NCBI GenBank assembly: GCA_902763185.1 | Contig: CACWQT010000008.1 | Span: 1-64,000 of the forward strand | Source of the DNA: an uncultured Rhodospirillales bacterium | GTDB lineage: Bacteria > Pseudomonadota > Alphaproteobacteria > RF32 > CAG-239 | Length of the DNA: 64,000 bases | Direction of reading: 5' to 3' | In this document: positions 1 through 64,000 of the stretch, in pieces | Position numbering within the stretch: the stretch's first letter is position 1 | How the letters are laid out: every line of letters starts with the position of its first letter | Translations under genes and position numbers: made by a program | Notes under the pieces: model-generated | The model's database searches: none | Seen by the model: the letters and a program-made list of their open reading frames with translations, nothing else | Told to the model about the DNA's origin: nothing

Positions 1-2094
1 TTTTAAATTAATGAGGTTACTCATTTCGCTTCCTTGGATTATTTTACCCCTACCATCGTTATTGCTAAACCATTTAGGTTCAGAAACGGACATATTATTA
101 TTGACGGGAATTTCAAGTGCATTATATTCATTACCAAAATTTTTTATGTCTATGCGATATGATGTTAAAATTTTCTCTAAATAGTTTACCATTAATTTTT
201 TTATCTTTACTTGATTATATGGATATCTTAAGTAGCTTTTCACCCACAATCTTAAAGGAACTTTCTTTCTATATTTAGCTAATAATTTATTCAGTTCTTT
301 TGAATATTTCTTCTGCGTACTCTTGTCAAAAGATTCAAATTTATTACAACAAGAAGTAAGATACTTTCTATAATTATCTAAAAGGCTTTTATCTTTTTTC
401 TTGATGTATGATAAAACAAGATCTGTAATTTTAAGATAATCACCAAAATGTTTATCCCAATTTTGGGTTATTGACGCATTATGAATACGACGAAAATATA
501 ATGTCTCACGTGTATATCCCCAGTATTTTGCCTGAGTTATAGCTTCCGTAAAAAATAAATTATCTTCAAAACACAATCCTCTAGGGAAAACAATGTTATT
601 ACTTTTAATAAAATTTAATCTATATGCTGTTAAACAAGAACTGACAGCCATTTTATGCATAAAAGATTTTCGTTCATCATAACTAAATCTATTAGATATC
701 ATATTTTTATCAAGATAAACAAATCCCCAATATCTGTCATCATATAGTTCTTTTGTTTTATCATTAAAGTTTACACCACTATAAGAGAACATATCTAGTT
801 GTTGTGTTTTCATTGTATTATATATTAAATTCAGCGCATCTTTCCTTAGATAGTCATCAGAATCGAGAAAAACTACAAATTCTGCCTTTGCTACTTTCAT
901 AGCATTGTTGCGACTGCAAGATAATCCTTGATTTACCTGATTTATAATGATGATGCGTTTGTCTTTTGTTGCGTATTCCTTTAAAATTTCTAAAGATTTA
1001 TCAGATGAACCATCATTTACACAGATAATTTCTATATTTCTTAAAGTTTGGTTGATTGCGCTATCTAGGCATTCTTTTAAATATTTTTCTACATTATAAA
1101 CAGGAATGATAACAGATATTTTTTTTGATGATGGGGAACTAAATTTGATTTCTTGTTGGAAGTTTAATGCGCATTCAGAATTTCTAATTTTAACATTATT
1201 TAGATTCTTAATATATTTTTTAGTTTTTTTAATAAATTCTTGTTTATACTGATTAGTTACCATCCTTCTAAAATGGAATAAAAATTGTTCAAACACGAAA
1301 TCAATATACTGAGTTTCAAGAAGCTGATATGTTTGGTTTTCTATTAAAAATTTTTGAACCTTAGCAACATAATTGAAAACATCTAAAATCGTTTTATCAT
1401 TTTTAGATGAGGCCATTGAGGAACCTTCTCTATTTACCCTGTAATAATATAGATTTTCATCCCAAAATGATATATTTTTTGCTAAAATAAAACTTTTAAC
1501 GTGAGTTAGAACATCCTCCCCTATTAGAATCTCTTCTTGAAAAAATAAATTATTATTAACAAAGAATTCTCTATTATATATATTATAAAAAGCGCCAAAA
1601 CGTTTGAAAATCTGGTCTTTTATATCTTGAAAAGTACAAATTTCTTTTGGCCTATTCTTAAAACAAGACATATTTCGATATGAATCTTCATATGCTTTAT
1701 GTGTCTTATTATCGTAATTTTTTATTCCATATACACAGATATCTGTGTTATTCTTTTCTATATGGTTATATAATTTTTCTAAACAATCTAAATCAATCCA
1801 ATCATCGCCATCAATGAAATAAATATACTTGCCTTGACTCATGCGCACACCAAAGTTTCTGGCTGCACCAGCCCTTTTATGATTTTGTTGATAAATTTTT
1901 ATCCTTAAATCTTTATTCGCATATTCTTTTAGAAGATCTAGAGAAGCATCTGTTGAGCCATCATCTACGCAAATAATCTCAATACCATATAAAGTCTGAT
2001 TAATCACACTATTCAAACATTCTCTTAAATATTTTTCTACATTATAAACCGGAATGATTACAGATACTTTTATATCAAACAATTCATCATACAT
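1..2094 (-). CDS. Tandem two-domain family 2 glycosyltransferase (3' end outside window)
   Basis: The frame is open from an ATG at 2094 to the left edge (698 codons, no stop), so the C-terminus is missing. It carries two complete GT2 (GT-A) modules. The first starts near residue 9 with VSVIIPVYNVEKYL and has the metal-binding motif FIDGDD. The second starts near residue 325 with almost the same motif and has FLDSDD. GT2 enzymes transfer sugars from nucleotide sugars, here presumably to a surface polysaccharide (inference). The start overlaps the end of the preceding gene by 8 nt in another frame, with only a weak AAGAG in front, so translational coupling or a frameshift in one larger protein are both possible. 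Very AT-rich compared with the rest of the window. Confidence 0.85.
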   Translation of the reverse strand, partial: MYDELFDIKVSVIIPVYNVEKYLRECLNSVINQTLYGIEIICVDDGSTDASLDLLKEYANKDLRIKIYQQNHKRAGAARNFGVRMSQGKYIYFIDGDDWIDLDCLEKLYNHIEKNNTDICVYGIKNYDNKTHKAYEDSYRNMSCFKNRPKEICTFQDIKDQIFKRFGAFYNIYNREFFVNNNLFFQEEILIGEDVLTHVKSFILAKNISFWDENLYYYRVNREGSSMASSKNDKTILDVFNYVAKVQKFLIENQTYQLLETQYIDFVFEQFLFHFRRMVTNQYKQEFIKKTKKYIKNLNNVKIRNSECALNFQQEIKFSSPSSKKISVIIPVYNVEKYLKECLDSAINQTLRNIEIICVNDGSSDKSLEILKEYATKDKRIIIINQVNQGLSCSRNNAMKVAKAEFVVFLDSDDYLRKDALNLIYNTMKTQQLDMFSYSGVNFNDKTKELYDDRYWGFVYLDKNMISNRFSYDERKSFMHKMAVSSCLTAYRLNFIKSNNIVFPRGLCFEDNLFFTEAITQAKYWGYTRETLYFRRIHNASITQNWDKHFGDYLKITDLVLSYIKKKDKSLLDNYRKYLTSCCNKFESFDKSTQKKYSKELNKLLAKYRKKVPLRLWVKSYLRYPYNQVKIKKLMVNYLEKILTSYRIDIKNFGNEYNALEIPVNNNMSVSEPKWFSNNDGRGKIIQGSEMSNLINLK

Positions 2095-3358
2095 CTCTTT
2101 TGATAGGATTTTTTTGCGCACTTTCTTTTATTACTTCTTGGTGTTCTCTACTACAAACGGACATTTCCCATCTAAAAGAATTATTAATTCGTTTTGTCAA
2201 TGCATCCTTAAATTTATTATACGATTTTAATCTCTTTAAATTAGCTTCTAGCTTTGCAATTGCATATAGAAAACAATCAACCTTTTCACTTCTGTTAGTG
2301 GTTACACTAGTTGTTTGATTTAATCTATATGTAACAAAAGGCTCATCAATAACACTGACTTTATTTGCCATAGATATTGCTGTACATACGCAAGTCATAT
2401 CATTGCATCGAAAATATTTTTCATAATGTATATTGTATTCATTAAATAAGAAATGCTTAAATAGTTTATTCCATGGATTAGGATTGCAACAATTAAATAG
2501 ACAATCTGAAAAATCTTGTGGTGAAAAAGGCGAAGCCTCTACAAATTGCTTTCCTATATGAACTTGTCGGGTTATTTCTTGTTTTTGTTCATCATACTCC
2601 CTATTGCCACAAATAACAACATCACTATTATCTTCTTTTCCTTTCCTATACATTTCTTCCAACATATTCAATTCGAAGAAGTCATCTGAATCGAGGAAGC
2701 TTAAATATTCCCCTTTAGCTTGCGATAAGCCTGCATTTCTTGCAACACCGGCATAGAGGTTCTTCTGTGTAATAACAGTAATTCTCTTATCTTTCTCAGC
2801 ATATTCTTTTAAAATATCCAAAGAGGCATCTGTGGAGCCATCATCAACGCAGATGATTTCAATTTCTTTTAGTGTTTGGTTTAATACACTATCCAAACAT
2901 TGACGTAAATAAGGTTCAACGTTATACACCGGCATAACCACCGAGACTTTTGGGGTATAATCAATCTTGTTTTGAATAAGTATTTCAGCAACCGTATCGG
3001 GATCACCTTCAGCGTTTTTAACATGAATGGTTTTAAGAGATGATGAAGTGGTCGATTCGCTTGGGAAAATAGAAACTTTAGAAGTTTTACGAATATTTTT
3101 AGTAGTTTTAAGGGATTTTTTAGCAACAGATTTAGAAGATTTGGCAACTTTTGAGGAAGATACATGAGCTTTGATAGCCTCTGTATCTTTTGATGTTGTA
3201 TCTGCCTTGGACATAGCTGTAGCAGGGACACTCTGTGAAGCCTTTTCTTCTTTAACTTTTGCCTTGATTTCTTGTTTCTTACGCAGTTTTTCTGCTTTTG
3301 CTTTTTGAGATGGTCTTAAACCTTGTTTTTGTACTTCTTTCTTCTTCGTCTTTGCCAT
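2087..3358 (-). CDS. Family 2 glycosyltransferase with Lys-rich N-terminal extension
   Basis: 423 residues. The first ~115 are Lys/Ser/Thr-rich and probably disordered (they begin MAKTKKKEVQKQ). A GT2 domain follows from ~residue 137 (VSVVMPVYNVEPYLRQCL, then CVDDGSTDAS, then FLDSDDFF as the DxD metal site). This module is close to both modules of the next gene. The gene is first in a leftward pair and has a good promoter about 70 nt upstream. The basic extension could bind nucleic acid or membrane phosphates, but nothing in the sequence decides that. The product probably glycosylates a cell-surface polymer (inference). It lies between the integrase and the left edge, in the putative island. 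Confidence 0.85.
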   Translation of the reverse strand: MAKTKKKEVQKQGLRPSQKAKAEKLRKKQEIKAKVKEEKASQSVPATAMSKADTTSKDTEAIKAHVSSSKVAKSSKSVAKKSLKTTKNIRKTSKVSIFPSESTTSSSLKTIHVKNAEGDPDTVAEILIQNKIDYTPKVSVVMPVYNVEPYLRQCLDSVLNQTLKEIEIICVDDGSTDASLDILKEYAEKDKRITVITQKNLYAGVARNAGLSQAKGEYLSFLDSDDFFELNMLEEMYRKGKEDNSDVVICGNREYDEQKQEITRQVHIGKQFVEASPFSPQDFSDCLFNCCNPNPWNKLFKHFLFNEYNIHYEKYFRCNDMTCVCTAISMANKVSVIDEPFVTYRLNQTTSVTTNRSEKVDCFLYAIAKLEANLKRLKSYNKFKDALTKRINNSFRWEMSVCSREHQEVIKESAQKNPIKRDV

Positions 3359-3433
3359 AGCGAAACATACCTTTTATGCATTAAATCAAATATTAAGCAG
3401 TTCAAATATTCGTAATAAATTAAAATATAGGTA

Positions 3434-3461
3434 TGTATATCGTAAATTGAGTTAAAGTCAA
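3434..3461 (-). promoter_or_regulatory. Sigma70-type promoter of the glycosyltransferase pair
   Basis: On the minus strand TTGACT (-35) and TATACA (-10) are 16 bp apart, about 70 nt before the ATG at 3358. Seen directly; activity is inferred. Confidence 0.6.
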
Positions 3462-3522
3462 CCCTAATTTTTAACAGTAGGAAACATACTTCGCGTATGT
3501 AAACAGATAATGAAAAAAGTTC

Positions 3523-5052
3523 TTATTTTGCCTTCTTCATTATCTCTTTCCATTTAGCAAAGTGGCCAGAGAGGAAGTCGTAGTTAAATTTCTCTAATTC
3601 AGCCTTAATTTGTGCAAGCGTATGGTTGGAGTAAGACTGTTCCATCGTCGAATTACCTTCCCAACCGATAATATCAAGGATATAAGATCTAATAATTCTT
3701 GCATCTTGCATGGCAATACTGGCGTTTTTGCGAAAAGAATGGAAATCATACCTATCATTACTGTCGGACTTAACACCAATCTCTTTGAAGTATTTCAAAA
3801 TCACGCGAACAGTATATTTGTTGTTGTATTCACCTGATTTCGTTTGGCATCTAGGAAAAATAAAGTCTGTTCCTTTAGCATTAAGTCTCTTTTGACGATT
3901 GCGCACATAATCCACAAATCCAACATTTATAAGTTCGGAATGAATCGGTACAATGCGCTCTGAGGCATCATTTTTGAGCTGTTTGATAGGATGATTCTCT
4001 CTAAAGTAAATACAAGGTATCCCATCCTTTTCAAAGACATCATTGTATTGCAAAGTAATTGCAGCATTAGCGCGTGAACCGGTATATAGAGCAATTAAGC
4101 AAACAAAAAATGCATCAGGGTGGTGCTGAAAATAAGTGTGCTTAGGATTAAAGATTTCTAACAGTTGCTCTTTGCTATAGGGTAAATGCGGATTCTTTTC
4201 TGATTTTTTGGTCTTTTCAATATTGGGCAGATTTAGGATAATATTGGACTTGTAGTGATCCGGATCGATATTGCTTCCGCAAGTTGCCAATTCTTTGATA
4301 TATCTGATTTGTCTTCTTTTCTTATCTCCTTTAACGTTTGGTTCAGAAACCACGTATTTTCCCAGTTTGTTTATGGTGTTTACATTATGAAAAAGCGCAT
4401 AATCGTCATCAAGTTTAAGCTCCACCGCTGATAACAATGTTGTAAGAGTGTTTCTTTTACGGACTTGTTCCGATTTACAATTATTGCCTTTAATGAGCAT
4501 TGTTTCCAACACTTCTGATATTTTGCGCATTGGCATAGAGACATGAGGGGTAGGGGAAGTATTTTGTTTTAAGAAATTTTCAAGCAATGGACGCATATTA
4601 ACAACAGCTTTTAACAACTCTCTGTCCTCTTGGCTTAAAGTCATTTGATTGCTGTTCTCTGCGATTGTACTTAGACGATGCAATTCTTCAATATCCTCGC
4701 GTTTATTGCGGTTTGATAATTTTTTGTTTAGACGATATTGCGGAACCACACCATAATTTCCGTTTACTCCCCAATTGCTCCCTAAATCGAGCACAAAGTC
4801 TAAATTGTTATAAAGAGTCCTTATCCTGTCCAAAATCGTCTTATTGTCTGTTGTCATATTCCGTATAATCTCGCGTGCTTCATAAAAGTTATTTGTATGC
4901 AAAGAGATTCGTTTGTATCTTCGCTTATTATTTTCCCTTGGCAACTCAACTCTATAATAAAAAATATTATTGCGCAACCACAAATGATAGCCGTTAAAAG
5001 ATTGGTCCGCACCACGTCGTGCATCACAGTTTGCATCACACTTTTTCATCAT
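3523..5052 (-). CDS. Tyrosine recombinase (phage/island integrase)
   Basis: Site-specific recombinase. The C-terminal catalytic domain shows the expected residues (numbered from the start at 5052): R327 in TGSRANAA, H438 and R441 in HSFRKN, W464 in IGWEG at the His/Trp position, and nucleophile Y474 in QSYSNH. The N-terminal part (~residues 20-65) resembles the Arg-rich arm-binding region of large integrases. I chose the ATG at 5052 because AGAGGTG lies just before it; an upstream ATG at 5079 has no ribosome site. The gene starts 135 bp from the 3' end of tRNA-Gly and reads away from it, the classic layout of an element integrated in a tRNA 3' end. All catalytic residues are present, so it looks functional. 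Confidence 0.92.
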   Translation of the reverse strand: MMKKCDANCDARRGADQSFNGYHLWLRNNIFYYRVELPRENNKRRYKRISLHTNNFYEAREIIRNMTTDNKTILDRIRTLYNNLDFVLDLGSNWGVNGNYGVVPQYRLNKKLSNRNKREDIEELHRLSTIAENSNQMTLSQEDRELLKAVVNMRPLLENFLKQNTSPTPHVSMPMRKISEVLETMLIKGNNCKSEQVRKRNTLTTLLSAVELKLDDDYALFHNVNTINKLGKYVVSEPNVKGDKKRRQIRYIKELATCGSNIDPDHYKSNIILNLPNIEKTKKSEKNPHLPYSKEQLLEIFNPKHTYFQHHPDAFFVCLIALYTGSRANAAITLQYNDVFEKDGIPCIYFRENHPIKQLKNDASERIVPIHSELINVGFVDYVRNRQKRLNAKGTDFIFPRCQTKSGEYNNKYTVRVILKYFKEIGVKSDSNDRYDFHSFRKNASIAMQDARIIRSYILDIIGWEGNSTMEQSYSNHTLAQIKAELEKFNYDFLSGHFAKWKEIMKKAK

Positions 5053-5153
5053 TTCACACCTCTTAGCAGTTAAAACCATGATTTTAAGCGTAAGGCATTG
5101 ATATAAAATAATTCATATCGCGGTGGAGTGCATGGAAAACGGGTATATAAGCA

Positions 5154-5179
5154 TAAAAAAAAGCCTTGAAAAACAAGGC
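5154..5179 (-). terminator. Terminator of tRNA-Gly
   Basis: Minus strand: GCCTTG-TTTTT-CAAGGC hairpin followed by a run of eight T, directly after the tRNA. Confidence 0.8.
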
Positions 5180-5186
5180 CCAAAAA

Positions 5187-5260
5187 TGGAGCAGGCAACG
5201 GGAATCGAACCCGCATTAAAAGCTTGGGAAGCTCTCATTCTACCATTGAATTATGCCTGC
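5187..5260 (-). tRNA. tRNA-Gly(CCC)
   Basis: 74 nt with an encoded CCA. The acceptor stem GCAGGCA/TGCCTGC is perfect, the T arm reads GGGTTCGATTCCCG, and the anticodon loop TTCCCAA gives anticodon CCC. It has its own promoter and terminator. Its 3' end faces the integrase and is the likely attachment site; I found no second copy of the 3' end between 1 and 5 kb, so the other junction would be outside the window. Confidence 0.95.
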
Positions 5261-5280
5261 TTCTCTTAAATACAGCAATC

Positions 5281-5309
5281 TGTTTACCTGACATATTCCA
5301 AAAATGCAA
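5281..5309 (-). promoter_or_regulatory. Promoter of tRNA-Gly
   Basis: Minus strand TTGCAT, 17 bp, TAAACA, ending about 20 nt before the mature tRNA 5' end. Confidence 0.55.
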
Positions 5310-5341
5310 GAACTTTATGCGCACTGTGCGTATTTTTTATC

Positions 5342-5806
5342 TCATTTATGATGGTGAATTTTAGTTTTTTGCTTCTTCTCATGTTCTTTGGGGGTATCTG
5401 AAAAATTCTGCACCGTTATTTTATGTAAAGGTTCATGTATCGGTTCCGGCTTTCTAACAACATCATGTTTCGGAGTGTGATGTTGAGATATATCAGGAGC
5501 TTTTTCTTTTATCGGCTGATGCAATTTTTTATCTGGGTGTTTATGTTTATTAATATGCTTTGACGGTTCATGTTTCTCAATATGTCTCGGTTTATCTAAA
5601 TGCGAATTGTTCGTATGAAAGGTAGTGATGTGCGTATGATTTGATACATAATATCTTGGCGAACGAGGATAATAATCAACAGTCGGTTCATAGTTCCCGT
5701 AAAAATAAGAGGAATATGCTGGAAATTCATCATCAACCACGATACAACCGCTCAATCCAATACATCCCAAAATCAAAGCAGTTAAAGTTTTTATGCGATT
5801 TGTCAT
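5342..5806 (-). CDS. His-rich lipoprotein of unknown function
   Basis: 154 residues. A short basic, hydrophobic signal ends in the lipobox LSGC (IGLSGC), so it is predicted to be lipid-anchored in the envelope. The mature part is Tyr-rich near the N-terminus, then very rich in His, Lys and Pro (HIEKHEPSKHINKHKH and a terminal HHHK), as in metal-binding or disordered periplasmic proteins. The start at 5806 is fixed by AGGAG 7 nt upstream and by the signal peptide; the frame extends 22 codons further upstream without a ribosome site. Zn, Ni or Cu binding is a guess from composition. Confidence 0.75.
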   Translation of the reverse strand: MTNRIKTLTALILGCIGLSGCIVVDDEFPAYSSYFYGNYEPTVDYYPRSPRYYVSNHTHITTFHTNNSHLDKPRHIEKHEPSKHINKHKHPDKKLHQPIKEKAPDISQHHTPKHDVVRKPEPIHEPLHKITVQNFSDTPKEHEKKQKTKIHHHK

Positions 5807-5915
5807 TTCACTTCTCCTAAATATTTTCATAGAAAATCCTTTCGTTAATAAATAACGAGAAAATGACAACATTGTTCATAAAAAAATGATATCAGGAGAT
5901 TTTTTATCGCAATCT

Positions 5916-6407
5916 TTATTTCTTTTTATTGACTAAACTGGCATAAAGCATCTGTTTGCGCAGCGCCTGAATTTGCGCTCTTTTTTCCTTTTTAAGTTGC
6001 TTTTCATATTGCCGCCGCACCACTTTAGACATCTTATCTGCGCGTTTATTAAAATAAGAAAGCACCGTCCCATCACGATAATGTCCTTTTACCCACATCA
6101 AGCTGCTATTGATGACAGACATATAATAACGAATACCGCGCACAATGTTTTTTTCATGTTCGCGCCGGACACCGTTTCTCACCGCATTGATAACATACCA
6201 TGAATCTGTAAAGATAGTCACATGAACAGGATTAACATATTTTAGGTCTCTTAAAGCAAATAACACGGCGCAAAGTTCGGCCGTGTTATTATCTTTTTGA
6301 CTAATGACAACTCCCTTTTTATAAAGCTCGTTGTCTCGGGCATCGGTTGCGACATACGCTATCCCCGAAATTCCTCCCTTTGTACTTGCATCAGTATATA
6401 TACGCAT
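5916..6407 (-). CDS. Ribonuclease HI family protein
   Basis: Cleaves the RNA strand of RNA-DNA hybrids, as in removal of replication primers or R-loops. The family's four acidic residues are visible: D6 (YTDAS), E44 (NTAELCA), D68 (FTDSWY) and D124 (KRADKMS), plus H109 (VKGHYRDG). About 163 residues, near the usual length, with a Lys/Arg-rich C-terminal helix of ~30 residues beyond the catalytic core. The ATG is preceded by GGGAG. It stands alone. It could be a second, RnhA-like paralogue rather than the housekeeping enzyme. Confidence 0.85.
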   Translation of the reverse strand: MRIYTDASTKGGISGIAYVATDARDNELYKKGVVISQKDNNTAELCAVLFALRDLKYVNPVHVTIFTDSWYVINAVRNGVRREHEKNIVRGIRYYMSVINSSLMWVKGHYRDGTVLSYFNKRADKMSKVVRRQYEKQLKKEKRAQIQALRKQMLYASLVNKKK

Positions 6408-6543
6408 GTTATCTCCCTCTCCTCATGATGATATGCGCGAATCATAAACTAAGGGAAAGCCTAACATAGCCGCTCAATAAGTCAAACATTCTAAAATAAG
6501 CCTGTTAATATTTGGTGGCTGTTTATATGTAATGGACTTTTGT

Positions 6544-6583
6544 TGACAGATTAAGAAAATATATAGTATCGTCCAAGATACTA
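6544..6583 (+). promoter_or_regulatory. Putative promoter/operator of the FadL-type gene
   Basis: A TTGACA lies at 6544-6549. A perfect inverted repeat AGTATC-6-GATACT (6566-6583) sits where the -10 and start site would be. The -10 hexamer is not clean (TAGTAT at 15 bp spacing). The repeat may be an operator or a leader hairpin. Confidence 0.35.
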
Positions 6584-6614
6584 ATGACTTTTAACCTTTA
6601 TAAGGTAGGACGAC

Positions 6615-7898
6615 ATGGACTTTAAGACTTCAACTTCACGCGGTTTATCCGCACTCGCTTTAGCAACAGGTTTGCTTTCATCCGGAGAAGCTTTTGCTGC
6701 CGGATTTGCCATCAATGACATATCAATAACCGGTGTCGGTCGCGCTTTTGCAGGAGCAGGCGTTGTTGGTGATGACTATTCGGCTATCGGTTTTAATCCG
6801 GCCGGTATCACCTTAAAAGGCTCAGGTGGCCAAATTGGCGGTGTATGGATTTTTGAACACGGAAAAGTTGAAGGTTATGCCAAAAAGGTAGGTGCTCCCG
6901 GCGGAAGAGCTTACGGCAAAGATGATATCAGCATTCCGGTAACGGTGCCGAATTTGTTTGCTCAATACAAATTAAACGATTCTCTTTATTTTGGCCTTGG
7001 TGTATATTCGCCGTTTGGCTTGGAAACAAAATATGACGATAACTGGTTTGGTTCGGACTATGGTGTAAAATCAGAGTTAAAATCCATAGATATTGCCCCG
7101 ACAATCGGTTATAAGATAAATAAGCATTGGAGTTTAGGTGCTTCAGCTATTGCCCGCTGGGGACAGGTCCGAATGACAAACACATCAGCCGGCACCGGAT
7201 ACAGTGATTTTGATATTGACGGCTGGAATTATTACGGACGCTTCGGTGTTATGTATGAGTTTGATGAAAACACCCGTATCGGCTTGGCTTACTCCACCGT
7301 TTCAACAAAGGTTGAGCATACCTTAAAAGGCGACCACAAAATGTCGGGAATGCCGTATCCTTTCCTAAACGGAGAATGGGATGGCGGCACCGTAGTTCGT
7401 TTACCGGAAATGTGGTTGTTATCAGGTTATCACAGACGGGGTAACTTTGGTTATTCATCATCCATTCGTTATACCCGTTGGGAACACTTCAATGACTTTA
7501 CTTTAACATCTTCAAGCCGATTAGGATATCACACTTCAAAATACAATTGGCACAATACATGGTCAGCAGCATTAGGCACAGATTGGTTCTATGATGATAA
7601 GTGGACATTCCGTGCCGGTGTCGGTTATGATGAATCACCGGTTCGTCACCCTGGGTTACGCACAGTGCGTATTCCGGATAATGACCGCGTGTTGATGTCC
7701 GTAGGCTTCACCTATAAGTTTACCGATCATTTCAAGATGGACTTTGGTTATACCCACATTTATCTGCCGACTTTCAAAGCTAAAAACGGTTATAACAGAA
7801 CAGGTTTACAAGGAACCACTCCGGGTGTAGGAGATGTTAACATTAAATATGACTTTAACGCAGAAGTCTTAGGTCTCCAATTCCAATATGACTTCTAA
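6615..7898 (+). CDS. OmpP1/FadL-family outer membrane protein
   Basis: Long-chain fatty acid or hydrophobic-compound channel of the outer membrane. An N-terminal signal peptide ends at EAFAAGFAI. The mature N-terminus shows the family pattern, including GRAFAGAGVVGDD-SAIGFNPAG near residue 50. The remainder alternates as beta-strands, and the last residues (LQFQYDF) end in Phe, as needed for BAM-dependent insertion. 427 residues, normal for the family. Followed by a strong terminator, so transcribed alone. The substrate cannot be told from the sequence. Confidence 0.88.
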   Translation: MDFKTSTSRGLSALALATGLLSSGEAFAAGFAINDISITGVGRAFAGAGVVGDDYSAIGFNPAGITLKGSGGQIGGVWIFEHGKVEGYAKKVGAPGGRAYGKDDISIPVTVPNLFAQYKLNDSLYFGLGVYSPFGLETKYDDNWFGSDYGVKSELKSIDIAPTIGYKINKHWSLGASAIARWGQVRMTNTSAGTGYSDFDIDGWNYYGRFGVMYEFDENTRIGLAYSTVSTKVEHTLKGDHKMSGMPYPFLNGEWDGGTVVRLPEMWLLSGYHRRGNFGYSSSIRYTRWEHFNDFTLTSSSRLGYHTSKYNWHNTWSAALGTDWFYDDKWTFRAGVGYDESPVRHPGLRTVRIPDNDRVLMSVGFTYKFTDHFKMDFGYTHIYLPTFKAKNGYNRTGLQGTTPGVGDVNIKYDFNAEVLGLQFQYDF

Positions 7899-7920
7899 GC
7901 GCTTAAAGATAAAAAGCTAA

Positions 7921-7962
7921 ATTGAGCGATACGCTGGCTGAGTGTATCGCTCAATTTCTTTC
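7921..7962 (+). terminator. Terminator after the FadL-type gene
   Basis: Perfect 12-bp stem ATTGAGCGATAC/GTATCGCTCAAT followed by TTCTTT. Confidence 0.8.
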
Positions 7963-8056
7963 CACAATGACACGGAATACTCATTGACGATACAACAAAA
8001 ATTTGCTACAACACGCATATATTCTTAATTATTATAAATTCTAAAATCTAAAAGTT

Positions 8057-8584
8057 ATGGGCAGTAATTATGGTTTTTCAGATTGGCTCACCGATATGCA
8101 ATTATCTTTAGATTATTCCATATCCGTGTTGCCGTGGCGATTATTGACTACTCTTGCCATTTTGTTTGTCTTAAGCACTATTGCTTCGCTGTTTCTCTGT
8201 ATTTGGCGCAGCTTCACTTTTGACATTGCCGTCAAGGAAGACATTGTGCAAGACCGAGTTCAATGCGTTAACAGTTGGTATTGCGGAAAGGATTACGAAA
8301 CGGTAGAAATACCCAAAGAAATCCTCCGTAAATACATGATCTATGCCAACCTCAGTTATCACACATTTTGGAATGTGGTGGTTTTGGGGCGCTGGCGTTT
8401 CTGTGGTGCACCGCATAACAGGATATATTTTAAGGTTAATCGCTTCAGCGATAACATTCTTGACATATTCTGGGGCATAAAGCGGCTATTCACCATTCTC
8501 TCATTATCATTTATCTGGGGGTATCCGATTTTCTTAATCATAACCCTGTTACGCATGGCTCTTAAAAAAGAGCCGTTATGTTAA
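8057..8584 (+). CDS. Two-TM inner membrane protein of unknown function
   Basis: 175 residues. One hydrophobic segment lies at ~28-50 (LLTTLAILFVLSTIASLFLC) and another at ~147-166 (ILSLSFIWGYPIFLIITLL), with a 95-residue hydrophilic part between them that has several Trp and Cys. I do not recognise a family. A terminator follows directly. No strong ribosome site precedes the ATG, so the start is moderately certain. Confidence 0.6.
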   Translation: MGSNYGFSDWLTDMQLSLDYSISVLPWRLLTTLAILFVLSTIASLFLCIWRSFTFDIAVKEDIVQDRVQCVNSWYCGKDYETVEIPKEILRKYMIYANLSYHTFWNVVVLGRWRFCGAPHNRIYFKVNRFSDNILDIFWGIKRLFTILSLSFIWGYPIFLIITLLRMALKKEPLC

Positions 8585-8589
8585 AAATT

Positions 8590-8620
8590 TCCCACGCCAC
8601 ATCGCCGCGTGGGATTTTTT
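8590..8620 (+). terminator. Terminator after the two-TM protein gene
   Basis: TCCCACGC/GCGTGGGA stem followed by six T. Confidence 0.85.
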
Positions 8621-8665
8621 ATGTGCCCAATCAAAAAGCTTGATGACAGAAATTATGCTGTAATA

Positions 8666-9196
8666 CTAAAATCCGATATTCTTAAGCCAGATAATAATCT
8701 TCTCATAAGTTTCATCTCGATTGTTTTGAGCGGTGTGTCCGTAAATTTCAAAACCGCCAAGCATCGCCTTAGGCTTTGCCGCAGCTTTCATATAAGCGGG
8801 AATAGAAGATAATCCGCTTCCCTCGTGGGTAACAAACGGAATAATCGTTTTATCAGACCAATCATGGCGCTCAATAAAGGTATATAAAGCCATCGGCATA
8901 TCTGCCCACCAATTAGGTGAACCGATAAAAACCGTATCATATTCATCAAAGTTTGTAACATCGCCGACAATATTAGGACGTGCACCGATTTTCTTTTCTC
9001 TCAAAGTCTCATCTGCTAATGTTTTATAAGAAGCCGAGTAGGTATCATTTTTCACTTTAACTTCAAAAATATCCGCCCCAATAGCGCTTGCAATAAATTT
9101 TGCAACAATAGCCGTATTTCCCTCAGTGATAATACCAACATTATATTGCTCGCCTACTTTTGAAAAGTAAACCACAAGCTTTTTATTCTTTAGCAT
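8666..9196 (-). CDS. Flavodoxin-fold protein
   Basis: 176 residues. Binds FMN and carries electrons or reduces quinones. The N-terminal strand VVYFSKVG is followed by a phosphate-binding loop ending EGNTAIVAK, then by the flavodoxin-core motif FIGSPNWWADMP and a THEGSGLSS segment typical of the flavodoxin_4 type. It starts with ATG after GGAGAAGG. It stands alone, and no partner oxidoreductase lies beside it. Confidence 0.85.
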   Translation of the reverse strand: MLKNKKLVVYFSKVGEQYNVGIITEGNTAIVAKFIASAIGADIFEVKVKNDTYSASYKTLADETLREKKIGARPNIVGDVTNFDEYDTVFIGSPNWWADMPMALYTFIERHDWSDKTIIPFVTHEGSGLSSIPAYMKAAAKPKAMLGGFEIYGHTAQNNRDETYEKIIIWLKNIGF

Positions 9197-9276
9197 TTAC
9201 CTTCTCCTCTGATATCGGTTATTGCGGATACCTACCGTTACAATATGACATAAGAAGTAAAAAAAATCTTAAGCAC

Positions 9277-9304
9277 AAAAAAAGCTCGCGATAAAATCTC
9301 GAGC
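9277..9304 (-). terminator. Minus-strand terminator left of the GC-rich block
   Basis: GCTCG-11-CGAGC stem followed by seven T on the minus strand. No protein gene ends here, so it could end a transcript from the block at 9305-9465. Confidence 0.6.
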
Positions 9305-9465
9305 AAATAATGCAGGTGGCGCTGCCACTGGTAGGCGCTTGGGATTGGCTTGCCTACGGCTACGCCGCACTGCGCTCATTCGCTATCGCTCACCGGCGTT
9401 CTTCCGCCCGCCTTTCGCTTGTAGTCGAACCCTTTCTCCAGGGTTCAAATCCAACAATATACATA
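9305..9465 (-). other. GC-rich, hairpin-dense block with tRNA-3'-end-like sequence
   Basis: No protein gene. Much more GC-rich than its surroundings and full of inverted repeats: GTGGC-GCT-GCCAC, GTAGGC-16-GCCTAC and GAACCCT-6-AGGGTTC. TGGTAGGCGC-TTGGGATT at 9329-9346 nearly repeats the 3' end of tRNA-Lys (9507-9525). On the minus strand the pieces AGGGTTCG and AATCCC lie 76 nt apart, as if a T loop had been interrupted, but no 5' tRNA half exists. It lies between two minus-strand terminators. It may be a structured RNA, a palindromic repeat, or a remnant of insertion at the tRNA. Confidence 0.4.
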
Positions 9466-9497
9466 TAAAAACAAAACCTCCCCATAAAAGGGAGGTT
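9466..9497 (-). terminator. Terminator of tRNA-Lys
   Basis: Minus strand: AACCTCCC/GGGAGGTT stem followed by TTGTTTTT, 10 nt after the tRNA. Confidence 0.8.
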
Positions 9498-9506
9498 CTG
9501 TTTTTA

Positions 9507-9583
9507 TGGTAGGCGCGCAGGGATTCGAACCCTGGACCCACTGATTAAGAGTCAGTTGCTCTAGCCAACTGAGCTACGCACCC
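9507..9583 (-). tRNA. tRNA-Lys(CTT)
   Basis: 77 nt with an encoded CCA. Anticodon loop CTCTTAA (anticodon CTT) closed by ACTGA/TCAGT, T arm CAGGGTTCGAATCCCTG, D arm GCTC...GAGC. The acceptor GGGTGCG/CGCGCCT pairs with two G-T wobbles. Confidence 0.95.
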
Positions 9584-9601
9584 ATACCAAAGTCAAGAGC
9601 A

Positions 9602-9629
9602 ACTATATCTAAAAGATTTTTTTTTGCAA
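9602..9629 (-). promoter_or_regulatory. Promoter of tRNA-Lys
   Basis: Minus strand TTGCAA, 16 bp, TATAGT, about 20 nt before the tRNA 5' end. Confidence 0.55.
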
Positions 9630-9729
9630 CAACTTTTTTCACTTTGCATAATTTTTTTTGAAACAAGAGAAAATCCTTGAAAAATAAGGAAATCAGCATT
9701 ACATCTTGAGCAACATGTAAGGAGACATA

Positions 9730-10983
9730 ATGAAAATTTATATGGTCGGTGGTGCTGTTCGAGATGAAATTTTGAAAAGACCTGTGCATGACAAAGATTT
9801 TGTTGTAACCGATTCGTCAGAAGCGGAAATGCTGTCTTTGGGCTATAAGCGGGTTGGCAAAAGTTTTCCGGTTTTTCTACATCCCGAAACAGGGGAAGAA
9901 TATGCATTAGCACGAAAAGAAAACAAAACCGGCACCGGACATTGTGATTTCAGTATCATCGCCACACCGGATATAACGTTAGAAGAAGATGCGCACCGCC
10001 GCGATTTTACCTGTAATGCTTTGTATAAAGATTGCGCCACCGGCGAAATTATAGATTATCATAATGGCAAAGCTGATATAAAGAAACGTGTTCTGCGCCA
10101 TGTCTCAGAGCAGTTTTCAGAAGATCCTTTGCGCGTGTTAAGGATGTGCCGTTTTGCCGCCGAACTTGATTTTGCAGTTGCCCCCGAAACCATGAAACTT
10201 TGTCAGGATATGGTTAAATCCGGCGCTTTAACATGTTTAAGTAAAGACAGAATATGGCAGGAATTTGTCAAAGCCCTTGCTTCCAAGACTTTTTATCGTT
10301 TTATTGAAACGGCGCGCGAATGTGGCGTATTAAGTGTAATATTGCCCGAAGTGGAGCAACTGTTTAGCGTTCCGGAGCGAGAAGATTATCATCCGGAAAA
10401 GAATAGCGGCGCCCATACTGTTTTGACCTTAAAAGCAGCAAAGAGTGATGACTCATTTGTAAATTATGCGGCGTTGTTGCACGATATCGGCAAAATCAAA
10501 ACCGATTCTGCATGCTGGCCGTCACATCGCGGACATGATAAATTAGGGGTTGATATCATCAAAGAAATCGGTAAGCGATTGCGTGTGCCAAAGGCATATA
10601 CCGATTTTGCCGCATTTACCGCCCTCAATCACATGGTATATCATCAAAAACCACACAATGCACGCTATAAAATTGCCAATATAGCAGTAAGCTTTGCCTA
10701 TAACAAACAAAAAGATTATTTAGAAAAATTTATCACTGTTTTAAGGGCAGATATGTGCGGAAGAGCAAAGGACGTAACGCCCACAGAGGAGAAAAATTTT
10801 CATAATTTCTGCCAATATTTAACCCGATTACACCATTCGGCAAAAGCCACACGTTATTCCGAACTTCCCGAATTTGCCGAAATGATAGAGGGAATAAAAG
10901 CTGGCACTGTTCCGCCGTCATACCTCAATGAAAAATATGTGGAGTGGTTGCTAAGTCAAAATCCTGATTTATCACCTGTGTAA
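9730..10983 (+). CDS. cca: CCA-adding tRNA nucleotidyltransferase with HD domain
   Basis: Adds or repairs the 3' CCA of tRNAs. The class II nucleotidyltransferase head shows GGAVRD (residues 7-12), catalytic D21/D23 in HDKDFVV, and RRDFTCNAL. The HD phosphohydrolase motif LLHDIGK appears in the second half, followed by GHDKLG. At 417 residues it matches the E. coli multifunctional Cca layout (about 412). The ATG follows AAGGAGA. Both tRNAs in this window already encode CCA, which fits a repair role. Confidence 0.93.
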   Translation: MKIYMVGGAVRDEILKRPVHDKDFVVTDSSEAEMLSLGYKRVGKSFPVFLHPETGEEYALARKENKTGTGHCDFSIIATPDITLEEDAHRRDFTCNALYKDCATGEIIDYHNGKADIKKRVLRHVSEQFSEDPLRVLRMCRFAAELDFAVAPETMKLCQDMVKSGALTCLSKDRIWQEFVKALASKTFYRFIETARECGVLSVILPEVEQLFSVPEREDYHPEKNSGAHTVLTLKAAKSDDSFVNYAALLHDIGKIKTDSACWPSHRGHDKLGVDIIKEIGKRLRVPKAYTDFAAFTALNHMVYHQKPHNARYKIANIAVSFAYNKQKDYLEKFITVLRADMCGRAKDVTPTEEKNFHNFCQYLTRLHHSAKATRYSELPEFAEMIEGIKAGTVPPSYLNEKYVEWLLSQNPDLSPV

Positions 10984-11068
10984 ATTGCTAAATTATACTT
11001 TAAAAAAAGATAAATACGCTTAAACTTACAGCAGGTATATTTTTAACTTATTTGATTATGGTGTTGTT

Positions 11069-14000
11069 ATGAAAAAGACGTTAGTTATAGCTCTGTTAAT
11101 TGCTGTATCTGCTGTAGCGGTAGCCAAAGCCGTTGAACAAAATAGAACAGATACATACGCTTTAGATGAGAACAAGGTGGATTCTTATCAGTTAGACGAG
11201 TTGGTCAAACAAGCCGAATCTCAAAGTCAAGCATCAGCCGCTGTTGCTAATACAACCGATGAAGACGATAACACCTCATCCAAACCCAAAATCATTATAG
11301 AAGAAACCCCCGCCGGCAGAATAGAAAAATTAGTAGATGTTGACGGTCACGTTATTGCAGAAAAGACCATTGAAAACGAAAAAATTGTCAAAAAAGTATT
11401 AAATTACTATTATCCGGACGGTATTTTAATGCGCCAAATTACCGCCAAAGAAGATGATTCCAGTTTTTATGCAGAAGAATATTACAACAATGGAAAACTG
11501 GCTTCTCAGGCAACTTATCTGAATGAGGGTAATAAAGTCGGCAAAGAAAAGCGTTATGATGCCAAGGGAACACTTCGTCAGGAAATTCCGTGGGTATTGC
11601 CCGAAACTGAAAGTAAAAAACCATTGTCTGAACAAACCACCATACGTTTGGGTGAAATCATCACTTATTATCCAAACGGTAATGTAGCCGCCAAGTTTCC
11701 GGTAGGGCGTGAGGGTAAAACCATTTTTTACGGTCGCTTAGGTATGCCGGTAAAAACCATAGAAAGCACCAGTTTGTTGAAATTCTCCCCAGAATTGCGA
11801 GCCGAAGACTGCAAGGATGTAACCCTGCAATTAGACTTAGACGAACTGATTGAGTTATATGAAGACGAAGGAGACATCTCTTATGATAAGTGTGGAATGC
11901 CTTATCGTGAAAATTTTGTTTATGAAATAATGGATGCTCAGGGAGGAACTGCCACTTTATTAAGTTATGATGAAAAAGGGATGCTCCGCCGTATGACACC
12001 TTTTGTAAACGGTAAAAAGGACGGCACGGCACAAAAATTTGATTCTGCCGGCAACCTAACCGCAGAAATAAATTATACTAACGGTTATAAAGAAGGCTAT
12101 GCAACCGGCTATTTCCCGAATAATAATCCGGCATTTTTGAAAAAATACATCAAAGGCAAAGTAGAAGGAACAATGAATTGCTATTTTCCGGATGGTAAAA
12201 TTGCCGCCCAGTTTTCTTATAAAAACGGTTTAAAAGAGGGTAAAGCGGTTGTAAATAGTCCTATTCAAAAGACTTTGGAATTTTCTCACAACGAACTGTT
12301 AAACAAATATCAAAAGAAATCTGATCGTATGATGATTTCTTCATTAAAAGACCTAAAGACCATAGAAACTCAATGCCTTAATGTGGCAAACAAAATATCT
12401 GAAATTGAGCAAGAAATAGATGCGTCAGAAAAGGAAGTAAATAAAACATTGCAAGTTTATGTGCCGGAAATTTGTGCGGATATGAGCGCATTTGAAATGA
12501 AACAAGGTTTATATTTTTGCTACAATGAGGATAATAAACGCATAGCGACTTATCCGGTTAACTACATCAGCAACGACTATGTTATAGAAAAAATTTATAC
12601 ACCTGAAGATAAGCTTTTATATGAAATTCCGTTTAAGGATAAAATGCGCCAAGGGTGGAGTAAACAATATAATGAAAAAGGCGAAATTATTGCTCAAATA
12701 TATTATGACCGAGGAAATATATCAGGTGTATCACACAGCTATCACGAAAACGGTCGGATAAAAGACTTGCGAAAAATTGCAGATGACGGGAGGGAAACCG
12801 TGGCGCAATATGCCGAAAACGGTGATTTAGAGTTCAATCTTTTAAGCAAAAACGGTGTGAAACAAAATGCCTATTTGATTTCTAAAGATAAACGCAAAGA
12901 AATTGCCGTAAAATATTATGAGAATAAGCCTGATTTTGTGCGTGAGGTAAATTTAGCCGATCCATATAACTATGCTGAATATAATTTTGCTTTAGGTGAA
13001 TATGTATTTTATGAAAACAATCAAGCGGTAAAGGGTGGAAAGATTTGTCAGACGCAAACTTCAGCTCCGATAGATACTATCAAAGAAAATGTTACCGCAA
13101 TTAACACAAACACAATAGCAAAAGATACAGGAACGGCTGTGGATGATCCGATTGCTAAAGATTTTACGGACGATAAAGAACCGGCATCTCATGCTCCGTC
13201 AACTATTGCCGCTGAAAATATCGCCGCTATTGATGCAGCACAAAAAGCAGCCAATATTGATATTCCGCCGGTTATAAGCGAAGATGAAGCCCCGATAATA
13301 GAAGATCTTGAGCCGGAAGTTAATCCTTTAGAAAACGTAGTGGTCAAGACACCAGAAGAGGAACATCAGGCAGAGCTTGCGGCAAAGAACATCGGACCGA
13401 TTGCCAAGCCGGAGATAGAAAACTTAACCGAAGCCGTGCAAAAAGAAAAACTCATAGAGGGTTTGGGCTATGCCGATAACGGGACAGAAAGCAAAACCGA
13501 GCGTTTGTATTATCCTAACGGTAGCTTAAGAAAGACCATTAAGACAAAAGGTTCCAGAACAGAAGAAATCAAAGAGTATTCTAAAAATGGCTTGTTACTG
13601 ACAGATTATATGTATAACTTAGATAAGATTGTGATAGAAAAATATTTTGGTAGCGGAGAAGTGCGTCGTAAATTAGAAAAATCTTATGATGACAATGCGA
13701 TCACAGCCTTTATATCACGACAAGATTTCTTTGATACGGGTAAAACAAGATATGCATTTAAGCGTCAAACTAACAGCTTATTGTTTAGCGAAGAGAAATA
13801 CTATCCTGATGGTGCGCTAAAGGCCATAACCGAGCAGACACAGCCGTTATCGTTTAAGACCAAAGAATATGATAGTTTAGCCAATTTACAAAAAGAAGTT
13901 GAGCAAGACGGGTTAAACGAGTTAGTCAAGGTTTATGACGGCAACCATACATTAACCAAGCTTACCATGAACGGCAAGGATATACCGTTAAAATTAGCGG

Positions 14001-14437
14001 ATAACAGTGCTGATTTATTTAAGGATAACGCTCGTCTGTATGATGTCAAAGGGAAGTTAGCCTCAAGTTTCAAGACCGTAAAAGATCATAATGAAATCTT
14101 AAGTTACCATGGAAATGGAAAAGTAAAAATAGAGATTTTGCTATATCAAAGCGGAGAAATAAGCGTTAAGCAATATAATGCAGAAGGAGCATTGTTAAAA
14201 TTTGCACACTTAGCACCTGACGGCAAGCTACATATAGAAAAGCCGGCAATGAGGGTGATACCGAATTATCGCCAAAGATATTGGGTGGAGTATAACAATC
14301 CGAATTGGGTAGAAAATGAGGAAAAATATTCCATAAAATCAATCGGAAAATTGAACCTAAATATCATATCCAAGATATTGGCTGAATTAGGAATAGATGA
14401 ACCGGAGATTGTAAGAGCCCTAAACCAAAAGTTTTAG
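11069..14437 (+). CDS. Large exported protein with YwqK/MORN-like repeats
   Basis: 1122 residues. The signal peptide (MKKTLVIALLIAVSAVAVAKA) predicts export. Two repeat regions carry the YwqK/MORN_2 pattern (YYPDG-L, YYNNGKLA, YFPNG, YKNGLKEGKA, LYYPNGSLRK). They are separated by a Pro/Glu/Ala-rich linker at ~residues 675-810. Such repeats form beta-hairpin ladders and occur in secreted or envelope proteins; the antitoxin label attached to the family is not supported here, as no toxin gene is adjacent. A GC-rich structured element begins at the stop codon. Function unknown. Confidence 0.85.
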   Translation: MKKTLVIALLIAVSAVAVAKAVEQNRTDTYALDENKVDSYQLDELVKQAESQSQASAAVANTTDEDDNTSSKPKIIIEETPAGRIEKLVDVDGHVIAEKTIENEKIVKKVLNYYYPDGILMRQITAKEDDSSFYAEEYYNNGKLASQATYLNEGNKVGKEKRYDAKGTLRQEIPWVLPETESKKPLSEQTTIRLGEIITYYPNGNVAAKFPVGREGKTIFYGRLGMPVKTIESTSLLKFSPELRAEDCKDVTLQLDLDELIELYEDEGDISYDKCGMPYRENFVYEIMDAQGGTATLLSYDEKGMLRRMTPFVNGKKDGTAQKFDSAGNLTAEINYTNGYKEGYATGYFPNNNPAFLKKYIKGKVEGTMNCYFPDGKIAAQFSYKNGLKEGKAVVNSPIQKTLEFSHNELLNKYQKKSDRMMISSLKDLKTIETQCLNVANKISEIEQEIDASEKEVNKTLQVYVPEICADMSAFEMKQGLYFCYNEDNKRIATYPVNYISNDYVIEKIYTPEDKLLYEIPFKDKMRQGWSKQYNEKGEIIAQIYYDRGNISGVSHSYHENGRIKDLRKIADDGRETVAQYAENGDLEFNLLSKNGVKQNAYLISKDKRKEIAVKYYENKPDFVREVNLADPYNYAEYNFALGEYVFYENNQAVKGGKICQTQTSAPIDTIKENVTAINTNTIAKDTGTAVDDPIAKDFTDDKEPASHAPSTIAAENIAAIDAAQKAANIDIPPVISEDEAPIIEDLEPEVNPLENVVVKTPEEEHQAELAAKNIGPIAKPEIENLTEAVQKEKLIEGLGYADNGTESKTERLYYPNGSLRKTIKTKGSRTEEIKEYSKNGLLLTDYMYNLDKIVIEKYFGSGEVRRKLEKSYDDNAITAFISRQDFFDTGKTRYAFKRQTNSLLFSEEKYYPDGALKAITEQTQPLSFKTKEYDSLANLQKEVEQDGLNELVKVYDGNHTLTKLTMNGKDIPLKLADNSADLFKDNARLYDVKGKLASSFKTVKDHNEILSYHGNGKVKIEILLYQSGEISVKQYNAEGALLKFAHLAPDGKLHIEKPAMRVIPNYRQRYWVEYNNPNWVENEEKYSIKSIGKLNLNIISKILAELGIDEPEIVRALNQKF

Positions 14438-14565
14438 GGTGCAAGCACCCCGCACCGCGCGTAGCGGCGCCGTGCGCGTAGCACAGCCGAAGGCTTCAAG
14501 GCGCGTAAGACACAACATAAAATTATGGGGTAGGGGAAACCTTACCCCATAATTTTATGCGCGCC
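14438..14565 (+). repeat. 3'-UTR structured element, copy A
   Basis: Begins at the stop codon of the preceding gene with a GGGTG-CAAG-CACCC hairpin. A GC-rich stretch follows, then GGCGCG (14500-14505), 10 nt, a perfect 17-bp stem (14516-14532 with 14543-14559) and CGCGCC (14560-14565), which pairs back to GGCGCG. The same outer frame with a different inner stem occurs at 46.2 and 56.8 kb. Confidence 0.7.
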
Positions 14566-14600
14566 TTTCTAAATTACGACAAAATACTCGTAAATCTCCC

Positions 14601-14629
14601 TTGACAACCCTTAAAAATATCCCTAACAT
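14601..14629 (+). promoter_or_regulatory. Promoter of the gene at 14694
   Basis: TTGACA, 17 bp, TAACAT. Predicted leader of about 60 nt without a Shine-Dalgarno. Confidence 0.65.
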
Positions 14630-14693
14630 TCACCACAAAATAATAAACATATGTCATACAAATTTTTCTTAACACAATTAATTTACTACAATT

Positions 14694-15512
14694 ATGGAAA
14701 CAAAAAAACTGACGCTTGAACAAATTCAAGCACTCCGTTCCAATGCGGAAAAGGAAAGAGCCACACACGCAGAAGTGCTGTCTCGGCTCAAGTTGGTAAC
14801 AATCTCACCGGATTTGCAATTGGTAACGCTCAAAAGCAGTTACGATCGCAAGCGTATGGATGAGATTATGGCTTTGTTGAGGGCTTACTCTTCCGGTAAT
14901 AAACAGTATGAGCTTGCTCCGGAGGTCCAAGTGTTCATTTACGAACACAAAGACTTGAACCGTGCAAGAAACTACATGTTGCAGAACAATCACCTGACGT
15001 ATGAGGTGGAAAAGCGCATTTTTGATGACAAGCTTACTCCGTTTATCCCCGTTAAAATAGATGATGAGGATGAGATTAAGGAGTACATCTATCCGAAGTT
15101 CTGCAATGATGCCGAAGTGTATATGGTAGAAGAGACCTTAAAAGCTTGCGAGAAAGCAGACAAACTTTCAGACGAGCTTAAGTTCTTGGATATCTACACG
15201 ACGAAGTATCCACTCTCTGATTCAGCCGATACGGCTCTGATGGATTTTCTGTTTGTTTCAACCGGACGGGACAGCAAACTCGACACACTGGAGAGCTTTG
15301 TCATGACCTATATCGGTCGCGTTGACAAACTTTCCACGGCTGCACAGCTTTGTCTCATCCAGTCTGGTTGCAAGAAAGTCATCATGCACTACATTACCAA
15401 CTCTCTCTGCGGTATTGTAGATCCGGAGGTGGCTGACGCACTTTTAGAGCGTGCTGATGCTGAAGAGGTAACAGCTTACTTTTATCGCTGGGGAAGACAG
15501 TGGTCAGTGTAG
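14694..15512 (+). CDS. Cytoplasmic protein of unknown function
   Basis: 272 residues with no signal or membrane segment. Mostly helical and acidic (for example DDEDEIKEY), perhaps a helical-repeat fold. No family recognised. Base composition is visibly more GC-rich than its neighbours, and an AT-rich leader without a ribosome-binding site precedes the ATG. It shares both traits with the genes at 18859 and 48647, which could mean acquisition from another lineage (inference). Own promoter upstream and hairpin downstream. Confidence 0.65.
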   Translation: METKKLTLEQIQALRSNAEKERATHAEVLSRLKLVTISPDLQLVTLKSSYDRKRMDEIMALLRAYSSGNKQYELAPEVQVFIYEHKDLNRARNYMLQNNHLTYEVEKRIFDDKLTPFIPVKIDDEDEIKEYIYPKFCNDAEVYMVEETLKACEKADKLSDELKFLDIYTTKYPLSDSADTALMDFLFVSTGRDSKLDTLESFVMTYIGRVDKLSTAAQLCLIQSGCKKVIMHYITNSLCGIVDPEVADALLERADAEEVTAYFYRWGRQWSV

Positions 15513-15536
15513 GTACCTCTATGAAACTCTAAACAA

Positions 15537-15567
15537 ACACCCTGTCGACGACAAGTTGACAGGGTGT
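15537..15567. terminator. Hairpin between converging genes
   Basis: ACACCCTGTC/GACAGGGTGT perfect 10-bp stem between the genes ending at 15512 (+) and 15598 (-). The flanks are AT-rich without a clean T run, so it may work in both directions. Confidence 0.6.
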
Positions 15568-15597
15568 AAAAATTTTAAATCAAACTGATTTATTTTT

Positions 15598-16128
15598 CTA
15601 AAAACTTCCCCAATGCACTTTATCAAGGTTGAGCCTATCCTCCGGTTGCTTCGGCTCTTCATCGGGGTAACCGATAACCACAATCGCAACAGGGAGCATC
15701 GTCTCCGGCATATTAAACTTTTTCCTCAAGTTTTCTATTACTAACGGCATCGGTGCCGCGCCGCAAAAACACGCCCCAAGTCCTTTGGCATGGCAGGCAA
15801 GGAGTAGGTTTTCTGCTGCCAAAGCGCCGTCAATCTCGGCATAGTTCCAACCTTCCTTAGGACGGTTAAAAGTTTCTTCCGTATCAGCACAAACCACCAC
15901 CACACAGGCGGCATCTTTGGCAAACGAGGTCCATGGTTGAATAAGCCTTAATGTGCGTAATACTTCTTTATCCTGCAACACCAAAAAATGCCACGGTTGC
16001 TTATTGTGGGCCGATGGGGCATAACTTGCCGCCTTAATAAGGGATAAAATTTCATCTTTGCTAAGCGTCTTATCAGGATTATATTTCCTTATAGAGCGTC
16101 TGGTTAAAAGTCCTTCATAAAGTTCCAT
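15598..16128 (-). CDS. Nitroreductase-family FMN oxidoreductase
   Basis: 176 residues. The N-terminus RRSIRKYNPDK with SYAPSAHNKQPWHF is the FMN-binding signature of the family. The EIDGALAAENLLLACHAKGLG helix and a final VHWGSF are also typical. These flavoenzymes use NAD(P)H to reduce nitro compounds, quinones or flavins; the natural substrate is not visible. It is the second gene of a leftward pair, 16 nt after the gene at 16145-16756. Confidence 0.9.
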   Translation of the reverse strand: MELYEGLLTRRSIRKYNPDKTLSKDEILSLIKAASYAPSAHNKQPWHFLVLQDKEVLRTLRLIQPWTSFAKDAACVVVVCADTEETFNRPKEGWNYAEIDGALAAENLLLACHAKGLGACFCGAAPMPLVIENLRKKFNMPETMLPVAIVVIGYPDEEPKQPEDRLNLDKVHWGSF

Positions 16129-16144
16129 TTTGTGTCACTCCTTT

Positions 16145-16756
16145 TCAATTAACCGTGCGTTCCAAATTCGTAATGTGCGGAAGCACTAAGTTTTCTATTA
16201 AAAATTTTATGGTCTTAAGAACAGTTTTATCGGTATTTTGAGCCACTGTGTAAATATCCTTCGGTGTTTCGGCTTTTTCCAGTTTTTGTGCTAAGATTTC
16301 ATAAGCCTCAGCCATGTCTGAAAGCGAGGAGATCAGTTCGGCGGCAAATTGCGGAATATTGAGCGTTGAACAACCACCCCAAAAGCCTTCCACAAACCCT
16401 TGCTCAATCATATCGGCACGGCTATGCAAAAACGTTGCTAATTCATTTTTGTCATTGATATTGCCTTTATATTCCGGCAACCTTAAAGTATTAGTGCGGA
16501 TTTGCACAAACATCTCATCCCACAGCCCCATAAAAAATTTGAAAAAGAGCTCAGCCTCCGCTTTGGTTTCAAGCCGCGGTTGCCTCTCTTCCGGAAACAA
16601 TGACGATATAACATCAGTCGGGCGCAAATTGACATTTGGACTGCATATGGCACCGGCAAACTTAAATTTTACGGTCAAAAGTTTGGTAGGGCAGGCGTAG
16701 TGGTCTAAAAAGCGCTGAAATTTATCATCCCCAATATATACATTTTCACTTTGCAT
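16145..16756 (-). CDS. Protein of unknown function upstream of nitroreductase
   Basis: 203 residues, soluble, no signal. A middle segment reads EGFWGGCSTLNIPQFAAELI, followed by a helical C-terminus. The Cys and Trp content is modest and no metal site is evident. I do not recognise the family. It is probably co-transcribed with the nitroreductase (16-nt gap). The start at 16756 has only a weak GAAGAAG upstream. Confidence 0.6.
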   Translation of the reverse strand: MQSENVYIGDDKFQRFLDHYACPTKLLTVKFKFAGAICSPNVNLRPTDVISSLFPEERQPRLETKAEAELFFKFFMGLWDEMFVQIRTNTLRLPEYKGNINDKNELATFLHSRADMIEQGFVEGFWGGCSTLNIPQFAAELISSLSDMAEAYEILAQKLEKAETPKDIYTVAQNTDKTVLKTIKFLIENLVLPHITNLERTVN

Positions 16757-16814
16757 TTTAATTCTTCTTCATTTATAATACCGACATACATCAATTTAAC
16801 GGGAGTTTTACAAA

Positions 16815-17129
16815 TTGTCTACTCTAAAATTATCAACATTGTTTTTCCTGTGTGTTATTGTAGCAGGTTGTGCACAGTTAAAGCCTTTTGAAGACCGTCG
16901 TCGCGAGCCGGGAACACAGCAAGTGTATGTTGGTGCATCAAGGCCTCAAACACCGGCTATCTGCTATAATCCGCTGTGGAACGATAAAGATGATACCCAA
17001 GCAATAGCCGATGAGTTGTGTCGCCAAAACAAAGCCAAGACACACGCCGAATTTGTTAAGGTAGAGTATTTTAGTTGCAGACTGTTTGTTCCTGCCAAAG
17101 CATTTTATAAGTGTGTGGATGACCAATAG
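16815..17129 (+). CDS. Small Cys-rich lipoprotein, TTG start
   Basis: 104 residues. A signal peptide ends in the lipobox VAGC (residues 16-19), so it is an envelope lipoprotein. The mature part contains four more Cys, which could form two disulfides. The start is TTG at 16815, placed by GGGAG nine nt upstream and by the signal peptide; I see no ATG in frame before the lipobox. No family recognised. It is followed 21 nt later by the phosphomannomutase-type gene with its own AGGAGG, so they may share a transcript. Confidence 0.65.
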   Translation: MSTLKLSTLFFLCVIVAGCAQLKPFEDRRREPGTQQVYVGASRPQTPAICYNPLWNDKDDTQAIADELCRQNKAKTHAEFVKVEYFSCRLFVPAKAFYKCVDDQ

Positions 17130-17150
17130 CCCCACTTAAAGGAGGTCGAA

Positions 17151-17861
17151 ATGAATATATATATTTTTGATATGGACGGCACTTTAACGCCGGCACGTCA
17201 GCAAATGGATCCAGATTTTGCACGTCGATTTATTATCTGGGCAAAATCGCACATGGCATATCTTGCCGCCGGTTCAAACTATGAAAAAGTGACCGAACAA
17301 CTACCTCCGGATATTGTGGCAAGTTTTAGTGGCATATATAGCTCCATGGGGAACGTTTTTCATCAAAAGGGTAAAGAAATTTATCGCAACGAAATCAAGC
17401 TCAAAAAAGAACTGTTGCAAACCTTGGAACGTTTTCGCAAAAACACCGCTTATGACGGTAAGCTATACGGAAATTATATGGAACTCCGCCCCGGTATGTT
17501 AAATTTCAGCGTTTTAGGGCGCAACTGCCCGTTTAGCGAGCGCAATCTCTATAATGAGTGGGATAATAAACATCATGAGCGTGAGCAAATCGTTGCTGAA
17601 CTTAATCAAAAATTTCCGGAGTATGAAACCAGTGTCGGTGGCAAGATTTCTATTGATATTGTAACCAAAGGCTGTGGCAAAGAGCAGGTAGCTGCAAAGA
17701 TTCGCGCTGCACACCCGAACGATAAAATCATCTTCATCGGTGACCGCACAGAAAAAGGTGGTAATGACTATGCTTTAGCTGAAACCTTGCGCGCCATGGA
17801 TAACACCGAAGTCATCGCCATAAAATCTCCCAAAGATGTTTTGGAGTATTTAGGCATATAA
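17151..17861 (+). CDS. Eukaryotic-type phosphomannomutase-like HAD phosphatase
   Basis: 236 residues. HAD motif I FDMDGTLTP with nucleophile D7 and acid/base D9. The pattern RPGMLNFSVLGRNCPFSER, then GGKISIDIVTKGCGK and FIGDRTEKGGNDY, matches the alpha-PMM (PMM1/PMM2) class, which converts mannose-6-phosphate to mannose-1-phosphate. Most bacteria use the unrelated ManB/AlgC type instead. Mannose-1-phosphate would feed GDP-mannose for the glycosyltransferases of this genome (inference). It overlaps the next gene by 1 nt (TAATG). Confidence 0.85.
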   Translation: MNIYIFDMDGTLTPARQQMDPDFARRFIIWAKSHMAYLAAGSNYEKVTEQLPPDIVASFSGIYSSMGNVFHQKGKEIYRNEIKLKKELLQTLERFRKNTAYDGKLYGNYMELRPGMLNFSVLGRNCPFSERNLYNEWDNKHHEREQIVAELNQKFPEYETSVGGKISIDIVTKGCGKEQVAAKIRAAHPNDKIIFIGDRTEKGGNDYALAETLRAMDNTEVIAIKSPKDVLEYLGI

Positions 17862-18757
17862 TGAGTAACAACCAAATTGTTTATCTGAAATATATAAAAG
17901 AATTTAACAGCTACGGCATAGCAAAAGATGAAATCATCAAACTTCAAAGAAATAATCTGGTAGCAGAAATTATCCTTCCCCCAGATGTATCTGCATCAAA
18001 TGATGAAAATATGCCACTCATCGGCTTTTTGTTGGGAGAAGATACATCAAAAGAGGGTAAAGCATATTATACGGTAAGCCAAAATTATCTTCAGACTTTG
18101 CTAAACACTAAAGCAAGATTACGCTTTTTAGACTATGAACACCCTAAAGAACAAATGGAAAAATGTCAGGGATTCGTGTTACCCGGAGGGAATTTTGATT
18201 TTCCTGAAAAATTTTTTATCGGTGGTAAAAATTTAGGCACAGGGATAGGTAAACGCTTTTTGGCTTATGAAACAATCATCAAAGAAGCGTATAAAACATC
18301 CAAGCCGATGTTAGGTATATGCGCCGGTGCACAGATGATTGGCGCTGTGTTAGGAAAAATGAAAATGTATTTATATTTAAGCAAAGAAGTGCCACACCCG
18401 TGCAAACATAAGCCGACCGAAAAAGGTGAAGTGTGTATGCATAACCTTAAACTAATAAAAGAAACGCCCATCTACGAGATTATGAATATACCGCAAACCA
18501 CAGAATTTATTACCATAAATTCGCGTCATGTGCAGGCAATGGTTTTACCCGAAGTTCAAAACCAAATAACACAACACCCACTTGTGCCGATGACCTTATA
18601 TGCCGTTTCGTCAGCAGATAATATACCAGAAATATGGGGAAATGATAAAGCAGGGATTTTATGTGTGCAAGGACATCCAGAGGATTTAGCTACAGCCGGA
18701 AACCAATCAATGCAGTGCTTATATAATTATGTTGTTCTTAAAGCCTCACATAAATAA
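17861..18757 (+). CDS. Class I glutamine amidotransferase-like (peptidase C26) protein
   Basis: 298 residues. The nucleophile elbow GICAGAQMIG (Cys) and the late QGHPED (His, Glu) identify a C26-type class I amidotransferase, as in gamma-glutamyl-GABA hydrolase. An N-terminal extension of ~80 residues and a GGNFDFP loop differ from PuuD. It starts inside the stop of the PMM-type gene, so the two are translationally coupled. Likely cleaves a gamma-glutamyl amide; the substrate is unknown, and coupling to a sugar-phosphate enzyme is unusual. Confidence 0.8.
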   Translation: MSNNQIVYLKYIKEFNSYGIAKDEIIKLQRNNLVAEIILPPDVSASNDENMPLIGFLLGEDTSKEGKAYYTVSQNYLQTLLNTKARLRFLDYEHPKEQMEKCQGFVLPGGNFDFPEKFFIGGKNLGTGIGKRFLAYETIIKEAYKTSKPMLGICAGAQMIGAVLGKMKMYLYLSKEVPHPCKHKPTEKGEVCMHNLKLIKETPIYEIMNIPQTTEFITINSRHVQAMVLPEVQNQITQHPLVPMTLYAVSSADNIPEIWGNDKAGILCVQGHPEDLATAGNQSMQCLYNYVVLKASHK

Positions 18758-18858
18758 GCATAAAAAAGGGTGCACCACAGTTGTAGCACACCCAAAACAT
18801 AATAATAAATTAAGGGAAATACCTCACGGCAGTCCCCTTACAAGAGAGAAAGAAAATC

Positions 18859-19509
18859 TTACAACATGTCGCCATTGTCAATTCCTGATCTGGTAAATTC
18901 CGAAACCGGTGCTAAATCATCTGTATTATGACGTTTTTTTGAGAGTAAGTCACCGGTAACCCTTGGCAGATAATCCCGAAGATACGGCGTCTTCTTTATA
19001 TCAGCCACCTGATAATACGGCGAGATGTCCTTCACAAACAGCACAGGAACAAGAGTAACCTGACCGTCAATATCGACCAAATGAGCAACGGATTTTTTCT
19101 TCTCACCGGAGCAGATAATCTGCGCATGCGTGACGCCGGCAAGCTTCTTAACCCGCACAATAGCCTGATGTTGACAATCAAGGTAATACCAAGAATCGTC
19201 TGCACAGTCATTTAACCGATCCAACACAAGATTCAGTACTTGAGCAGGTGAGGCGTCATCTTTTGCAAATAAAGCATTATCTTCAGCCTCCAACACCTCA
19301 TTGGTCACATCACTAAACGGCTCACACATCAACCACTTCTTGAGCTGGAACATCATATCCTGATGCAGAATCAACGGATATACCAGAAAAAAACTACAAA
19401 AGTTACTTGGACAAGCCATTGTAACAGGCTTAATCATCCGTCCTTCACTAAAACGCTGGAGCACATCTTTGCAGTCCTCCCATACAACAGTTTTTAAGAT
19501 TTTTACCAT
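18859..19509 (-). CDS. Protein of unknown function
   Basis: 216 residues from the ATG at 19509 (a further ATG lies 9 codons upstream; neither has a Shine-Dalgarno). Cytoplasmic, with several Cys and a C-terminus rich in charged residues (KKRHNTDDLAPVSE). No family recognised. More GC-rich than neighbouring genes, like the gene at 14694. The only good promoter seen is about 210 nt upstream (19717-19744). Confidence 0.55.
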   Translation of the reverse strand: MVKILKTVVWEDCKDVLQRFSEGRMIKPVTMACPSNFCSFFLVYPLILHQDMMFQLKKWLMCEPFSDVTNEVLEAEDNALFAKDDASPAQVLNLVLDRLNDCADDSWYYLDCQHQAIVRVKKLAGVTHAQIICSGEKKKSVAHLVDIDGQVTLVPVLFVKDISPYYQVADIKKTPYLRDYLPRVTGDLLSKKRHNTDDLAPVSEFTRSGIDNGDML

Positions 19510-19716
19510 AATAACAAAATTTATAGAGTAAAACAAAATAATTATCTGAAAACTTGAAAGCTAATTTCACAAAAAAGTGAAGACGCGTTTCACAACGAAT
19601 CTTCCTAAAAAGCCTGAAAAAATTAAGTTTAGCAGAGCAGTTTCTATTCTCGCGAACAATGCTGCTCACTTTCTGTTCACATAGTCAGAAGTCATAATAA
19701 TTTATAATTAGAGCCA

Positions 19717-19744
19717 AATATACAAGGAATAATCTGTTTGTCAA
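19717..19744 (-). promoter_or_regulatory. Promoter with a ~200-nt untranslated leader
   Basis: Minus strand TTGACA, 16 bp, TATATT. The stretch down to 19510 holds a GAGCAG...CTGCTC inverted repeat and no convincing protein gene, so it would be a long leader for the gene at 18859-19509. Confidence 0.5.
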
Positions 19745-19763
19745 ATCTTTTTTACTTAACAAC

Positions 19764-19789
19764 AAAAAAAGGAGCCCGAAAGCCCCTTT
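19764..19789 (-). terminator. Terminator of the Mla-type operon
   Basis: Minus strand AAAGGGGC-TTTCGG-GCTCCTTT stem followed by TTTT, 20 nt after the last gene of the operon. Confidence 0.75.
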
Positions 19790-19808
19790 GAATTTAAGCT
19801 AAAACTGA

Positions 19809-20375
19809 TTACAGACGATTAAAATCAGCAGCAATCTCCGCCGCCAATACGCTGAGTAAGCGGCTTTGCGCCATTACATAATCATCATATCCACCTTCAA
19901 TCGCGATACTTTCATTGATTTTACCGGATTCAAGTGTTTTCCCGTTTTGATCTAAAATCGCATAGGTTGCTTCAAGTTTGGCATCTTTCTTAAGTTTACC
20001 GATAAACGTGTTAATCTCTATCATTACGGCATACTGATAGTTTTTAACTAAAGGCGTTTGCATAACCACATCGGCATTAGGCAAATATATGCTCAAATCC
20101 TGCCGCAACACATTTTGAATGAGTTTGCTTGGTGATGTTCCCCAGCGATTAAATTCATCAATTTTTAATCTGAAATCATCATCACCAATCGTAGTAATTT
20201 GCGGACGAGAGACATCTGACGGCAATAAAATATTTTTCACCAAAACAGTTTTCTTAAATTTTGGATAGGTCATTTCAGATTGTTGTATAGGCACCGGCTG
20301 ATAAAAATGCGGATTAGGTGTCCCACAACAAGATAGTGTTAAAACCATCAATAACATCAAAAACTTTTTCATCAT
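19809..20375 (-). CDS. ABC-type transport auxiliary lipoprotein (PqiC/YmbA-like)
   Basis: 188 residues. A lipoprotein signal ends near LSCCGTPN. The pattern YPKFKKTVLVKNILLPSDVSRPQIT...WGTSPSKLIQNVLRQDL is that of the PqiC/YmbA (DUF330) family, an outer-membrane-tethered partner of MCE lipid transporters. Last gene of the run mlaE-mlaF-mlaD-pqiC, one base after mlaD. It takes the place of the usual mlaC/mlaB, so the complex is a hybrid of the Mla and Pqi layouts. Confidence 0.85.
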   Translation of the reverse strand: MMKKFLMLLMVLTLSCCGTPNPHFYQPVPIQQSEMTYPKFKKTVLVKNILLPSDVSRPQITTIGDDDFRLKIDEFNRWGTSPSKLIQNVLRQDLSIYLPNADVVMQTPLVKNYQYAVMIEINTFIGKLKKDAKLEATYAILDQNGKTLESGKINESIAIEGGYDDYVMAQSRLLSVLAAEIAADFNRL

Positions 20376-20376
20376 T

Positions 20377-21216
20377 TTATTCCTTTCCTTTAATAAGCGA
20401 ACTTGGGTGCATTTGCAGATAATCGGTTAAGTTTTTAAGTGAAGCCGCCGCCGCAGAGAAATTTTCAATCATGATGGCAAAATCACTGGAATTTTCGCCT
20501 AATGACGCATTAAGCGAACGCGATAATTTACTTAAATTGGTTGCAGCTTTACCAAAATTATCCAACATTCCTGCCGCATCTTTTTGGTTTTCTTTCAATA
20601 CGATATCGATTGTTTCCAAAGCAGAATTTAAATGTGTAAGCAACGGAGGTAATTCTGAATTGAGCGTCTTCGTAATATTGTGCATATCTTGAGCAATTTT
20701 GCTGATAGGCATCACTTGAAGTGTTTTGGAAAATTCAGAAAACGGTGAAGCAATAGTAGGAATTTCAAATTCATGCTTGGAACCCTCATGTAAGACCGCC
20801 TTGGTTTGAGGAAAGAAATCAAGCTCAATTAAAAGCTGCCCTGTAAGCATAGAGTTCACGGCAAGTCTTGCGCGTAATCCCTTTTGGATAAGGATGCGAA
20901 GGTTTTCTCGCTCATCTTTATAGTCTTCACTTAAATCTTCATCGTTATAAAGCCTGGAATAAACCGGTATCAGAAATTCCATAGTATCATAATCAGCTTT
21001 TAGTTTGACGGACGTCACTTCACCGACTTTTACCCCTTTAAACAAAACCGGCGCTCCGACATCAAGCCCTTGAACTGATTCATCAAAATACATCACCATA
21101 GGTATGTCCTGATTAGAAAAAGTAGATTTTAATGAATATCCCAAAAGCAAGAGTAAGAATAAGCAGCTTGATACAATAAAAGTGCCGATAAGTTTCATAT
21201 TGGGTTGTTTAATCAT
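20377..21216 (-). CDS. mlaD: MCE-domain substrate-binding protein (MlaD-like)
   Basis: 279 residues. One N-terminal transmembrane helix (~10-28), then a single MCE domain with VQGLDVGAPVLFKGVKVGEV at ~48-68, and a long amphipathic C-terminal helix. In this family hexamers form a hydrophobic pore for phospholipids between the inner and outer membrane. The C-terminal half is longer than in E. coli MlaD (183 residues) and resembles Pqi or plant TGD2-like forms. The ATG overlaps the mlaF stop (ATGA). Confidence 0.88.
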   Translation of the reverse strand: MIKQPNMKLIGTFIVSSCLFLLLLLGYSLKSTFSNQDIPMVMYFDESVQGLDVGAPVLFKGVKVGEVTSVKLKADYDTMEFLIPVYSRLYNDEDLSEDYKDERENLRILIQKGLRARLAVNSMLTGQLLIELDFFPQTKAVLHEGSKHEFEIPTIASPFSEFSKTLQVMPISKIAQDMHNITKTLNSELPPLLTHLNSALETIDIVLKENQKDAAGMLDNFGKAATNLSKLSRSLNASLGENSSDFAIMIENFSAAAASLKNLTDYLQMHPSSLIKGKE

Positions 21217-21965
21217 TTTTTTGTTCCTCTGGTTAAAAATTCATAGATTTCCGCATTAGGCGGATTTTTCAATAATTCACTCGGATTACCTCTACCTGTA
21301 ATATTCTTAACTTTTCCGTTAAGATAGATAGAGTTTGTCCCGATACTAAAGATTGATTGAAGTTCGTGGGTAACAATCACAAAGGTCGTCTTAAGCGAGC
21401 CGTTCAATTCCAAAATTAAATCGTCAAGCCGTTTAGAACTGATCGGATCCAATCCGGCAGACGGCTCATCGCAATATAAAATTTTTGGGTCAAGAGCCAA
21501 AGCACGAGCCAACGCCGCACGTTTTTTCATCCCTCCTGAGATTTCAGAGGGGTAAAAATCATCAAATCCGGCAAGTCCGGTTAATGCCAACTTATAACTC
21601 GCTAACTCTTCGATTTCTTTTTTGTTGTAGGTGGTATAAAGCTCCAACGGCATCATCACGTTTTCTTTTAATGTCATAGACGAAAACAACGCGCCGCTTT
21701 GATACATCACGCCGCATTCCTTCATAATTTCATTTTTTTGCACATCATCAGCCTTAGAAAAATTTTTCCCATCAATCAACACACTCCCTTTAACCGGCGT
21801 TACCAAACCGGTTAAGACGCGGAGCATACTGCTTTTACCGCAACCGCTAGCACCCATAATGATAAAAATATCTTGCTCGTTGACCGCAAAGTTAATATCA
21901 TCAAACAGCACAAAATCGCCATACGCTACTCTTAAATTTTTAACCGTAATGATTTCTTTTGTCAT
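21213..21965 (-). CDS. mlaF: Lipid-transport ABC ATPase (MlaF-like)
   Basis: 250 residues from the start at 21965. Walker A GASGCGKSS, signature ISGGMKKRAALARA and Walker B ILYCDEPSAGLDP; the SGGM variant is typical of MlaF. It powers movement of phospholipids by the MlaE permease and MlaD. The start is fixed by GGAGG upstream and an ATGA overlap with mlaE. Confidence 0.93.
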   Translation of the reverse strand: MTKEIITVKNLRVAYGDFVLFDDINFAVNEQDIFIIMGASGCGKSSMLRVLTGLVTPVKGSVLIDGKNFSKADDVQKNEIMKECGVMYQSGALFSSMTLKENVMMPLELYTTYNKKEIEELASYKLALTGLAGFDDFYPSEISGGMKKRAALARALALDPKILYCDEPSAGLDPISSKRLDDLILELNGSLKTTFVIVTHELQSIFSIGTNSIYLNGKVKNITGRGNPSELLKNPPNAEIYEFLTRGTKK

Positions 21966-23062
21966 ATCCCCAATACCTCCAAAAGAACGGTCAAAATACC
22001 CGTTGCCACAATCATCCATACAAGTGCGGTAACCACAGCGCTGGTTGTTGCTTTACCGACCGCATCAGCATCACGTCCGGCTGTTAAACCTTCATAGCAC
22101 CCGCAAATCGCAATAATTATCCCATATACTACGCTATGTAAAAGCCCGACTAAAATATTCTTTAATGTGAGAGCCTTAATGGAATAATCCAAATAGGAAG
22201 TTGAAGATATATCCAAAAACGATATACCGACAACCGCTCCACCGAAGATACCCAACACATCGGCAAGCAAGGTTAAAAACGGAATGGTTAAGACCAAACA
22301 AATCATACGCGGCGCCACTAAATAATCTGTAACCTTAATCCCCAAAGTTTTAAGCGCATCAATTTCTTCATTAACCTGCATTGTGCCAAGCGTTGCAGCA
22401 TAAGAAGATCCTGTGCGTCCGGCCATAATAATCCCGACCATAATCGCCGCCATAATGCGTGTCATACCGAGTGCCACCATGCTGGCAACGTAAATCCCTG
22501 CACCGAAAGTGCGTAACTGCATTGCTCCGACAAAAGCCAGAATAAGCCCAACCAAAAAACTGACCAAAGCGGTAATTCCGACCGCCTGATAACTGCAATC
22601 GGCAAAAATAAACCAAAAATCACGCTTGCGATAAATGGCCTTCCCCGAAATAAATCGTCCTGTTGCCTCAAAACATGTTTTTATAAAATGAAGAGCAGAG
22701 ATGAATTTTTGATAAATAGCAAAACCATTTGTACCGAGTTTTTCCAACCAGTCAATTTGTGTCACGCTTTGTGTCGGCGGTGTATTGATAGACCGCAACG
22801 CCAAATCTATTAAATCTCTTAGGCGAGGGGGTAATTGTTCATAATTAAATTCAAATCCGGCAGAGGAGAGTTTTTGCTGCCAATCATAAATATGGGAAGT
22901 TATGAGCGAAGAAAAAATATCATCAGCGGCTTTGGCATAAACAGTATGAATATGCTGTTTTTTGAGCTGACTAATTACCTCATCAACCGAACTCAAATCT
23001 GTGCCTTTCTCATTAAACCACAAAACAGCTTCATTTTTATTGATTTTAAGCTCTGCTGACAT
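21962..23062 (-). CDS. mlaE: Lipid-transport permease with N-terminal STAS-like domain (MlaE-like)
   Basis: 366 residues. The N-terminal ~100 residues look like a STAS domain, the role played by separate MlaB in E. coli. The permease follows with the family hallmark MVGIIMAGRTGSSYAATLGTMQVNEEIDAL. Five or so hydrophobic segments. Start at 23062, 5 nt after the stop of the PfkB-like gene and behind GGATAGGTGAG. Works with the MlaF and MlaD homologues downstream. Confidence 0.92.
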   Translation of the reverse strand: MSAELKINKNEAVLWFNEKGTDLSSVDEVISQLKKQHIHTVYAKAADDIFSSLITSHIYDWQQKLSSAGFEFNYEQLPPRLRDLIDLALRSINTPPTQSVTQIDWLEKLGTNGFAIYQKFISALHFIKTCFEATGRFISGKAIYRKRDFWFIFADCSYQAVGITALVSFLVGLILAFVGAMQLRTFGAGIYVASMVALGMTRIMAAIMVGIIMAGRTGSSYAATLGTMQVNEEIDALKTLGIKVTDYLVAPRMICLVLTIPFLTLLADVLGIFGGAVVGISFLDISSTSYLDYSIKALTLKNILVGLLHSVVYGIIIAICGCYEGLTAGRDADAVGKATTSAVVTALVWMIVATGILTVLLEVLGI

Positions 23063-23067
23063 CTCAC

Positions 23068-23919
23068 CTATCCTAAAGTATGTTTGCAAACATCTGCGGC
23101 AACAGCATTAGCCTGTTCATGCGCTTCCTGCTGAGTTGAGCCTTTCATTATAGCACTTATAAACGTTCCGGCAAAGGCATTTCCGGCACCATGCGCAAAG
23201 ACTTGCTCCAAGTGCTTATTTTTAACCGTTGTCAATCCTTCATCCCCCCAGATTCGACTGCATTTAGCCGTATCGGATAAAATCAGATATTTAAGGTTGT
23301 ATTCGGCTTTAATTTTTAAGCACAGGCTTTCGTTTGTTTCATCAAAACCAAACAACGTTTTAACAGTATTAAGCTCATCAATATTGAGTTTCAATACATC
23401 TGCTCTCTGTAATAATTTCTCAATGAGGTTTGCACTAAAATAGTTTTGCCGAAGGTTTATATCAAAAAAGCGTAAGCAATTTTTCGATGCGGCATCAATC
23501 AAATCCAAAATTGTCGCCTGCGAATAAGCTTTACGCAAAGCAAGTGTGTCAAAATACACCACATCAGCATTTTTTACGCATTTTTCTGCCGCGGGTTCAA
23601 AAGGAATATAATCCCATGCGGCATTCTCTAGGATATGTGCCACCGGCTTACTTTCCGGATCATCAAAAATCAATACGCGACCGGTCGGATATGGCGTAAC
23701 AGATAAAACCGGAGTAACATTGATTAGCTCTAGTTCACTGATAATTTCCCGTCCCAAATCATCTGCACCGATTGCACTGATAAGATAGCCTTCAGCTCCG
23801 TTTTGAATTGCATACTTCAAAAAATCCGCAGGTGCACCGCCCAATTTACGACTATCAGGCAAAATATCCGAAACCACTTCGCCAATACCGACAATTTTAG
23901 CTTTTTTATTTTTAACCAT
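23068..23919 (-). CDS. PfkB-family sugar kinase-like protein lacking the catalytic Asp
   Basis: 283 residues. Ribokinase fold: start GIGEVVSDILPD, KLGGAPADF at the substrate lid, FFDINLRQNYF mid-protein, and the anion-hole motif near the C-terminus. That motif reads AHGAGNAFAG instead of GAGDAF: codon AAT puts Asn at the catalytic base. In the known family this Asp deprotonates the sugar hydroxyl, so the protein may be inactive or regulatory. It is directly followed by mlaE. The substrate cannot be predicted. Confidence 0.85.
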   Translation of the reverse strand: MVKNKKAKIVGIGEVVSDILPDSRKLGGAPADFLKYAIQNGAEGYLISAIGADDLGREIISELELINVTPVLSVTPYPTGRVLIFDDPESKPVAHILENAAWDYIPFEPAAEKCVKNADVVYFDTLALRKAYSQATILDLIDAASKNCLRFFDINLRQNYFSANLIEKLLQRADVLKLNIDELNTVKTLFGFDETNESLCLKIKAEYNLKYLILSDTAKCSRIWGDEGLTTVKNKHLEQVFAHGAGNAFAGTFISAIMKGSTQQEAHEQANAVAADVCKHTLG

Positions 23920-23971
23920 GGCGGCACCTCAAAACTCTAAAACTAATTATCACCACTATATGCCTTTTTTT

Positions 23972-25486
23972 TTAATAGTCAAGCTGATGGATTCTTTTTC
24001 TGATATTCGCGTAAGATTTATGCAATAAATTTTCAACAACATCAGGTTTATCAAAACGACATAATTTGATATTTTGCCCAAACCGATAATCGGATTTATA
24101 TTCCGAACACTGATCAGCCGTATCTGCCGAACCATAAATAGAAATAGAAAAAACGGCCTCTTTCGGAATCTGATGTATTTTTTTGTATGCGGTAAGTTGC
24201 GATTTCTTTCTTAAAATTTCTCCATCATCACTGGCTAACAGTAGGCAATTATATTCTGGCAGAAAATATTCGCAAAAAAGGTTGCTGTTATCTGTAACAA
24301 GTAACGGCTTATCTGTTGAGATAAATTGCTTAATATCATGAATGGCATTTTGATATCCTTTATCAAAGCTGATGATACGGACATCTGTATAAGTAAAATA
24401 AAAACCGAGTAGCAATATGGGCAGAACAGCTTTTGAAATGTCTTTATATTTAGCAATTACAATAGCCCCTCCTAAATAAAGAGGCATTGAAAAGATTTTA
24501 AGATATCGTGCTGTCACCATAGGCCGTATTGTGGCAGATAAAAAGAATAACAGTGCATAAGTTAAGCAAAAACAGCCCATTGTCAGAATAATTATTTTTT
24601 TTGATTTTGCTTCAAATTTAAGCATATTAACTAATCCCAATATCAAAAGAAAGCTGAAAACGGAAGCGCTTAAAGTCGTTGCAATAAAATATACCGATTG
24701 GATAATTTCGGGTTGCAGAGGATTAGTAAAAAACTGCCAACTGAAACGAACAAAATCATCATGCACATACCAAATATGACCAACAGAATTAACGGCATTA
24801 GAAAATACAATAAGCCACGGCGCAAAAATTAAAGCCACCGATATTGTTGTCAGCACAAGTTTAACACCGTTTGTTTTTAATTTTTTCTCTTTAATCAATA
24901 AAACAAAAATAAGCCCATACAAAAACATCAGATATAATGCACAATAATAGTGCGAATAAAGCGCCAAAATCGAAACAATCCCAAATTTAACAAAGTCCGT
25001 ATTTTGCGGCTTATCGGTCAATCTTGCGCCATAAACAGATGCCGTTAAGAGGAGCAAAGAGGAAAGCATATATGCCCTAACCTCGAGCCCCAGCCATAAA
25101 GATTGCGGCAATAAGGCAATTAATATCATAAGCCATAAAGCCGTTTTTTCTCCATAGTCGCGCCTGACAGCCGTTGCGGCAAAAATTTGCGCTACAACCA
25201 ACAATAATGCAGAACCCAAATGCGCAGCCGCCACCTCATATGCTTTCGGTGAAAAACTTAAAACAGTCTTCAAATAAATGTAATACAGAGGCAAATTTGT
25301 ATCTTCAGCAAAGAGAGTCTCAAAAATATCTTTGAGGCTGTCTTTTGCCATCAAAACCGAATAAATCTCATCAAGCCATAAATTCATATTGTTGATAAGA
25401 AACCCATACGCAACGGTTGTCAGAGCGATAATTGTGATAGCTTGCCACTTAAAGTTTTCTTTGAATTTATCAATGATTTTGAGCAT
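23972..25486 (-). CDS. Multi-pass glycosyltransferase (GT39/ArnT-like)
   Basis: 504 residues from the ATG at 25486, chosen for AGAGGT upstream and for its 17-nt overlap with the preceding gene. Around eleven hydrophobic segments fill residues 15-385. The first periplasmic loop has NLWLDEIYSV, in the position of the catalytic Asp-Glu motif of PMT/ArnT GT-C enzymes, and EDTNLPLYYIYLK matches the family's second loop. The C-terminal ~110 residues are a soluble periplasmic domain. Such enzymes use polyprenyl-phosphate sugars to modify lipid A or proteins. The acceptor is unknown. Confidence 0.75.
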   Translation of the reverse strand: MLKIIDKFKENFKWQAITIIALTTVAYGFLINNMNLWLDEIYSVLMAKDSLKDIFETLFAEDTNLPLYYIYLKTVLSFSPKAYEVAAAHLGSALLLVVAQIFAATAVRRDYGEKTALWLMILIALLPQSLWLGLEVRAYMLSSLLLLTASVYGARLTDKPQNTDFVKFGIVSILALYSHYYCALYLMFLYGLIFVLLIKEKKLKTNGVKLVLTTISVALIFAPWLIVFSNAVNSVGHIWYVHDDFVRFSWQFFTNPLQPEIIQSVYFIATTLSASVFSFLLILGLVNMLKFEAKSKKIIILTMGCFCLTYALLFFLSATIRPMVTARYLKIFSMPLYLGGAIVIAKYKDISKAVLPILLLGFYFTYTDVRIISFDKGYQNAIHDIKQFISTDKPLLVTDNSNLFCEYFLPEYNCLLLASDDGEILRKKSQLTAYKKIHQIPKEAVFSISIYGSADTADQCSEYKSDYRFGQNIKLCRFDKPDVVENLLHKSYANIRKRIHQLDY

Positions 25487-26492
25487 TTTTGCATACCTCT
25501 GCAATTTGTTGTGCAATGATTTTATTTGTAAAGTGCTGTAAAGTAATTTGCCGCGCCTTTTTGGCTTTTTCCAAACGTTCTTCTTCATGATCTAAGTAAT
25601 ACGCCAAAATTTCTTTTAATTCTTCTTTGGTTTGATACATCGGCACATTATCCCCATATATCTCTTCAATTTCCGGCATATAATCCGAAACAACCAAAGC
25701 ACCTGCCGCTGTTGCATCATAAATACGGTTATTGATAAAGCCATATTTCTTCATATCCGGCCTGTGGTCATTAAGCACAATTTTGGCTGAAGCATAGTAG
25801 CTTGGAAGTATATGATTGGGGATGTATGGAGCTTTATACATATTCTCCGGCACAACTCCCTGCCAATTAAATCCATACACAGCCACTTCAAAACCGCTCT
25901 CTAACGCATAGAGCAGACTGGTGCGGTTATGCCAATTAGAGCCGACAAAAAGAATATCTGCTTTATGTGTATCATCGGGTGTTGGTAAAAATTTATCAGG
26001 GTTTGTAAATTGCGGCACATAATGCGCTTCAATACCGAAATTTTGTAATTCTTCAGCATAAGTTTTAGAGGCAACTGCAATCACATCATAGTTCTGCCAG
26101 TCATCATCAAGAGAGGCATTTTCGGGCATAGCCGCTCGCCGATTAATATTCTCTTTGAGTAATTTCTCTTTGGAATGTTTATTATACGCCATCGGGTAGT
26201 AAACATAAAGCACATTACAGCCCTTGCCGAATGGCGGATAAAATTTGGTATATCCGCGCATATATACATTGATTTGAGGTTCCGGTTTATGCTCTCTAAA
26301 GTATTCACCGCGATAATCAATTTCGGTCTGTTTCCCGTTTTGCTTAAATCCTTCGGCAAAATCTTCTCCGATCCAATAATCACCGATTTCAACATCATTT
26401 CGGTTTGTTGTTGATTTTATAACCACATCAGTGGCCCTCACATCAAACGCTGTTAGAGTAAATATCAAAGTCAGTCTGAACAAAAATTTCAT
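25470..26492 (-). CDS. Exported CgeB-like glycosyltransferase-family protein
   Basis: 340 residues from the ATG at 26492 (GAGG upstream; a TTG 15 nt earlier is less likely). The first ~20 residues (MKFLFRLTLIFTLTAFDVRA) form a signal peptide. The body resembles the CgeB / glycosyl transferase 1_2 group: DILFVGSNWHNRTSLLYAL, a VAVYGF strand, and NRIYDATAAGALVVSD, the acidic-sugar-binding loop of GT-B enzymes. A GT-B enzyme in the periplasm would have no nucleotide sugar, so the role is puzzling. A paralogue lies at 57557-58573. Confidence 0.75.
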   Translation of the reverse strand: MKFLFRLTLIFTLTAFDVRATDVVIKSTTNRNDVEIGDYWIGEDFAEGFKQNGKQTEIDYRGEYFREHKPEPQINVYMRGYTKFYPPFGKGCNVLYVYYPMAYNKHSKEKLLKENINRRAAMPENASLDDDWQNYDVIAVASKTYAEELQNFGIEAHYVPQFTNPDKFLPTPDDTHKADILFVGSNWHNRTSLLYALESGFEVAVYGFNWQGVVPENMYKAPYIPNHILPSYYASAKIVLNDHRPDMKKYGFINNRIYDATAAGALVVSDYMPEIEEIYGDNVPMYQTKEELKEILAYYLDHEEERLEKAKKARQITLQHFTNKIIAQQIAEVCKNAQNH

Positions 26493-26503
26493 TATCCGTA
26501 TCC

Positions 26504-27838
26504 TCAAAACAGCGATTTTTTGCGCGTGTCATTTTTCATCTTTTCTTCTAAATCCGCCGCACGGAGCTTTATATCGGGGCGGAGATATTGTTTTAATGCC
26601 TTGGACAATTGTTTTTTAGCCAAAGCCGTTTGTCCGATGGCATAATTATATTCTGCGGCAAAATAATCCGCCGCGCCGCTCTGCCTTAAAATATCATAAA
26701 CTTTACCTAAATAAAGATACGCTTGCGGATGCATCTTGTTTTGAGCTACATGTTCCAAAAGCGGAATAAGCGGCTCGGCAATCGCAGGTGATGGTTCTGT
26801 TGCCAATATCGCTTCGGCATAATTGAGCTTAAACAAGTCTGCATTAGAACGAAGATTTAAGGCATGTTTATAGGCACTAACCGCCTCATTGATTTTACCG
26901 TTTTCAAACAAAGCTTGTGCTTTAATTTCCCAAAAATATGGATTATTTGGTTCGGCGCTAATCAACTCATCCGCATATTTAAGTGCTTTTTGAATATCCT
27001 TTTGCCGCATAAAATAAACCGCGTGAGCCAATTTTCCGAACATGGAATTATCATCAAGGGGATATCTCTTTATTACATTCGGGAGTGGGGCTAAATAGGC
27101 AAATATTTTAGCTTGCACGCGTTTTAATCGGTCATCAAGCGATTTTTCGCTAATGATATCATGTTCGGTTTTTAATTTCTCAGTAAAAAAGGCAATTCTT
27201 TCCATGGTAATCGGGTGTGTGCGGAAATAGGGGCTTTCTTCAATTCCTTGCAACCGATTGGCATTTTGAATTTTGACCATAAAATCTTTTAAACCTCTAA
27301 CGGTTTTATGGTTTTGCCCCAAGAGAAGTGTTGCTGTTTCATCAGCGGCACGTTCCTCACTCATTTGATAGACTGTAACCGCATTAAGTGCAGAACTTTG
27401 TGTTCCGAGCACAACCGCAATTGCCGCATCACCGCGTCCGCTGGCAACCGCCGTTCCCGCCGCGGCAACCAACGAAGCAAGAGTTGCTTTTTGCATATCT
27501 TGAATTTTGATTTTAAGCCTTAAGATATGACCGCCCAAAATGTGTCCGGTTTCGTGCGCCAACACCCCCTCAATTTCATTGGCATTTGAAGCTTTAAGCA
27601 ACGTTCCGGTATGGATGAACATATGGTTTTGGTCGCCCACAAATGCATTTAGGCTGTCATCTTTAACAATATGGATATAATTCCGGTTTAAGGGTAATCC
27701 TGCCGCTCTGAAGATGGGCGTTAAGATATCATAAATAAAGACCTCTGTTTCTTCATCAGTAATCAAACTGATAGCTTTTGCATCAAAGCTAAAGCCCAAT
27801 AAAAAGATAACTAGAAAAATTCTGATAAACCGCCTCAT
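26504..27838 (-). CDS. Periplasmic M48 metalloprotease with TPR repeats (BepA-like)
   Basis: 444 residues from the ATG at 27838 (AGAGGT upstream). A signal peptide precedes SLITDEETEVFI. The zinc site is HETGH with the third ligand in SEERAADE, and the C-terminal half is TPR-like (FWEIKAQALFENGKINEAVSAYKHAL). It matches YfgC/BepA, which degrades misfolded outer-membrane proteins and assists LptD assembly. First gene of a leftward run with two glycosyltransferase-like genes, which suggests envelope quality control. Confidence 0.9.
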   Translation of the reverse strand: MRRFIRIFLVIFLLGFSFDAKAISLITDEETEVFIYDILTPIFRAAGLPLNRNYIHIVKDDSLNAFVGDQNHMFIHTGTLLKASNANEIEGVLAHETGHILGGHILRLKIKIQDMQKATLASLVAAAGTAVASGRGDAAIAVVLGTQSSALNAVTVYQMSEERAADETATLLLGQNHKTVRGLKDFMVKIQNANRLQGIEESPYFRTHPITMERIAFFTEKLKTEHDIISEKSLDDRLKRVQAKIFAYLAPLPNVIKRYPLDDNSMFGKLAHAVYFMRQKDIQKALKYADELISAEPNNPYFWEIKAQALFENGKINEAVSAYKHALNLRSNADLFKLNYAEAILATEPSPAIAEPLIPLLEHVAQNKMHPQAYLYLGKVYDILRQSGAADYFAAEYNYAIGQTALAKKQLSKALKQYLRPDIKLRAADLEEKMKNDTRKKSLF

Positions 27839-27931
27839 ATCTTGCACCTCTACAAGAGTCATAAAATATAATCCTCGGTTAGTCAAGAGCTAAGGTTTTT
27901 TACCCAATATAATCGCGATTACATAAAAGAG

Positions 27932-30682
27932 TTAAAGTTTCTTTGAATTGCCGTCTAACAACATTTTTAGTGTTATTGCCGCTTTGGAATCAGTCAAATC
28001 AACATCGGACTTTTCTTTAACACCGACAAGACGGGACTTTTCTTTATATTCTGAAATCTCAGCCTTGCGATCTTTGGGCTCAACATTCGTGGTATTTTTA
28101 TCTTCTAACTGATGTGCAGTCTCTAAATAGAAGCTATACATATCTTTATCACTCAAAACCAATCGTGCTAAGTGGCAACATACTGCTTTTTCATTTTCAT
28201 CAATCAATGTGCTTTCTTGCGAAGCTTCTTTAACTTTACTGATAAAATCAATCATTTTAGTTTGTGCGTCAGCCTCATGACCGGATTTAAGAGCTGTTTT
28301 AATAAATTCAAATTTTCCTTCCGATTCCTGCATATAGCTAAGCTCATAGCGCATATTTGTAACATCTTCGCCGTTTTCTTCATACACCTGACATCTGGTA
28401 TGCAAAATCTCTGACGGGGCACGAAACGTTTTTTGCAAATACGGGCTGTTTTGATACAAATCCATAATGGCACCGTTAGCGGTAATATTCATATCTTCCA
28501 TGATTGTCACATTATCCGAAAGGGCGATGAGTTCGGAAGTATGCGTGACCACAATTACATTTTTACCTTCTTCGGAGAGTTTCTTTAAGTTATAGAGCAC
28601 ATTAATGGCAGTTGGTGTATCAAGCGCTGAGGTTGGCTCATCAAAAATATAAATATCCCGATCTTCCAAAAACGAACAAGCCAATGCCAGACGTTGCCGC
28701 TGCCCGGGGGAAAACTCATTAATCATAAATTCATACGCCGGTTTTCCATCTCTTTCTGCATAATATTCATCTTTAATACAGGCACGTTCTAAGGCTCTGT
28801 CAATATGCTCCTGAGGGTGTTCTGCCAAATCCATCAATTTCAAATATTCACTTTGGCTGATTTCCCCCGTCTTAAATTGCTTCTGCACTTCATCAATTTT
28901 CGGAATATACATTTCCATGTTATGACGCACGCTTTTAATCTTGTTAAAATGGTTATTGTCCTGGTCATGCAGACAAACATGTTTACGGATTTCTTCCTCA
29001 TTGGTGGCATCAACATTAACGCCGTTGATAATCACTTGCCCATGGTCAATATCTCGCACATGAGTCATCAAGTCAACCAAGGTCGTTTTGCCGTTTCCTG
29101 ATCCCCCGACAATGCATTGTAATTTTCCCGGCGTAAAAATCAAACTTTGTCTTCCCATATTCATCTGTTTGGAAGATTTATCATAACTGAATTGCACATC
29201 ACGCATTTCAATCGTATTATCTTTATATGGGATTTTTTCCTGTCCGGTTTTAATCCGCATATTTTCCGGCACTTGCAGTTGTTTCGTTGCGTCTTTATAT
29301 TGCACATAGCTTTTATGAATGTTAAGATATGATTGTATTCCCTGAAATGCCGCCCAAGAGCTGGCCACTAAGCTTCCGGAAAACGTAATCAAATCTCCGA
29401 TACCGCCGTTAAGACCGATTTTATTGGCACATACCGCAGCAATTGCCGCACAGCCTAGGGTTAATCCGGCATCAATTCCCATCGTTAGATGCCGTGTCGA
29501 TTTAACGGTTGAATTTTGAAGTTCAGCCTCACGCTCGGCATCAATTTTCATATCGCGGTCAACTTGAGCCTCGCGCACGCTTCCTTTATCATGAGCCACA
29601 TTTGTCATGGTTTCAATGCGATTGGATTTAATGTTAGATGCTTTGCGAAACAGGGGTTGTGCCTTTGTATTAAAAGATTTCCATAAGGCGCCTCCAAAAG
29701 CTCCGATACTTAAGCCAATACCGGCACCAATTGATCCAAGCTCAGGGTAAGCCGTGACCAAAACCCCCATTGCCGTGGCTGCTGTTGCTGCCGCACGTCC
29801 GATATCGACAATACCCGTTGATAAATCTGCATAAGCCGAACTCTTCTCGGTTAAAAATGTGGTGATTTGTGAACTGCTTTTAGAACGTAAAAAAAGTTTT
29901 GAAGAATTTTGACGAAACTCTTTAATTTCCTTTGCCAACGTGCGGTTTAAGATATTTGTTCTAATGATTTGCCGTTGTGTATTCATAAAATCAAACAAAA
30001 CATTATTCACAGCATTAATACCGGTATATAAAAACACGCCGGTTTTAAGTCCTAAACCGCCGCGAAGAATATTGGCGTTCATCATATCGGTTGCGGCACC
30101 GGCAACCCATGCCGTAAAACCGCGCACCATGGAATGTCCGGCTGAAATAGCGATATATGTCTTATATCCCGAAGAGTTTTTCCAGTTGTCCTTAAGTGCC
30201 TGACAGGATAATTTCCATAAACTGGGCAGTTCATCTTTCTCTTTGTTTTTTTCAGAAAGTTTTTTAATTCGTATAGCGCGATGTAGCGCCTTAAATCGCA
30301 TAATCTTATCCAACTTGGAGTATTTCATAAAATTCACATTTTGAAGACTTTTATTATGCATCTGCTCTTCTTTGATAAAGTCTTTTAGTTGCCGTATTTC
30401 AAAAGAAAAATCTTTTTGCCGCGCCACACCTGTTTGCTGTATAGCCCATATCTCGCTTAGCCTGTCTAAAGCATCATTTAATCTCTGGTGATTGTCATGT
30501 GAAATTTGCGTAAATTGCGGATAGCGGAAATCTCTGATTTTTTGAATAATTTTTTTCTTTTGATCACTAAAATTTTGCGGTAAATCTTCACCGGAGTTTT
30601 CTTTGGCGTAAAGCTCTTTATACTGCGCCAATAATGACGCCAGTTCTTGTTCTTTCACTATAGAATCTTGAGCCATATCCAT
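27932..30682 (-). CDS. ABC protein with long N- and C-terminal extensions
   Basis: 916 residues. Residues 1-150 are helical and charged. Residues ~170-450 hold membrane-like segments with many small residues, only loosely like an ABC exporter core. The ATPase lies at ~490-745: Walker A GGSGNGKTT (526-534), signature FSPGQ (657-661) in place of LSGGQ, Walker B DIYIFDEPTSALD and H-loop VVTHTSE. A long insert sits between the Q-loop and signature. The last ~170 residues are a charged domain I do not recognise. Own promoter and AGGAGG. An exporter is likely, with unknown cargo. Confidence 0.75.
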   Translation of the reverse strand: MDMAQDSIVKEQELASLLAQYKELYAKENSGEDLPQNFSDQKKKIIQKIRDFRYPQFTQISHDNHQRLNDALDRLSEIWAIQQTGVARQKDFSFEIRQLKDFIKEEQMHNKSLQNVNFMKYSKLDKIMRFKALHRAIRIKKLSEKNKEKDELPSLWKLSCQALKDNWKNSSGYKTYIAISAGHSMVRGFTAWVAGAATDMMNANILRGGLGLKTGVFLYTGINAVNNVLFDFMNTQRQIIRTNILNRTLAKEIKEFRQNSSKLFLRSKSSSQITTFLTEKSSAYADLSTGIVDIGRAAATAATAMGVLVTAYPELGSIGAGIGLSIGAFGGALWKSFNTKAQPLFRKASNIKSNRIETMTNVAHDKGSVREAQVDRDMKIDAEREAELQNSTVKSTRHLTMGIDAGLTLGCAAIAAVCANKIGLNGGIGDLITFSGSLVASSWAAFQGIQSYLNIHKSYVQYKDATKQLQVPENMRIKTGQEKIPYKDNTIEMRDVQFSYDKSSKQMNMGRQSLIFTPGKLQCIVGGSGNGKTTLVDLMTHVRDIDHGQVIINGVNVDATNEEEIRKHVCLHDQDNNHFNKIKSVRHNMEMYIPKIDEVQKQFKTGEISQSEYLKLMDLAEHPQEHIDRALERACIKDEYYAERDGKPAYEFMINEFSPGQRQRLALACSFLEDRDIYIFDEPTSALDTPTAINVLYNLKKLSEEGKNVIVVTHTSELIALSDNVTIMEDMNITANGAIMDLYQNSPYLQKTFRAPSEILHTRCQVYEENGEDVTNMRYELSYMQESEGKFEFIKTALKSGHEADAQTKMIDFISKVKEASQESTLIDENEKAVCCHLARLVLSDKDMYSFYLETAHQLEDKNTTNVEPKDRKAEISEYKEKSRLVGVKEKSDVDLTDSKAAITLKMLLDGNSKKL

Positions 30683-30706
30683 AATTTCTCCTCCTATAAT
30701 GTAGCC

Positions 30707-30735
30707 ATTATATCATAAAAAAAGGCCTTTGGCAA
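30707..30735 (-). promoter_or_regulatory. Promoter of the ABC protein gene
   Basis: Minus strand TTGCCA, 17 bp, TATAAT, ending about 25 nt before the ATG. The -35 lies inside the terminator hairpin of the ATP synthase operon. Confidence 0.6.
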
Positions 30736-30759
30736 ACAAAAATTTCACCAAAGACCTTT
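30717..30759 (-). terminator. Terminator of the atpHAGDC operon
   Basis: Minus strand AAAGGTCTTTGG/CCAAAGGCCTTT stem (one G-T pair) followed by T residues, 20 nt after atpC. Confidence 0.8.
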
Positions 30760-30779
30760 TACTAAGATATTGTAATAAA

Positions 30780-31145
30780 CTATTTTTTGCTTTTTTCAGC
30801 CAGATATTCCGCCATCCATTGAAAATACGGGAAAGGATGTTCTTCCTTAAGTTCCAACGCCTTTTCTAAATCAAGCTCTTGTGTGTTATAAGCACCCTCA
30901 CATAAAATAGTGCAACTATCTTCGGTAATATCCGCCGAACCGTTAGCAATCAGATATTCTTCAACAACATCAAGTTTTTCATTTAAGACCGAGATAACAC
31001 CCATATCCAAGGCAAGCAACACTGGTGCCCGTCCTTTCATAACAGTAAGTGTCTTACCGTCATAAGGAACGACTGCCCGATAAATTTTTTTATCAGCAAT
31101 CACCTTAGATGGAATTAAAATCTTAAAAGCAATATCTTCTGCCAT
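30780..31145 (-). CDS. atpC: ATP synthase F1 epsilon subunit
   Basis: 121 residues from the ATG at 31145 (AAAGGTGG upstream; a GTG four codons earlier overlaps that site). The N-terminal beta-sandwich is intact (MKGRAPVLLALDMGVISVLN). The C-terminal helical part is short (ELDLEKALELKEEH...), below the 135-140 residues usual in E. coli-type subunits, which may weaken its inhibitory function (inference). Last gene of the operon. Confidence 0.88.
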   Translation of the reverse strand: MAEDIAFKILIPSKVIADKKIYRAVVPYDGKTLTVMKGRAPVLLALDMGVISVLNEKLDVVEEYLIANGSADITEDSCTILCEGAYNTQELDLEKALELKEEHPFPYFQWMAEYLAEKSKK

Positions 31146-31197
31146 AACTTCAACCACCTTTTGCTATTCTCTGCACCTTCAGCCGTTTTCTGCCAAT

Positions 31198-32706
<1,509 letters not shown>

Positions 32707-32730
32707 TCAAATACTCCTGTATTTTAAGTG

Positions 32731-33642
32731 TTACATAGCTTCTGCACCCGCCACAATTTCCACCAACTCGGTGGTAATGGCTGATTGTCTTAAGCTGTTG
32801 TATTTAAAGGTAAGCGAACTAATCATATCTTGTGCATTCCGGTTGGCATTATCCATTGAGGTCATTCGTGATGCGTGCTCGGAAGCTTGCGAATTGATAA
32901 GCACTTCAAAGATAGATGTGCGCATATAAATCGTCACAAATTGATCCAACACGTCCAACGGATGTTGCTGATAATCATAAAATGCCCGACCGGATTGGCT
33001 GATGTTCTTATCTTCATCTGTCAGTTTAATATCAAACGGAATGACCTGTTTGGTAAGAAATGTTTTGGATAATCCTGATAAGAAGTCACTATAAACAATC
33101 TCGCAAATGTCAGCATTAAATTGTTTTTTCTTTTCCCATACATTTTTAAGAAACTCATGGGCTTCCGTATAGGTTAAGTGCTTTTTAATCACATTCGGAT
33201 AACTACCGTCAATTTCAGTGATACCAAAACGCTTCAAACCGGCTTCAGCTTTCTTTCCATAGCAGAAAATCAAAACCTTTTTACCCTGAGCCTTGAGCTC
33301 ATCAATCCGTCGTTTAGCCTCTTTGGCAATCATATGATTATAGTTGCCGCAAAGTCCTTTATCGGATGATAAAACAAACAATGCGTAAGTTTTCGGATTT
33401 TCCGGTTGTTGCAATAATTTAGGCAATACAAATTTAACACCGTCTTTGGCTTCTTTGGCATTAAGTTCAGCCATTACGCGTTTAATGTTTGTAATCAAGA
33501 GTTTTTGGAACGACTCACTTTTTTCCAAAGTGAGCTGCGCACGCCGAAACTTAGACGAAGCAACCATTTTCATTGCCGCCGTAATTTTTTGCGTGGACTT
33601 AATCCGTTCAATTCTTGTGCGTAACTCTTTGAGATTTGCCAT
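32731..33642 (-). CDS. atpG: ATP synthase F1 gamma subunit
   Basis: 303 residues. Central rotor stalk. The N-terminus KELRTRIERIKSTQKITAAMKMVAS and the C-terminal MDNANRNAQDMISSLTFKYN-RQSAITTEL are the two conserved coiled-coil ends. Standard length; third gene of the operon. Confidence 0.96.
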   Translation of the reverse strand: MANLKELRTRIERIKSTQKITAAMKMVASSKFRRAQLTLEKSESFQKLLITNIKRVMAELNAKEAKDGVKFVLPKLLQQPENPKTYALFVLSSDKGLCGNYNHMIAKEAKRRIDELKAQGKKVLIFCYGKKAEAGLKRFGITEIDGSYPNVIKKHLTYTEAHEFLKNVWEKKKQFNADICEIVYSDFLSGLSKTFLTKQVIPFDIKLTDEDKNISQSGRAFYDYQQHPLDVLDQFVTIYMRTSIFEVLINSQASEHASRMTSMDNANRNAQDMISSLTFKYNSLRQSAITTELVEIVAGAEAM

Positions 33643-33659
33643 TTTTCTTCTCTCTGAAA

Positions 33660-35228
33660 TTAAGCCGATTTTGCCGTGTTTTCAGTCTGTTGCGTATTCT
33701 TAAACCGCGTCAAAACATTGTCCATAAATTTACAAAGTTCTTTTTCAAGCTCTTCAGAGATAATCTTCTTTTCTCTGATTTCGTTTAAGAATAAGCTCTT
33801 CTCATGCTTGGCGGTAGTCAACAGGAAACTCTCAAATTCTTTAATCTTGGAAAGTTCCAAATCGTCTAAGTAACCGCGTGAGCCGGCAAACAAAACCAAC
33901 ACTTCTTCTTCAAGTGCGAGCGGATGATAAACCGGTTGTTTCAGCATCTCTGTCAATTTTGCACCGCGATTTAACAACTTTTTGGTAGAAATATCCAAAT
34001 CAGATGAAAATTGCGAGAACGCCGCCATTTCACGATATTGCGCCAAATCGAGTTTCATTGTTCCTGAAACTTGCTTCATCGCTTTAGTCTGTGCGGCAGA
34101 ACCCACACGGCTGACCGATATACCAACATTAACCGCCGGTCTGATACCTTGATAGAATAATGAAGTCTCTAAAAAGATTTGTCCGTCGGTGATGGAAATA
34201 ACGTTAGTTGGAATATAAGCAGACACATCACCGGCCTGCGTTTCAATCACAGGCATTGCCGTAAGCGAACCGGAACCTTTTTCTTCATTAAGTTTTGCCG
34301 CTCTTTCAAGCAAACGTGAGTGCAGATAGAACACATCACCCGGATAAGCCTCACGCCCTGGTGGACGACGTAACAACAAAGACATTTGTCGATAAGCCGT
34401 TGCTTGCTTAGACAGGTCATCATAGAAGATAACCGCGTGCATACCACGGTCTCTGAAATATTCACCCATCGCGCATCCGGCATACGGGGCAATATATTGC
34501 ATCGGCGCCGCATCAGAAGCGGTTGCCGCCACCACAATCGTATATTCCATAGCACCGGCGTCACGAAGCGTTTTAACCACTTGTGCCACAGTCGAGCGTT
34601 TTTGCCCAATGGCCACATAAATGCAGAATAACTTTTCTTTGTCGGACTTGGCAAGCCGATTCGTTTCCTTTTGGTTAATAATCGTATCGACCAAAATAGA
34701 AGTTTTACCGGTTTGTCTGTCACCGATAACAAGTTCACGTTGTCCGCGTCCGATAGGAATAAGCGAGTCAATAACTTTTAAGCCCGTTTGCACCGGTTCA
34801 TGCACGCCACGTCTGTCAATAATCCCCGGTGCGCGTGTTTCCACATTAGAAAATTCTTTAGCTTTAATTTCACCTAAGCCGTCAATCGGCTGACCAAGTG
34901 CATTAACCACACGCCCTAAAAGTTCCGGACCGACCGGCACACTGACGATTTTATTTAATCTTTTAACCGTATCGCCTTCTTTAATTTCCGCATCAGAGCC
35001 GAAAATAACCACACCGACCGTATCTTCACCCAAGTTTAAGGCCATGCCTTGAACACCTGACGAAAATTCAACCATTTCGTTATATTCTACGCCGTTCAGG
35101 CCATAAACGGTAGCAATACCGTCGCTCACCGCCAAAACTTGACCAACCTCATTAAATTCGGCGCCAAAGTTATGATCTTCAATCTTTTGCTTTAGTATTG
35201 CGGAAATTTCCTCTGCTTTAATCGTCAT
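33660..35228 (-). CDS. atpA: ATP synthase F1 alpha subunit
   Basis: 522 residues. Non-catalytic nucleotide-binding subunit with Walker [10 protein letters not shown] and the signature [17 protein letters not shown]. Starts [13 protein letters not shown]. Second gene, between atpH and atpG. Confidence 0.97.
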
Positions 35229-35270
35229 CTGCCTTTATGCCTTTCGTTCTTAAAAATTTAATATATCCCG

Positions 35271-35825
35271 TTAATTCTGTCCCATAATCAGCTGTTCTAA
35301 GCCCTTTATTTTGGTTGAGAGTGTATCATCAATCAAAAACGAGTTAAAAGAAAGCGCCAGTCCGCCCAAAATTTCAGGGTTAATCCTAAAGTTAAGGGTA
35401 ACTTTTTGATGTAACTTTTCTTCCATGATGTTTTGTAAGGTATCGCGCTGAGAAGGGGTAAGATCAATGACCGTATCCACATTAACCTCAATCACCCCTT
35501 TGTGTTTGTAATAAAGATTCTTAAAATTATCAGCAATCAGCTCCAGTAAATCGATTCGCTTATTTTCACCAATTAACTGCAATGTTTCAGCCGTTACATT
35601 ACTGAATTTCATTTTTTTGGAGATATCTTTAATCAGCGGTAACACAAGGTTTGTGTCATCAACCGGACACGATAACTTTACCCACATATCCCGATTTTGT
35701 TCAAAACTTGCTTTTAATGCCATAACCTCAGCAAATACATCATCAACGCATTTGTTGTCAACAGCCGCACCAAACCAAGCCTTTGCATACATATCGGCAA
35801 TCTTAAATTTAGAATCTTTTTGCAC
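35271..35825 (-). CDS. atpH: ATP synthase F1 delta subunit
   Basis: 184 residues, starting with GTG (35825) behind AAGGA. Connects F1 to the peripheral stalk. The C-terminal pattern LTPSQRDTLQNIMEEKL and INPEILGGLALSFNSFLIDDTLSTKI is diagnostic. First gene of a delta-alpha-gamma-beta-epsilon cluster with no Fo genes beside it, the arrangement usual in Alphaproteobacteria. Confidence 0.94.
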   Translation of the reverse strand: MQKDSKFKIADMYAKAWFGAAVDNKCVDDVFAEVMALKASFEQNRDMWVKLSCPVDDTNLVLPLIKDISKKMKFSNVTAETLQLIGENKRIDLLELIADNFKNLYYKHKGVIEVNVDTVIDLTPSQRDTLQNIMEEKLHQKVTLNFRINPEILGGLALSFNSFLIDDTLSTKIKGLEQLIMGQN

Positions 35826-35927
35826 GTTAATCCTTAAATTAAAACATCAACCTTAATACGAATACCAACAAATTACTTATTTTAAATTAAAATTCCACCT
35901 TAAAAATGCTTTTTTTCACAATGAAAT

Positions 35928-35959
35928 AAAAAAAGTCTCTTTCCGTGAGGATAAGAGAC
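35928..35959 (-). terminator. Terminator of the gene at 35968
   Basis: Minus strand GTCTCTT/AAGAGAC stem followed by seven T. Confidence 0.75.
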
Positions 35960-35967
35960 CTTAAAAT

Positions 35968-36609
35968 TCAGTTTTCTAAAAAACGAAGTGCTCCGATAAG
36001 ACGAACCAACATTCGGTTGAAGTTGCTACCGCTGTTGGCATCAATCAGGCATTCGCCGGTTAAGTCATAAAGACTGCCGTCTGCAATGAAAAAATATGGG
36101 AACAGACGCTTAAAAGAGCGATCGTTGGTAAATATGATACGACTACCGTCTGCATCAAAAAAACCAACTTTGTTCGCATTACCGCCGGACTTTACCGAAA
36201 TGAAATATTTTCCATCCTTAAAGACCTTGGCTTTTGTTACTTTTTCCGCAATCAGTTCTTCATTTTCATCAAATAGAGACAATTCATCGTCTTTGGGCAA
36301 GATAAACCAACCATTGTCAAACAAAAAAGCCTGCTTAGAAAAATCAGCCAGTAATTTACCGTTCTGATTAAACACCGCTTTGGACTTGTCTTTTTTGACA
36401 ATCATGAATTTGCCGTCATTTGCTTCAACGAGTTTCTTAACTTGACCAAAATTCAATTCCTGACCGTCTTCTGACCTTAAAACCACCACGGAGTTGACTA
36501 TGAAAAAGGCTTTCCAACCGCATTTCAATTTTTTCATAGGTTGCTCCAAATAGCCGCGATACGCAAGCTCGGGCGGTTCATAATTTCTAAAAATTTTTTT
36601 GATTTTCAT
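35968..36609 (-). CDS. Predicted beta-propeller-like (WG-like) protein
   Basis: 213 residues from the ATG at 36609; no ribosome site, and a TTG four codons earlier is the only other start. Repeating units such as KAVFNQNGKLLADF, LSLFDENEELIAE, VGFFDADGSRIIF and SLYDLTGECLI alternate beta-strand and turn like WG or KWG repeats. No signal peptide. Function unknown. Monocistronic, with its own terminator. Confidence 0.65.
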   Translation of the reverse strand: MKIKKIFRNYEPPELAYRGYLEQPMKKLKCGWKAFFIVNSVVVLRSEDGQELNFGQVKKLVEANDGKFMIVKKDKSKAVFNQNGKLLADFSKQAFLFDNGWFILPKDDELSLFDENEELIAEKVTKAKVFKDGKYFISVKSGGNANKVGFFDADGSRIIFTNDRSFKRLFPYFFIADGSLYDLTGECLIDANSGSNFNRMLVRLIGALRFLEN

Positions 36610-36689
36610 AATTGTTAACAAAATTTAATTAAACGAAGTGAATATAGCGATTCTTAAACCGATTGTCAAACATTAATTACAAAAAAATT

Positions 36690-38873
36690 CTACATGAACG
36701 AATAAGGGTTTATGTCAACATCAATTCTGACGTTACTTTTCACTTTAACCATCTTAAGCCATTTTTTCATCACCTCTTGGATATTGATGCTTTTGGCAGT
36801 TTTCATTAAGAGGCGATAGCGGTATCTGCCGCGCAAAAGCGCCATCGGGGCAGGGGCGGGACCAAGCGTTTCAATCAGTTCTGTATTCGGTGCACATTTA
36901 CCGAGATAATATGCCGCCGCTTCAGCCGCTTGTTGGTTAGGAGATGATACAATCACGGCTGCGAGTTTTCCGTAAGGTGGCATTTTAAGCATCTTGCGCG
37001 ATTGTTTTTCAAGGGTGATAAATTTATCGCGATTATGTTCAATTACCGCCTGTAACACCAAATTATCGGGATAGAGCGTTTGCAAGTAAACCATACCTTT
37101 TTTCTCCGCTCGTCCGGCACGTCCCGAAACCTGAGATAGTAGTTGGAAAGTCTGTTCGGTTGCACGCAAATCCGTTCCCATCAAACCCAAATCAGCATCA
37201 ACCACACCGATAAGTGTCAAATCAGGGAAGTTATGTCCCTTTGCCAAAATCTGTGTTCCGATAAGAATGTCCACTTCTTTCTGTTCGGTCTTATGAATAA
37301 CCTCGGAAATTTCTCGATAATTGGTGGTAATATCCGACGAAAGTATCGCCGTTCTGGCGTTCGGAAAACGAAAATGCACTTCCTCGGCAATCCGTTCCAC
37401 CCCCGGACCGCAAGCCGTCAATCCTTCTTCAGATGAACATTCGGGACAACGTTTTGGTGTCCACATCTTAAATCCGCAATGATGGCAAATAAGCTCGCCT
37501 GTTATCCGATGCTCGGCAAGCCATGCTGTGCAATGCGGACATTGCATACGGTGACCGCAGTCACGACAGATAAGAAGCGGCGCATATCCTCTGCGGTTTA
37601 AGAACAACATTGATTGCTCTCCGCGTTCCAAATTTTGTTGTAACTCATTAACCAAAGTCGGCGCTAAAAAAGATACACCCCATTCACCTTTAACCGGCTT
37701 GTCTTTTTTTATATCAATAATTTTAATTTCCGGTAACACAGCTTTGGCATAGCGCTTAGTGAGTTTTACACAGTCATATTTTCCCTCATCTACATTGGCA
37801 ATCGTTTCCAAATCAGGCGTTGCTGTTGAAAGAATAACCGGAATTTTTTCCAAGTGTGCGCGAAGCACGGCCATATCCCGCCCTTGGTAAGTGACTTGAC
37901 TTTCTTGCTTAAACGAGTGGTCGTGACTTTCATCTACCACAATAATCCCTAAATCGGCAAATGGCAAAAATAGTGCCGAGCGTGCCCCGACCACAACCTT
38001 TGCTTTGTTTTGTTGCACGGCTTTCCACGTAAGTGCTTTGTTTTTTATACCTACCTCCGAATGCCACACATACGGTGTCACGCCAAATCTGTTTTCAAAA
38101 CGTTTGAGCCATTGTGTCGTAAGTGAAATCTCCGGAACCAATACCAATACCTGTTTTTTTAACGACAAAGCCGCCGCAACCGCTTCAAAATACACTTCTG
38201 TTTTACCGGACCCCGTAATACCGTCTAAAAGCGTTGCTGAAAAACCGTTGTTAACACGTCGCACAAGTCGTTCTGCCGCCGCCTTTTGTTCATCGGTCAA
38301 TGTTGCCTGGCTATGAAGTTGCACCTTTTGTTCTTCAGCGGTTTCATTGATTAATATATCTTTTTTGTAGAGAAAACCGCTTTTAATCATCGCTGCAATC
38401 ACTTGTGCGCTGGCGCCGGTTTGTTCAATAATCTCTTCTTTTTCCGCCTCTTTTCCGTTATCCAAAAATTGAAAAACCGCTTTTCTGTTTTCGGTGATGC
38501 GAATACCATTAAGATTTTCATTTTTGATTTTAAGCCCGTAAACCGTCACTTTTTGTTTAGGAAGCTGATTGGTCTTTTGTCCCAAAACCATTTTAAGCAC
38601 AGCACCTTTGGGCGAGAGATTATAGCTTGCCACCTTTTCAATAAAGGCACGTAGCGGCGCCGAGATTAAAGGCAACTTCAAAACTTCAGTAATTTTTTTG
38701 ATTTTCTTATCTTCTATGTCAGCAGATTTTCCGATTTTCCAAATCACGCCGACATGCGTTTCCCGCCCGAACGGCACCACCACCGGTTGCCCGATTTTTA
38801 AGCTCTCATCGTCAGCTTTATAATCGAACACATCATCAAAAAAAATCGGGAGTAAAACACCGTAGATGGCCAT
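36690..38873 (-). CDS. priA: Primosomal replication-restart helicase PriA
   Basis: 727 residues. Restarts stalled replication forks by loading the replisome. The helicase shows GITGSGKTE and VVDESHD, and the eight zinc-binding Cys are present in CRDCGHRMQCPHC and CHHCGFKMWTPKRCPEC. The 3'-DNA-binding N-terminal domain precedes them. Starts 6 nt after the stop of chpT, so co-transcribed with it. Confidence 0.95.
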   Translation of the reverse strand: MAIYGVLLPIFFDDVFDYKADDESLKIGQPVVVPFGRETHVGVIWKIGKSADIEDKKIKKITEVLKLPLISAPLRAFIEKVASYNLSPKGAVLKMVLGQKTNQLPKQKVTVYGLKIKNENLNGIRITENRKAVFQFLDNGKEAEKEEIIEQTGASAQVIAAMIKSGFLYKKDILINETAEEQKVQLHSQATLTDEQKAAAERLVRRVNNGFSATLLDGITGSGKTEVYFEAVAAALSLKKQVLVLVPEISLTTQWLKRFENRFGVTPYVWHSEVGIKNKALTWKAVQQNKAKVVVGARSALFLPFADLGIIVVDESHDHSFKQESQVTYQGRDMAVLRAHLEKIPVILSTATPDLETIANVDEGKYDCVKLTKRYAKAVLPEIKIIDIKKDKPVKGEWGVSFLAPTLVNELQQNLERGEQSMLFLNRRGYAPLLICRDCGHRMQCPHCTAWLAEHRITGELICHHCGFKMWTPKRCPECSSEEGLTACGPGVERIAEEVHFRFPNARTAILSSDITTNYREISEVIHKTEQKEVDILIGTQILAKGHNFPDLTLIGVVDADLGLMGTDLRATEQTFQLLSQVSGRAGRAEKKGMVYLQTLYPDNLVLQAVIEHNRDKFITLEKQSRKMLKMPPYGKLAAVIVSSPNQQAAEAAAYYLGKCAPNTELIETLGPAPAPMALLRGRYRYRLLMKTAKSINIQEVMKKWLKMVKVKSNVRIDVDINPYSFM

Positions 38874-38879
38874 GTTCGG

Positions 38880-39482
38880 CTAGTCTCCAATCATCAACGA
38901 ATTACCCAAACGCTTCAAAGGCACGCGACTTCCTTCCAGATAATTCAAAAGATAATAAAGCGGGGCATAAACAGACTGGTTATCGGTGGCCTCTTTTCCT
39001 TCAAGGATTAAATCAATGTTTTTGATTTTGTTTTCATCCAAAGGCACTTCAGAAACTGCAGCAATCATCAAATTATGCTCAGTCTGCTTAATGGCAATTT
39101 TACCGCCCTTTGGAAGTGTATCCGCCATCATCATCGCCGCCGGCATAATAAGCTTATAAACCTGAGGTGAAGAAATCTCCAAATCCACTTTGATTTTATT
39201 TTTTGTTGTGCCGAGAGTGGTAAAATAATCTTTTATAATTTGTTCAATATCTTCCAGTTTTGCCGAAGAATTATTAAGCCCGAAACAAAGCCTGAAAAAC
39301 TTCATTCTTTTCGTTAAAACATCCGAACTGTAATTCAAAATCTTAAACACATCACTGTTATCATCATCGGCACTGCTGTCATTTAAGAGTTCCATTGCGT
39401 TGGCAACCGCACCGACATTACCGATAATATCATGTGATAATCTTGTTGCTACCACTTCGCTTAAAAAAACATTATCTATCAT
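38880..39482 (-). CDS. chpT: ChpT-type histidine phosphotransferase
   Basis: 200 residues. The phospho-accepting His lies in ATRLSHDIIGNVGAVANAMELL, which matches the first helix of ChpT, followed by a degenerate ATPase-like domain. In Caulobacter ChpT passes phosphate from CckA to CtrA and CpdR to time the cell cycle, and it is found across Alphaproteobacteria. Neither CckA nor CtrA is in the window. It sits in the order periplasmic protein, chpT, priA with gaps of 14 and 6 nt. Confidence 0.82.
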   Translation of the reverse strand: MIDNVFLSEVVATRLSHDIIGNVGAVANAMELLNDSSADDDNSDVFKILNYSSDVLTKRMKFFRLCFGLNNSSAKLEDIEQIIKDYFTTLGTTKNKIKVDLEISSPQVYKLIMPAAMMMADTLPKGGKIAIKQTEHNLMIAAVSEVPLDENKIKNIDLILEGKEATDNQSVYAPLYYLLNYLEGSRVPLKRLGNSLMIGD

Positions 39483-39496
39483 ATCAGGTTCTCTTT

Positions 39497-40462
39497 CTAA
39501 AAATTATAATAAGGGATATTGGCCAATCTGGAGTCTTCATTAAGCATGCGCGCACTGTCCAAATCTTTAAGCACCGGATCAACCAGCTCCAAATTACCGG
39601 TTGTTGCCTGCATATAAGGTTTTTTACCACCCAATCCCCATTTAACTTCACTGGTATTATCGGGAGGTCCGTAACGCAAATCAATCCGTCGCCAAAAATC
39701 ATAGATTTTTAAGTTGTTGATATAAACTTGCGGAGATGCTTTACTATCCGAAATCGGCACTTCACTTTTATAAATAATATGGTGCGCCAAATTATCGGTA
39801 AAAGATGAGGTATAAAGAATAGTCATGGTTTCTTTAGTGGAAACGCGATTATAAACTTCTAATGCCACATATTCAAAGCCGTTTTCTCTGGCAATTCCGG
39901 CAGCACAAGCCCTCAATCGCTCAAACCCGACAATACCGTGAATACGGCAGATTTCTTCACTTCGCCATCTGATAAAATTAGGGATACGCACATCCTGCAT
40001 AATTCGCCGATATCCTTGAGCTGTTAATATGGTTTCTATCTCTTTGGGTGACATTCTGAGCTTAACTCCGGAAATATCCAAATAAGCGGCATTAGACCGA
40101 CGGTTAAGTCGAGCTTGCTCAACGCGTTTCTTTTCAGTTTTTTCGAGGGTATTGGTATCTTCAATATTAAAAAGATCGCTTGTTCCCTTGGTAATAAGGC
40201 TTCTGAGCCATGTTTCAGTTTCCGGTCTTTCAACCGGCACGCTATCAGCCGACGTTTTGTCTTTTGTATCAGAATTTTCAGGTTTTTGCGGTGCATTTGC
40301 TGCCAAATTTTCACTAAAAGATTTGGTGGCGTTTATTTTAGGGGCATCTTCATCATTTACAGCACTGATATAGCCCGATGCGTCATCTGCCACACCGAGC
40401 GATGTCGCAAATATTCCGCCACACACCAATAAAGCCATATATAAAGCATTGTTTTTACGCAT
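39497..40462 (-). CDS. Exported protein of unknown function, first gene of the chpT-priA operon
   Basis: 321 residues from the ATG at 40462 (AAGGGG upstream; a TTG two codons earlier is out of place). A signal peptide ends near GVADDASG. A disordered Lys/Asp/Ser-rich linker covers ~40-110. A folded C-terminal domain carries MSPKEIETILTAQGY and two Cys (EEICRIHG, LRACAAG) that could form a disulfide. No family recognised. Confidence 0.65.
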   Translation of the reverse strand: MRKNNALYMALLVCGGIFATSLGVADDASGYISAVNDEDAPKINATKSFSENLAANAPQKPENSDTKDKTSADSVPVERPETETWLRSLITKGTSDLFNIEDTNTLEKTEKKRVEQARLNRRSNAAYLDISGVKLRMSPKEIETILTAQGYRRIMQDVRIPNFIRWRSEEICRIHGIVGFERLRACAAGIARENGFEYVALEVYNRVSTKETMTILYTSSFTDNLAHHIIYKSEVPISDSKASPQVYINNLKIYDFWRRIDLRYGPPDNTSEVKWGLGGKKPYMQATTGNLELVDPVLKDLDSARMLNEDSRLANIPYYNF

Positions 40463-40585
40463 ATTCAATTGCCCCTTCCGCCCCAGTATAGCAGTTCTTT
40501 TTTAAAAATCATCTAATTTTTGGTATTTACAAACCGAATATCTGCATATATAACAAAAGCATTATATTTTAAGGAGTTTAAGTTT

Positions 40586-41935
40586 ATGGCACTAAAGGCA
40601 AATGTAATCGGTGCGGGGCTTGCAGGTAGCGAGGCAGCATGGCAGTTGGCTTTGCGCGGTGTTGCAGTAACTTTATACGATATGAAGCCGTTAAAGCACT
40701 CACCGGCGCACAAGTCGGATAACTTTGCAGAACTCGTTTGTTCTAATTCGCTGCGTTCTGATGAAGCCACAAATAGCGCCATTGGTCTTTTGCATCAAGA
40801 AATGCGTATGGCTCATTCGCTTATTATGGAAAGTGCCGATAAGACTAAAGTTCCGGCAGGGGGCGCCTTAGCGGTAGATAGAGAGGGTTTTGCCGCTTAC
40901 ATCACCGAAAAACTGCAAAATCATCCGAATATCACGATTGTCCATCAAGAAATTACCGAACTTCCTAAAGCAGATAACGGCATAACCATTATTGCAACCG
41001 GTCCGTTAACTTCCGATTCGCTGGCATCGTCAATCAATCAGGCAATAGGGAATGAAAAACTTTCCTTCTATGATGCCATTGCGCCGGTAGTTTATAAAGA
41101 GAGTATTGATTTTAATAAGGCATGGTATCAGTCGCGCTATGATAAAGGTGATAAATTTGATTATATCAACTGCCCCTTAAATAAAGAACAATATGATGAA
41201 TTTGTATCAGATTTGCTCTCAGGTGAAAAAGCTGAATTTCATGATTTTGAAAAGCCTGAATATTTTGACGGTTGTTTACCCATAGAAGTTATGGCCGAGC
41301 GCGGACATGACACCTTAATGTTCGGTCCGATGAAACCGGTCGGTTTGACTAATCCGCACAGCACGGAAAAACCTTATGCCGTGGTGCAACTAAGACAGGA
41401 TAATAAAGAGGATACCTTAAGAAACATTGTCGGCTTCCAAACCAAATTAAAACACCCCGAACAGATTCGCATTTTCAAAAAAATTCCCGGATTGGAAAAC
41501 GCCGTATTTGCACGTTTAGGCGGTATTCATAAAAATACTTTTATCAAATCACCGATTTTGCTTGATAATTACTTGCGCTTAAAAACGCATCCGCACATCA
41601 TGTTTGCCGGACAAATTACCGGTTGTGAGGGCTATGTCGAAAGCGCCTCAATCGGTTGGCTCGCAGGCTATTTTGCCGCCGCAATTTTGCAAAATAAAAC
41701 ACCGGTTTTACCGCCACGTGAGTGTGCATTCGGTTGCCAATTGGCGCACTTAACCGATACGACGGATATTGAGCGTTATCAACCGATGAATATTAATTTC
41801 GGTCTGTTTCCGGAGCTTCCCAAAGAGATAACGGCTAAAGGTAAAATCCGCCATTTAAAAGGTGCAGAGAAAAAGAACGCTTTAACCGCGCGTGCACTTA
41901 ACGCAGCTGAAAGGTGGCTTAATGAAAACGCCTGA
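40586..41935 (+). CDS. trmFO: Methylenetetrahydrofolate-dependent tRNA m5U54 methyltransferase
   Basis: 449 residues. Makes m5U54 in the tRNA T loop using 5,10-methylene-THF and FAD. The FAD-binding start [16 protein letters not shown] is followed by [11 protein letters not shown] and [12 protein letters not shown], both TrmFO hallmarks, and a GCEGYVESA segment. The start at 40586 follows AAGGAG; the open frame upstream is not translated. It overlaps the next gene by 14 nt. Confidence 0.95.
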
Positions 41936-42653
41936 ATTTCTTCCGCCTTTATCGGTTTTTGGGGCATTGATTCCTCAAAACAATCGTCCGCTAATGAAGG
42001 CCTATATCAAATGGTTACTTTTATTATCCAAACGAGGGCTTAACTTAAAACCGTCGTCGGATAAAATTTTTAATGAGTTGTATCGTGCCGTTCATCGCAA
42101 CTGGTCAGGCAAAACAACACTGGGTTATCTGCAACAAGAATTTATCAAAGAAAATTTATCACTGTCATTGTTGTTAGAGCCGTTGCAAGGCTTTGAATGG
42201 CTTTCTAAAAATCGTTATCCTTTGACTTTTACCGGCTCGTCCCCCATAATGTTGCAAATCATCTCGCCTGTGGCCCGTTTAATTGCCGCGCTTAATCATC
42301 AGCATCCGCCGTTTTATCAACCGTTTGCCAATTTGATATGTGTTTACTTAGGATTATATCTGCAACATATGCCCGAGCTGATAACGCTTTTAGAGAAGGC
42401 ACGCTTCAGCTTAAATCCCAATATGCCCCAATCCTTACCATTGTTACAAAATGAGGCAAAGCAAATTTTATCAGTGACTTATAATTTTTTATTTAAGTTG
42501 AGAATATCCTTTTATTTAGGGCTGTGTCAGGTGTTGTTGCAAAAAAAATCACATCAAAAGACGAATTTTCTTGATTATGTTAACGCAATCTTATATGGTT
42601 TATGGTATATCATAACCATCAGAGGTCAAAAACTTCCCGTGCATAAATTGTAA
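41922..42653 (+). CDS. Degenerate squalene/phytoene-synthase-like protein
   Basis: 243 residues, ATG at 41922 behind AAGGTGG, inside the end of trmFO. The order [31 protein letters not shown] and [14 protein letters not shown] follows the helix pattern of squalene/phytoene synthases, but the two Asp-rich motifs that bind Mg-diphosphate are absent. It is therefore unlikely to be a prenyl synthase on its own; it may be a partner of the next gene, as HpnC is of HpnD. The assignment is inference from weak similarity and position. Confidence 0.55.
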
Positions 42654-42667
42654 AATAAGGTAAAAAG

Positions 42668-43513
42668 ATGAGTTCTATCGGTCGTTTAATCAGAAAAAAT
42701 CATGCTGCCGTGTTTTGGTGCACCAGACATTATCCCAAAGCCAAACGCGAAGCGGTATATACACTTTATGCCTTGTTTAAGCATTTTGATGATTTAACAT
42801 CAAGCCTTTTACCGGCCAAAGAAAAAGCCGAAATTTTAGCGGCATGGCAGGAAGAGGTGGTCAATATTTACGAAAAAAAAGTTCCGGTTACGGATATCGG
42901 ACGTCGCATTTATAAAAATTGTCTAAGGTTTAAGCTTCCGCGAGAATGTCTTGAGGATATTGTCAAAGGCGTTGCGATGGATTGCCCTGAAACAATGTTT
43001 CGGCCGAGCTTAAAAGAGTTTGAAAGATATTGTTGTTATATTTCAGAAATTCCGAGCTACCTGATATTAAAAGTCATTGCCGAGTTTGATGAACAAACCA
43101 TCAAAGCCTTAGCAAAATCAATCGGACAAGCCGTTGAGATTACACAAATTTTACGCAATATGAAAGAAGACGCCTTAGGCGGACATATTTATATTCCTGA
43201 GGAATATTTAATTCAAGCAGGGGTGGAAGATAATTTAACCGCAAAAGAAATTTTGGTTCATAAACACCTATATGGTGCACGTGCCAAGCTTGCCGAAATT
43301 GCCCGTCAGGCATACGTTGAAGCTTATCGTCTTTTAGAAGAAAATCATAACAAAAATTCCAAGCCGATTGTTTATATGTTAAATTTATATCATACTTATT
43401 TTGAGATGATGGATAAGCGCGGTTGGGAAGTTATCTCCCCTAAGCCGGAATTAAAGTTCAAAGACCGTTGTAAACTGATTTACAGAGCACTGTTTCATAT
43501 CAATGCCGCCTAA
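42668..43513 (+). CDS. Squalene/phytoene synthase-family protein
   Basis: 281 residues. The N-terminus NHAAVFWCTRHYPKAKREAVYTLYALFKHFDDLTSS carries the first Asp-rich motif as HFDDLTSS, without the final Asp of DDxxD. The second motif is QILRNMKEDALGGHIYIP (usually ILRDVxEDAxxGRxYLP). These enzymes condense two prenyl diphosphates to squalene or phytoene type products. The altered first motif leaves activity open. Follows the degenerate paralogue by 14 nt; no hpnE or squalene cyclase is nearby. Confidence 0.8.
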   Translation: MSSIGRLIRKNHAAVFWCTRHYPKAKREAVYTLYALFKHFDDLTSSLLPAKEKAEILAAWQEEVVNIYEKKVPVTDIGRRIYKNCLRFKLPRECLEDIVKGVAMDCPETMFRPSLKEFERYCCYISEIPSYLILKVIAEFDEQTIKALAKSIGQAVEITQILRNMKEDALGGHIYIPEEYLIQAGVEDNLTAKEILVHKHLYGARAKLAEIARQAYVEAYRLLEENHNKNSKPIVYMLNLYHTYFEMMDKRGWEVISPKPELKFKDRCKLIYRALFHINAA

Positions 43514-43518
43514 GTGCG

Positions 43519-43604
43519 AATTAAAGTTGATAAGTCCATAAAAAAACTTTGCAATCCAAACAAAATCCTTAAACTAAAGACCTGAAAATGGACTAACTTT
43601 AATT
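43519..43604 (+). promoter_or_regulatory. Long inverted repeat before the outer-membrane protein gene
   Basis: AATTAAAGTT-GATA-AGTCCAT (43519-43539) and its complement ATGGACTAACTTTAATT (43588-43604) are 48 nt apart and end 15 nt before the ATG at 43620. If transcribed they form a stem that could hide the start region. If not, they are a paired operator. No perfect promoter is visible. Confidence 0.4.
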
Positions 43605-43619
43605 GTTTAGGATACGATT

Positions 43620-44540
43620 ATGAACAAAACATCTCTATCAGTCTTAGCCGCAGCAGCAATTTTGTTGCCGAGCGTCGCATCCGCTGATGATGCAGATTTA
43701 GCAACAGAAAACACTCAAACTGTTGAAGAAACGGTTGCCAAAGCAAGTTCGCTCAAAGCTAATTTAAAGCGTGTTGCGTTAGAATACTTAAACCACAGCG
43801 TCACACACAAAAATGATCCGGCCTATCCCGATAGTTACAGTGATGATGAAGAAACAACCTTAGGCGGTGTGTTTGACGGTAATTTAACTTATGAAAATAC
43901 CAACATGGTTTGGATAAACGGTTTGTTTATGGAATACAGCAAAAACAAAACGACCGAAAACGGTATTACCACCAAAAACGAACAAAACGATGAGATTTTG
44001 CTCTTTACCGATTATACGCATAAAGTATGGCAGTTAGAACAGGGCGTTGTCGGTCCGTTTGCTTATTTAGGTTATGAAACCGAATTTACCGATTTTGACT
44101 TGATAGATGCAAACAATCGCAAGCACAGTTACCGCACCAAGATTTTACGTGCCAAAGGCGGTATCAAACTTTATGACGGCAAATACTTTAAGCAATTATA
44201 CATTGCCCTTGTTGAAGAAGATGATATGACCTATAACAATGATAACATGAAAACCGGTGGCGAAATCGGCTATGAGTTCAATTATCCGATTAACCCGAGC
44301 ACTAATTTTATTTCCGAAGGTTATGCACGTAAGTTCTTCAGCTATTCCAAGCGTGAAGCAACCGACTTCAAATACAAGATTGAGTGCAATAACCGTATTG
44401 AAACCAAGTTGACCGGAGATTTATATTTAGCCCCGTTCTATAATTACGAAATAGCCGAAACCAGAGGAGCCAGAAGCGCTCGTTCACAAAGCACAATCGG
44501 CTTATCATTGAGTTATAACAAGAGCTTTGATATCTTTTAA
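43620..44540 (+). CDS. Predicted outer-membrane beta-barrel protein
   Basis: 306 residues. A signal peptide ends at ASADDAD. A short charged helix follows (VAKASSLKANLKRV), then alternating strands with many Tyr, Asn and Thr, ending NKSFDIF with a terminal Phe. Its size and the YLGYETEF, YIALVEED patterns suggest a 12- to 14-strand barrel. No family assigned. It is 23 nt upstream of the GtrII-like gene and probably forms a transcript with it. Confidence 0.7.
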   Translation: MNKTSLSVLAAAAILLPSVASADDADLATENTQTVEETVAKASSLKANLKRVALEYLNHSVTHKNDPAYPDSYSDDEETTLGGVFDGNLTYENTNMVWINGLFMEYSKNKTTENGITTKNEQNDEILLFTDYTHKVWQLEQGVVGPFAYLGYETEFTDFDLIDANNRKHSYRTKILRAKGGIKLYDGKYFKQLYIALVEEDDMTYNNDNMKTGGEIGYEFNYPINPSTNFISEGYARKFFSYSKREATDFKYKIECNNRIETKLTGDLYLAPFYNYEIAETRGARSARSQSTIGLSLSYNKSFDIF

Positions 44541-44563
44541 TTAAACCAATCAAGGAGCCAAAC

Positions 44564-46126
44564 ATGAAATATCAGGAATTAGAAAACACGGTTAAAACAT
44601 GGTTTAAGGATTTAAGCCCTGTTTACAAAAAAGCGTTTATCATAAGCTTTGTGATAATAAATGTCGCGTTTTTGTTTCATACCGTTAATTTCATGTTTGG
44701 CGACCATGATTGGTTATATGTTCGCTCGCCCAACTATTGGAGCGAAGGTGCCTTTGAGGGAAGACCGTTGCATTTTGTTTTACAATCGTTATTTTTCGGA
44801 GGTCATGTTTTACCGATATTAAATAACCTGTTTTCATTTGCAGCTTTGGCAATAAGCGGTTTATTGTTGGCACGTTACTGGCAAATTCCCTTAAATGCGG
44901 TAAGCTATACGTTATTTGCAACATATGTTGCAGTTCTTCCTTATACCATGGTATGGTTGTTTTATGCCAAAGATGCGTTGATAAATTTAAGCTTGCCGCT
45001 GATTGCCATATCAGGATTGGTGTTAGCAGACAACGCTTTTAAAAAACGCTGGCACCATATCGTAGCAATTGCGTTATTTTATTTTGCTTTTGCTTCATAT
45101 GTGGCGGTTATCAATTTACTGGCGGTATGTTTCATCGGTAAAATTATTGCCGATTACCTAAAGCAAAAGAGTTTTATAAAAGTCGTGAAAGGGAAATTGC
45201 CGGCTGTGGCAGATATGCTTATCGCGTTGGTGTTATTTAAGTTAACGCTTGCTTGCTTGAGTTTAAGTTCGGATTACAACACCAAGGTAGTGGATTGGGC
45301 ATATTTGCCAGAGAAGTTGGTTGAAACCTTAACCGTCATGTTTACTCAATTTACGGTGCCAACACCGTTTATGGAACCGAAATATAAATATTTATTGCTT
45401 GTGATATCATTCTGCGGTTTAGGCTGCGGTTTGTATAAAGGCGGAATTAAAAAGATTGTGCCTTGTGTGATTATGGTTTTAGGCATGTTATTTGCCTCTA
45501 AACTAGCTTTCTTTATGGCCGATGAGCGCGGACAAGTATTAGCTGAGATGGAAAATTTTGCCTTTGTGCCGAGATTAGACTTTTATGGCTTAGCGTATGT
45601 TTACGCATTTGGTTTGGCATTGTTATTGAGCTATTATCCTAAGAAGTTGAAAAAGTGGGTTTTAGGGCTGGCAATGGTTGCGGCGTTTATGTCAGTTGTA
45701 AGAGATGTGTATGCCCAAAAGGTATGGAAATTAGGTTTTGATGCCGAGATGAAGGCCCATGAGCGGATTGTCGGAAGACTGGAGCAAATGCCGGAATTTA
45801 GGGCAGGGCATAAATATAAAATTTTGCAATTAGGGAGTTTATCGTTAAGAAAGAATTTCTATCGCGCGGTTGCAGGCGAAGAAACAAGTTTAGATATGTT
45901 AAGCACCTCGTTTACGCCGCAATACATGTCAAGGATTGTATATAATTTCTATTATCCGGAAGATATTTTCTATGATAACGCGTCAGTAAATGAATTATCG
46001 GAGAGGGGCAGAGAGTTTTTAAGAAATGCCAAAGTTTATCCGGCACTAGGTTCTATATTTATTGACGGCGATATTGTGATTGTAGTGTTAACCGAAGAGG
46101 GATTGGCAAAAGCCTTAGGGCACTAG
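44564..46126 (+). CDS. GtrII-like membrane glucosyltransferase
   Basis: 520 residues with about eleven transmembrane segments. The first periplasmic loop has FGDHDW and EGAFEGRPLHFVLQ, in the position of the catalytic acidic residues of the GtrII/O-antigen glucosyltransferase group. These GT-C enzymes add glucose from undecaprenyl-phosphate-glucose to O-antigen in the periplasm. The acceptor is unknown. The C-terminal ~120 residues form a soluble domain. ATG after AAGGAG. A structured 3' element starts 18 nt after its stop. Confidence 0.7.
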   Translation: MKYQELENTVKTWFKDLSPVYKKAFIISFVIINVAFLFHTVNFMFGDHDWLYVRSPNYWSEGAFEGRPLHFVLQSLFFGGHVLPILNNLFSFAALAISGLLLARYWQIPLNAVSYTLFATYVAVLPYTMVWLFYAKDALINLSLPLIAISGLVLADNAFKKRWHHIVAIALFYFAFASYVAVINLLAVCFIGKIIADYLKQKSFIKVVKGKLPAVADMLIALVLFKLTLACLSLSSDYNTKVVDWAYLPEKLVETLTVMFTQFTVPTPFMEPKYKYLLLVISFCGLGCGLYKGGIKKIVPCVIMVLGMLFASKLAFFMADERGQVLAEMENFAFVPRLDFYGLAYVYAFGLALLLSYYPKKLKKWVLGLAMVAAFMSVVRDVYAQKVWKLGFDAEMKAHERIVGRLEQMPEFRAGHKYKILQLGSLSLRKNFYRAVAGEETSLDMLSTSFTPQYMSRIVYNFYYPEDIFYDNASVNELSERGREFLRNAKVYPALGSIFIDGDIVIVVLTEEGLAKALGH

Positions 46127-46144
46127 TGCAAAATGATTTTTATT

Positions 46145-46275
46145 CTCCCCCTTGACGGGGGAGATGTCAACGAAGTTGACAGAGAGGGTGAAAACGCGAT
46201 AGCGCTCCGGCGCGCCAAGCATAGAACAAAATTTAAGGGCAGGGTGTAACCTTGCCCTTAAATTTTATGCGCGCC
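46145..46275 (+). repeat. 3'-UTR structured element, copy B
   Basis: Begins with CTCCCCC-TTGAC-GGGGGAG and TGTCAAC-GAA-GTTGACA hairpins in a 60-nt block identical but for one base to 56681-56740. Then GGCGCG (46209-46214), 13 nt, a perfect 14-bp stem (46228-46241 with 46253-46266), ATG, and CGCGCC (46270-46275), which pairs back to GGCGCG. Confidence 0.75.
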
Positions 46276-46291
46276 GTATTATTCTTATCAT

Positions 46292-46358
46292 AAAAAGTTA
46301 CCCACAAGCGCGCTAGTATTAGAAAAGCATACGCTCTTGATGGATAACTTTTTTTTTA
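46292..46358 (+). terminator. Imperfect T-rich hairpin with DnaA-box-like ends
   Basis: AAAAAGTTA (46292-46300) pairs with TAACTTTTT (46345-46353), partly extended by ACAAGCG/CGCTCTTG, followed by further T. Both arms resemble DnaA boxes (TTACCCACA; TTATCCATC on the reverse strand). May be only a terminator. Confidence 0.35.
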
Positions 46359-46382
46359 TATAACCTCACATAACTTTAGATA

Positions 46383-46402
46383 CAAAAACGCCCCAAAGGG
46401 CG
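46383..46402 (-). terminator. Terminator of the M16 protease gene
   Basis: Minus strand CGCCC-TTT-GGGGCG followed by TTTTTG, 10 nt after the stop. Confidence 0.75.
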
Positions 46403-46412
46403 CGAATAAAAA

Positions 46413-47681
46413 TTAAAATGACATCTTCAATAATTTTTTCACTTCATCATAGTTCGGGTATTTCCCTTTGCAACCTAAGATGGTATAAGTCAGGGGTGAC
46501 GTAAAAATCTTTTGCGCCAATTTTTGTAAATCACTCGCTGTGATATTTTCTATCTTGGCAACAATCTCCTCTGTCGGGATAACCCGCCCGTAGAGAAGCA
46601 CTTGCCGTGCAATAATCTCCGCGGTGGTGGAAGAACTTTCTAAAGACATCAAAAGACTGGCCTTAATCTGCGTCTTAGCGCGTTTTAATTCGGCTTCTTT
46701 GACCGGCTCGTTTACGATTTTTTTTATCTCATCAGTTACAACCGGCAATAATTCTTCTAATTCCTTTGGTGTTGTTCCGGCATAGATACCAAACACACCG
46801 TCATCTTTAAGCGCTTGGTTAAAGCTGTTAATCGTATAAACCAAACCGCGTTTTTCACGAATTTCTTGGAATAAGCGAGAGGACATTCCTCCGCCGAAAA
46901 TCGTAGAGAGAACGGAATATTGATAATAATCCGGATTAAGATACGATGCCCCTCTGAAACCCAAGATAATATGTGTTTGCTCAATGTCTTTACATTCAAC
47001 ACGTGCGCCACCGCTATAAACTTGCTTATCCGCTACATAGTCACAGTGTTCGGGAATGCTCATCATCCGTGCTTCAATCATCTTCACAAACGCTTCGTGA
47101 TTAACGTTTCCAACCGCTACCGCCACCATATTTTCCGCCGCATAGTGCGTAGACATATATTGACGCATCCGCTTTGCGTCAAAACCTCGCACGTTTTCAA
47201 TCGGACCTAAAATAGTGCGACCGGTTGCTTGGTCGGGAAAAGCCGCCTCTTGAAAATAGTCAAACACCAAATCATCAGGCGAGTCATTAGATTGCTTGAT
47301 TTCTTGCACCACCACTTCTTTTTCTTTTTTCATTTCTTTGGCATCAAATGTCGGCGAGGTAATAAAATCACAAATGACATCAGCGGCAAGCTCCAAATCA
47401 TTTTTAAGCATTTTGGCATAAAAACAGGTAAAGTGTCTGGAGGTATAAGCATTGGTAGCGCCTCCGGCATTTTCTATATCTTCGGAAATCTGCAAAGAGT
47501 TACGTTTTTTAGTGCCCTTAAACACCATATGCTCAATAAAGTGAGAGATACCGTTATCCTCTTTGGTTTCCAGAGCCGAACCGGTATTCACCCAAATACC
47601 TAAAGATACAGATTCAATCTGCGGACGTTCCGCGGTCAATACGCGCAAACCGTTTTTAAGTGTTGTTTGTTTAATTTCCAT
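46413..47681 (-). CDS. M16-family zinc peptidase (processing-peptidase-like)
   Basis: 422 residues. Inverted zinc motif HFIEH (H47, E50, H51) in DNGISHFIEHMVFKGT. The GGGMSSRLFQEIREKRGLVYTI segment of the C-terminal half is also conserved. Size and pattern match PqqL/mitochondrial-processing-peptidase beta-like proteins of Alphaproteobacteria. No signal peptide, so cytoplasmic. The substrate is unknown. Monocistronic. Confidence 0.92.
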   Translation of the reverse strand: MEIKQTTLKNGLRVLTAERPQIESVSLGIWVNTGSALETKEDNGISHFIEHMVFKGTKKRNSLQISEDIENAGGATNAYTSRHFTCFYAKMLKNDLELAADVICDFITSPTFDAKEMKKEKEVVVQEIKQSNDSPDDLVFDYFQEAAFPDQATGRTILGPIENVRGFDAKRMRQYMSTHYAAENMVAVAVGNVNHEAFVKMIEARMMSIPEHCDYVADKQVYSGGARVECKDIEQTHIILGFRGASYLNPDYYQYSVLSTIFGGGMSSRLFQEIREKRGLVYTINSFNQALKDDGVFGIYAGTTPKELEELLPVVTDEIKKIVNEPVKEAELKRAKTQIKASLLMSLESSSTTAEIIARQVLLYGRVIPTEEIVAKIENITASDLQKLAQKIFTSPLTYTILGCKGKYPNYDEVKKLLKMSF

Positions 47682-47833
47682 TATCCCTAAAATCTCATCA
47701 GTTAATCAAAAAGTATGACATATTTAGACCTCAAATCTTAATAAATCAATAAATTAATTATAAAAAGGGAGCTTTAAAATTTTTTTAATTTTGCTTATCT
47801 AATATAAAGAAAATTTTATAAAGGAGATACGAG

Positions 47834-48499
47834 ATGAAGGAAATGCCAAAATTTGCAGTGGTATTATCAGGGTGCGGACGAGCCGACGGCTCAGAGATAC
47901 ATGAGGCGGTAACCGCGTTGCTTGCCATAGATAAACATGGTTGCACATATGAATGTTTTGCGCCGGACATGGAACAATCCGCCGTCATAAACCATTTAAC
48001 TTCAGAGAAAACAGAGGAAAGACGCAATGTTTTAGCGGAGTCGGCAAGGATTGCCCGCGGTGATATCAAGCCGTTATCGGAGTTAAGAGTTGAGGACTAC
48101 GATTGCTTATTATTCCCCGGAGGATTAGGCGCTGTAACCAACTGGTGCGACTTTGCCAAGAACGGGATAAATTGCAATGTTGAGAGTTCGGTGAGCCGCG
48201 TATTAGAAGAGGCATATCGGCAAAAGAAAGTCATCGGCGCCATGTGTATTGCACCGGTAACAATCGCAAGAGTGTTGGGGAAATACGGCATAACCATCAC
48301 GATAGGAAAAGATAAGACGGTTGCTGAAGCAATAGAGAAGACCGGCGCCAAGCACCAAAATACCAAGGTAGAAGATGCGTGCGTCGATGAAGAACATCGG
48401 ATAGTGACCACACCGGCATATATGTTGGCAAAGTCGATTAAGGAAGTTGCAAAAGGTGCCGAGAGCATGGTAGAGGCAATGATTACGCTAGCACGTTAA
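47834..48499 (+). CDS. elbB: ElbB-type DJ-1/PfpI-like protein (glyoxalase III-like)
   Basis: 221 residues. VLSGCGRADGSEIHEAV at the start, LLFPGGLGAVTNWCDFA in the middle and GAMCIAPVTIARVLG with the reactive Cys identify ElbB, a class I amidotransferase-like protein linked to isoprenoid metabolism in E. coli and given glyoxalase activity in vitro. ATG after AAGGAGA. A mini-hairpin element follows directly on the stop codon. Confidence 0.9.
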   Translation: MKEMPKFAVVLSGCGRADGSEIHEAVTALLAIDKHGCTYECFAPDMEQSAVINHLTSEKTEERRNVLAESARIARGDIKPLSELRVEDYDCLLFPGGLGAVTNWCDFAKNGINCNVESSVSRVLEEAYRQKKVIGAMCIAPVTIARVLGKYGITITIGKDKTVAEAIEKTGAKHQNTKVEDACVDEEHRIVTTPAYMLAKSIKEVAKGAESMVEAMITLAR

Positions 48500-48572
48500 G
48501 GGCACAAGTGCCCTGCCGTCCGCATAGGACCGCGCGACCGCGAAGGTCGGCGACGCAGTCGCTCCTGTGTCG
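48500..48572 (+). repeat. 3'-UTR structured element, partial type (copy E)
   Basis: Starts at the stop codon with GGGCAC-AA-GTGCCC, like GGGTGC-AA-GCACCC of copy A, then GC-rich hairpins GACC-GCGAA-GGTC and GCGAC-GCA-GTCGC. Without the long AT-rich stem and the closing CGCGCC of copies A-C. Followed at once by the hydG promoter. Confidence 0.55.
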
Positions 48573-48578
48573 ACCCCC

Positions 48579-48606
48579 TTGACAAATCTTAAAAAAGACA
48601 TATACT
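48579..48606 (+). promoter_or_regulatory. Promoter of hydG
   Basis: TTGACA, 16 bp, TATACT, with a leader of about 35 nt to the ATG. No Shine-Dalgarno. Confidence 0.7.
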
Positions 48607-48646
48607 CCAATCCGAAAAAAATAAACCTATTAAATTTTTATGCCTT

Positions 48647-50059
48647 ATGAAACATTATGTATCATTATCGGATAAAGCTTTGGACTTTATCAACGCGGAA
48701 GAAATTTCGCGCACATTGGAGTATGCTAAAGAGCATAAGAACGACAAGGGGTTGATTGCAGACATTATGTCAAAGGCACGCGAGAAAAATGGTTTATACC
48801 ATGAAGAAGCCGCTGTCTTGCTGTTAAACAACGACCCTGAAGTAACCTCTGAAATTAAAGCGCTTGCCGAAGAGATTAAACTTGCCTACTATGGCAACAG
48901 AATAGTTCTCTTCGCCCCACTGTATTTGAGCAATTTTTGCATTAACGGCTGCATCTACTGCCCGTATCACGCCAAGAATAAGCAAATTCCTCGGCTGAAG
49001 ATGACGCAGGAGCAAATTGCCGACGAGGTGAGAGCCCTGCAAAAAATGGGACATAAGCGTTTGGCATTGGAAGCCGGTGAAGACCCAAAGAACAATCCTT
49101 TGGAGTATATCTTGGAGAGCATAGCTACGATTTACGGTGTTCATGAAGAAGGCGTTATCCGCCGTGTCAATGTTAACATCGCCGCCACAACAATTGAAAA
49201 TTACAAGCGTTTGCATGCGGCAAAAATCGGCACTTATATACTCTTTCAGGAAACATATAACAAGAAGGATTATGAGAAACTTCATCCGCGTGGTCCAAAA
49301 TCTGATTACCTCTGGCATACCGAGGCAATGGATAGAGCCATGCAGGGCGGTTTTGAAGATGTCGGCTTAGGCGTGTTGTTCGGTCTTCACAGTTATGAAT
49401 ATGAGCTTGTGGGGCTTTTGATGCACGCAGAGCATTTGGAGGCTGTCTATGGCGCCGGTCCGCATACGATAAGTGTGCCACGACTTCGTCCGGCTGATGA
49501 CATTGACGTAAGTTCTTTCAAAAATGCACTTCCCGATGATGTGTTTTTAAAGCTGATAGCGCTGTTGCGCGTAGCCGTTCCGTATACCGGAATGATTATG
49601 AGTACGCGCGAGAGCGAACACATCAGAAAAGAAGCTCTCAGCTTGGGAATCTCTCAAATCAGCGGCGGTTCCAAGACCACCGTCGGCGGCTACGCCAACC
49701 AAAACGCGGCAATAGATAATAGTGCCCAGTTTGAGGTGTCGGACAACCGCACCTTGGATGAGGTTGTTCGTTGGCTGATGGAATGCGGTCATGTGCCGAG
49801 CTTCTGCACCGCATGTTACGGCAGCGGCAGACAGGGTGTGGATTTTATGGAAATCTGTAAGAGAAAGCAGATACACCATTACTGCACCAGAAACGCCTTG
49901 TTGACATTGATGGAATACGTCAACAAGTATGCTTCACCTGAAACACGCAGAATAGGCACGGCGTTGCTCGATCATGAGTTGGATAAGTTGCCGTCAAAAA
50001 CTGCTGATGAACTCATCACGCGAATTGATACAACTACCAACGAAATTAAATTCTTCTAA
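48647..50059 (+). CDS. hydG: [FeFe]-hydrogenase H-cluster radical SAM maturase HydG
   Basis: 470 residues. Splits tyrosine with S-adenosylmethionine to supply CO and CN for the hydrogenase active site. The radical SAM cluster motif CINGCIYC gives C98, C102 and C105 (CX3CX2C). The C-terminal auxiliary-cluster motif gives C387, C390 and C413, an exact CX2CX22C, which separates HydG from ThiH. No hydE, hydF or hydA gene lies in the window. More GC-rich than neighbours and without a ribosome-binding site. Confidence 0.93.
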   Translation: MKHYVSLSDKALDFINAEEISRTLEYAKEHKNDKGLIADIMSKAREKNGLYHEEAAVLLLNNDPEVTSEIKALAEEIKLAYYGNRIVLFAPLYLSNFCINGCIYCPYHAKNKQIPRLKMTQEQIADEVRALQKMGHKRLALEAGEDPKNNPLEYILESIATIYGVHEEGVIRRVNVNIAATTIENYKRLHAAKIGTYILFQETYNKKDYEKLHPRGPKSDYLWHTEAMDRAMQGGFEDVGLGVLFGLHSYEYELVGLLMHAEHLEAVYGAGPHTISVPRLRPADDIDVSSFKNALPDDVFLKLIALLRVAVPYTGMIMSTRESEHIRKEALSLGISQISGGSKTTVGGYANQNAAIDNSAQFEVSDNRTLDEVVRWLMECGHVPSFCTACYGSGRQGVDFMEICKRKQIHHYCTRNALLTLMEYVNKYASPETRRIGTALLDHELDKLPSKTADELITRIDTTTNEIKFF

Positions 50060-50062
50060 TTT

Positions 50063-50101
50063 AATCCCTTCGTTCGCTCAAAGCGGATGAAGGGATTTTA
50101 A
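50063..50101 (+). terminator. Terminator of hydG
   Basis: AATCCCTTC/GAAGGGATT stem followed by TTTAAT. Confidence 0.75.
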
Positions 50102-50178
50102 TATATTAGCTTTCATATATCAAAAATATTGCAAAAATAAAAAATATTAGATACGATTTTACTAAAACAGGAGGCAAT

Positions 50179-50748
50179 ATGGAAAAATTTAAATTAGCAG
50201 AAACAATCCGTGGAGAACGAATAGTATTACTAAAACGTATTCACGAACAAGATGAACAGATGTGGCATGCAATAGAAGAAAGTCGTCTGTTTATGAGAGA
50301 ATATCTGCCATGGGTAGATAGAACCAAATCTATTGATGATGTGGTTAAGGCAACAGATTTATTTGCGGAATATTGGGATAATGATCACGAGTGGGGATTT
50401 TGCTTATATAGTATTCCCGAATATCAGTTCTTAGGCTGTATCGGTGTTCATCTGATTGATTTTAAAAATTACTCTGCAGAAATCGGTTATTGGTTACGTG
50501 TATCAGAACAACACAAAGGTTATATGACCGAAGCTGTGAAAATAATTGAAGAAGAATTGTTTAAAAACGGCATTCACCGCGTTGTAATTGCTTGCGACAC
50601 TAATAATCGCAATTCCGGCAATGTGGCAAAAAGAGCAGGGTATCAATTAGAGAGTATTGCTAAAGAAGCTCTGTATCATCCCACAGGTCTGCATGATAAA
50701 GAAATCTATGTCAAATTCAGCCCGTATCCGGTAAAAGATTTTGATTAA
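50179..50748 (+). CDS. GNAT acetyltransferase (RimJ/RimL-like)
   Basis: 189 residues. EIGYWLRVSEQHKGYMTEAVKII contains the acetyl-CoA-binding region, and CDTNNRNSGNVAKRAGYQLE is the typical C-terminal part. Acetylates N-termini of ribosomal proteins or small molecules; the substrate is unknown. Starts ATG behind AGGAGG. Confidence 0.88.
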   Translation: MEKFKLAETIRGERIVLLKRIHEQDEQMWHAIEESRLFMREYLPWVDRTKSIDDVVKATDLFAEYWDNDHEWGFCLYSIPEYQFLGCIGVHLIDFKNYSAEIGYWLRVSEQHKGYMTEAVKIIEEELFKNGIHRVVIACDTNNRNSGNVAKRAGYQLESIAKEALYHPTGLHDKEIYVKFSPYPVKDFD

Positions 50749-50761
50749 AACTAAAAAAAGC

Positions 50762-50784
50762 AAAGCTCCGTTTAACGGAGCTTT
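50762..50784. terminator. Bidirectional terminator between converging genes
   Basis: AAAGCTCCG/CGGAGCTTT with loop TTTAA. T-rich on the plus side, and A-rich on the other side, so usable in both directions. The minus gene's stop is in the loop. Confidence 0.7.
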
Positions 50785-51161
50785 ACTTTTAAATTCACCA
50801 CAACTTCCTTGCCAAAGATTTTTTCAAGGTCAAGCCTTTTTACCGTGGCGATACTTTTGTCAGATACATAAAAACTGAAAGCATCGCGACAAGGCACAAA
50901 CCAAACATCTGCCGAAAAGGCAAAAGTTGTTGCATCAAGAGTTGACGTTTGTCCTGTCAAAAGATTAACATACTTTCCGGACTTTTCGTCAATGATTGCA
51001 GGCACATTTTCATGTCCATCATCAGCAACCGTTCCGATAACGCATAAGCAAGCGTCATCCATTTCAAACATCGCAGCCATTACATTAACGGCAATCTTTA
51101 CACTCTGAAACTTCCGCCGTGGTTTGACGGGCGGCTTCTTACCTGTGATTTTTGCAACCAT
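50772..51161 (-). CDS. Small protein of unknown function
   Basis: 129 residues. A basic start (MVAKITGKKPPVKPRRK) leads into a beta-rich domain with three Cys. No signal or TM helix. No family recognised. A weak AGG precedes the ATG. Confidence 0.55.
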   Translation of the reverse strand: MVAKITGKKPPVKPRRKFQSVKIAVNVMAAMFEMDDACLCVIGTVADDGHENVPAIIDEKSGKYVNLLTGQTSTLDATTFAFSADVWFVPCRDAFSFYVSDKSIATVKRLDLEKIFGKEVVVNLKVKLR

Positions 51162-51249
51162 AGCCTAAAAATTTAGAACCCTAAAGATAATTATCAAAAA
51201 GACACGTATCATAAAAAAGCACGTTATGCAAGTTTTTTTTCTTAAAGTA

Positions 51250-53001
51250 TTAGTTCCTCTGCCGCATTTTACGAACCCTTGCCAAGGTTAAAGAATAATT
51301 TTTTATCTTACCGGCGGGTTTGGGCTTAAAGGGCGAAATTTTGCTCTCAAAATAATGCGGATTACCGTGCATTTCTATGTATTTTTCAATAGCATCTGTA
51401 TCGCAATTCTTAAATTCTTCCGGTATTTGATTATAAGTATCAAAAAGTTTTTTAAGTTCTCTTTTAGCCTCTTTTGTCATTGCTTCCGGCACCAATAACG
51501 GCTCTTCAAAATTAGGAATAAGAACAAACAAATCTTTTGACATCCGCCGTATATTTGCCTTTTTGTGTGCTTTACCGGAAGTTATATGCACTAAACTGGC
51601 ATCTGTCGGCAAGTCTTGATTAACAACTTCAGTTTTGGTACTAAAGTTTCTCGGTAGTTTATGTATAAGTTCTTCAACCGACGGTTTGGCAAAATAGCGC
51701 CCGCCGAAAGTTGCCAAGGCCGTATCATCAAGAGGTTTATCGTTAATATCAAATCCATTAATCAAACGCGTTAAATCAACGTTACGGAATTGATAAAAAT
51801 GTCGGATAATCTCAAAATCTTCTTTATCAAGCAAATTAGATACCGGATAAAATTTAAGATAAGTTTTGTATTCTTTATCATCAAACGGCACCCGCGTCAT
51901 CTTAAAATCAGCAGAAGATAATATCATTTTTTTAAAATTCGCGTCTATTGCCAGCTCATACATCACCTTATTATAAGCCGCCGTAACAGCCGAGCTGTTT
52001 TCTCTTAAATCATAAGCATTTAATTTTTCCAATTCAAATTTGAGCTTGGTTGCAACAAACAAATGTTGCATAACAACCGGTCGCTTGGCATCGGGAAATT
52101 TTCTTAATTTATCACCGTTAAGAAAAATATCATCAACCACACTTTGACGCTCATTTTTAAATTTATTAAGTGATTTAACGCCAGCCAACTCATCACACAT
52201 TTTAAGTTTGATATCAACAAATTCCGCATCATCTTTAATGTATTTGGAGAGGTCAATGCCGCCAAAAGAATAAAGATGTGTTAAAGCACGGTGATAATTT
52301 TTATCATGAGGTTTGTGAAATCCGTAATTTTTGAGATACTGTGTTAAAGAAGAGATGAGCGAAGGCGTATAATGCGCACGGAATTTTTGCTCCCACATTC
52401 GTATAGCCCCGTTCATCAGTAGCCCATATTTTTTATCTCTCTCAAGACTGTCTGTGCTTTCGGGGTTAATCGTGCCGTCTTTGATGGCATCAAAATAAAA
52501 CTTCATATAAGTGTTCTCATATTTTTTGATGACTTTTTGCTTGTCTTTTGCTAATTGATATTCAAAATCCGCCGTCAATATAGCCGCCACATTAGCTGAG
52601 ATTTCCTCATGCATCCGTAGTTGAATAAATTGCGATGGAGAATATTTGTACCTCTTCCAATAGGCAAATTTCTTGTTATGATGATGCCATTTTTCATGTG
52701 AAAAGTAGGGGAGTTGCATCCGATGAACTTTAGAGTCTTTTACAAAATTTCGGATAATTTGATTGTTGCAATAAGTCAAAAGTGCGGACGCATAATGGCT
52801 GAGCGTATCATTTCTAAAACAAACTGTTTGCACCGGATTCTTAACTAAAACCGCCGGAATGGAATCATTTAGCTGTTTTTGTGGCGCACGTTCATTTTGA
52901 TTTGTTGCAGACACAACTTGAGCGCCGTCTGCCATCACCAACAAACTGACAGACGCCAACAAAAAGTCTCTGAATATTTTCCATTGAGAACTTTTAGCCA
53001 C
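51250..53001 (-). CDS. Large exported protein of unknown function
   Basis: 583 residues with the GTG start at 53001, placed by GGAG-N7 upstream and by the resulting signal peptide (AKSSQWKIFRDFLLASVSLLVMADGAQVVSA region). A TTG at 53055 would begin inside the -35 box, so it is not used. The protein is helical, rich in Lys, Tyr and His, with an LRMHEEISANVAAIL segment at about residue 130 that looks like a metal helix but has no second motif. Family not recognised. Confidence 0.7.
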   Translation of the reverse strand: MAKSSQWKIFRDFLLASVSLLVMADGAQVVSATNQNERAPQKQLNDSIPAVLVKNPVQTVCFRNDTLSHYASALLTYCNNQIIRNFVKDSKVHRMQLPYFSHEKWHHHNKKFAYWKRYKYSPSQFIQLRMHEEISANVAAILTADFEYQLAKDKQKVIKKYENTYMKFYFDAIKDGTINPESTDSLERDKKYGLLMNGAIRMWEQKFRAHYTPSLISSLTQYLKNYGFHKPHDKNYHRALTHLYSFGGIDLSKYIKDDAEFVDIKLKMCDELAGVKSLNKFKNERQSVVDDIFLNGDKLRKFPDAKRPVVMQHLFVATKLKFELEKLNAYDLRENSSAVTAAYNKVMYELAIDANFKKMILSSADFKMTRVPFDDKEYKTYLKFYPVSNLLDKEDFEIIRHFYQFRNVDLTRLINGFDINDKPLDDTALATFGGRYFAKPSVEELIHKLPRNFSTKTEVVNQDLPTDASLVHITSGKAHKKANIRRMSKDLFVLIPNFEEPLLVPEAMTKEAKRELKKLFDTYNQIPEEFKNCDTDAIEKYIEMHGNPHYFESKISPFKPKPAGKIKNYSLTLARVRKMRQRN

Positions 53002-53026
53002 TTCTTCTACTCCATGAATGTTCCTT

Positions 53027-53055
53027 AAAATACCACTTTTTAAAGCAAGAGTCAA
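53027..53055 (-). promoter_or_regulatory. Promoter of the gene at 51250-53001
   Basis: Minus strand TTGACT, 17 bp, TATTTT, about 30 nt before the GTG start. Confidence 0.6.
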
Positions 53056-53077
53056 GGTAATGAATTATAATAAATAA

Positions 53078-54520
53078 CTATTTCTCATTGTCTGTATAAG
53101 CCAGACAGGGAGAACAAATATTTTCTATCTTATAATCAGGATATAGTTTTTTGTAGAGCTTTTCAGCTTGTGTCAGGTATTTATTTCTCTCTGCTGGTGT
53201 TTTGGCAAGAGATGCTTGCTCCCTAAGCTTTATAACTTTATCAAGAGGATCTGTTGCAATTATACCTTTTTCTTCTTTGAGCCATTGCTTAAAGTCAGCG
53301 ACATTTTCTTCAGGAAGAACAAAAGGAGTTCTAGTTGCAACTTTGACTCTAACTAAAATATTTTGCTCCTTAATTTTTGATAATTCCTCCCATACAGCAA
53401 CCTTATTAGACCGTTTTAAGACTTCTCCACCTTTTTTTAATACCCAATTTTGAGCAAAATCCGCTTTAAATATATCACTTTCACACCTTTCTTTTGTGAC
53501 TAATGTTGATTTATCTATTAAAACGGCATGTTTTTCCTTAAATATCCACTGTGTTAAGGTTGGAATGTTTTCTTTAGGTAAGACATAAATGGTTAAATTC
53601 CCTGCTTTTGCTGGCAATAAGATATTTTCTTCGTTTTTTATCAGATTATCCCATAAGGCATTCATTTCTTGAACAGATAAAAATTTTCCATTTTTTTCCA
53701 CATGCCAAATGGTTGTAAATTGTACTTTGGTAATATCCGTTTCAAGTTTATCTCTTAAATCATTAGCAACAACTATATTTTTTTCCTTAAATAACCATTG
53801 CTTAAAAACGGGGATATTTTCTTTAGGAAGGACATACGAAGGAGGATTACTTCTAGTTTTGACTAAGATATTTTGTTCTTTAGTAGTTGCTAACTCATCC
53901 CATAAATTTCCTTTTTCCCATTGATCTCCAATGAATTTTTTATCTTGTTGCAATCGCCATCCGAGAAATTGAGCACGTGTAATATCTGATTCATTTTTTG
54001 CTCTATCGGTTAAAATCCCTTTATCTTGTATGGCAAAAACATCTTTTTCTTTATAGAGCCATAATTTGAAAGCAGAAATATTTTCTTGAGGTAAAACATA
54101 CGTTGTTTGTTTTCCAGATTTAACAAGAATTAAAAGATTTTCCCCACTATTTTTTGCTTCTTCCCACAATTCATCACATATCGCGGCAGGCATAAGGTTT
54201 CCGGCTTTTTCAAATCTCCAACATTCGCTAAACTGAACTCGTGTAATATCCGTTTCAAGTTTATCTCTTAAATCATCTAAAACAATTACACCTTTTTTCT
54301 TAAATAACCACTGCTTAAAGAGAGGCATGTTTTCTTTAGGTAATGCGTAATGTCTTGGTCCTTTTACCAAAATATTTTGTCCTTTGATATGTGATAATTC
54401 ATCCCATAAAGATGATTTTTCAGAACGTTTAAGAATCTTTCCGCCTTTTAGGGAGCGGTAATAAAAAACAAATTGTTTTTTACTTATCAATGCATCTTGT
54501 TCTTTAGAGTTGTCAGTCAT
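53078..54520 (-). CDS. Tandem-module repeat protein with alternating A/B units
   Basis: 480 residues, no signal peptide. Five modules are marked by LP(K/Q/E)EN at residues 60, 143, 231, 314 and 402, spaced 83, 88, 83 and 88. Modules 1, 3 and 5 have (Q)NILVK; after modules 1 and 3 comes DLRDKLETDIT. Modules 2 and 4 have ENxLxxxKxGxxTxYVLP and are followed by a different ESDI segment. The real unit is thus a 171-residue AB pair. Each module has a Trp-rich FKQWLFKEK helix. Family unknown; the last ~55 residues are a TPR-like coil. Confidence 0.75.
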   Translation of the reverse strand: MTDNSKEQDALISKKQFVFYYRSLKGGKILKRSEKSSLWDELSHIKGQNILVKGPRHYALPKENMPLFKQWLFKKKGVIVLDDLRDKLETDITRVQFSECWRFEKAGNLMPAAICDELWEEAKNSGENLLILVKSGKQTTYVLPQENISAFKLWLYKEKDVFAIQDKGILTDRAKNESDITRAQFLGWRLQQDKKFIGDQWEKGNLWDELATTKEQNILVKTRSNPPSYVLPKENIPVFKQWLFKEKNIVVANDLRDKLETDITKVQFTTIWHVEKNGKFLSVQEMNALWDNLIKNEENILLPAKAGNLTIYVLPKENIPTLTQWIFKEKHAVLIDKSTLVTKERCESDIFKADFAQNWVLKKGGEVLKRSNKVAVWEELSKIKEQNILVRVKVATRTPFVLPEENVADFKQWLKEEKGIIATDPLDKVIKLREQASLAKTPAERNKYLTQAEKLYKKLYPDYKIENICSPCLAYTDNEK

Positions 54521-54597
54521 ATTTTTCTTTTCACCTCATTTATAAAGAATATGTTATATTACCATAGAATCAGTAGCAAATCAAGGATTTTTTCAAT

Positions 54598-54631
54598 AAA
54601 AAAACACCCGAAACTTTCGCCTCAGGTGTTT
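54598..54631 (-). terminator. Terminator of proS
   Basis: Minus strand AAACACC/GGTGTTT stem with an inner GCGAAA/TTTCG part, then TTTT. Confidence 0.7.
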
Positions 54632-54654
54632 CTCAAAACAGTCTGTCACCAGAA

Positions 54655-56175
54655 TTAATATGACCGTGCGTAAATCACGTCTAACGTCGCTTTTTTACCC
54701 GAGAGCAAACATTCACCCTCAGTGCCGCTTTGATCAAACGGAATACAACGGATAGTCAAACGCATTTCTTTCAATTTATCTAATGTGTCATCATCACCGC
54801 ACCATTTACCGCGCACAAAGGCAACCTTGTTTTGCTGATTTTCGCCGTTGATGAAGATATTGGAATTGGCAAAATAGGCCTCAAATTCTTCTTTGGTCTT
54901 AACCGTGGTGACAATGTTAGCGCTTAAACGTTCTTCGGCGCGTTTAAGCATTTCATCTTGAATAACCTGAAGTTTGTCGCTAATCGTCTCAACAAAGCCC
55001 TCAAAGCCTTCAAAATTCTTCCAACCGTCTTGGTTGATGTGGATACGATTGCGGAACATCACCGCGTTCTTTTCCAAATCTTTAGCCCCGACTTCAACAA
55101 TCAAAGGCGCGCCTTTACGTGTCCACTCCCACATTTTATCAACGGCATCTTTCGGACGGCTATCCAATTTAACACGAATTTTCTCTCCGCCGAAGATTTT
55201 ATCCTTGAGCGCATTTTTGAGCTTTTCGGCATAAGCCGAAATCTCGGTTTCTTTGCTTTTATCTTTTAAGATTGGAATAATTACCACCTCATACGGTGCA
55301 AGCTTCGGCGGCACACACATACCTTCGTCATCCGCGTGCGTCATAATCAAGCCGCCGATAAGACGGGTAGAAACACCCCACGAGGTTGTGTAAGCAAATT
55401 CCGGTTCATTATTAGTGTTAATAAACTTGATATTGGCGGATTTTGCAAAGTTCTGCCCCAAGAAGTGTGAGGTTCCGGCTTGGAGCGAACGTCCGTCTTG
55501 CATCATGGCTTCAATGCAATAGGTGGTAACCGCACCTGGGAATTTATCATATTCCGGCTTTTTACCTTTTATGACGGGCATGGCCATATCATTCACGCAC
55601 AAATCTTCATACATTTTTAAGCCGATTTCAGCTTCTTTTTCAGCTTCTTCAAAAGAGGCGTGAGCGGTATGCCCTTCTTGCCATAAGAATTCGCGCGTAC
55701 GAAGGAAAAGCCTTGGCCGCATTTCCCAGCGGACAACATTTGCCCATTGGTTAATCATCACCGGCAAATCACGGTAAGAGTGCACCCATTTGGAAAAAGA
55801 GTCGGCAATAATTGTTTCGGAAGTAGGTCTTACAATGAGCGGCTCTTCAAGCGGTGAAGCAGGAACAAGTTTACCGTCTACAGCACTCAAACGAGAGTGG
55901 GTAACAACCGCCATTTCTTTAGCAAATCCCTCCACATGGTCAGCTTCTTTTTGGAAAAAGCTCAAAGGGATAAACATCGGGAAGTAGCAGTTTTCATGTC
56001 CGGTTTCTTTAATTTTTTCATCTAAAAGATGTTGAATACGTTCCCAAATGCCATAACCCCACGGTTTAATTACCATGCACCCCGGAGAGGCTGAAATTTC
56101 TGCCATATCGGCAGCGGTAATCACATTTTGATACCACTCGGGGTAATTGCTTTCTCTAGTATTTTTCAGAGCCAT
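54655..56175 (-). CDS. proS: Prolyl-tRNA synthetase, archaeal/eukaryotic type
   Basis: 506 residues. Charges tRNA-Pro with proline. Class II motifs are visible: SASPGCMVIKPWGYGIWE, PTSETIIADSFSKW and RTREFLWQEGHTAHAS. The C-terminal zinc-type domain ends in Tyr (ARSY). The short form without the bacterial editing insertion and with this tail is the archaeal/eukaryotic type, found in scattered bacteria. Alphaproteobacteria normally have a bacterial-type enzyme, so this one was probably acquired by transfer (inference). Confidence 0.94.
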   Translation of the reverse strand: MALKNTRESNYPEWYQNVITAADMAEISASPGCMVIKPWGYGIWERIQHLLDEKIKETGHENCYFPMFIPLSFFQKEADHVEGFAKEMAVVTHSRLSAVDGKLVPASPLEEPLIVRPTSETIIADSFSKWVHSYRDLPVMINQWANVVRWEMRPRLFLRTREFLWQEGHTAHASFEEAEKEAEIGLKMYEDLCVNDMAMPVIKGKKPEYDKFPGAVTTYCIEAMMQDGRSLQAGTSHFLGQNFAKSANIKFINTNNEPEFAYTTSWGVSTRLIGGLIMTHADDEGMCVPPKLAPYEVVIIPILKDKSKETEISAYAEKLKNALKDKIFGGEKIRVKLDSRPKDAVDKMWEWTRKGAPLIVEVGAKDLEKNAVMFRNRIHINQDGWKNFEGFEGFVETISDKLQVIQDEMLKRAEERLSANIVTTVKTKEEFEAYFANSNIFINGENQQNKVAFVRGKWCGDDDTLDKLKEMRLTIRCIPFDQSGTEGECLLSGKKATLDVIYARSY

Positions 56176-56305
56176 AGTTTATTGTCCTCATATAATTAAA
56201 TCGGATTGAGTAAATACCAAAAAAGATGAGCTGTCAAGTAGAGGATTTACGATTTATTAAATAAAACCATATAAATTGCTTTAAAACGGATAAGGGAAGA
56301 TAAAT

Positions 56306-56665
56306 ATGAAAAAGTTATTTTTAAGTTTAATGATAGGATTAACAGTTGCGTTGGGGGGGTGTGAAGAAAAGGCCAACACCAACCGAATTTATGTGTTTTC
56401 GCAACCCGGATGCCAACATTGCACCCATGCCAAGAATTACATGGACAGATATTATAAGGACTACGATATAAAAGAAATGAACATCCGTGAGGGGAGCAAT
56501 ATGAGTTATATGTTGCGGTATGCCAGAAGATATAAGATACCTGAGGCAAACTTAGGTACGCCGTTGATTATCATGGGAAACAACTATGTTATGGGCTGGG
56601 GAACCGAGCAAATGCATGAGTTCAACCGTTATGCAAAAGATTTCAAACCCAAGAAAAAGCAATGA
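56306..56665 (+). CDS. Thioredoxin/glutaredoxin-fold lipoprotein
   Basis: 119 residues. A lipoprotein signal ends in ALGGC. The active site is CQHC in IYVFSQPGCQHCTHAKNYM, with a cis-Pro-like GTPLIIMG later. Probably a lipid-anchored envelope thiol oxidoreductase or disulfide isomerase; the partner is unknown. A structured 3' element begins 15 nt after the stop. Confidence 0.8.
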   Translation: MKKLFLSLMIGLTVALGGCEEKANTNRIYVFSQPGCQHCTHAKNYMDRYYKDYDIKEMNIREGSNMSYMLRYARRYKIPEANLGTPLIIMGNNYVMGWGTEQMHEFNRYAKDFKPKKKQ

Positions 56666-56680
56666 GTGCGTAGCACATTT

Positions 56681-56811
56681 CTCCCCCTTGACGGGGGAGA
56701 TGTCAACGAAGTTGACAGAGAGGGTGAAAACGCGTTAGCGCAGAAGCGCGCAAAGTTAGAATAAAAAATTACGGCAAGAGATTATCTCTGCCGTAATTTT
56801 TTATGCGCGCC
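56681..56811 (+). repeat. 3'-UTR structured element, copy C
   Basis: The first 60 nt are identical but for one base to 46145-46204. Then GCGCGC (56746-56751), an A-rich spacer, a 16-bp stem (56761-56776 with 56789-56804) extended by GAGA/TCTC, and GCGCGCC (56805-56811), which pairs back. The inner stem is unrelated in sequence to those of copies A and B. Confidence 0.75.
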
Positions 56812-56832
56812 TTATTTACTATTTTAAGATTA

Positions 56833-57372
56833 TTATTTCCCGAAATACCGTTTGAGCAAGCCGTCAAAGCCTCTGCCGTGACGTGCTTCATCTTTAGCCA
56901 TTTCGTGAATACTGTCATGAACAGCATCATAACCTAATTGCTTAGCCAAAGTCGCAATCTGCTTTTTACCGTCACACGCACCGAATTCTGCGGCGGCCCG
57001 CATTTCCACATTTTTCTTTGTTGAATCGGTTACCACTTCGCCAAGCATTTCGGCAATTCGTGCCGCATGGTCAGCTTCTTCAAAGGCGTAGCGCTTAAAG
57101 GCCTCGGCAATTTCCGGATAGCCTTCGCGATCGGCTTGGCGGCTCATTGCCAAATACATTCCGACTTCCGAGCATTCACCGGTAAAGTGTTCGCGAAGTC
57201 CTGCTACTATACGCTCGTCCAACCCTTTTGCTACACCGATTCGGTGTTCATCGGCATAATTTTTTTCGCTTTCATCAAGAGGCTTAAAGGTCGTCGCGCC
57301 ACAAACCGGACAAGATTCCGGCATTGTGTCACTTTCAATAACTTGTCCGCAAACTGTGCAAATATACTTCAT
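56833..57372 (-). CDS. Reverse rubrerythrin (rubredoxin-first)
   Basis: 179 residues. An N-terminal rubredoxin-like domain (CTVCGQ...CPVCG) is followed by a ferritin-like di-iron domain with [21 protein letters not shown] and [10 protein letters not shown]. In anaerobes this reduces peroxide or oxygen with rubredoxin or NADH as donor. The domain order is opposite to classical rubrerythrin and is typical of clostridial-type peroxide defence. Single gene. Confidence 0.93.
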
Positions 57373-57507
57373 TATAAAGTCCTTTCAAAAATAGGTTAGG
57401 GTAAGACTTTTTTATAAAAATATCGTCTTAAAGTCAAACAATAAATTCTGTGCAAATTGAAAGTTTTGCCTTTGCAAATAATAAAAGAATACATAAAATA
57501 AGCACAT

Positions 57508-57526
57508 ACTTTGCTTAAAGCAAAGT
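57508..57526 (+). promoter_or_regulatory. Palindrome upstream of the exported glycosyltransferase-like gene
   Basis: ACTTTGC-TTAAA-GCAAAGT, 31 nt before the ATG at 57557. May be an operator or leader hairpin; no clear promoter. Confidence 0.3.
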
Positions 57527-57556
57527 TTTTGATTAACTCGTATTATGGAGAAAACA

Positions 57557-58573
57557 ATGAGTGATAAAACGATGAAAATCATCCTTTCTGCGCTGACGGC
57601 AGTATTGTTGGTGCTGATCGTATGTTTATTTGCCTTTAAGGGCGGTGCATCAAGAGCAGATTTAAATAAACTGGCTTTACGTATCGGTGATTTGCGCCAA
57701 TACCGCACCATGAACCGTGCCGATGTTAACGGCGCCATGGAGAGAGCTTTTTCTCGTGTTGGTTACAATGTAATTACAACAACTGAAGATAATTTATATC
57801 CGAACATCGCAGATGATGCCGGTGTAAATATTTACGTTCGCGGCTATAATCCGTTTAATGAATTAAAAACTGAAAAGAAAGACGTTGTAAATGTTGTTTA
57901 CATTCGCAATTTTGATTCACTCTATCCGGAAGAATTAGATTCTTTTGACGGTATTGCAACTTCATCACATGATTTTTATAACTACGTCATGGGCGCAGGA
58001 TATGCCGCGGCTTATTTACCTGAATTTACCGATCCGACAGTGTTTTATCCGGCACCGCGTCCTGAGTTAGAGCGTAATCTGCTTTATGTCGGTGATAACG
58101 ATCGTCATAGTCCGGCAATGGAAGCAGCAATTGCTGCTAAGTTACCGGTAGAGATTTACGGCAGATTTTGGACAGGCAATATAGAAGATGAATTTATCAA
58201 AGGCGAATATATTCACGACAATGATTTAGGCGCATATTTCTCATCTGCAAAAATCAATTTGGTAAATGTTGCCGAACATGAATCAGAGGTAGGCATTATC
58301 CCATCTCGCGTTTATGATATTGCCGCATCAAAGGGCTTTATGTTAGCTCCGTATAATAAAGAAATAGAAGCCGTGTTCGGCGATTCTATTCCGATGTATA
58401 AAAATGCGGAAGAGTTGAAATCGCTTTATAATCAATACATCAATAATCCGGCAGCTCGTGCCGAAAAGGCAGAAAAAGCCTATCGTATTGCTGTATCGGA
58501 ATATAATGTTGACGCATTTGTTCAACGCTTAAACGGTTTGGTAGAATTTTTAATCAATGAAAAAAGACTCTAA
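57557..58573 (+). CDS. Exported or membrane-anchored CgeB-like glycosyltransferase-family protein
   Basis: 338 residues from the ATG at 57557, which has GGAG nine nt upstream; the ATG at 57545 overlaps that site. A single N-terminal transmembrane segment (residues ~4-24). The body shares VNIYVRGYN, LLYVGDN, KINLVNV and RVYDIAASKGFMLAP with the protein at 25470-26492, with the same gap pattern, so the two are paralogues. As there, an extracytoplasmic GT-B fold is unexpected. Followed one base later by a small membrane-anchored gene. Confidence 0.75.
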   Translation: MSDKTMKIILSALTAVLLVLIVCLFAFKGGASRADLNKLALRIGDLRQYRTMNRADVNGAMERAFSRVGYNVITTTEDNLYPNIADDAGVNIYVRGYNPFNELKTEKKDVVNVVYIRNFDSLYPEELDSFDGIATSSHDFYNYVMGAGYAAAYLPEFTDPTVFYPAPRPELERNLLYVGDNDRHSPAMEAAIAAKLPVEIYGRFWTGNIEDEFIKGEYIHDNDLGAYFSSAKINLVNVAEHESEVGIIPSRVYDIAASKGFMLAPYNKEIEAVFGDSIPMYKNAEELKSLYNQYINNPAARAEKAEKAYRIAVSEYNVDAFVQRLNGLVEFLINEKRL

Positions 58574-59044
58574 ATGATATCAAATCATAAAAAAATCTTC
58601 ATGATTTTAGCCATAGCGGCGGTGGTGCTTTGCATCCTGCCGCTTTTGGTTAAACAACAACCTGTTATTTATGTAAATAGTGAACATGAGTTGACATCTG
58701 TTGAACAACAATTTTTATCAGATTTAAAAACAAACGGTATAAAACCGATACGACATCAAAAGAAATTTCCGACAAATGCGTATGTTTTATGGTTTTATCC
58801 TCCGGAACAAGCAATAGCGATACAAGATAGTTCTTCAGAACAAATCAATTTTATTTATAGCGATGCATATTATCCGTTTGAGTGGAAAGGTGGAAAGGAA
58901 TTACCGATTATGCTGACCCCGCATCAAAAACTATATGAGCATTATATGCGTTCCAATATCAAATCTGCTGTTTTGGATATTAAGTTCCCCAACGCCGCCG
59001 CGCGCTTTATTGAAATTTATCAGTGGATTAAAGAAAATCATTAA
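58574..59044 (+). CDS. Small membrane-anchored protein of unknown function
   Basis: 156 residues. One N-terminal TM helix (~8-26) is followed by a periplasmic domain with Pro and Tyr clusters (WFYPPEQAIAI, YYPFEWKGG). The ATG follows the preceding stop immediately (TAAATG), so translation is probably coupled to the exported glycosyltransferase-like gene and the product may form a complex with it (inference). No family recognised. Converges on the esterase gene with 4 nt overlap. Confidence 0.7.
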   Translation: MISNHKKIFMILAIAAVVLCILPLLVKQQPVIYVNSEHELTSVEQQFLSDLKTNGIKPIRHQKKFPTNAYVLWFYPPEQAIAIQDSSSEQINFIYSDAYYPFEWKGGKELPIMLTPHQKLYEHYMRSNIKSAVLDIKFPNAAARFIEIYQWIKENH

Positions 59045-59736
59045 CGACTGTGCTTAATAATCTCGGCGGCATCAATCATCTCGTCTTCAATCAGCTTATG
59101 CTCAATTCCGTCATATTCCATGGCCACCCAATCCACATTGTGATTCTGTAGCCAATCTTTCGTAAATTCTAAGGTCTTATATTGCACCGAGAGGTCACTT
59201 GTCCCATGAAACAAATAAACTTCCGGATAAGAGCTAAGCTCTTTTTCAAGCAAATCTTTACCGCAAACAATACCGGCAAAGGGGAAGATACCGCCTAATT
59301 GATAGCGGCGCGTAAGCCCCGCATATATAGCAATCATCGCCCCTTGCGAAAAACCCAAAATATAAGTCTGTTTATTAGCAATATGATATTTTTTCTGAAG
59401 TTCATTGATAAAACGGTTAATTCGCTTAGCCACGGCACTGATACGTGGTCCCGCCCGATTATAAATTTCAATAATATCAGCTGTGCTGGTTTGAGGGTTG
59501 CGACGTAATTTGTCAGGATCAATGTCGGTTAATGCATACCATTGTTTTTTATCTGGTCGCCGTTCACTGACCATATCCGCTTCCGGCACCACAATCACAA
59601 CATTATCAAGATGTTGCCCCAATGTTTCGGCATAAGGAATAACATCTTGTGCATTGCTGGTATACCCATGCAAAAACACCACTAATTTTGAAGGAGTGGC
59701 ACAACTTTTAACGATGTGATATTGAAATTCAGCCAT
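59041..59736 (-). CDS. Alpha/beta hydrolase (phospholipase/carboxylesterase type)
   Basis: 231 residues from the ATG at 59736 (GGAG upstream). Nucleophile elbow GFSQGA, HGTSDLSV with the catalytic Asp and GIEHKLI with the His: the thioesterase-like PF02230 group. Hydrolyses short esters or acyl chains; the substrate is unknown. Cytoplasmic. Confidence 0.88.
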   Translation of the reverse strand: MAEFQYHIVKSCATPSKLVVFLHGYTSNAQDVIPYAETLGQHLDNVVIVVPEADMVSERRPDKKQWYALTDIDPDKLRRNPQTSTADIIEIYNRAGPRISAVAKRINRFINELQKKYHIANKQTYILGFSQGAMIAIYAGLTRRYQLGGIFPFAGIVCGKDLLEKELSSYPEVYLFHGTSDLSVQYKTLEFTKDWLQNHNVDWVAMEYDGIEHKLIEDEMIDAAEIIKHSR

Positions 59737-59812
59737 AAAAACTCCGCTTTTGTTAACATGCATATAGCAAATAAATCTTAAAATTCGCCTAATAAGGAGA
59801 TAAAAAAATTGC

Positions 59813-59846
59813 TTGACATTTGTAAATTACAGAACTAAATTAGAAC
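59813..59846 (+). promoter_or_regulatory. lexA promoter with SOS operator
   Basis: TTGACA (59813-59818), 17 bp, TAAATT (59836-59841). The direct repeat GAAC-N7-GAAC (59832-59846) covers the -10. GTTC-N7-GTTC is the alphaproteobacterial LexA box; LexA bound here would block RNA polymerase, so lexA is autoregulated. Confidence 0.85.
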
Positions 59847-59881
59847 AAAATTGATAACATTTTTTGAACAGGGGAGCAAAC

Positions 59882-60547
59882 ATGTTAACACCAAAACAAC
59901 ACAAATTACTGATGTATATAGATGGTTTTATCAAAAAGAATGGTCACTCACCGTCTTTTGAAGAGATGAAGGCCGCTGTCGGTCTAAAGTCCAAATCAGG
60001 CATCCATGCGTTGATAAACTCGCTGGAAGAACGCGGTTTTATCCGTAAACTGGCGCATAAAGCTCGTGCATTAGAAGTCTTAAAAATGCCTGAGGCAGAT
60101 GAAACTCCAAAGAACAATAGTGCGCCAAATATTGCCAATGATAATGATGACGCAGAGTTCTCTTTGATGATACCGCTATATGGTAAAATTGCCGCCGGCA
60201 CACCGATTGAGGCAATAGCCAATCCCTCTGAATATATTTATATTCCTAAGAGTTTTTCAACTCAGTCTGAATTATATGCTTTAACCATAGAAGGCGAGTC
60301 GATGATAGAGGCAGGTATATTTGATGGCGATACAGCAATTATCCGCCGTGCGGATAGGGCGGATAACGGGCAGATTGTTGTAGCATTGGTGGATAACGAA
60401 GAAGCCACCTTAAAAGTGCTTAATAAAAAATCCGGAAATGAGGTCTGGTTATTGCCGTGCAATAAAGATTATAACCCGATAAAGTTAACCGCAGATCGCC
60501 TCAAAATTCAAGGCATATTATACGGCATTGTCCGCAAATATAATTAA
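59882..60547 (+). CDS. lexA: SOS-response repressor LexA
   Basis: 221 residues from the ATG at 59882 behind GGGGAG. N-terminal helix-turn-helix (SPSFEEMKAAVGLKSKSGIHALI), then the self-cleavage domain: cleavage site A105-G106 (GKIAAGTP), catalytic S140 (GESM) and K178 (EEATLK). Represses SOS genes until RecA triggers self-cleavage. Controlled by its own operator upstream and co-transcribed with mtnN 10 nt later. Confidence 0.95.
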   Translation: MLTPKQHKLLMYIDGFIKKNGHSPSFEEMKAAVGLKSKSGIHALINSLEERGFIRKLAHKARALEVLKMPEADETPKNNSAPNIANDNDDAEFSLMIPLYGKIAAGTPIEAIANPSEYIYIPKSFSTQSELYALTIEGESMIEAGIFDGDTAIIRRADRADNGQIVVALVDNEEATLKVLNKKSGNEVWLLPCNKDYNPIKLTADRLKIQGILYGIVRKYN

Positions 60548-60557
60548 GGAGTCACAA

Positions 60558-61223
60558 ATGAAAATAGCAATTATCACCGCTATGGCAAGTGAGTTTGCCT
60601 CAGTTAAATCATTATACGATTTTAAGGGAACTGACACAGAGGCAACAGCTGTGGCACATGGTAAAGAGATTTTATTGATAAAATCAGGTATGGGTAAAGT
60701 AAACGCCGCCGTTGCCGCAATGGAGGCCATAAACAAAGGTGCCGATATCATTATCAATACCGGTCTTGCCGGTGGTATAGACAGTTCACTCAATCAATGC
60801 GATATTGTTTTAGCAAACAAGGTTTGTTATCACGATGTCTGGTGCGGAGAACCCAATGAAGTTGGGCAGATGCAGGATTTACCGTTGTATTACGAAACAT
60901 CACCGGCGTTATTAAAACAGATAGAAAAATCCGCACCGCACTTTAAGGTTGGTTTAGCCGTGACCGGCGATCAGTTTTTAACCGATGTGGAGCGCTTAAA
61001 GGAAATAAAATCTACATTTCCTGAGGCCTTGGCAGTGGATATGGAGAGCGCGGCAATAGGCCAAGTGGCATTTCTGATGCATAAACAATTCATATCACTT
61101 AGGATAATCAGCGATGTCGTGGGAAAAGAAGGCCAGCTTGAATCGTATGAAAAGTTTAAGCAAGACACACCTAAAACTGCCGCAGAAATGGTTGATATAA
61201 CTCTTTCAGCCATAAAAGGCTAG
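60558..61223 (+). CDS. mtnN: 5'-methylthioadenosine/S-adenosylhomocysteine nucleosidase
   Basis: 221 residues from the ATG at 60558 behind AAGGAG. Recycles MTA and SAH. E12 in ITAMASEF is the general acid, and VDMESAAI and IISDVVGK carry the ribose-binding Glu and catalytic Asp. Probably co-expressed with lexA, an unusual partnership that would place it under SOS control. Strong terminator after it. Confidence 0.93.
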   Translation: MKIAIITAMASEFASVKSLYDFKGTDTEATAVAHGKEILLIKSGMGKVNAAVAAMEAINKGADIIINTGLAGGIDSSLNQCDIVLANKVCYHDVWCGEPNEVGQMQDLPLYYETSPALLKQIEKSAPHFKVGLAVTGDQFLTDVERLKEIKSTFPEALAVDMESAAIGQVAFLMHKQFISLRIISDVVGKEGQLESYEKFKQDTPKTAAEMVDITLSAIKG

Positions 61224-61246
61224 GGTTATACAAACCTCAAAATAAA

Positions 61247-61281
61247 CCCCACTTCCTCAGAGGTAAGTGGGGTATTTTTTT
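61247..61281 (+). terminator. Terminator of lexA-mtnN
   Basis: CCCCACTT/AAGTGGGG stem followed by TATTTTTTT. Confidence 0.9.
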
Positions 61282-61294
61282 GCCGAAACTAACC

Positions 61295-62371
61295 TTAGGC
61301 AGACAGTTGCTCTAACAGGTTAATTGCGATAGTTGTCATATATCCGATATAAATCAATGCGATAATGATAAATCCTGTTATCATCAAGCCGGCATATCTG
61401 ATACCGTATTTTTTATAGCAAGCATCATTATACATCGGTGCACCATAAGCATTATCCGCTTTTTCTTCTTCATAAAAACCGGAAACAATACTGATTTTGC
61501 ATGCATAATAAATAATGGCAACAAAAGCAATAATTGCAACAAGGCCGATGCTTCTTGTCACAAACGAGCTAATATCGGCCTTTCCGATTTGCATATATGA
61601 GCTGGCAACAGATAAAAGAAACATAACAACGCACCATGCAACCATCGGACGGAAAAATCCTTTCCATGCCGCATAACCGCAGTCATGCAAACGCCGAACA
61701 GTCAAAGAGACGGCAATCAATAGCCAAACAAACATTATAAATGAAGAAAATCCACTGCACCATGCGCAAGGCTGTCCGGTTTTAGCAATGGTATTTTCCG
61801 AAATAATACCTAATCCGGTATAAACAAAAAAGGCAAAAAACATATTAAACAAAGCGTATGCCCAATATTCATAGCGTGATGTTCTGCCCTTAAAATTCAA
61901 GATATTTTTATAAGCTCTTGCCCAAGCCCCAAACAATCCGCTTTTAGCGCCGCAACAGCAACAACAAGCTTTCGGCTCCTTTTCAACCACCTCTTTTTCA
62001 AGCTGAAACTTTTTAACGGCAGTCTTTTGTGCATTTTCTTTAACAACTTTACTCTTGTTTCGTTCGGCAACAGATTTAATCGGAGCAACCACAGTAGCTT
62101 TCGGGGCAACTTTTGCCGGAGCTTTAGCAACCTTTTTTTGAACCTTTGCTTTTTTAACTTCCTCATTATGTGCTTTAATTGAGAGCACATTTTGCACCAT
62201 ATCTATATTTTCTTTAACCGGCACTTGCGTATTTAGGGTTTTAGCCTTAGGTGCCTTGGTGCTCTTTTTTGCCGCGGTAACTTTTTTAACAGCTTTAACA
62301 GCCGGCTTAGTTGCAGGCTTTTTAACCGCAGGTGTCTTTGCTTTACTTGCAGGAGCTTTTGTAACAGCCAT
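61295..62371 (-). CDS. DUF805 membrane protein with a histone-H1-like N-terminal tail
   Basis: 358 residues. Residues 1-~125 are Lys/Ala/Pro/Val-rich, with many AKK, PAVK and APK units like histone H1 or bacterial AlgP/HU tails. Next comes a run of five Cys (ACCCCCGAKSG), then a DUF805 membrane domain at ~150-355 (NFKGRTSRYEYWAYALFNMFF, RRLHDCG). The tail may bind DNA, acidic polymers or phospholipids and the Cys cluster a metal; all inference. ATG after GAGG. Confidence 0.8.
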   Translation of the reverse strand: MAVTKAPASKAKTPAVKKPATKPAVKAVKKVTAAKKSTKAPKAKTLNTQVPVKENIDMVQNVLSIKAHNEEVKKAKVQKKVAKAPAKVAPKATVVAPIKSVAERNKSKVVKENAQKTAVKKFQLEKEVVEKEPKACCCCCGAKSGLFGAWARAYKNILNFKGRTSRYEYWAYALFNMFFAFFVYTGLGIISENTIAKTGQPCAWCSGFSSFIMFVWLLIAVSLTVRRLHDCGYAAWKGFFRPMVAWCVVMFLLSVASSYMQIGKADISSFVTRSIGLVAIIAFVAIIYYACKISIVSGFYEEEKADNAYGAPMYNDACYKKYGIRYAGLMITGFIIIALIYIGYMTTIAINLLEQLSA

Positions 62372-62477
62372 AATATATACCTCATAAAAAAATTAAATCA
62401 CGACATAATAATAGTCAAAAAGATTATAATTACAACACTTTGCCGCATTTAAACCACAACTTTCTTTAATTTTAGAT

Positions 62478-62512
62478 AAAAAAATCCCCGATAGTCGTTA
62501 AACTATCGGGGA
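62478..62512 (-). terminator. Terminator of the gene at 62522
   Basis: Minus strand TCCCCGATAGTT/AACTATCGGGGA region: CCCCGATAGT pairs with ACTATCGGGG, followed by seven T. Confidence 0.85.
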
Positions 62513-62521
62513 AATTATAAG

Positions 62522-64000
62522 TTAAATATCAAACGAGAGATTGTCAAAGCTCTCCAGAGGAACAACCTTGTCCTCGCCGATATTAAAGGTGACTTTCACT
62601 TTGTCGCCGGTTTTCGTCCACTTCATCTCGGGGAAGTTGGAGCTTTTACCTGTGAACTCAAAACCTTGCTTTTCGTTCAATAGAATATAGTAACTTCCTT
62701 CCTCTAAGACAATACCGCGGACGGTGGCATCAAGGGAGACAGCTTCAACTTTGCTGTCAGTCATGCCGTCAAGTTTTAAGGCCTTCAGCATATCCTGATA
62801 TTTCCGAAGCGCCTCGCTTTTCAGCTTGTCGCAGCCCACAGCCGAGCGGTTGTTGGACGATACGAAGCAGTAGCCCTGCACGTTGCCGCTCACATCCTTA
62901 TAGACCATAAAATAGGTCGGGATACCGCGGACGTTATAAAGCACAGGGAACGTTGCCTTATAGCTTGCGGCAGAAGCTGTCTCCTGACCGTCGGCAATCT
63001 CGCGGGCGGCATCTTCGTTAAACCCCGGAAGCGCGTTCCGGTAGAACTTTGCCTCCTTAGTGCGTGTATCAACGAGCATAAAACCATTGGTGCCGGCGTC
63101 GCTTGCTGCGGACTTAATACCTGTATACCAGTAGCTCTTGCCGTGGCTATACACCAAGGTCATACCGGGGGTAGGTGCCATCACACCATCTTGTCTGGCA
63201 AACCAGCAGGCGTTGAGGTAGCCCTTCTGATATTCTCCCCAGTGCTTAATCTGCTCGCGGATGAAATCTTTGGGCTGAATCCTGTCTACCCACTCCGGCG
63301 CATCAGCAATGGTATAAGCCTTGATTTCACCGGTCTCGGCGTTAACCAAAATCGGCCCTTCCGATTCCTCACCGCAGAAACCGATGGTCTGCTCGTAGGA
63401 TGAAAGCACCCAGTAAGGCTGACCGTTCGGGTCAATCTCAAACGAGTGATCATTAAGGCCCTTGTGAAGATATCCGCCGATAACCTTGATGTGGCGCTCC
63501 ACATCATCGTTGAACCACGCACTCTCCAAGTATTTAAGAGCCAATGGACGACCATTCACCTCAGTTACAAGGTAGCGTTTGTCGCTATTGGTCGCATCAA
63601 TAATGACGTAGCCCGGCGTCGTGCCGTTGGCAAGGTATTTGAAGATACTGGTGTGTTCCAGAGGGGCAACCCAGATAGGTGCATCCTTAAACGAAAGTTT
63701 CTTGCCACCGTTGATGGTAAATGTACCGGTAAAAATTTGTAATGTAGGATTACCGATTTGGGTTTTAGAGCCTAAACCGGCATCATTACCGAGCACGTCG
63801 TCGCCGACCTTCTTAGCCAGTTCCAGATCTACCGTGATGACCTTATCAATATCAACTGCAGCAATGTTTCGGCTAAAGGTTGTATCAGCAACCTCTACTA
63901 CGTCAAGGCGCTTCACATACTTTTCAGGATTCCATACTTCTGCGCTTTGGAACCACGCGAAGATGGGAGCAATGAGGGTGATGATTAAGGGCAGAGCACG
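62522..64000 (-). CDS. Large protein of unknown function (5' end outside window)
   Basis: The frame runs open through the right edge, so the N-terminus is missing; at least 492 residues are visible. An internal GTG at 63916 is not the start, as the frame reads on upstream. A hydrophobic segment (PLIITLIAPIFAW) near the edge is followed by a large extracytoplasmic domain with repeated beta-rich units (APIWVAPLEHTSIFKYL, PYWVLSSYE, YFMVYKDVSG) and a C-terminal OB-like domain. Visibly more GC-rich than the average. No family recognised. Confidence 0.75.
   Translation of the reverse strand, partial: RALPLIITLIAPIFAWFQSAEVWNPEKYVKRLDVVEVADTTFSRNIAAVDIDKVITVDLELAKKVGDDVLGNDAGLGSKTQIGNPTLQIFTGTFTINGGKKLSFKDAPIWVAPLEHTSIFKYLANGTTPGYVIIDATNSDKRYLVTEVNGRPLALKYLESAWFNDDVERHIKVIGGYLHKGLNDHSFEIDPNGQPYWVLSSYEQTIGFCGEESEGPILVNAETGEIKAYTIADAPEWVDRIQPKDFIREQIKHWGEYQKGYLNACWFARQDGVMAPTPGMTLVYSHGKSYWYTGIKSAASDAGTNGFMLVDTRTKEAKFYRNALPGFNEDAAREIADGQETASAASYKATFPVLYNVRGIPTYFMVYKDVSGNVQGYCFVSSNNRSAVGCDKLKSEALRKYQDMLKALKLDGMTDSKVEAVSLDATVRGIVLEEGSYYILLNEKQGFEFTGKSSNFPEMKWTKTGDKVKVTFNIGEDKVVPLESFDNLSFDI

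Follow-up and report, generated by a model that had tools for sequence, protein, structure and literature searches.

A previously undescribed tandem alpha/beta module, stand-alone or joined to SF2 helicases, as a candidate recognition array in one family of uncultured Alphaproteobacteria

The window (the whole stretch of 64,000 nucleotides analysed here) encodes a 480-aa protein (53078..54520, minus strand) made up of five tandem copies of a previously undescribed module of about 80 residues and a C-terminal tail. In sister species related modules form the C-terminal half of proteins that begin with an SF2 helicase. Our preferred reading, in which we have about even confidence, is that the modules constitute a modular recognition array by which the sister helicases are aimed, and that the window protein is a stand-alone nucleic-acid binder. 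The module family is new to the family and structure libraries searched, and its fold is confidently predicted.

The repeat architecture is evident from the LPxEN marks of the window protein (LPKEN, LPQEN, LPKEN, LPKEN and LPEEN at residues 60, 143, 231, 314 and 402), which are spaced by 83, 88, 83 and 88 residues. Its best self-match, at an offset of 171 residues, has a score of 350 (residues 55-255), whereas the highest value reached by 200 shuffles over offsets 60-299 is 51; the five-module repeat and the 171-residue period proposed in the preliminary description are thus real. An HMM built from the protein's own modules locates module 1 at 54278..54511 (A-type, with a degenerate start), module 2 at 54029..54271 (B-type), module 3 at 53765..54007 (A-type), module 4 at 53516..53758 (B-type) and module 5 at 53252..53497 (A-type), all on the minus strand, the two classes being assigned from a tree that sets modules 1, 3 and 5 apart from 2 and 4. 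The A/B difference is modest (41-48% identity for like pairs, 32-48% for unlike ones), all five modules being only 32-48% identical to one another, and TRF reports no tandem array. This AB super-unit of 171 residues is peculiar to the window protein, whereas the helicase-linked arrays have a single period of ~82-90 residues. The gene has a GC content of 32% against 39.5% for the window, an AT-richness fitting an accessory gene.

Recent duplication of two-module units had been proposed from an exact DNA identity of 33 nucleotides at an offset of 513. The identity itself is borne out and covers 34 bp (54243..54276 and 53730..53763, minus strand), a length reached in just 2 of 2000 synonymous recodings. 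The duplication is nevertheless old and not recent, because pS is 0.57-0.71 for every pair of window modules, so that synonymous change is close to saturation; 52 of 72 identical residues share their codon, where 43 would be expected by chance. Local preservation or gene conversion explains the 34-bp block better than a recent duplication does.

Searches of Pfam, NCBIfam, PADLOC, PHROGs and PDB sequences returned no family match for the modules, in agreement with the earlier statement that no known family could be recognised; the best PADLOC score of the window protein is E 0.012, with no single stretch passing alone. Multi-repeat scores for UPF0180, NYN, BRCT, PRK04164 and others in Pfam, PHROG and NCBIfam were discounted, since most of them add up weak fragments from several repeats. 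In those scans the single stretches that pass are few and lie in portions of different modules; no recurrent family emerges from scanning the modules singly (DUF1823, the most frequent, appears in 4 of 23). In profile searches, run on genomes that are mostly MAGs with one per species, 17 of the 152 genomes from the window's family contain the modules (G121 as a marginal case), and the 384 others from the class contain none. When 84,980 species genomes were scanned, 8 loci came up, their titles being uncultured Alphaproteobacteria or 'uncultured Azospirillum', and the modules were absent from the phage, plasmid and viral-contig collections searched. Across these searches the modules are therefore seen only within one family of uncultured Alphaproteobacteria. 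A helicase query gave no match at E<=1e-18 in 398 genomes of a phylum sample that lacked a positive control, and literature searches found no description matching helicases with tandem C-terminal modules like these.

The module is predicted to adopt a small alpha/beta fold in which a beta hairpin separates helices 2 and 3. AlphaFold2 models have a pLDDT of 87 for a module pair and of 94 for a single module (module 2; pTM 0.81), and the structural check suggested in the preliminary description thus gave a confident model, but no significant fold match: Foldseek against the PDB returned nothing at E<=0.001 (best E 0.17 for the pair and 0.29 for the single module). The matches of the two-module model were multi-domain ones with an rmsd of about 16 A and are meaningless. 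Weak hits to eS10, PefR, SmtB and the ParA N-terminus (the last at TM 0.47) recur with E values of 0.3-1.1 and TM below 0.5, where a TM above 0.5 or an E of at most 0.001 was set for winged-helix membership. We take eS10, MarR/ArsR-type and ParA N-terminal domains to be winged-helix, and the likeness of the predicted module to them is a lead only.

In several sister species (G003, G007, G008, G009, G010 and G016) the modules make up the C-terminal half of proteins of 825-1142 aa, the N-terminus of which is an SF2 helicase (ResIII, Helicase_C). The intact helicase-linked arrays contain 3-6 modules each. The corresponding gene is contig-broken or damaged in G011, G013 and G014, and a more distant version is found in another genus (G152). 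The motifs DEAH, TATP and QRxGRxxR are visible in the sister helicases, ResIII matching at E=7e-23 in P0003. The best PDB relatives of the helicase domain are a putative helicase, XPB, UvsW and a Type I R subunit, and its matches to the PADLOC PbeA and REase models (PbeA down to E=3e-13) are generic. With respect to the SF2 ResIII/DEAH helicases (XPB, UvsW, Type I/III R subunits; PADLOC PbeA, mREase_IV), the motor domain is thus present in the sister proteins and absent from the window protein, which has no helicase motor match in Pfam, and the tandem C-terminal modules match nothing in those families. Alignment reveals that the C-terminal helical tail of the window protein (53081..53233, minus strand; CxxC at residues 469/472) has a homologous counterpart in most sister helicase-array proteins. 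This shared tail ties the window protein to the helicase family, though it is without the helicase domain; no helicase of the sister family was found in the window genome. Intact stand-alone arrays of 8 modules also occur in two other genera (G027 and G175), with no helicase match in either genome. The arrays are basic (pI 8.2-9.9; the window protein has a pI of 9.1 and a net charge of +13), in contrast to the acidic helicase domains (pI 5.3-6.4).

Several variants of the helicase-array gene were observed. The match in G005 is confined to the tail (residues ~415-474), its gene (L044:7909-8598, minus strand) having an in-frame internal deletion that removes everything between motif II (DEA) and the CxxC tail, with ~10 bp of near-identical sequence at either end. 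In G013 (L104:17253-18987, plus strand) the gene lies in two overlapping frames near a contig end, reflecting a frameshift or an assembly error. In another genus G031 (L099:1706-5119, minus strand) encodes a related helicase (35% identity) with about six different C-terminal repeats of period 87-97, whose profile showed no significant similarity to that of the modules; the pairing of a helicase with C-terminal repeats may be very ancient or may have originated on more than one occasion.

The arrays change faster than the motor to which they are joined. Across five species the helicase domain is 96-97% identical at the DNA level, compared with 89-94% for proS in the four of them compared, and the arrays differ in module content as well as number (G003 5, G007 3, G008 4, G010 5 and G016 6 modules). 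The arrays of G006, G011 and G014 end at contig edges, as expected for repeats, and their counts are minima. Of the repeat growth suggested previously, the variation between related species (3-8 modules) is therefore upheld, but not the recency, given the saturation described above. Modules of one protein tend to cluster in the tree, indicating concerted evolution. Among the 23 modules of the five-species arrays 28 of 79 positions are invariant, and the copies are nearly identical save in helix 1 and just after it (positions 9-11, 14, 15 and 18), the helix-2 N-cap (27-28) and the beta-hairpin tip (53, 54 and 56); further variable positions are 2, 39, 41 and 65. The secondary structure suggests that these positions lie close together in space. 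Since they were chosen on the five-species set, the test relies on the other arrays. In four of these the chosen positions are again more variable (5.3 against 2.4 minimum changes per site when pooled; permutation among polar positions, P=0.00025); taken by itself, the window array shows the enrichment (P=0.003), and for the G175 array by itself it is not significant (P=0.086). For recent pairs (pS<0.2) in independent arrays the variable-site pN is 0.24-0.28 against a pS of ~0.15-0.18, which suggests, on small counts, diversifying selection at these sites. Over all pairs the variable-site pN/pS is about 1, a value that relaxed constraint would also give.

We favour nucleic acid as the probable ligand because basic arrays are joined to acidic helicases and the relatives of these helicases act on DNA. 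Each alpha/beta module of ~70 residues, with its linker of 12-18 residues, would offer the ligand a variable face (helix 1, helix-2 N-cap and hairpin tip) on a conserved scaffold, and modules in series would provide specificity and avidity. One module may read one unit, so that targets would be read module by module. In the sister species the array would be a C-terminal arm attached to an SF2 ResIII/DEAH helicase or translocase, a motor that it probably guides to particular nucleic-acid sequences or structures. Such arrays could be re-specified via module duplication, loss and gene conversion together with residue substitutions at the variable sites. The window protein, which has this CxxC tail but no helicase, would most likely bind nucleic acid on its own, perhaps as a regulator or to block or guard sites. 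Against a nucleic-acid ligand stand the lack of a significant Foldseek match in the PDB to any nucleic-acid-binding domain, and the stand-alone form in the window, whose genome holds no helicase partner of the family.

It is conceivable, though fairly unlikely, that the modules instead bind a protein partner (phage, host or self), that their variability tracks this partner and that the helicase is recruited by protein contacts. A variable surface patch on a conserved scaffold suits either type of ligand; protein-binding repeats, ankyrin and LRR among them, also have variable faces, and the variable-site residues include I and A besides polar ones. However, aromatics, which are common in protein interfaces, are depleted at these sites, the arrays are basic and the modules are linked to an SF2 helicase. 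A bolder form of the nucleic-acid reading would make the modules a new class of re-specifiable repeat, in which one alpha/beta module reads one unit via helix 1 and the hairpin tip, the array targets an SF2 helicase or, as in the window protein, stands alone, and diversifying selection acts, for example, against mobile DNA; this we regard as unlikely.

The array gene of the window lies between proS on its left flank (54655..56175, minus strand) and, on its right, a co-directional downstream gene (51250..53055, minus strand) that begins 22 bp past the array stop and encodes a 601-aa protein with a leader-like N-terminus and no Pfam family. In the nearest relative by proS (G001, 87%) proS is followed after ~0.1 kb by the 601-aa neighbour, with no array between them, and G012, G002 and G017 have the same arrangement of proS, a member of the neighbour family and no array. 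The block flanking the site is otherwise conserved throughout the genus. Because of these array-less sites, the simplest account is gain of the array at the proS site in the window's lineage. The neighbour family, present in up to 4 places per genome, also adjoins the stand-alone array of G027 (L031:9173-10480, plus strand).

Most sister helicase-array genes are found elsewhere, between rsmB and a gltX gene, and no helicase adjoins the corresponding gltX of the window genome. At five rsmB-gltX loci (L032, L034, L035, L036 and L038) interspecies identity is 96-98% for the helicase and gltX, while in the same species it is 89-94% for proS and 76-94% for rsmB; these identities suggest that the helicase region may have been spread by recombination. 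At the same loci an OEP/MFP/ABC/MacB cluster (its last gene uncalled in L032) lies between rsmB and the helicase; this cluster is not at the G005 or G013 loci. No modification or nuclease partner genes were found beside the array loci.

The window gene could also be a decaying C-terminal piece of a helicase-array gene that has lost its helicase and is drifting, its variable sites merely reflecting low constraint. Its tail is that of the helicase proteins, its genome contains no helicase of the sister family and broken helicase genes exist elsewhere, as in the internal deletion of G005 and the frameshift of G013. We nevertheless consider decay improbable, given that the 480-aa ORF is intact, starts at a module boundary and is preceded by a ribosome-binding-like site (GAGGTG), that scaffold pN is 0.32 against a pS of 0.61, indicating past purifying selection, that the array occupies a different site from the helicase genes and that intact 8-module stand-alone arrays exist in two other genera. 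The preliminary description had thought of a strain-variable surface or adhesion protein, for which the variable repeat number between species and the leader-like N-terminus of the downstream neighbour could be cited, but the protein's own N-terminus (MTDNSKEQDALISKKQF) is not leader-like and the array is almost certainly cytoplasmic, because in sister species such modules are part of a cytoplasmic SF2 helicase protein, which makes a surface role very improbable.

Two known arrangements bear comparison with the candidate nucleic-acid-reading array. Helicase-associated (HA, PF03457) repeats are tandem, all-helical modules of ~70 aa that lie C-terminal to bacterial SF2 helicases. The sister modules are likewise tandem and C-terminal to an SF2 helicase; their predicted fold, unlike that of HA repeats, is alpha/beta, and no PF03457 match appeared in any Pfam scan of the window protein, the sister proteins or single modules. 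The second comparison is with TALE, STAR, MOON and pTERF, DNA-binding tandem repeats that combine a conserved scaffold with hypervariable positions and a variable number of units, the array in MOON being C-terminal to other domains (PMC11417379). The modules described here share with these a conserved scaffold, few variable positions and a variable module number, and the sister helicase arrays, like TALE-type repeats, have near-identical copies that differ at few fixed positions. They differ in their size of ~80 aa, their mixed alpha/beta fold, their union with a helicase and in that DNA binding is here a prediction. Pfam, PDB sequences and Foldseek give no homology of the modules to TALE, mTERF or PPR repeats.

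Repeat families whose scaffold is conserved and in which a few positions vary have time and again proved to be modular readers and useful tools. The natural arrays of 3-8 modules in this family, which change faster than their helicase, form a ready set of variants that could show whether the variable residues decide binding and whether module swaps re-target helicases in evolution.
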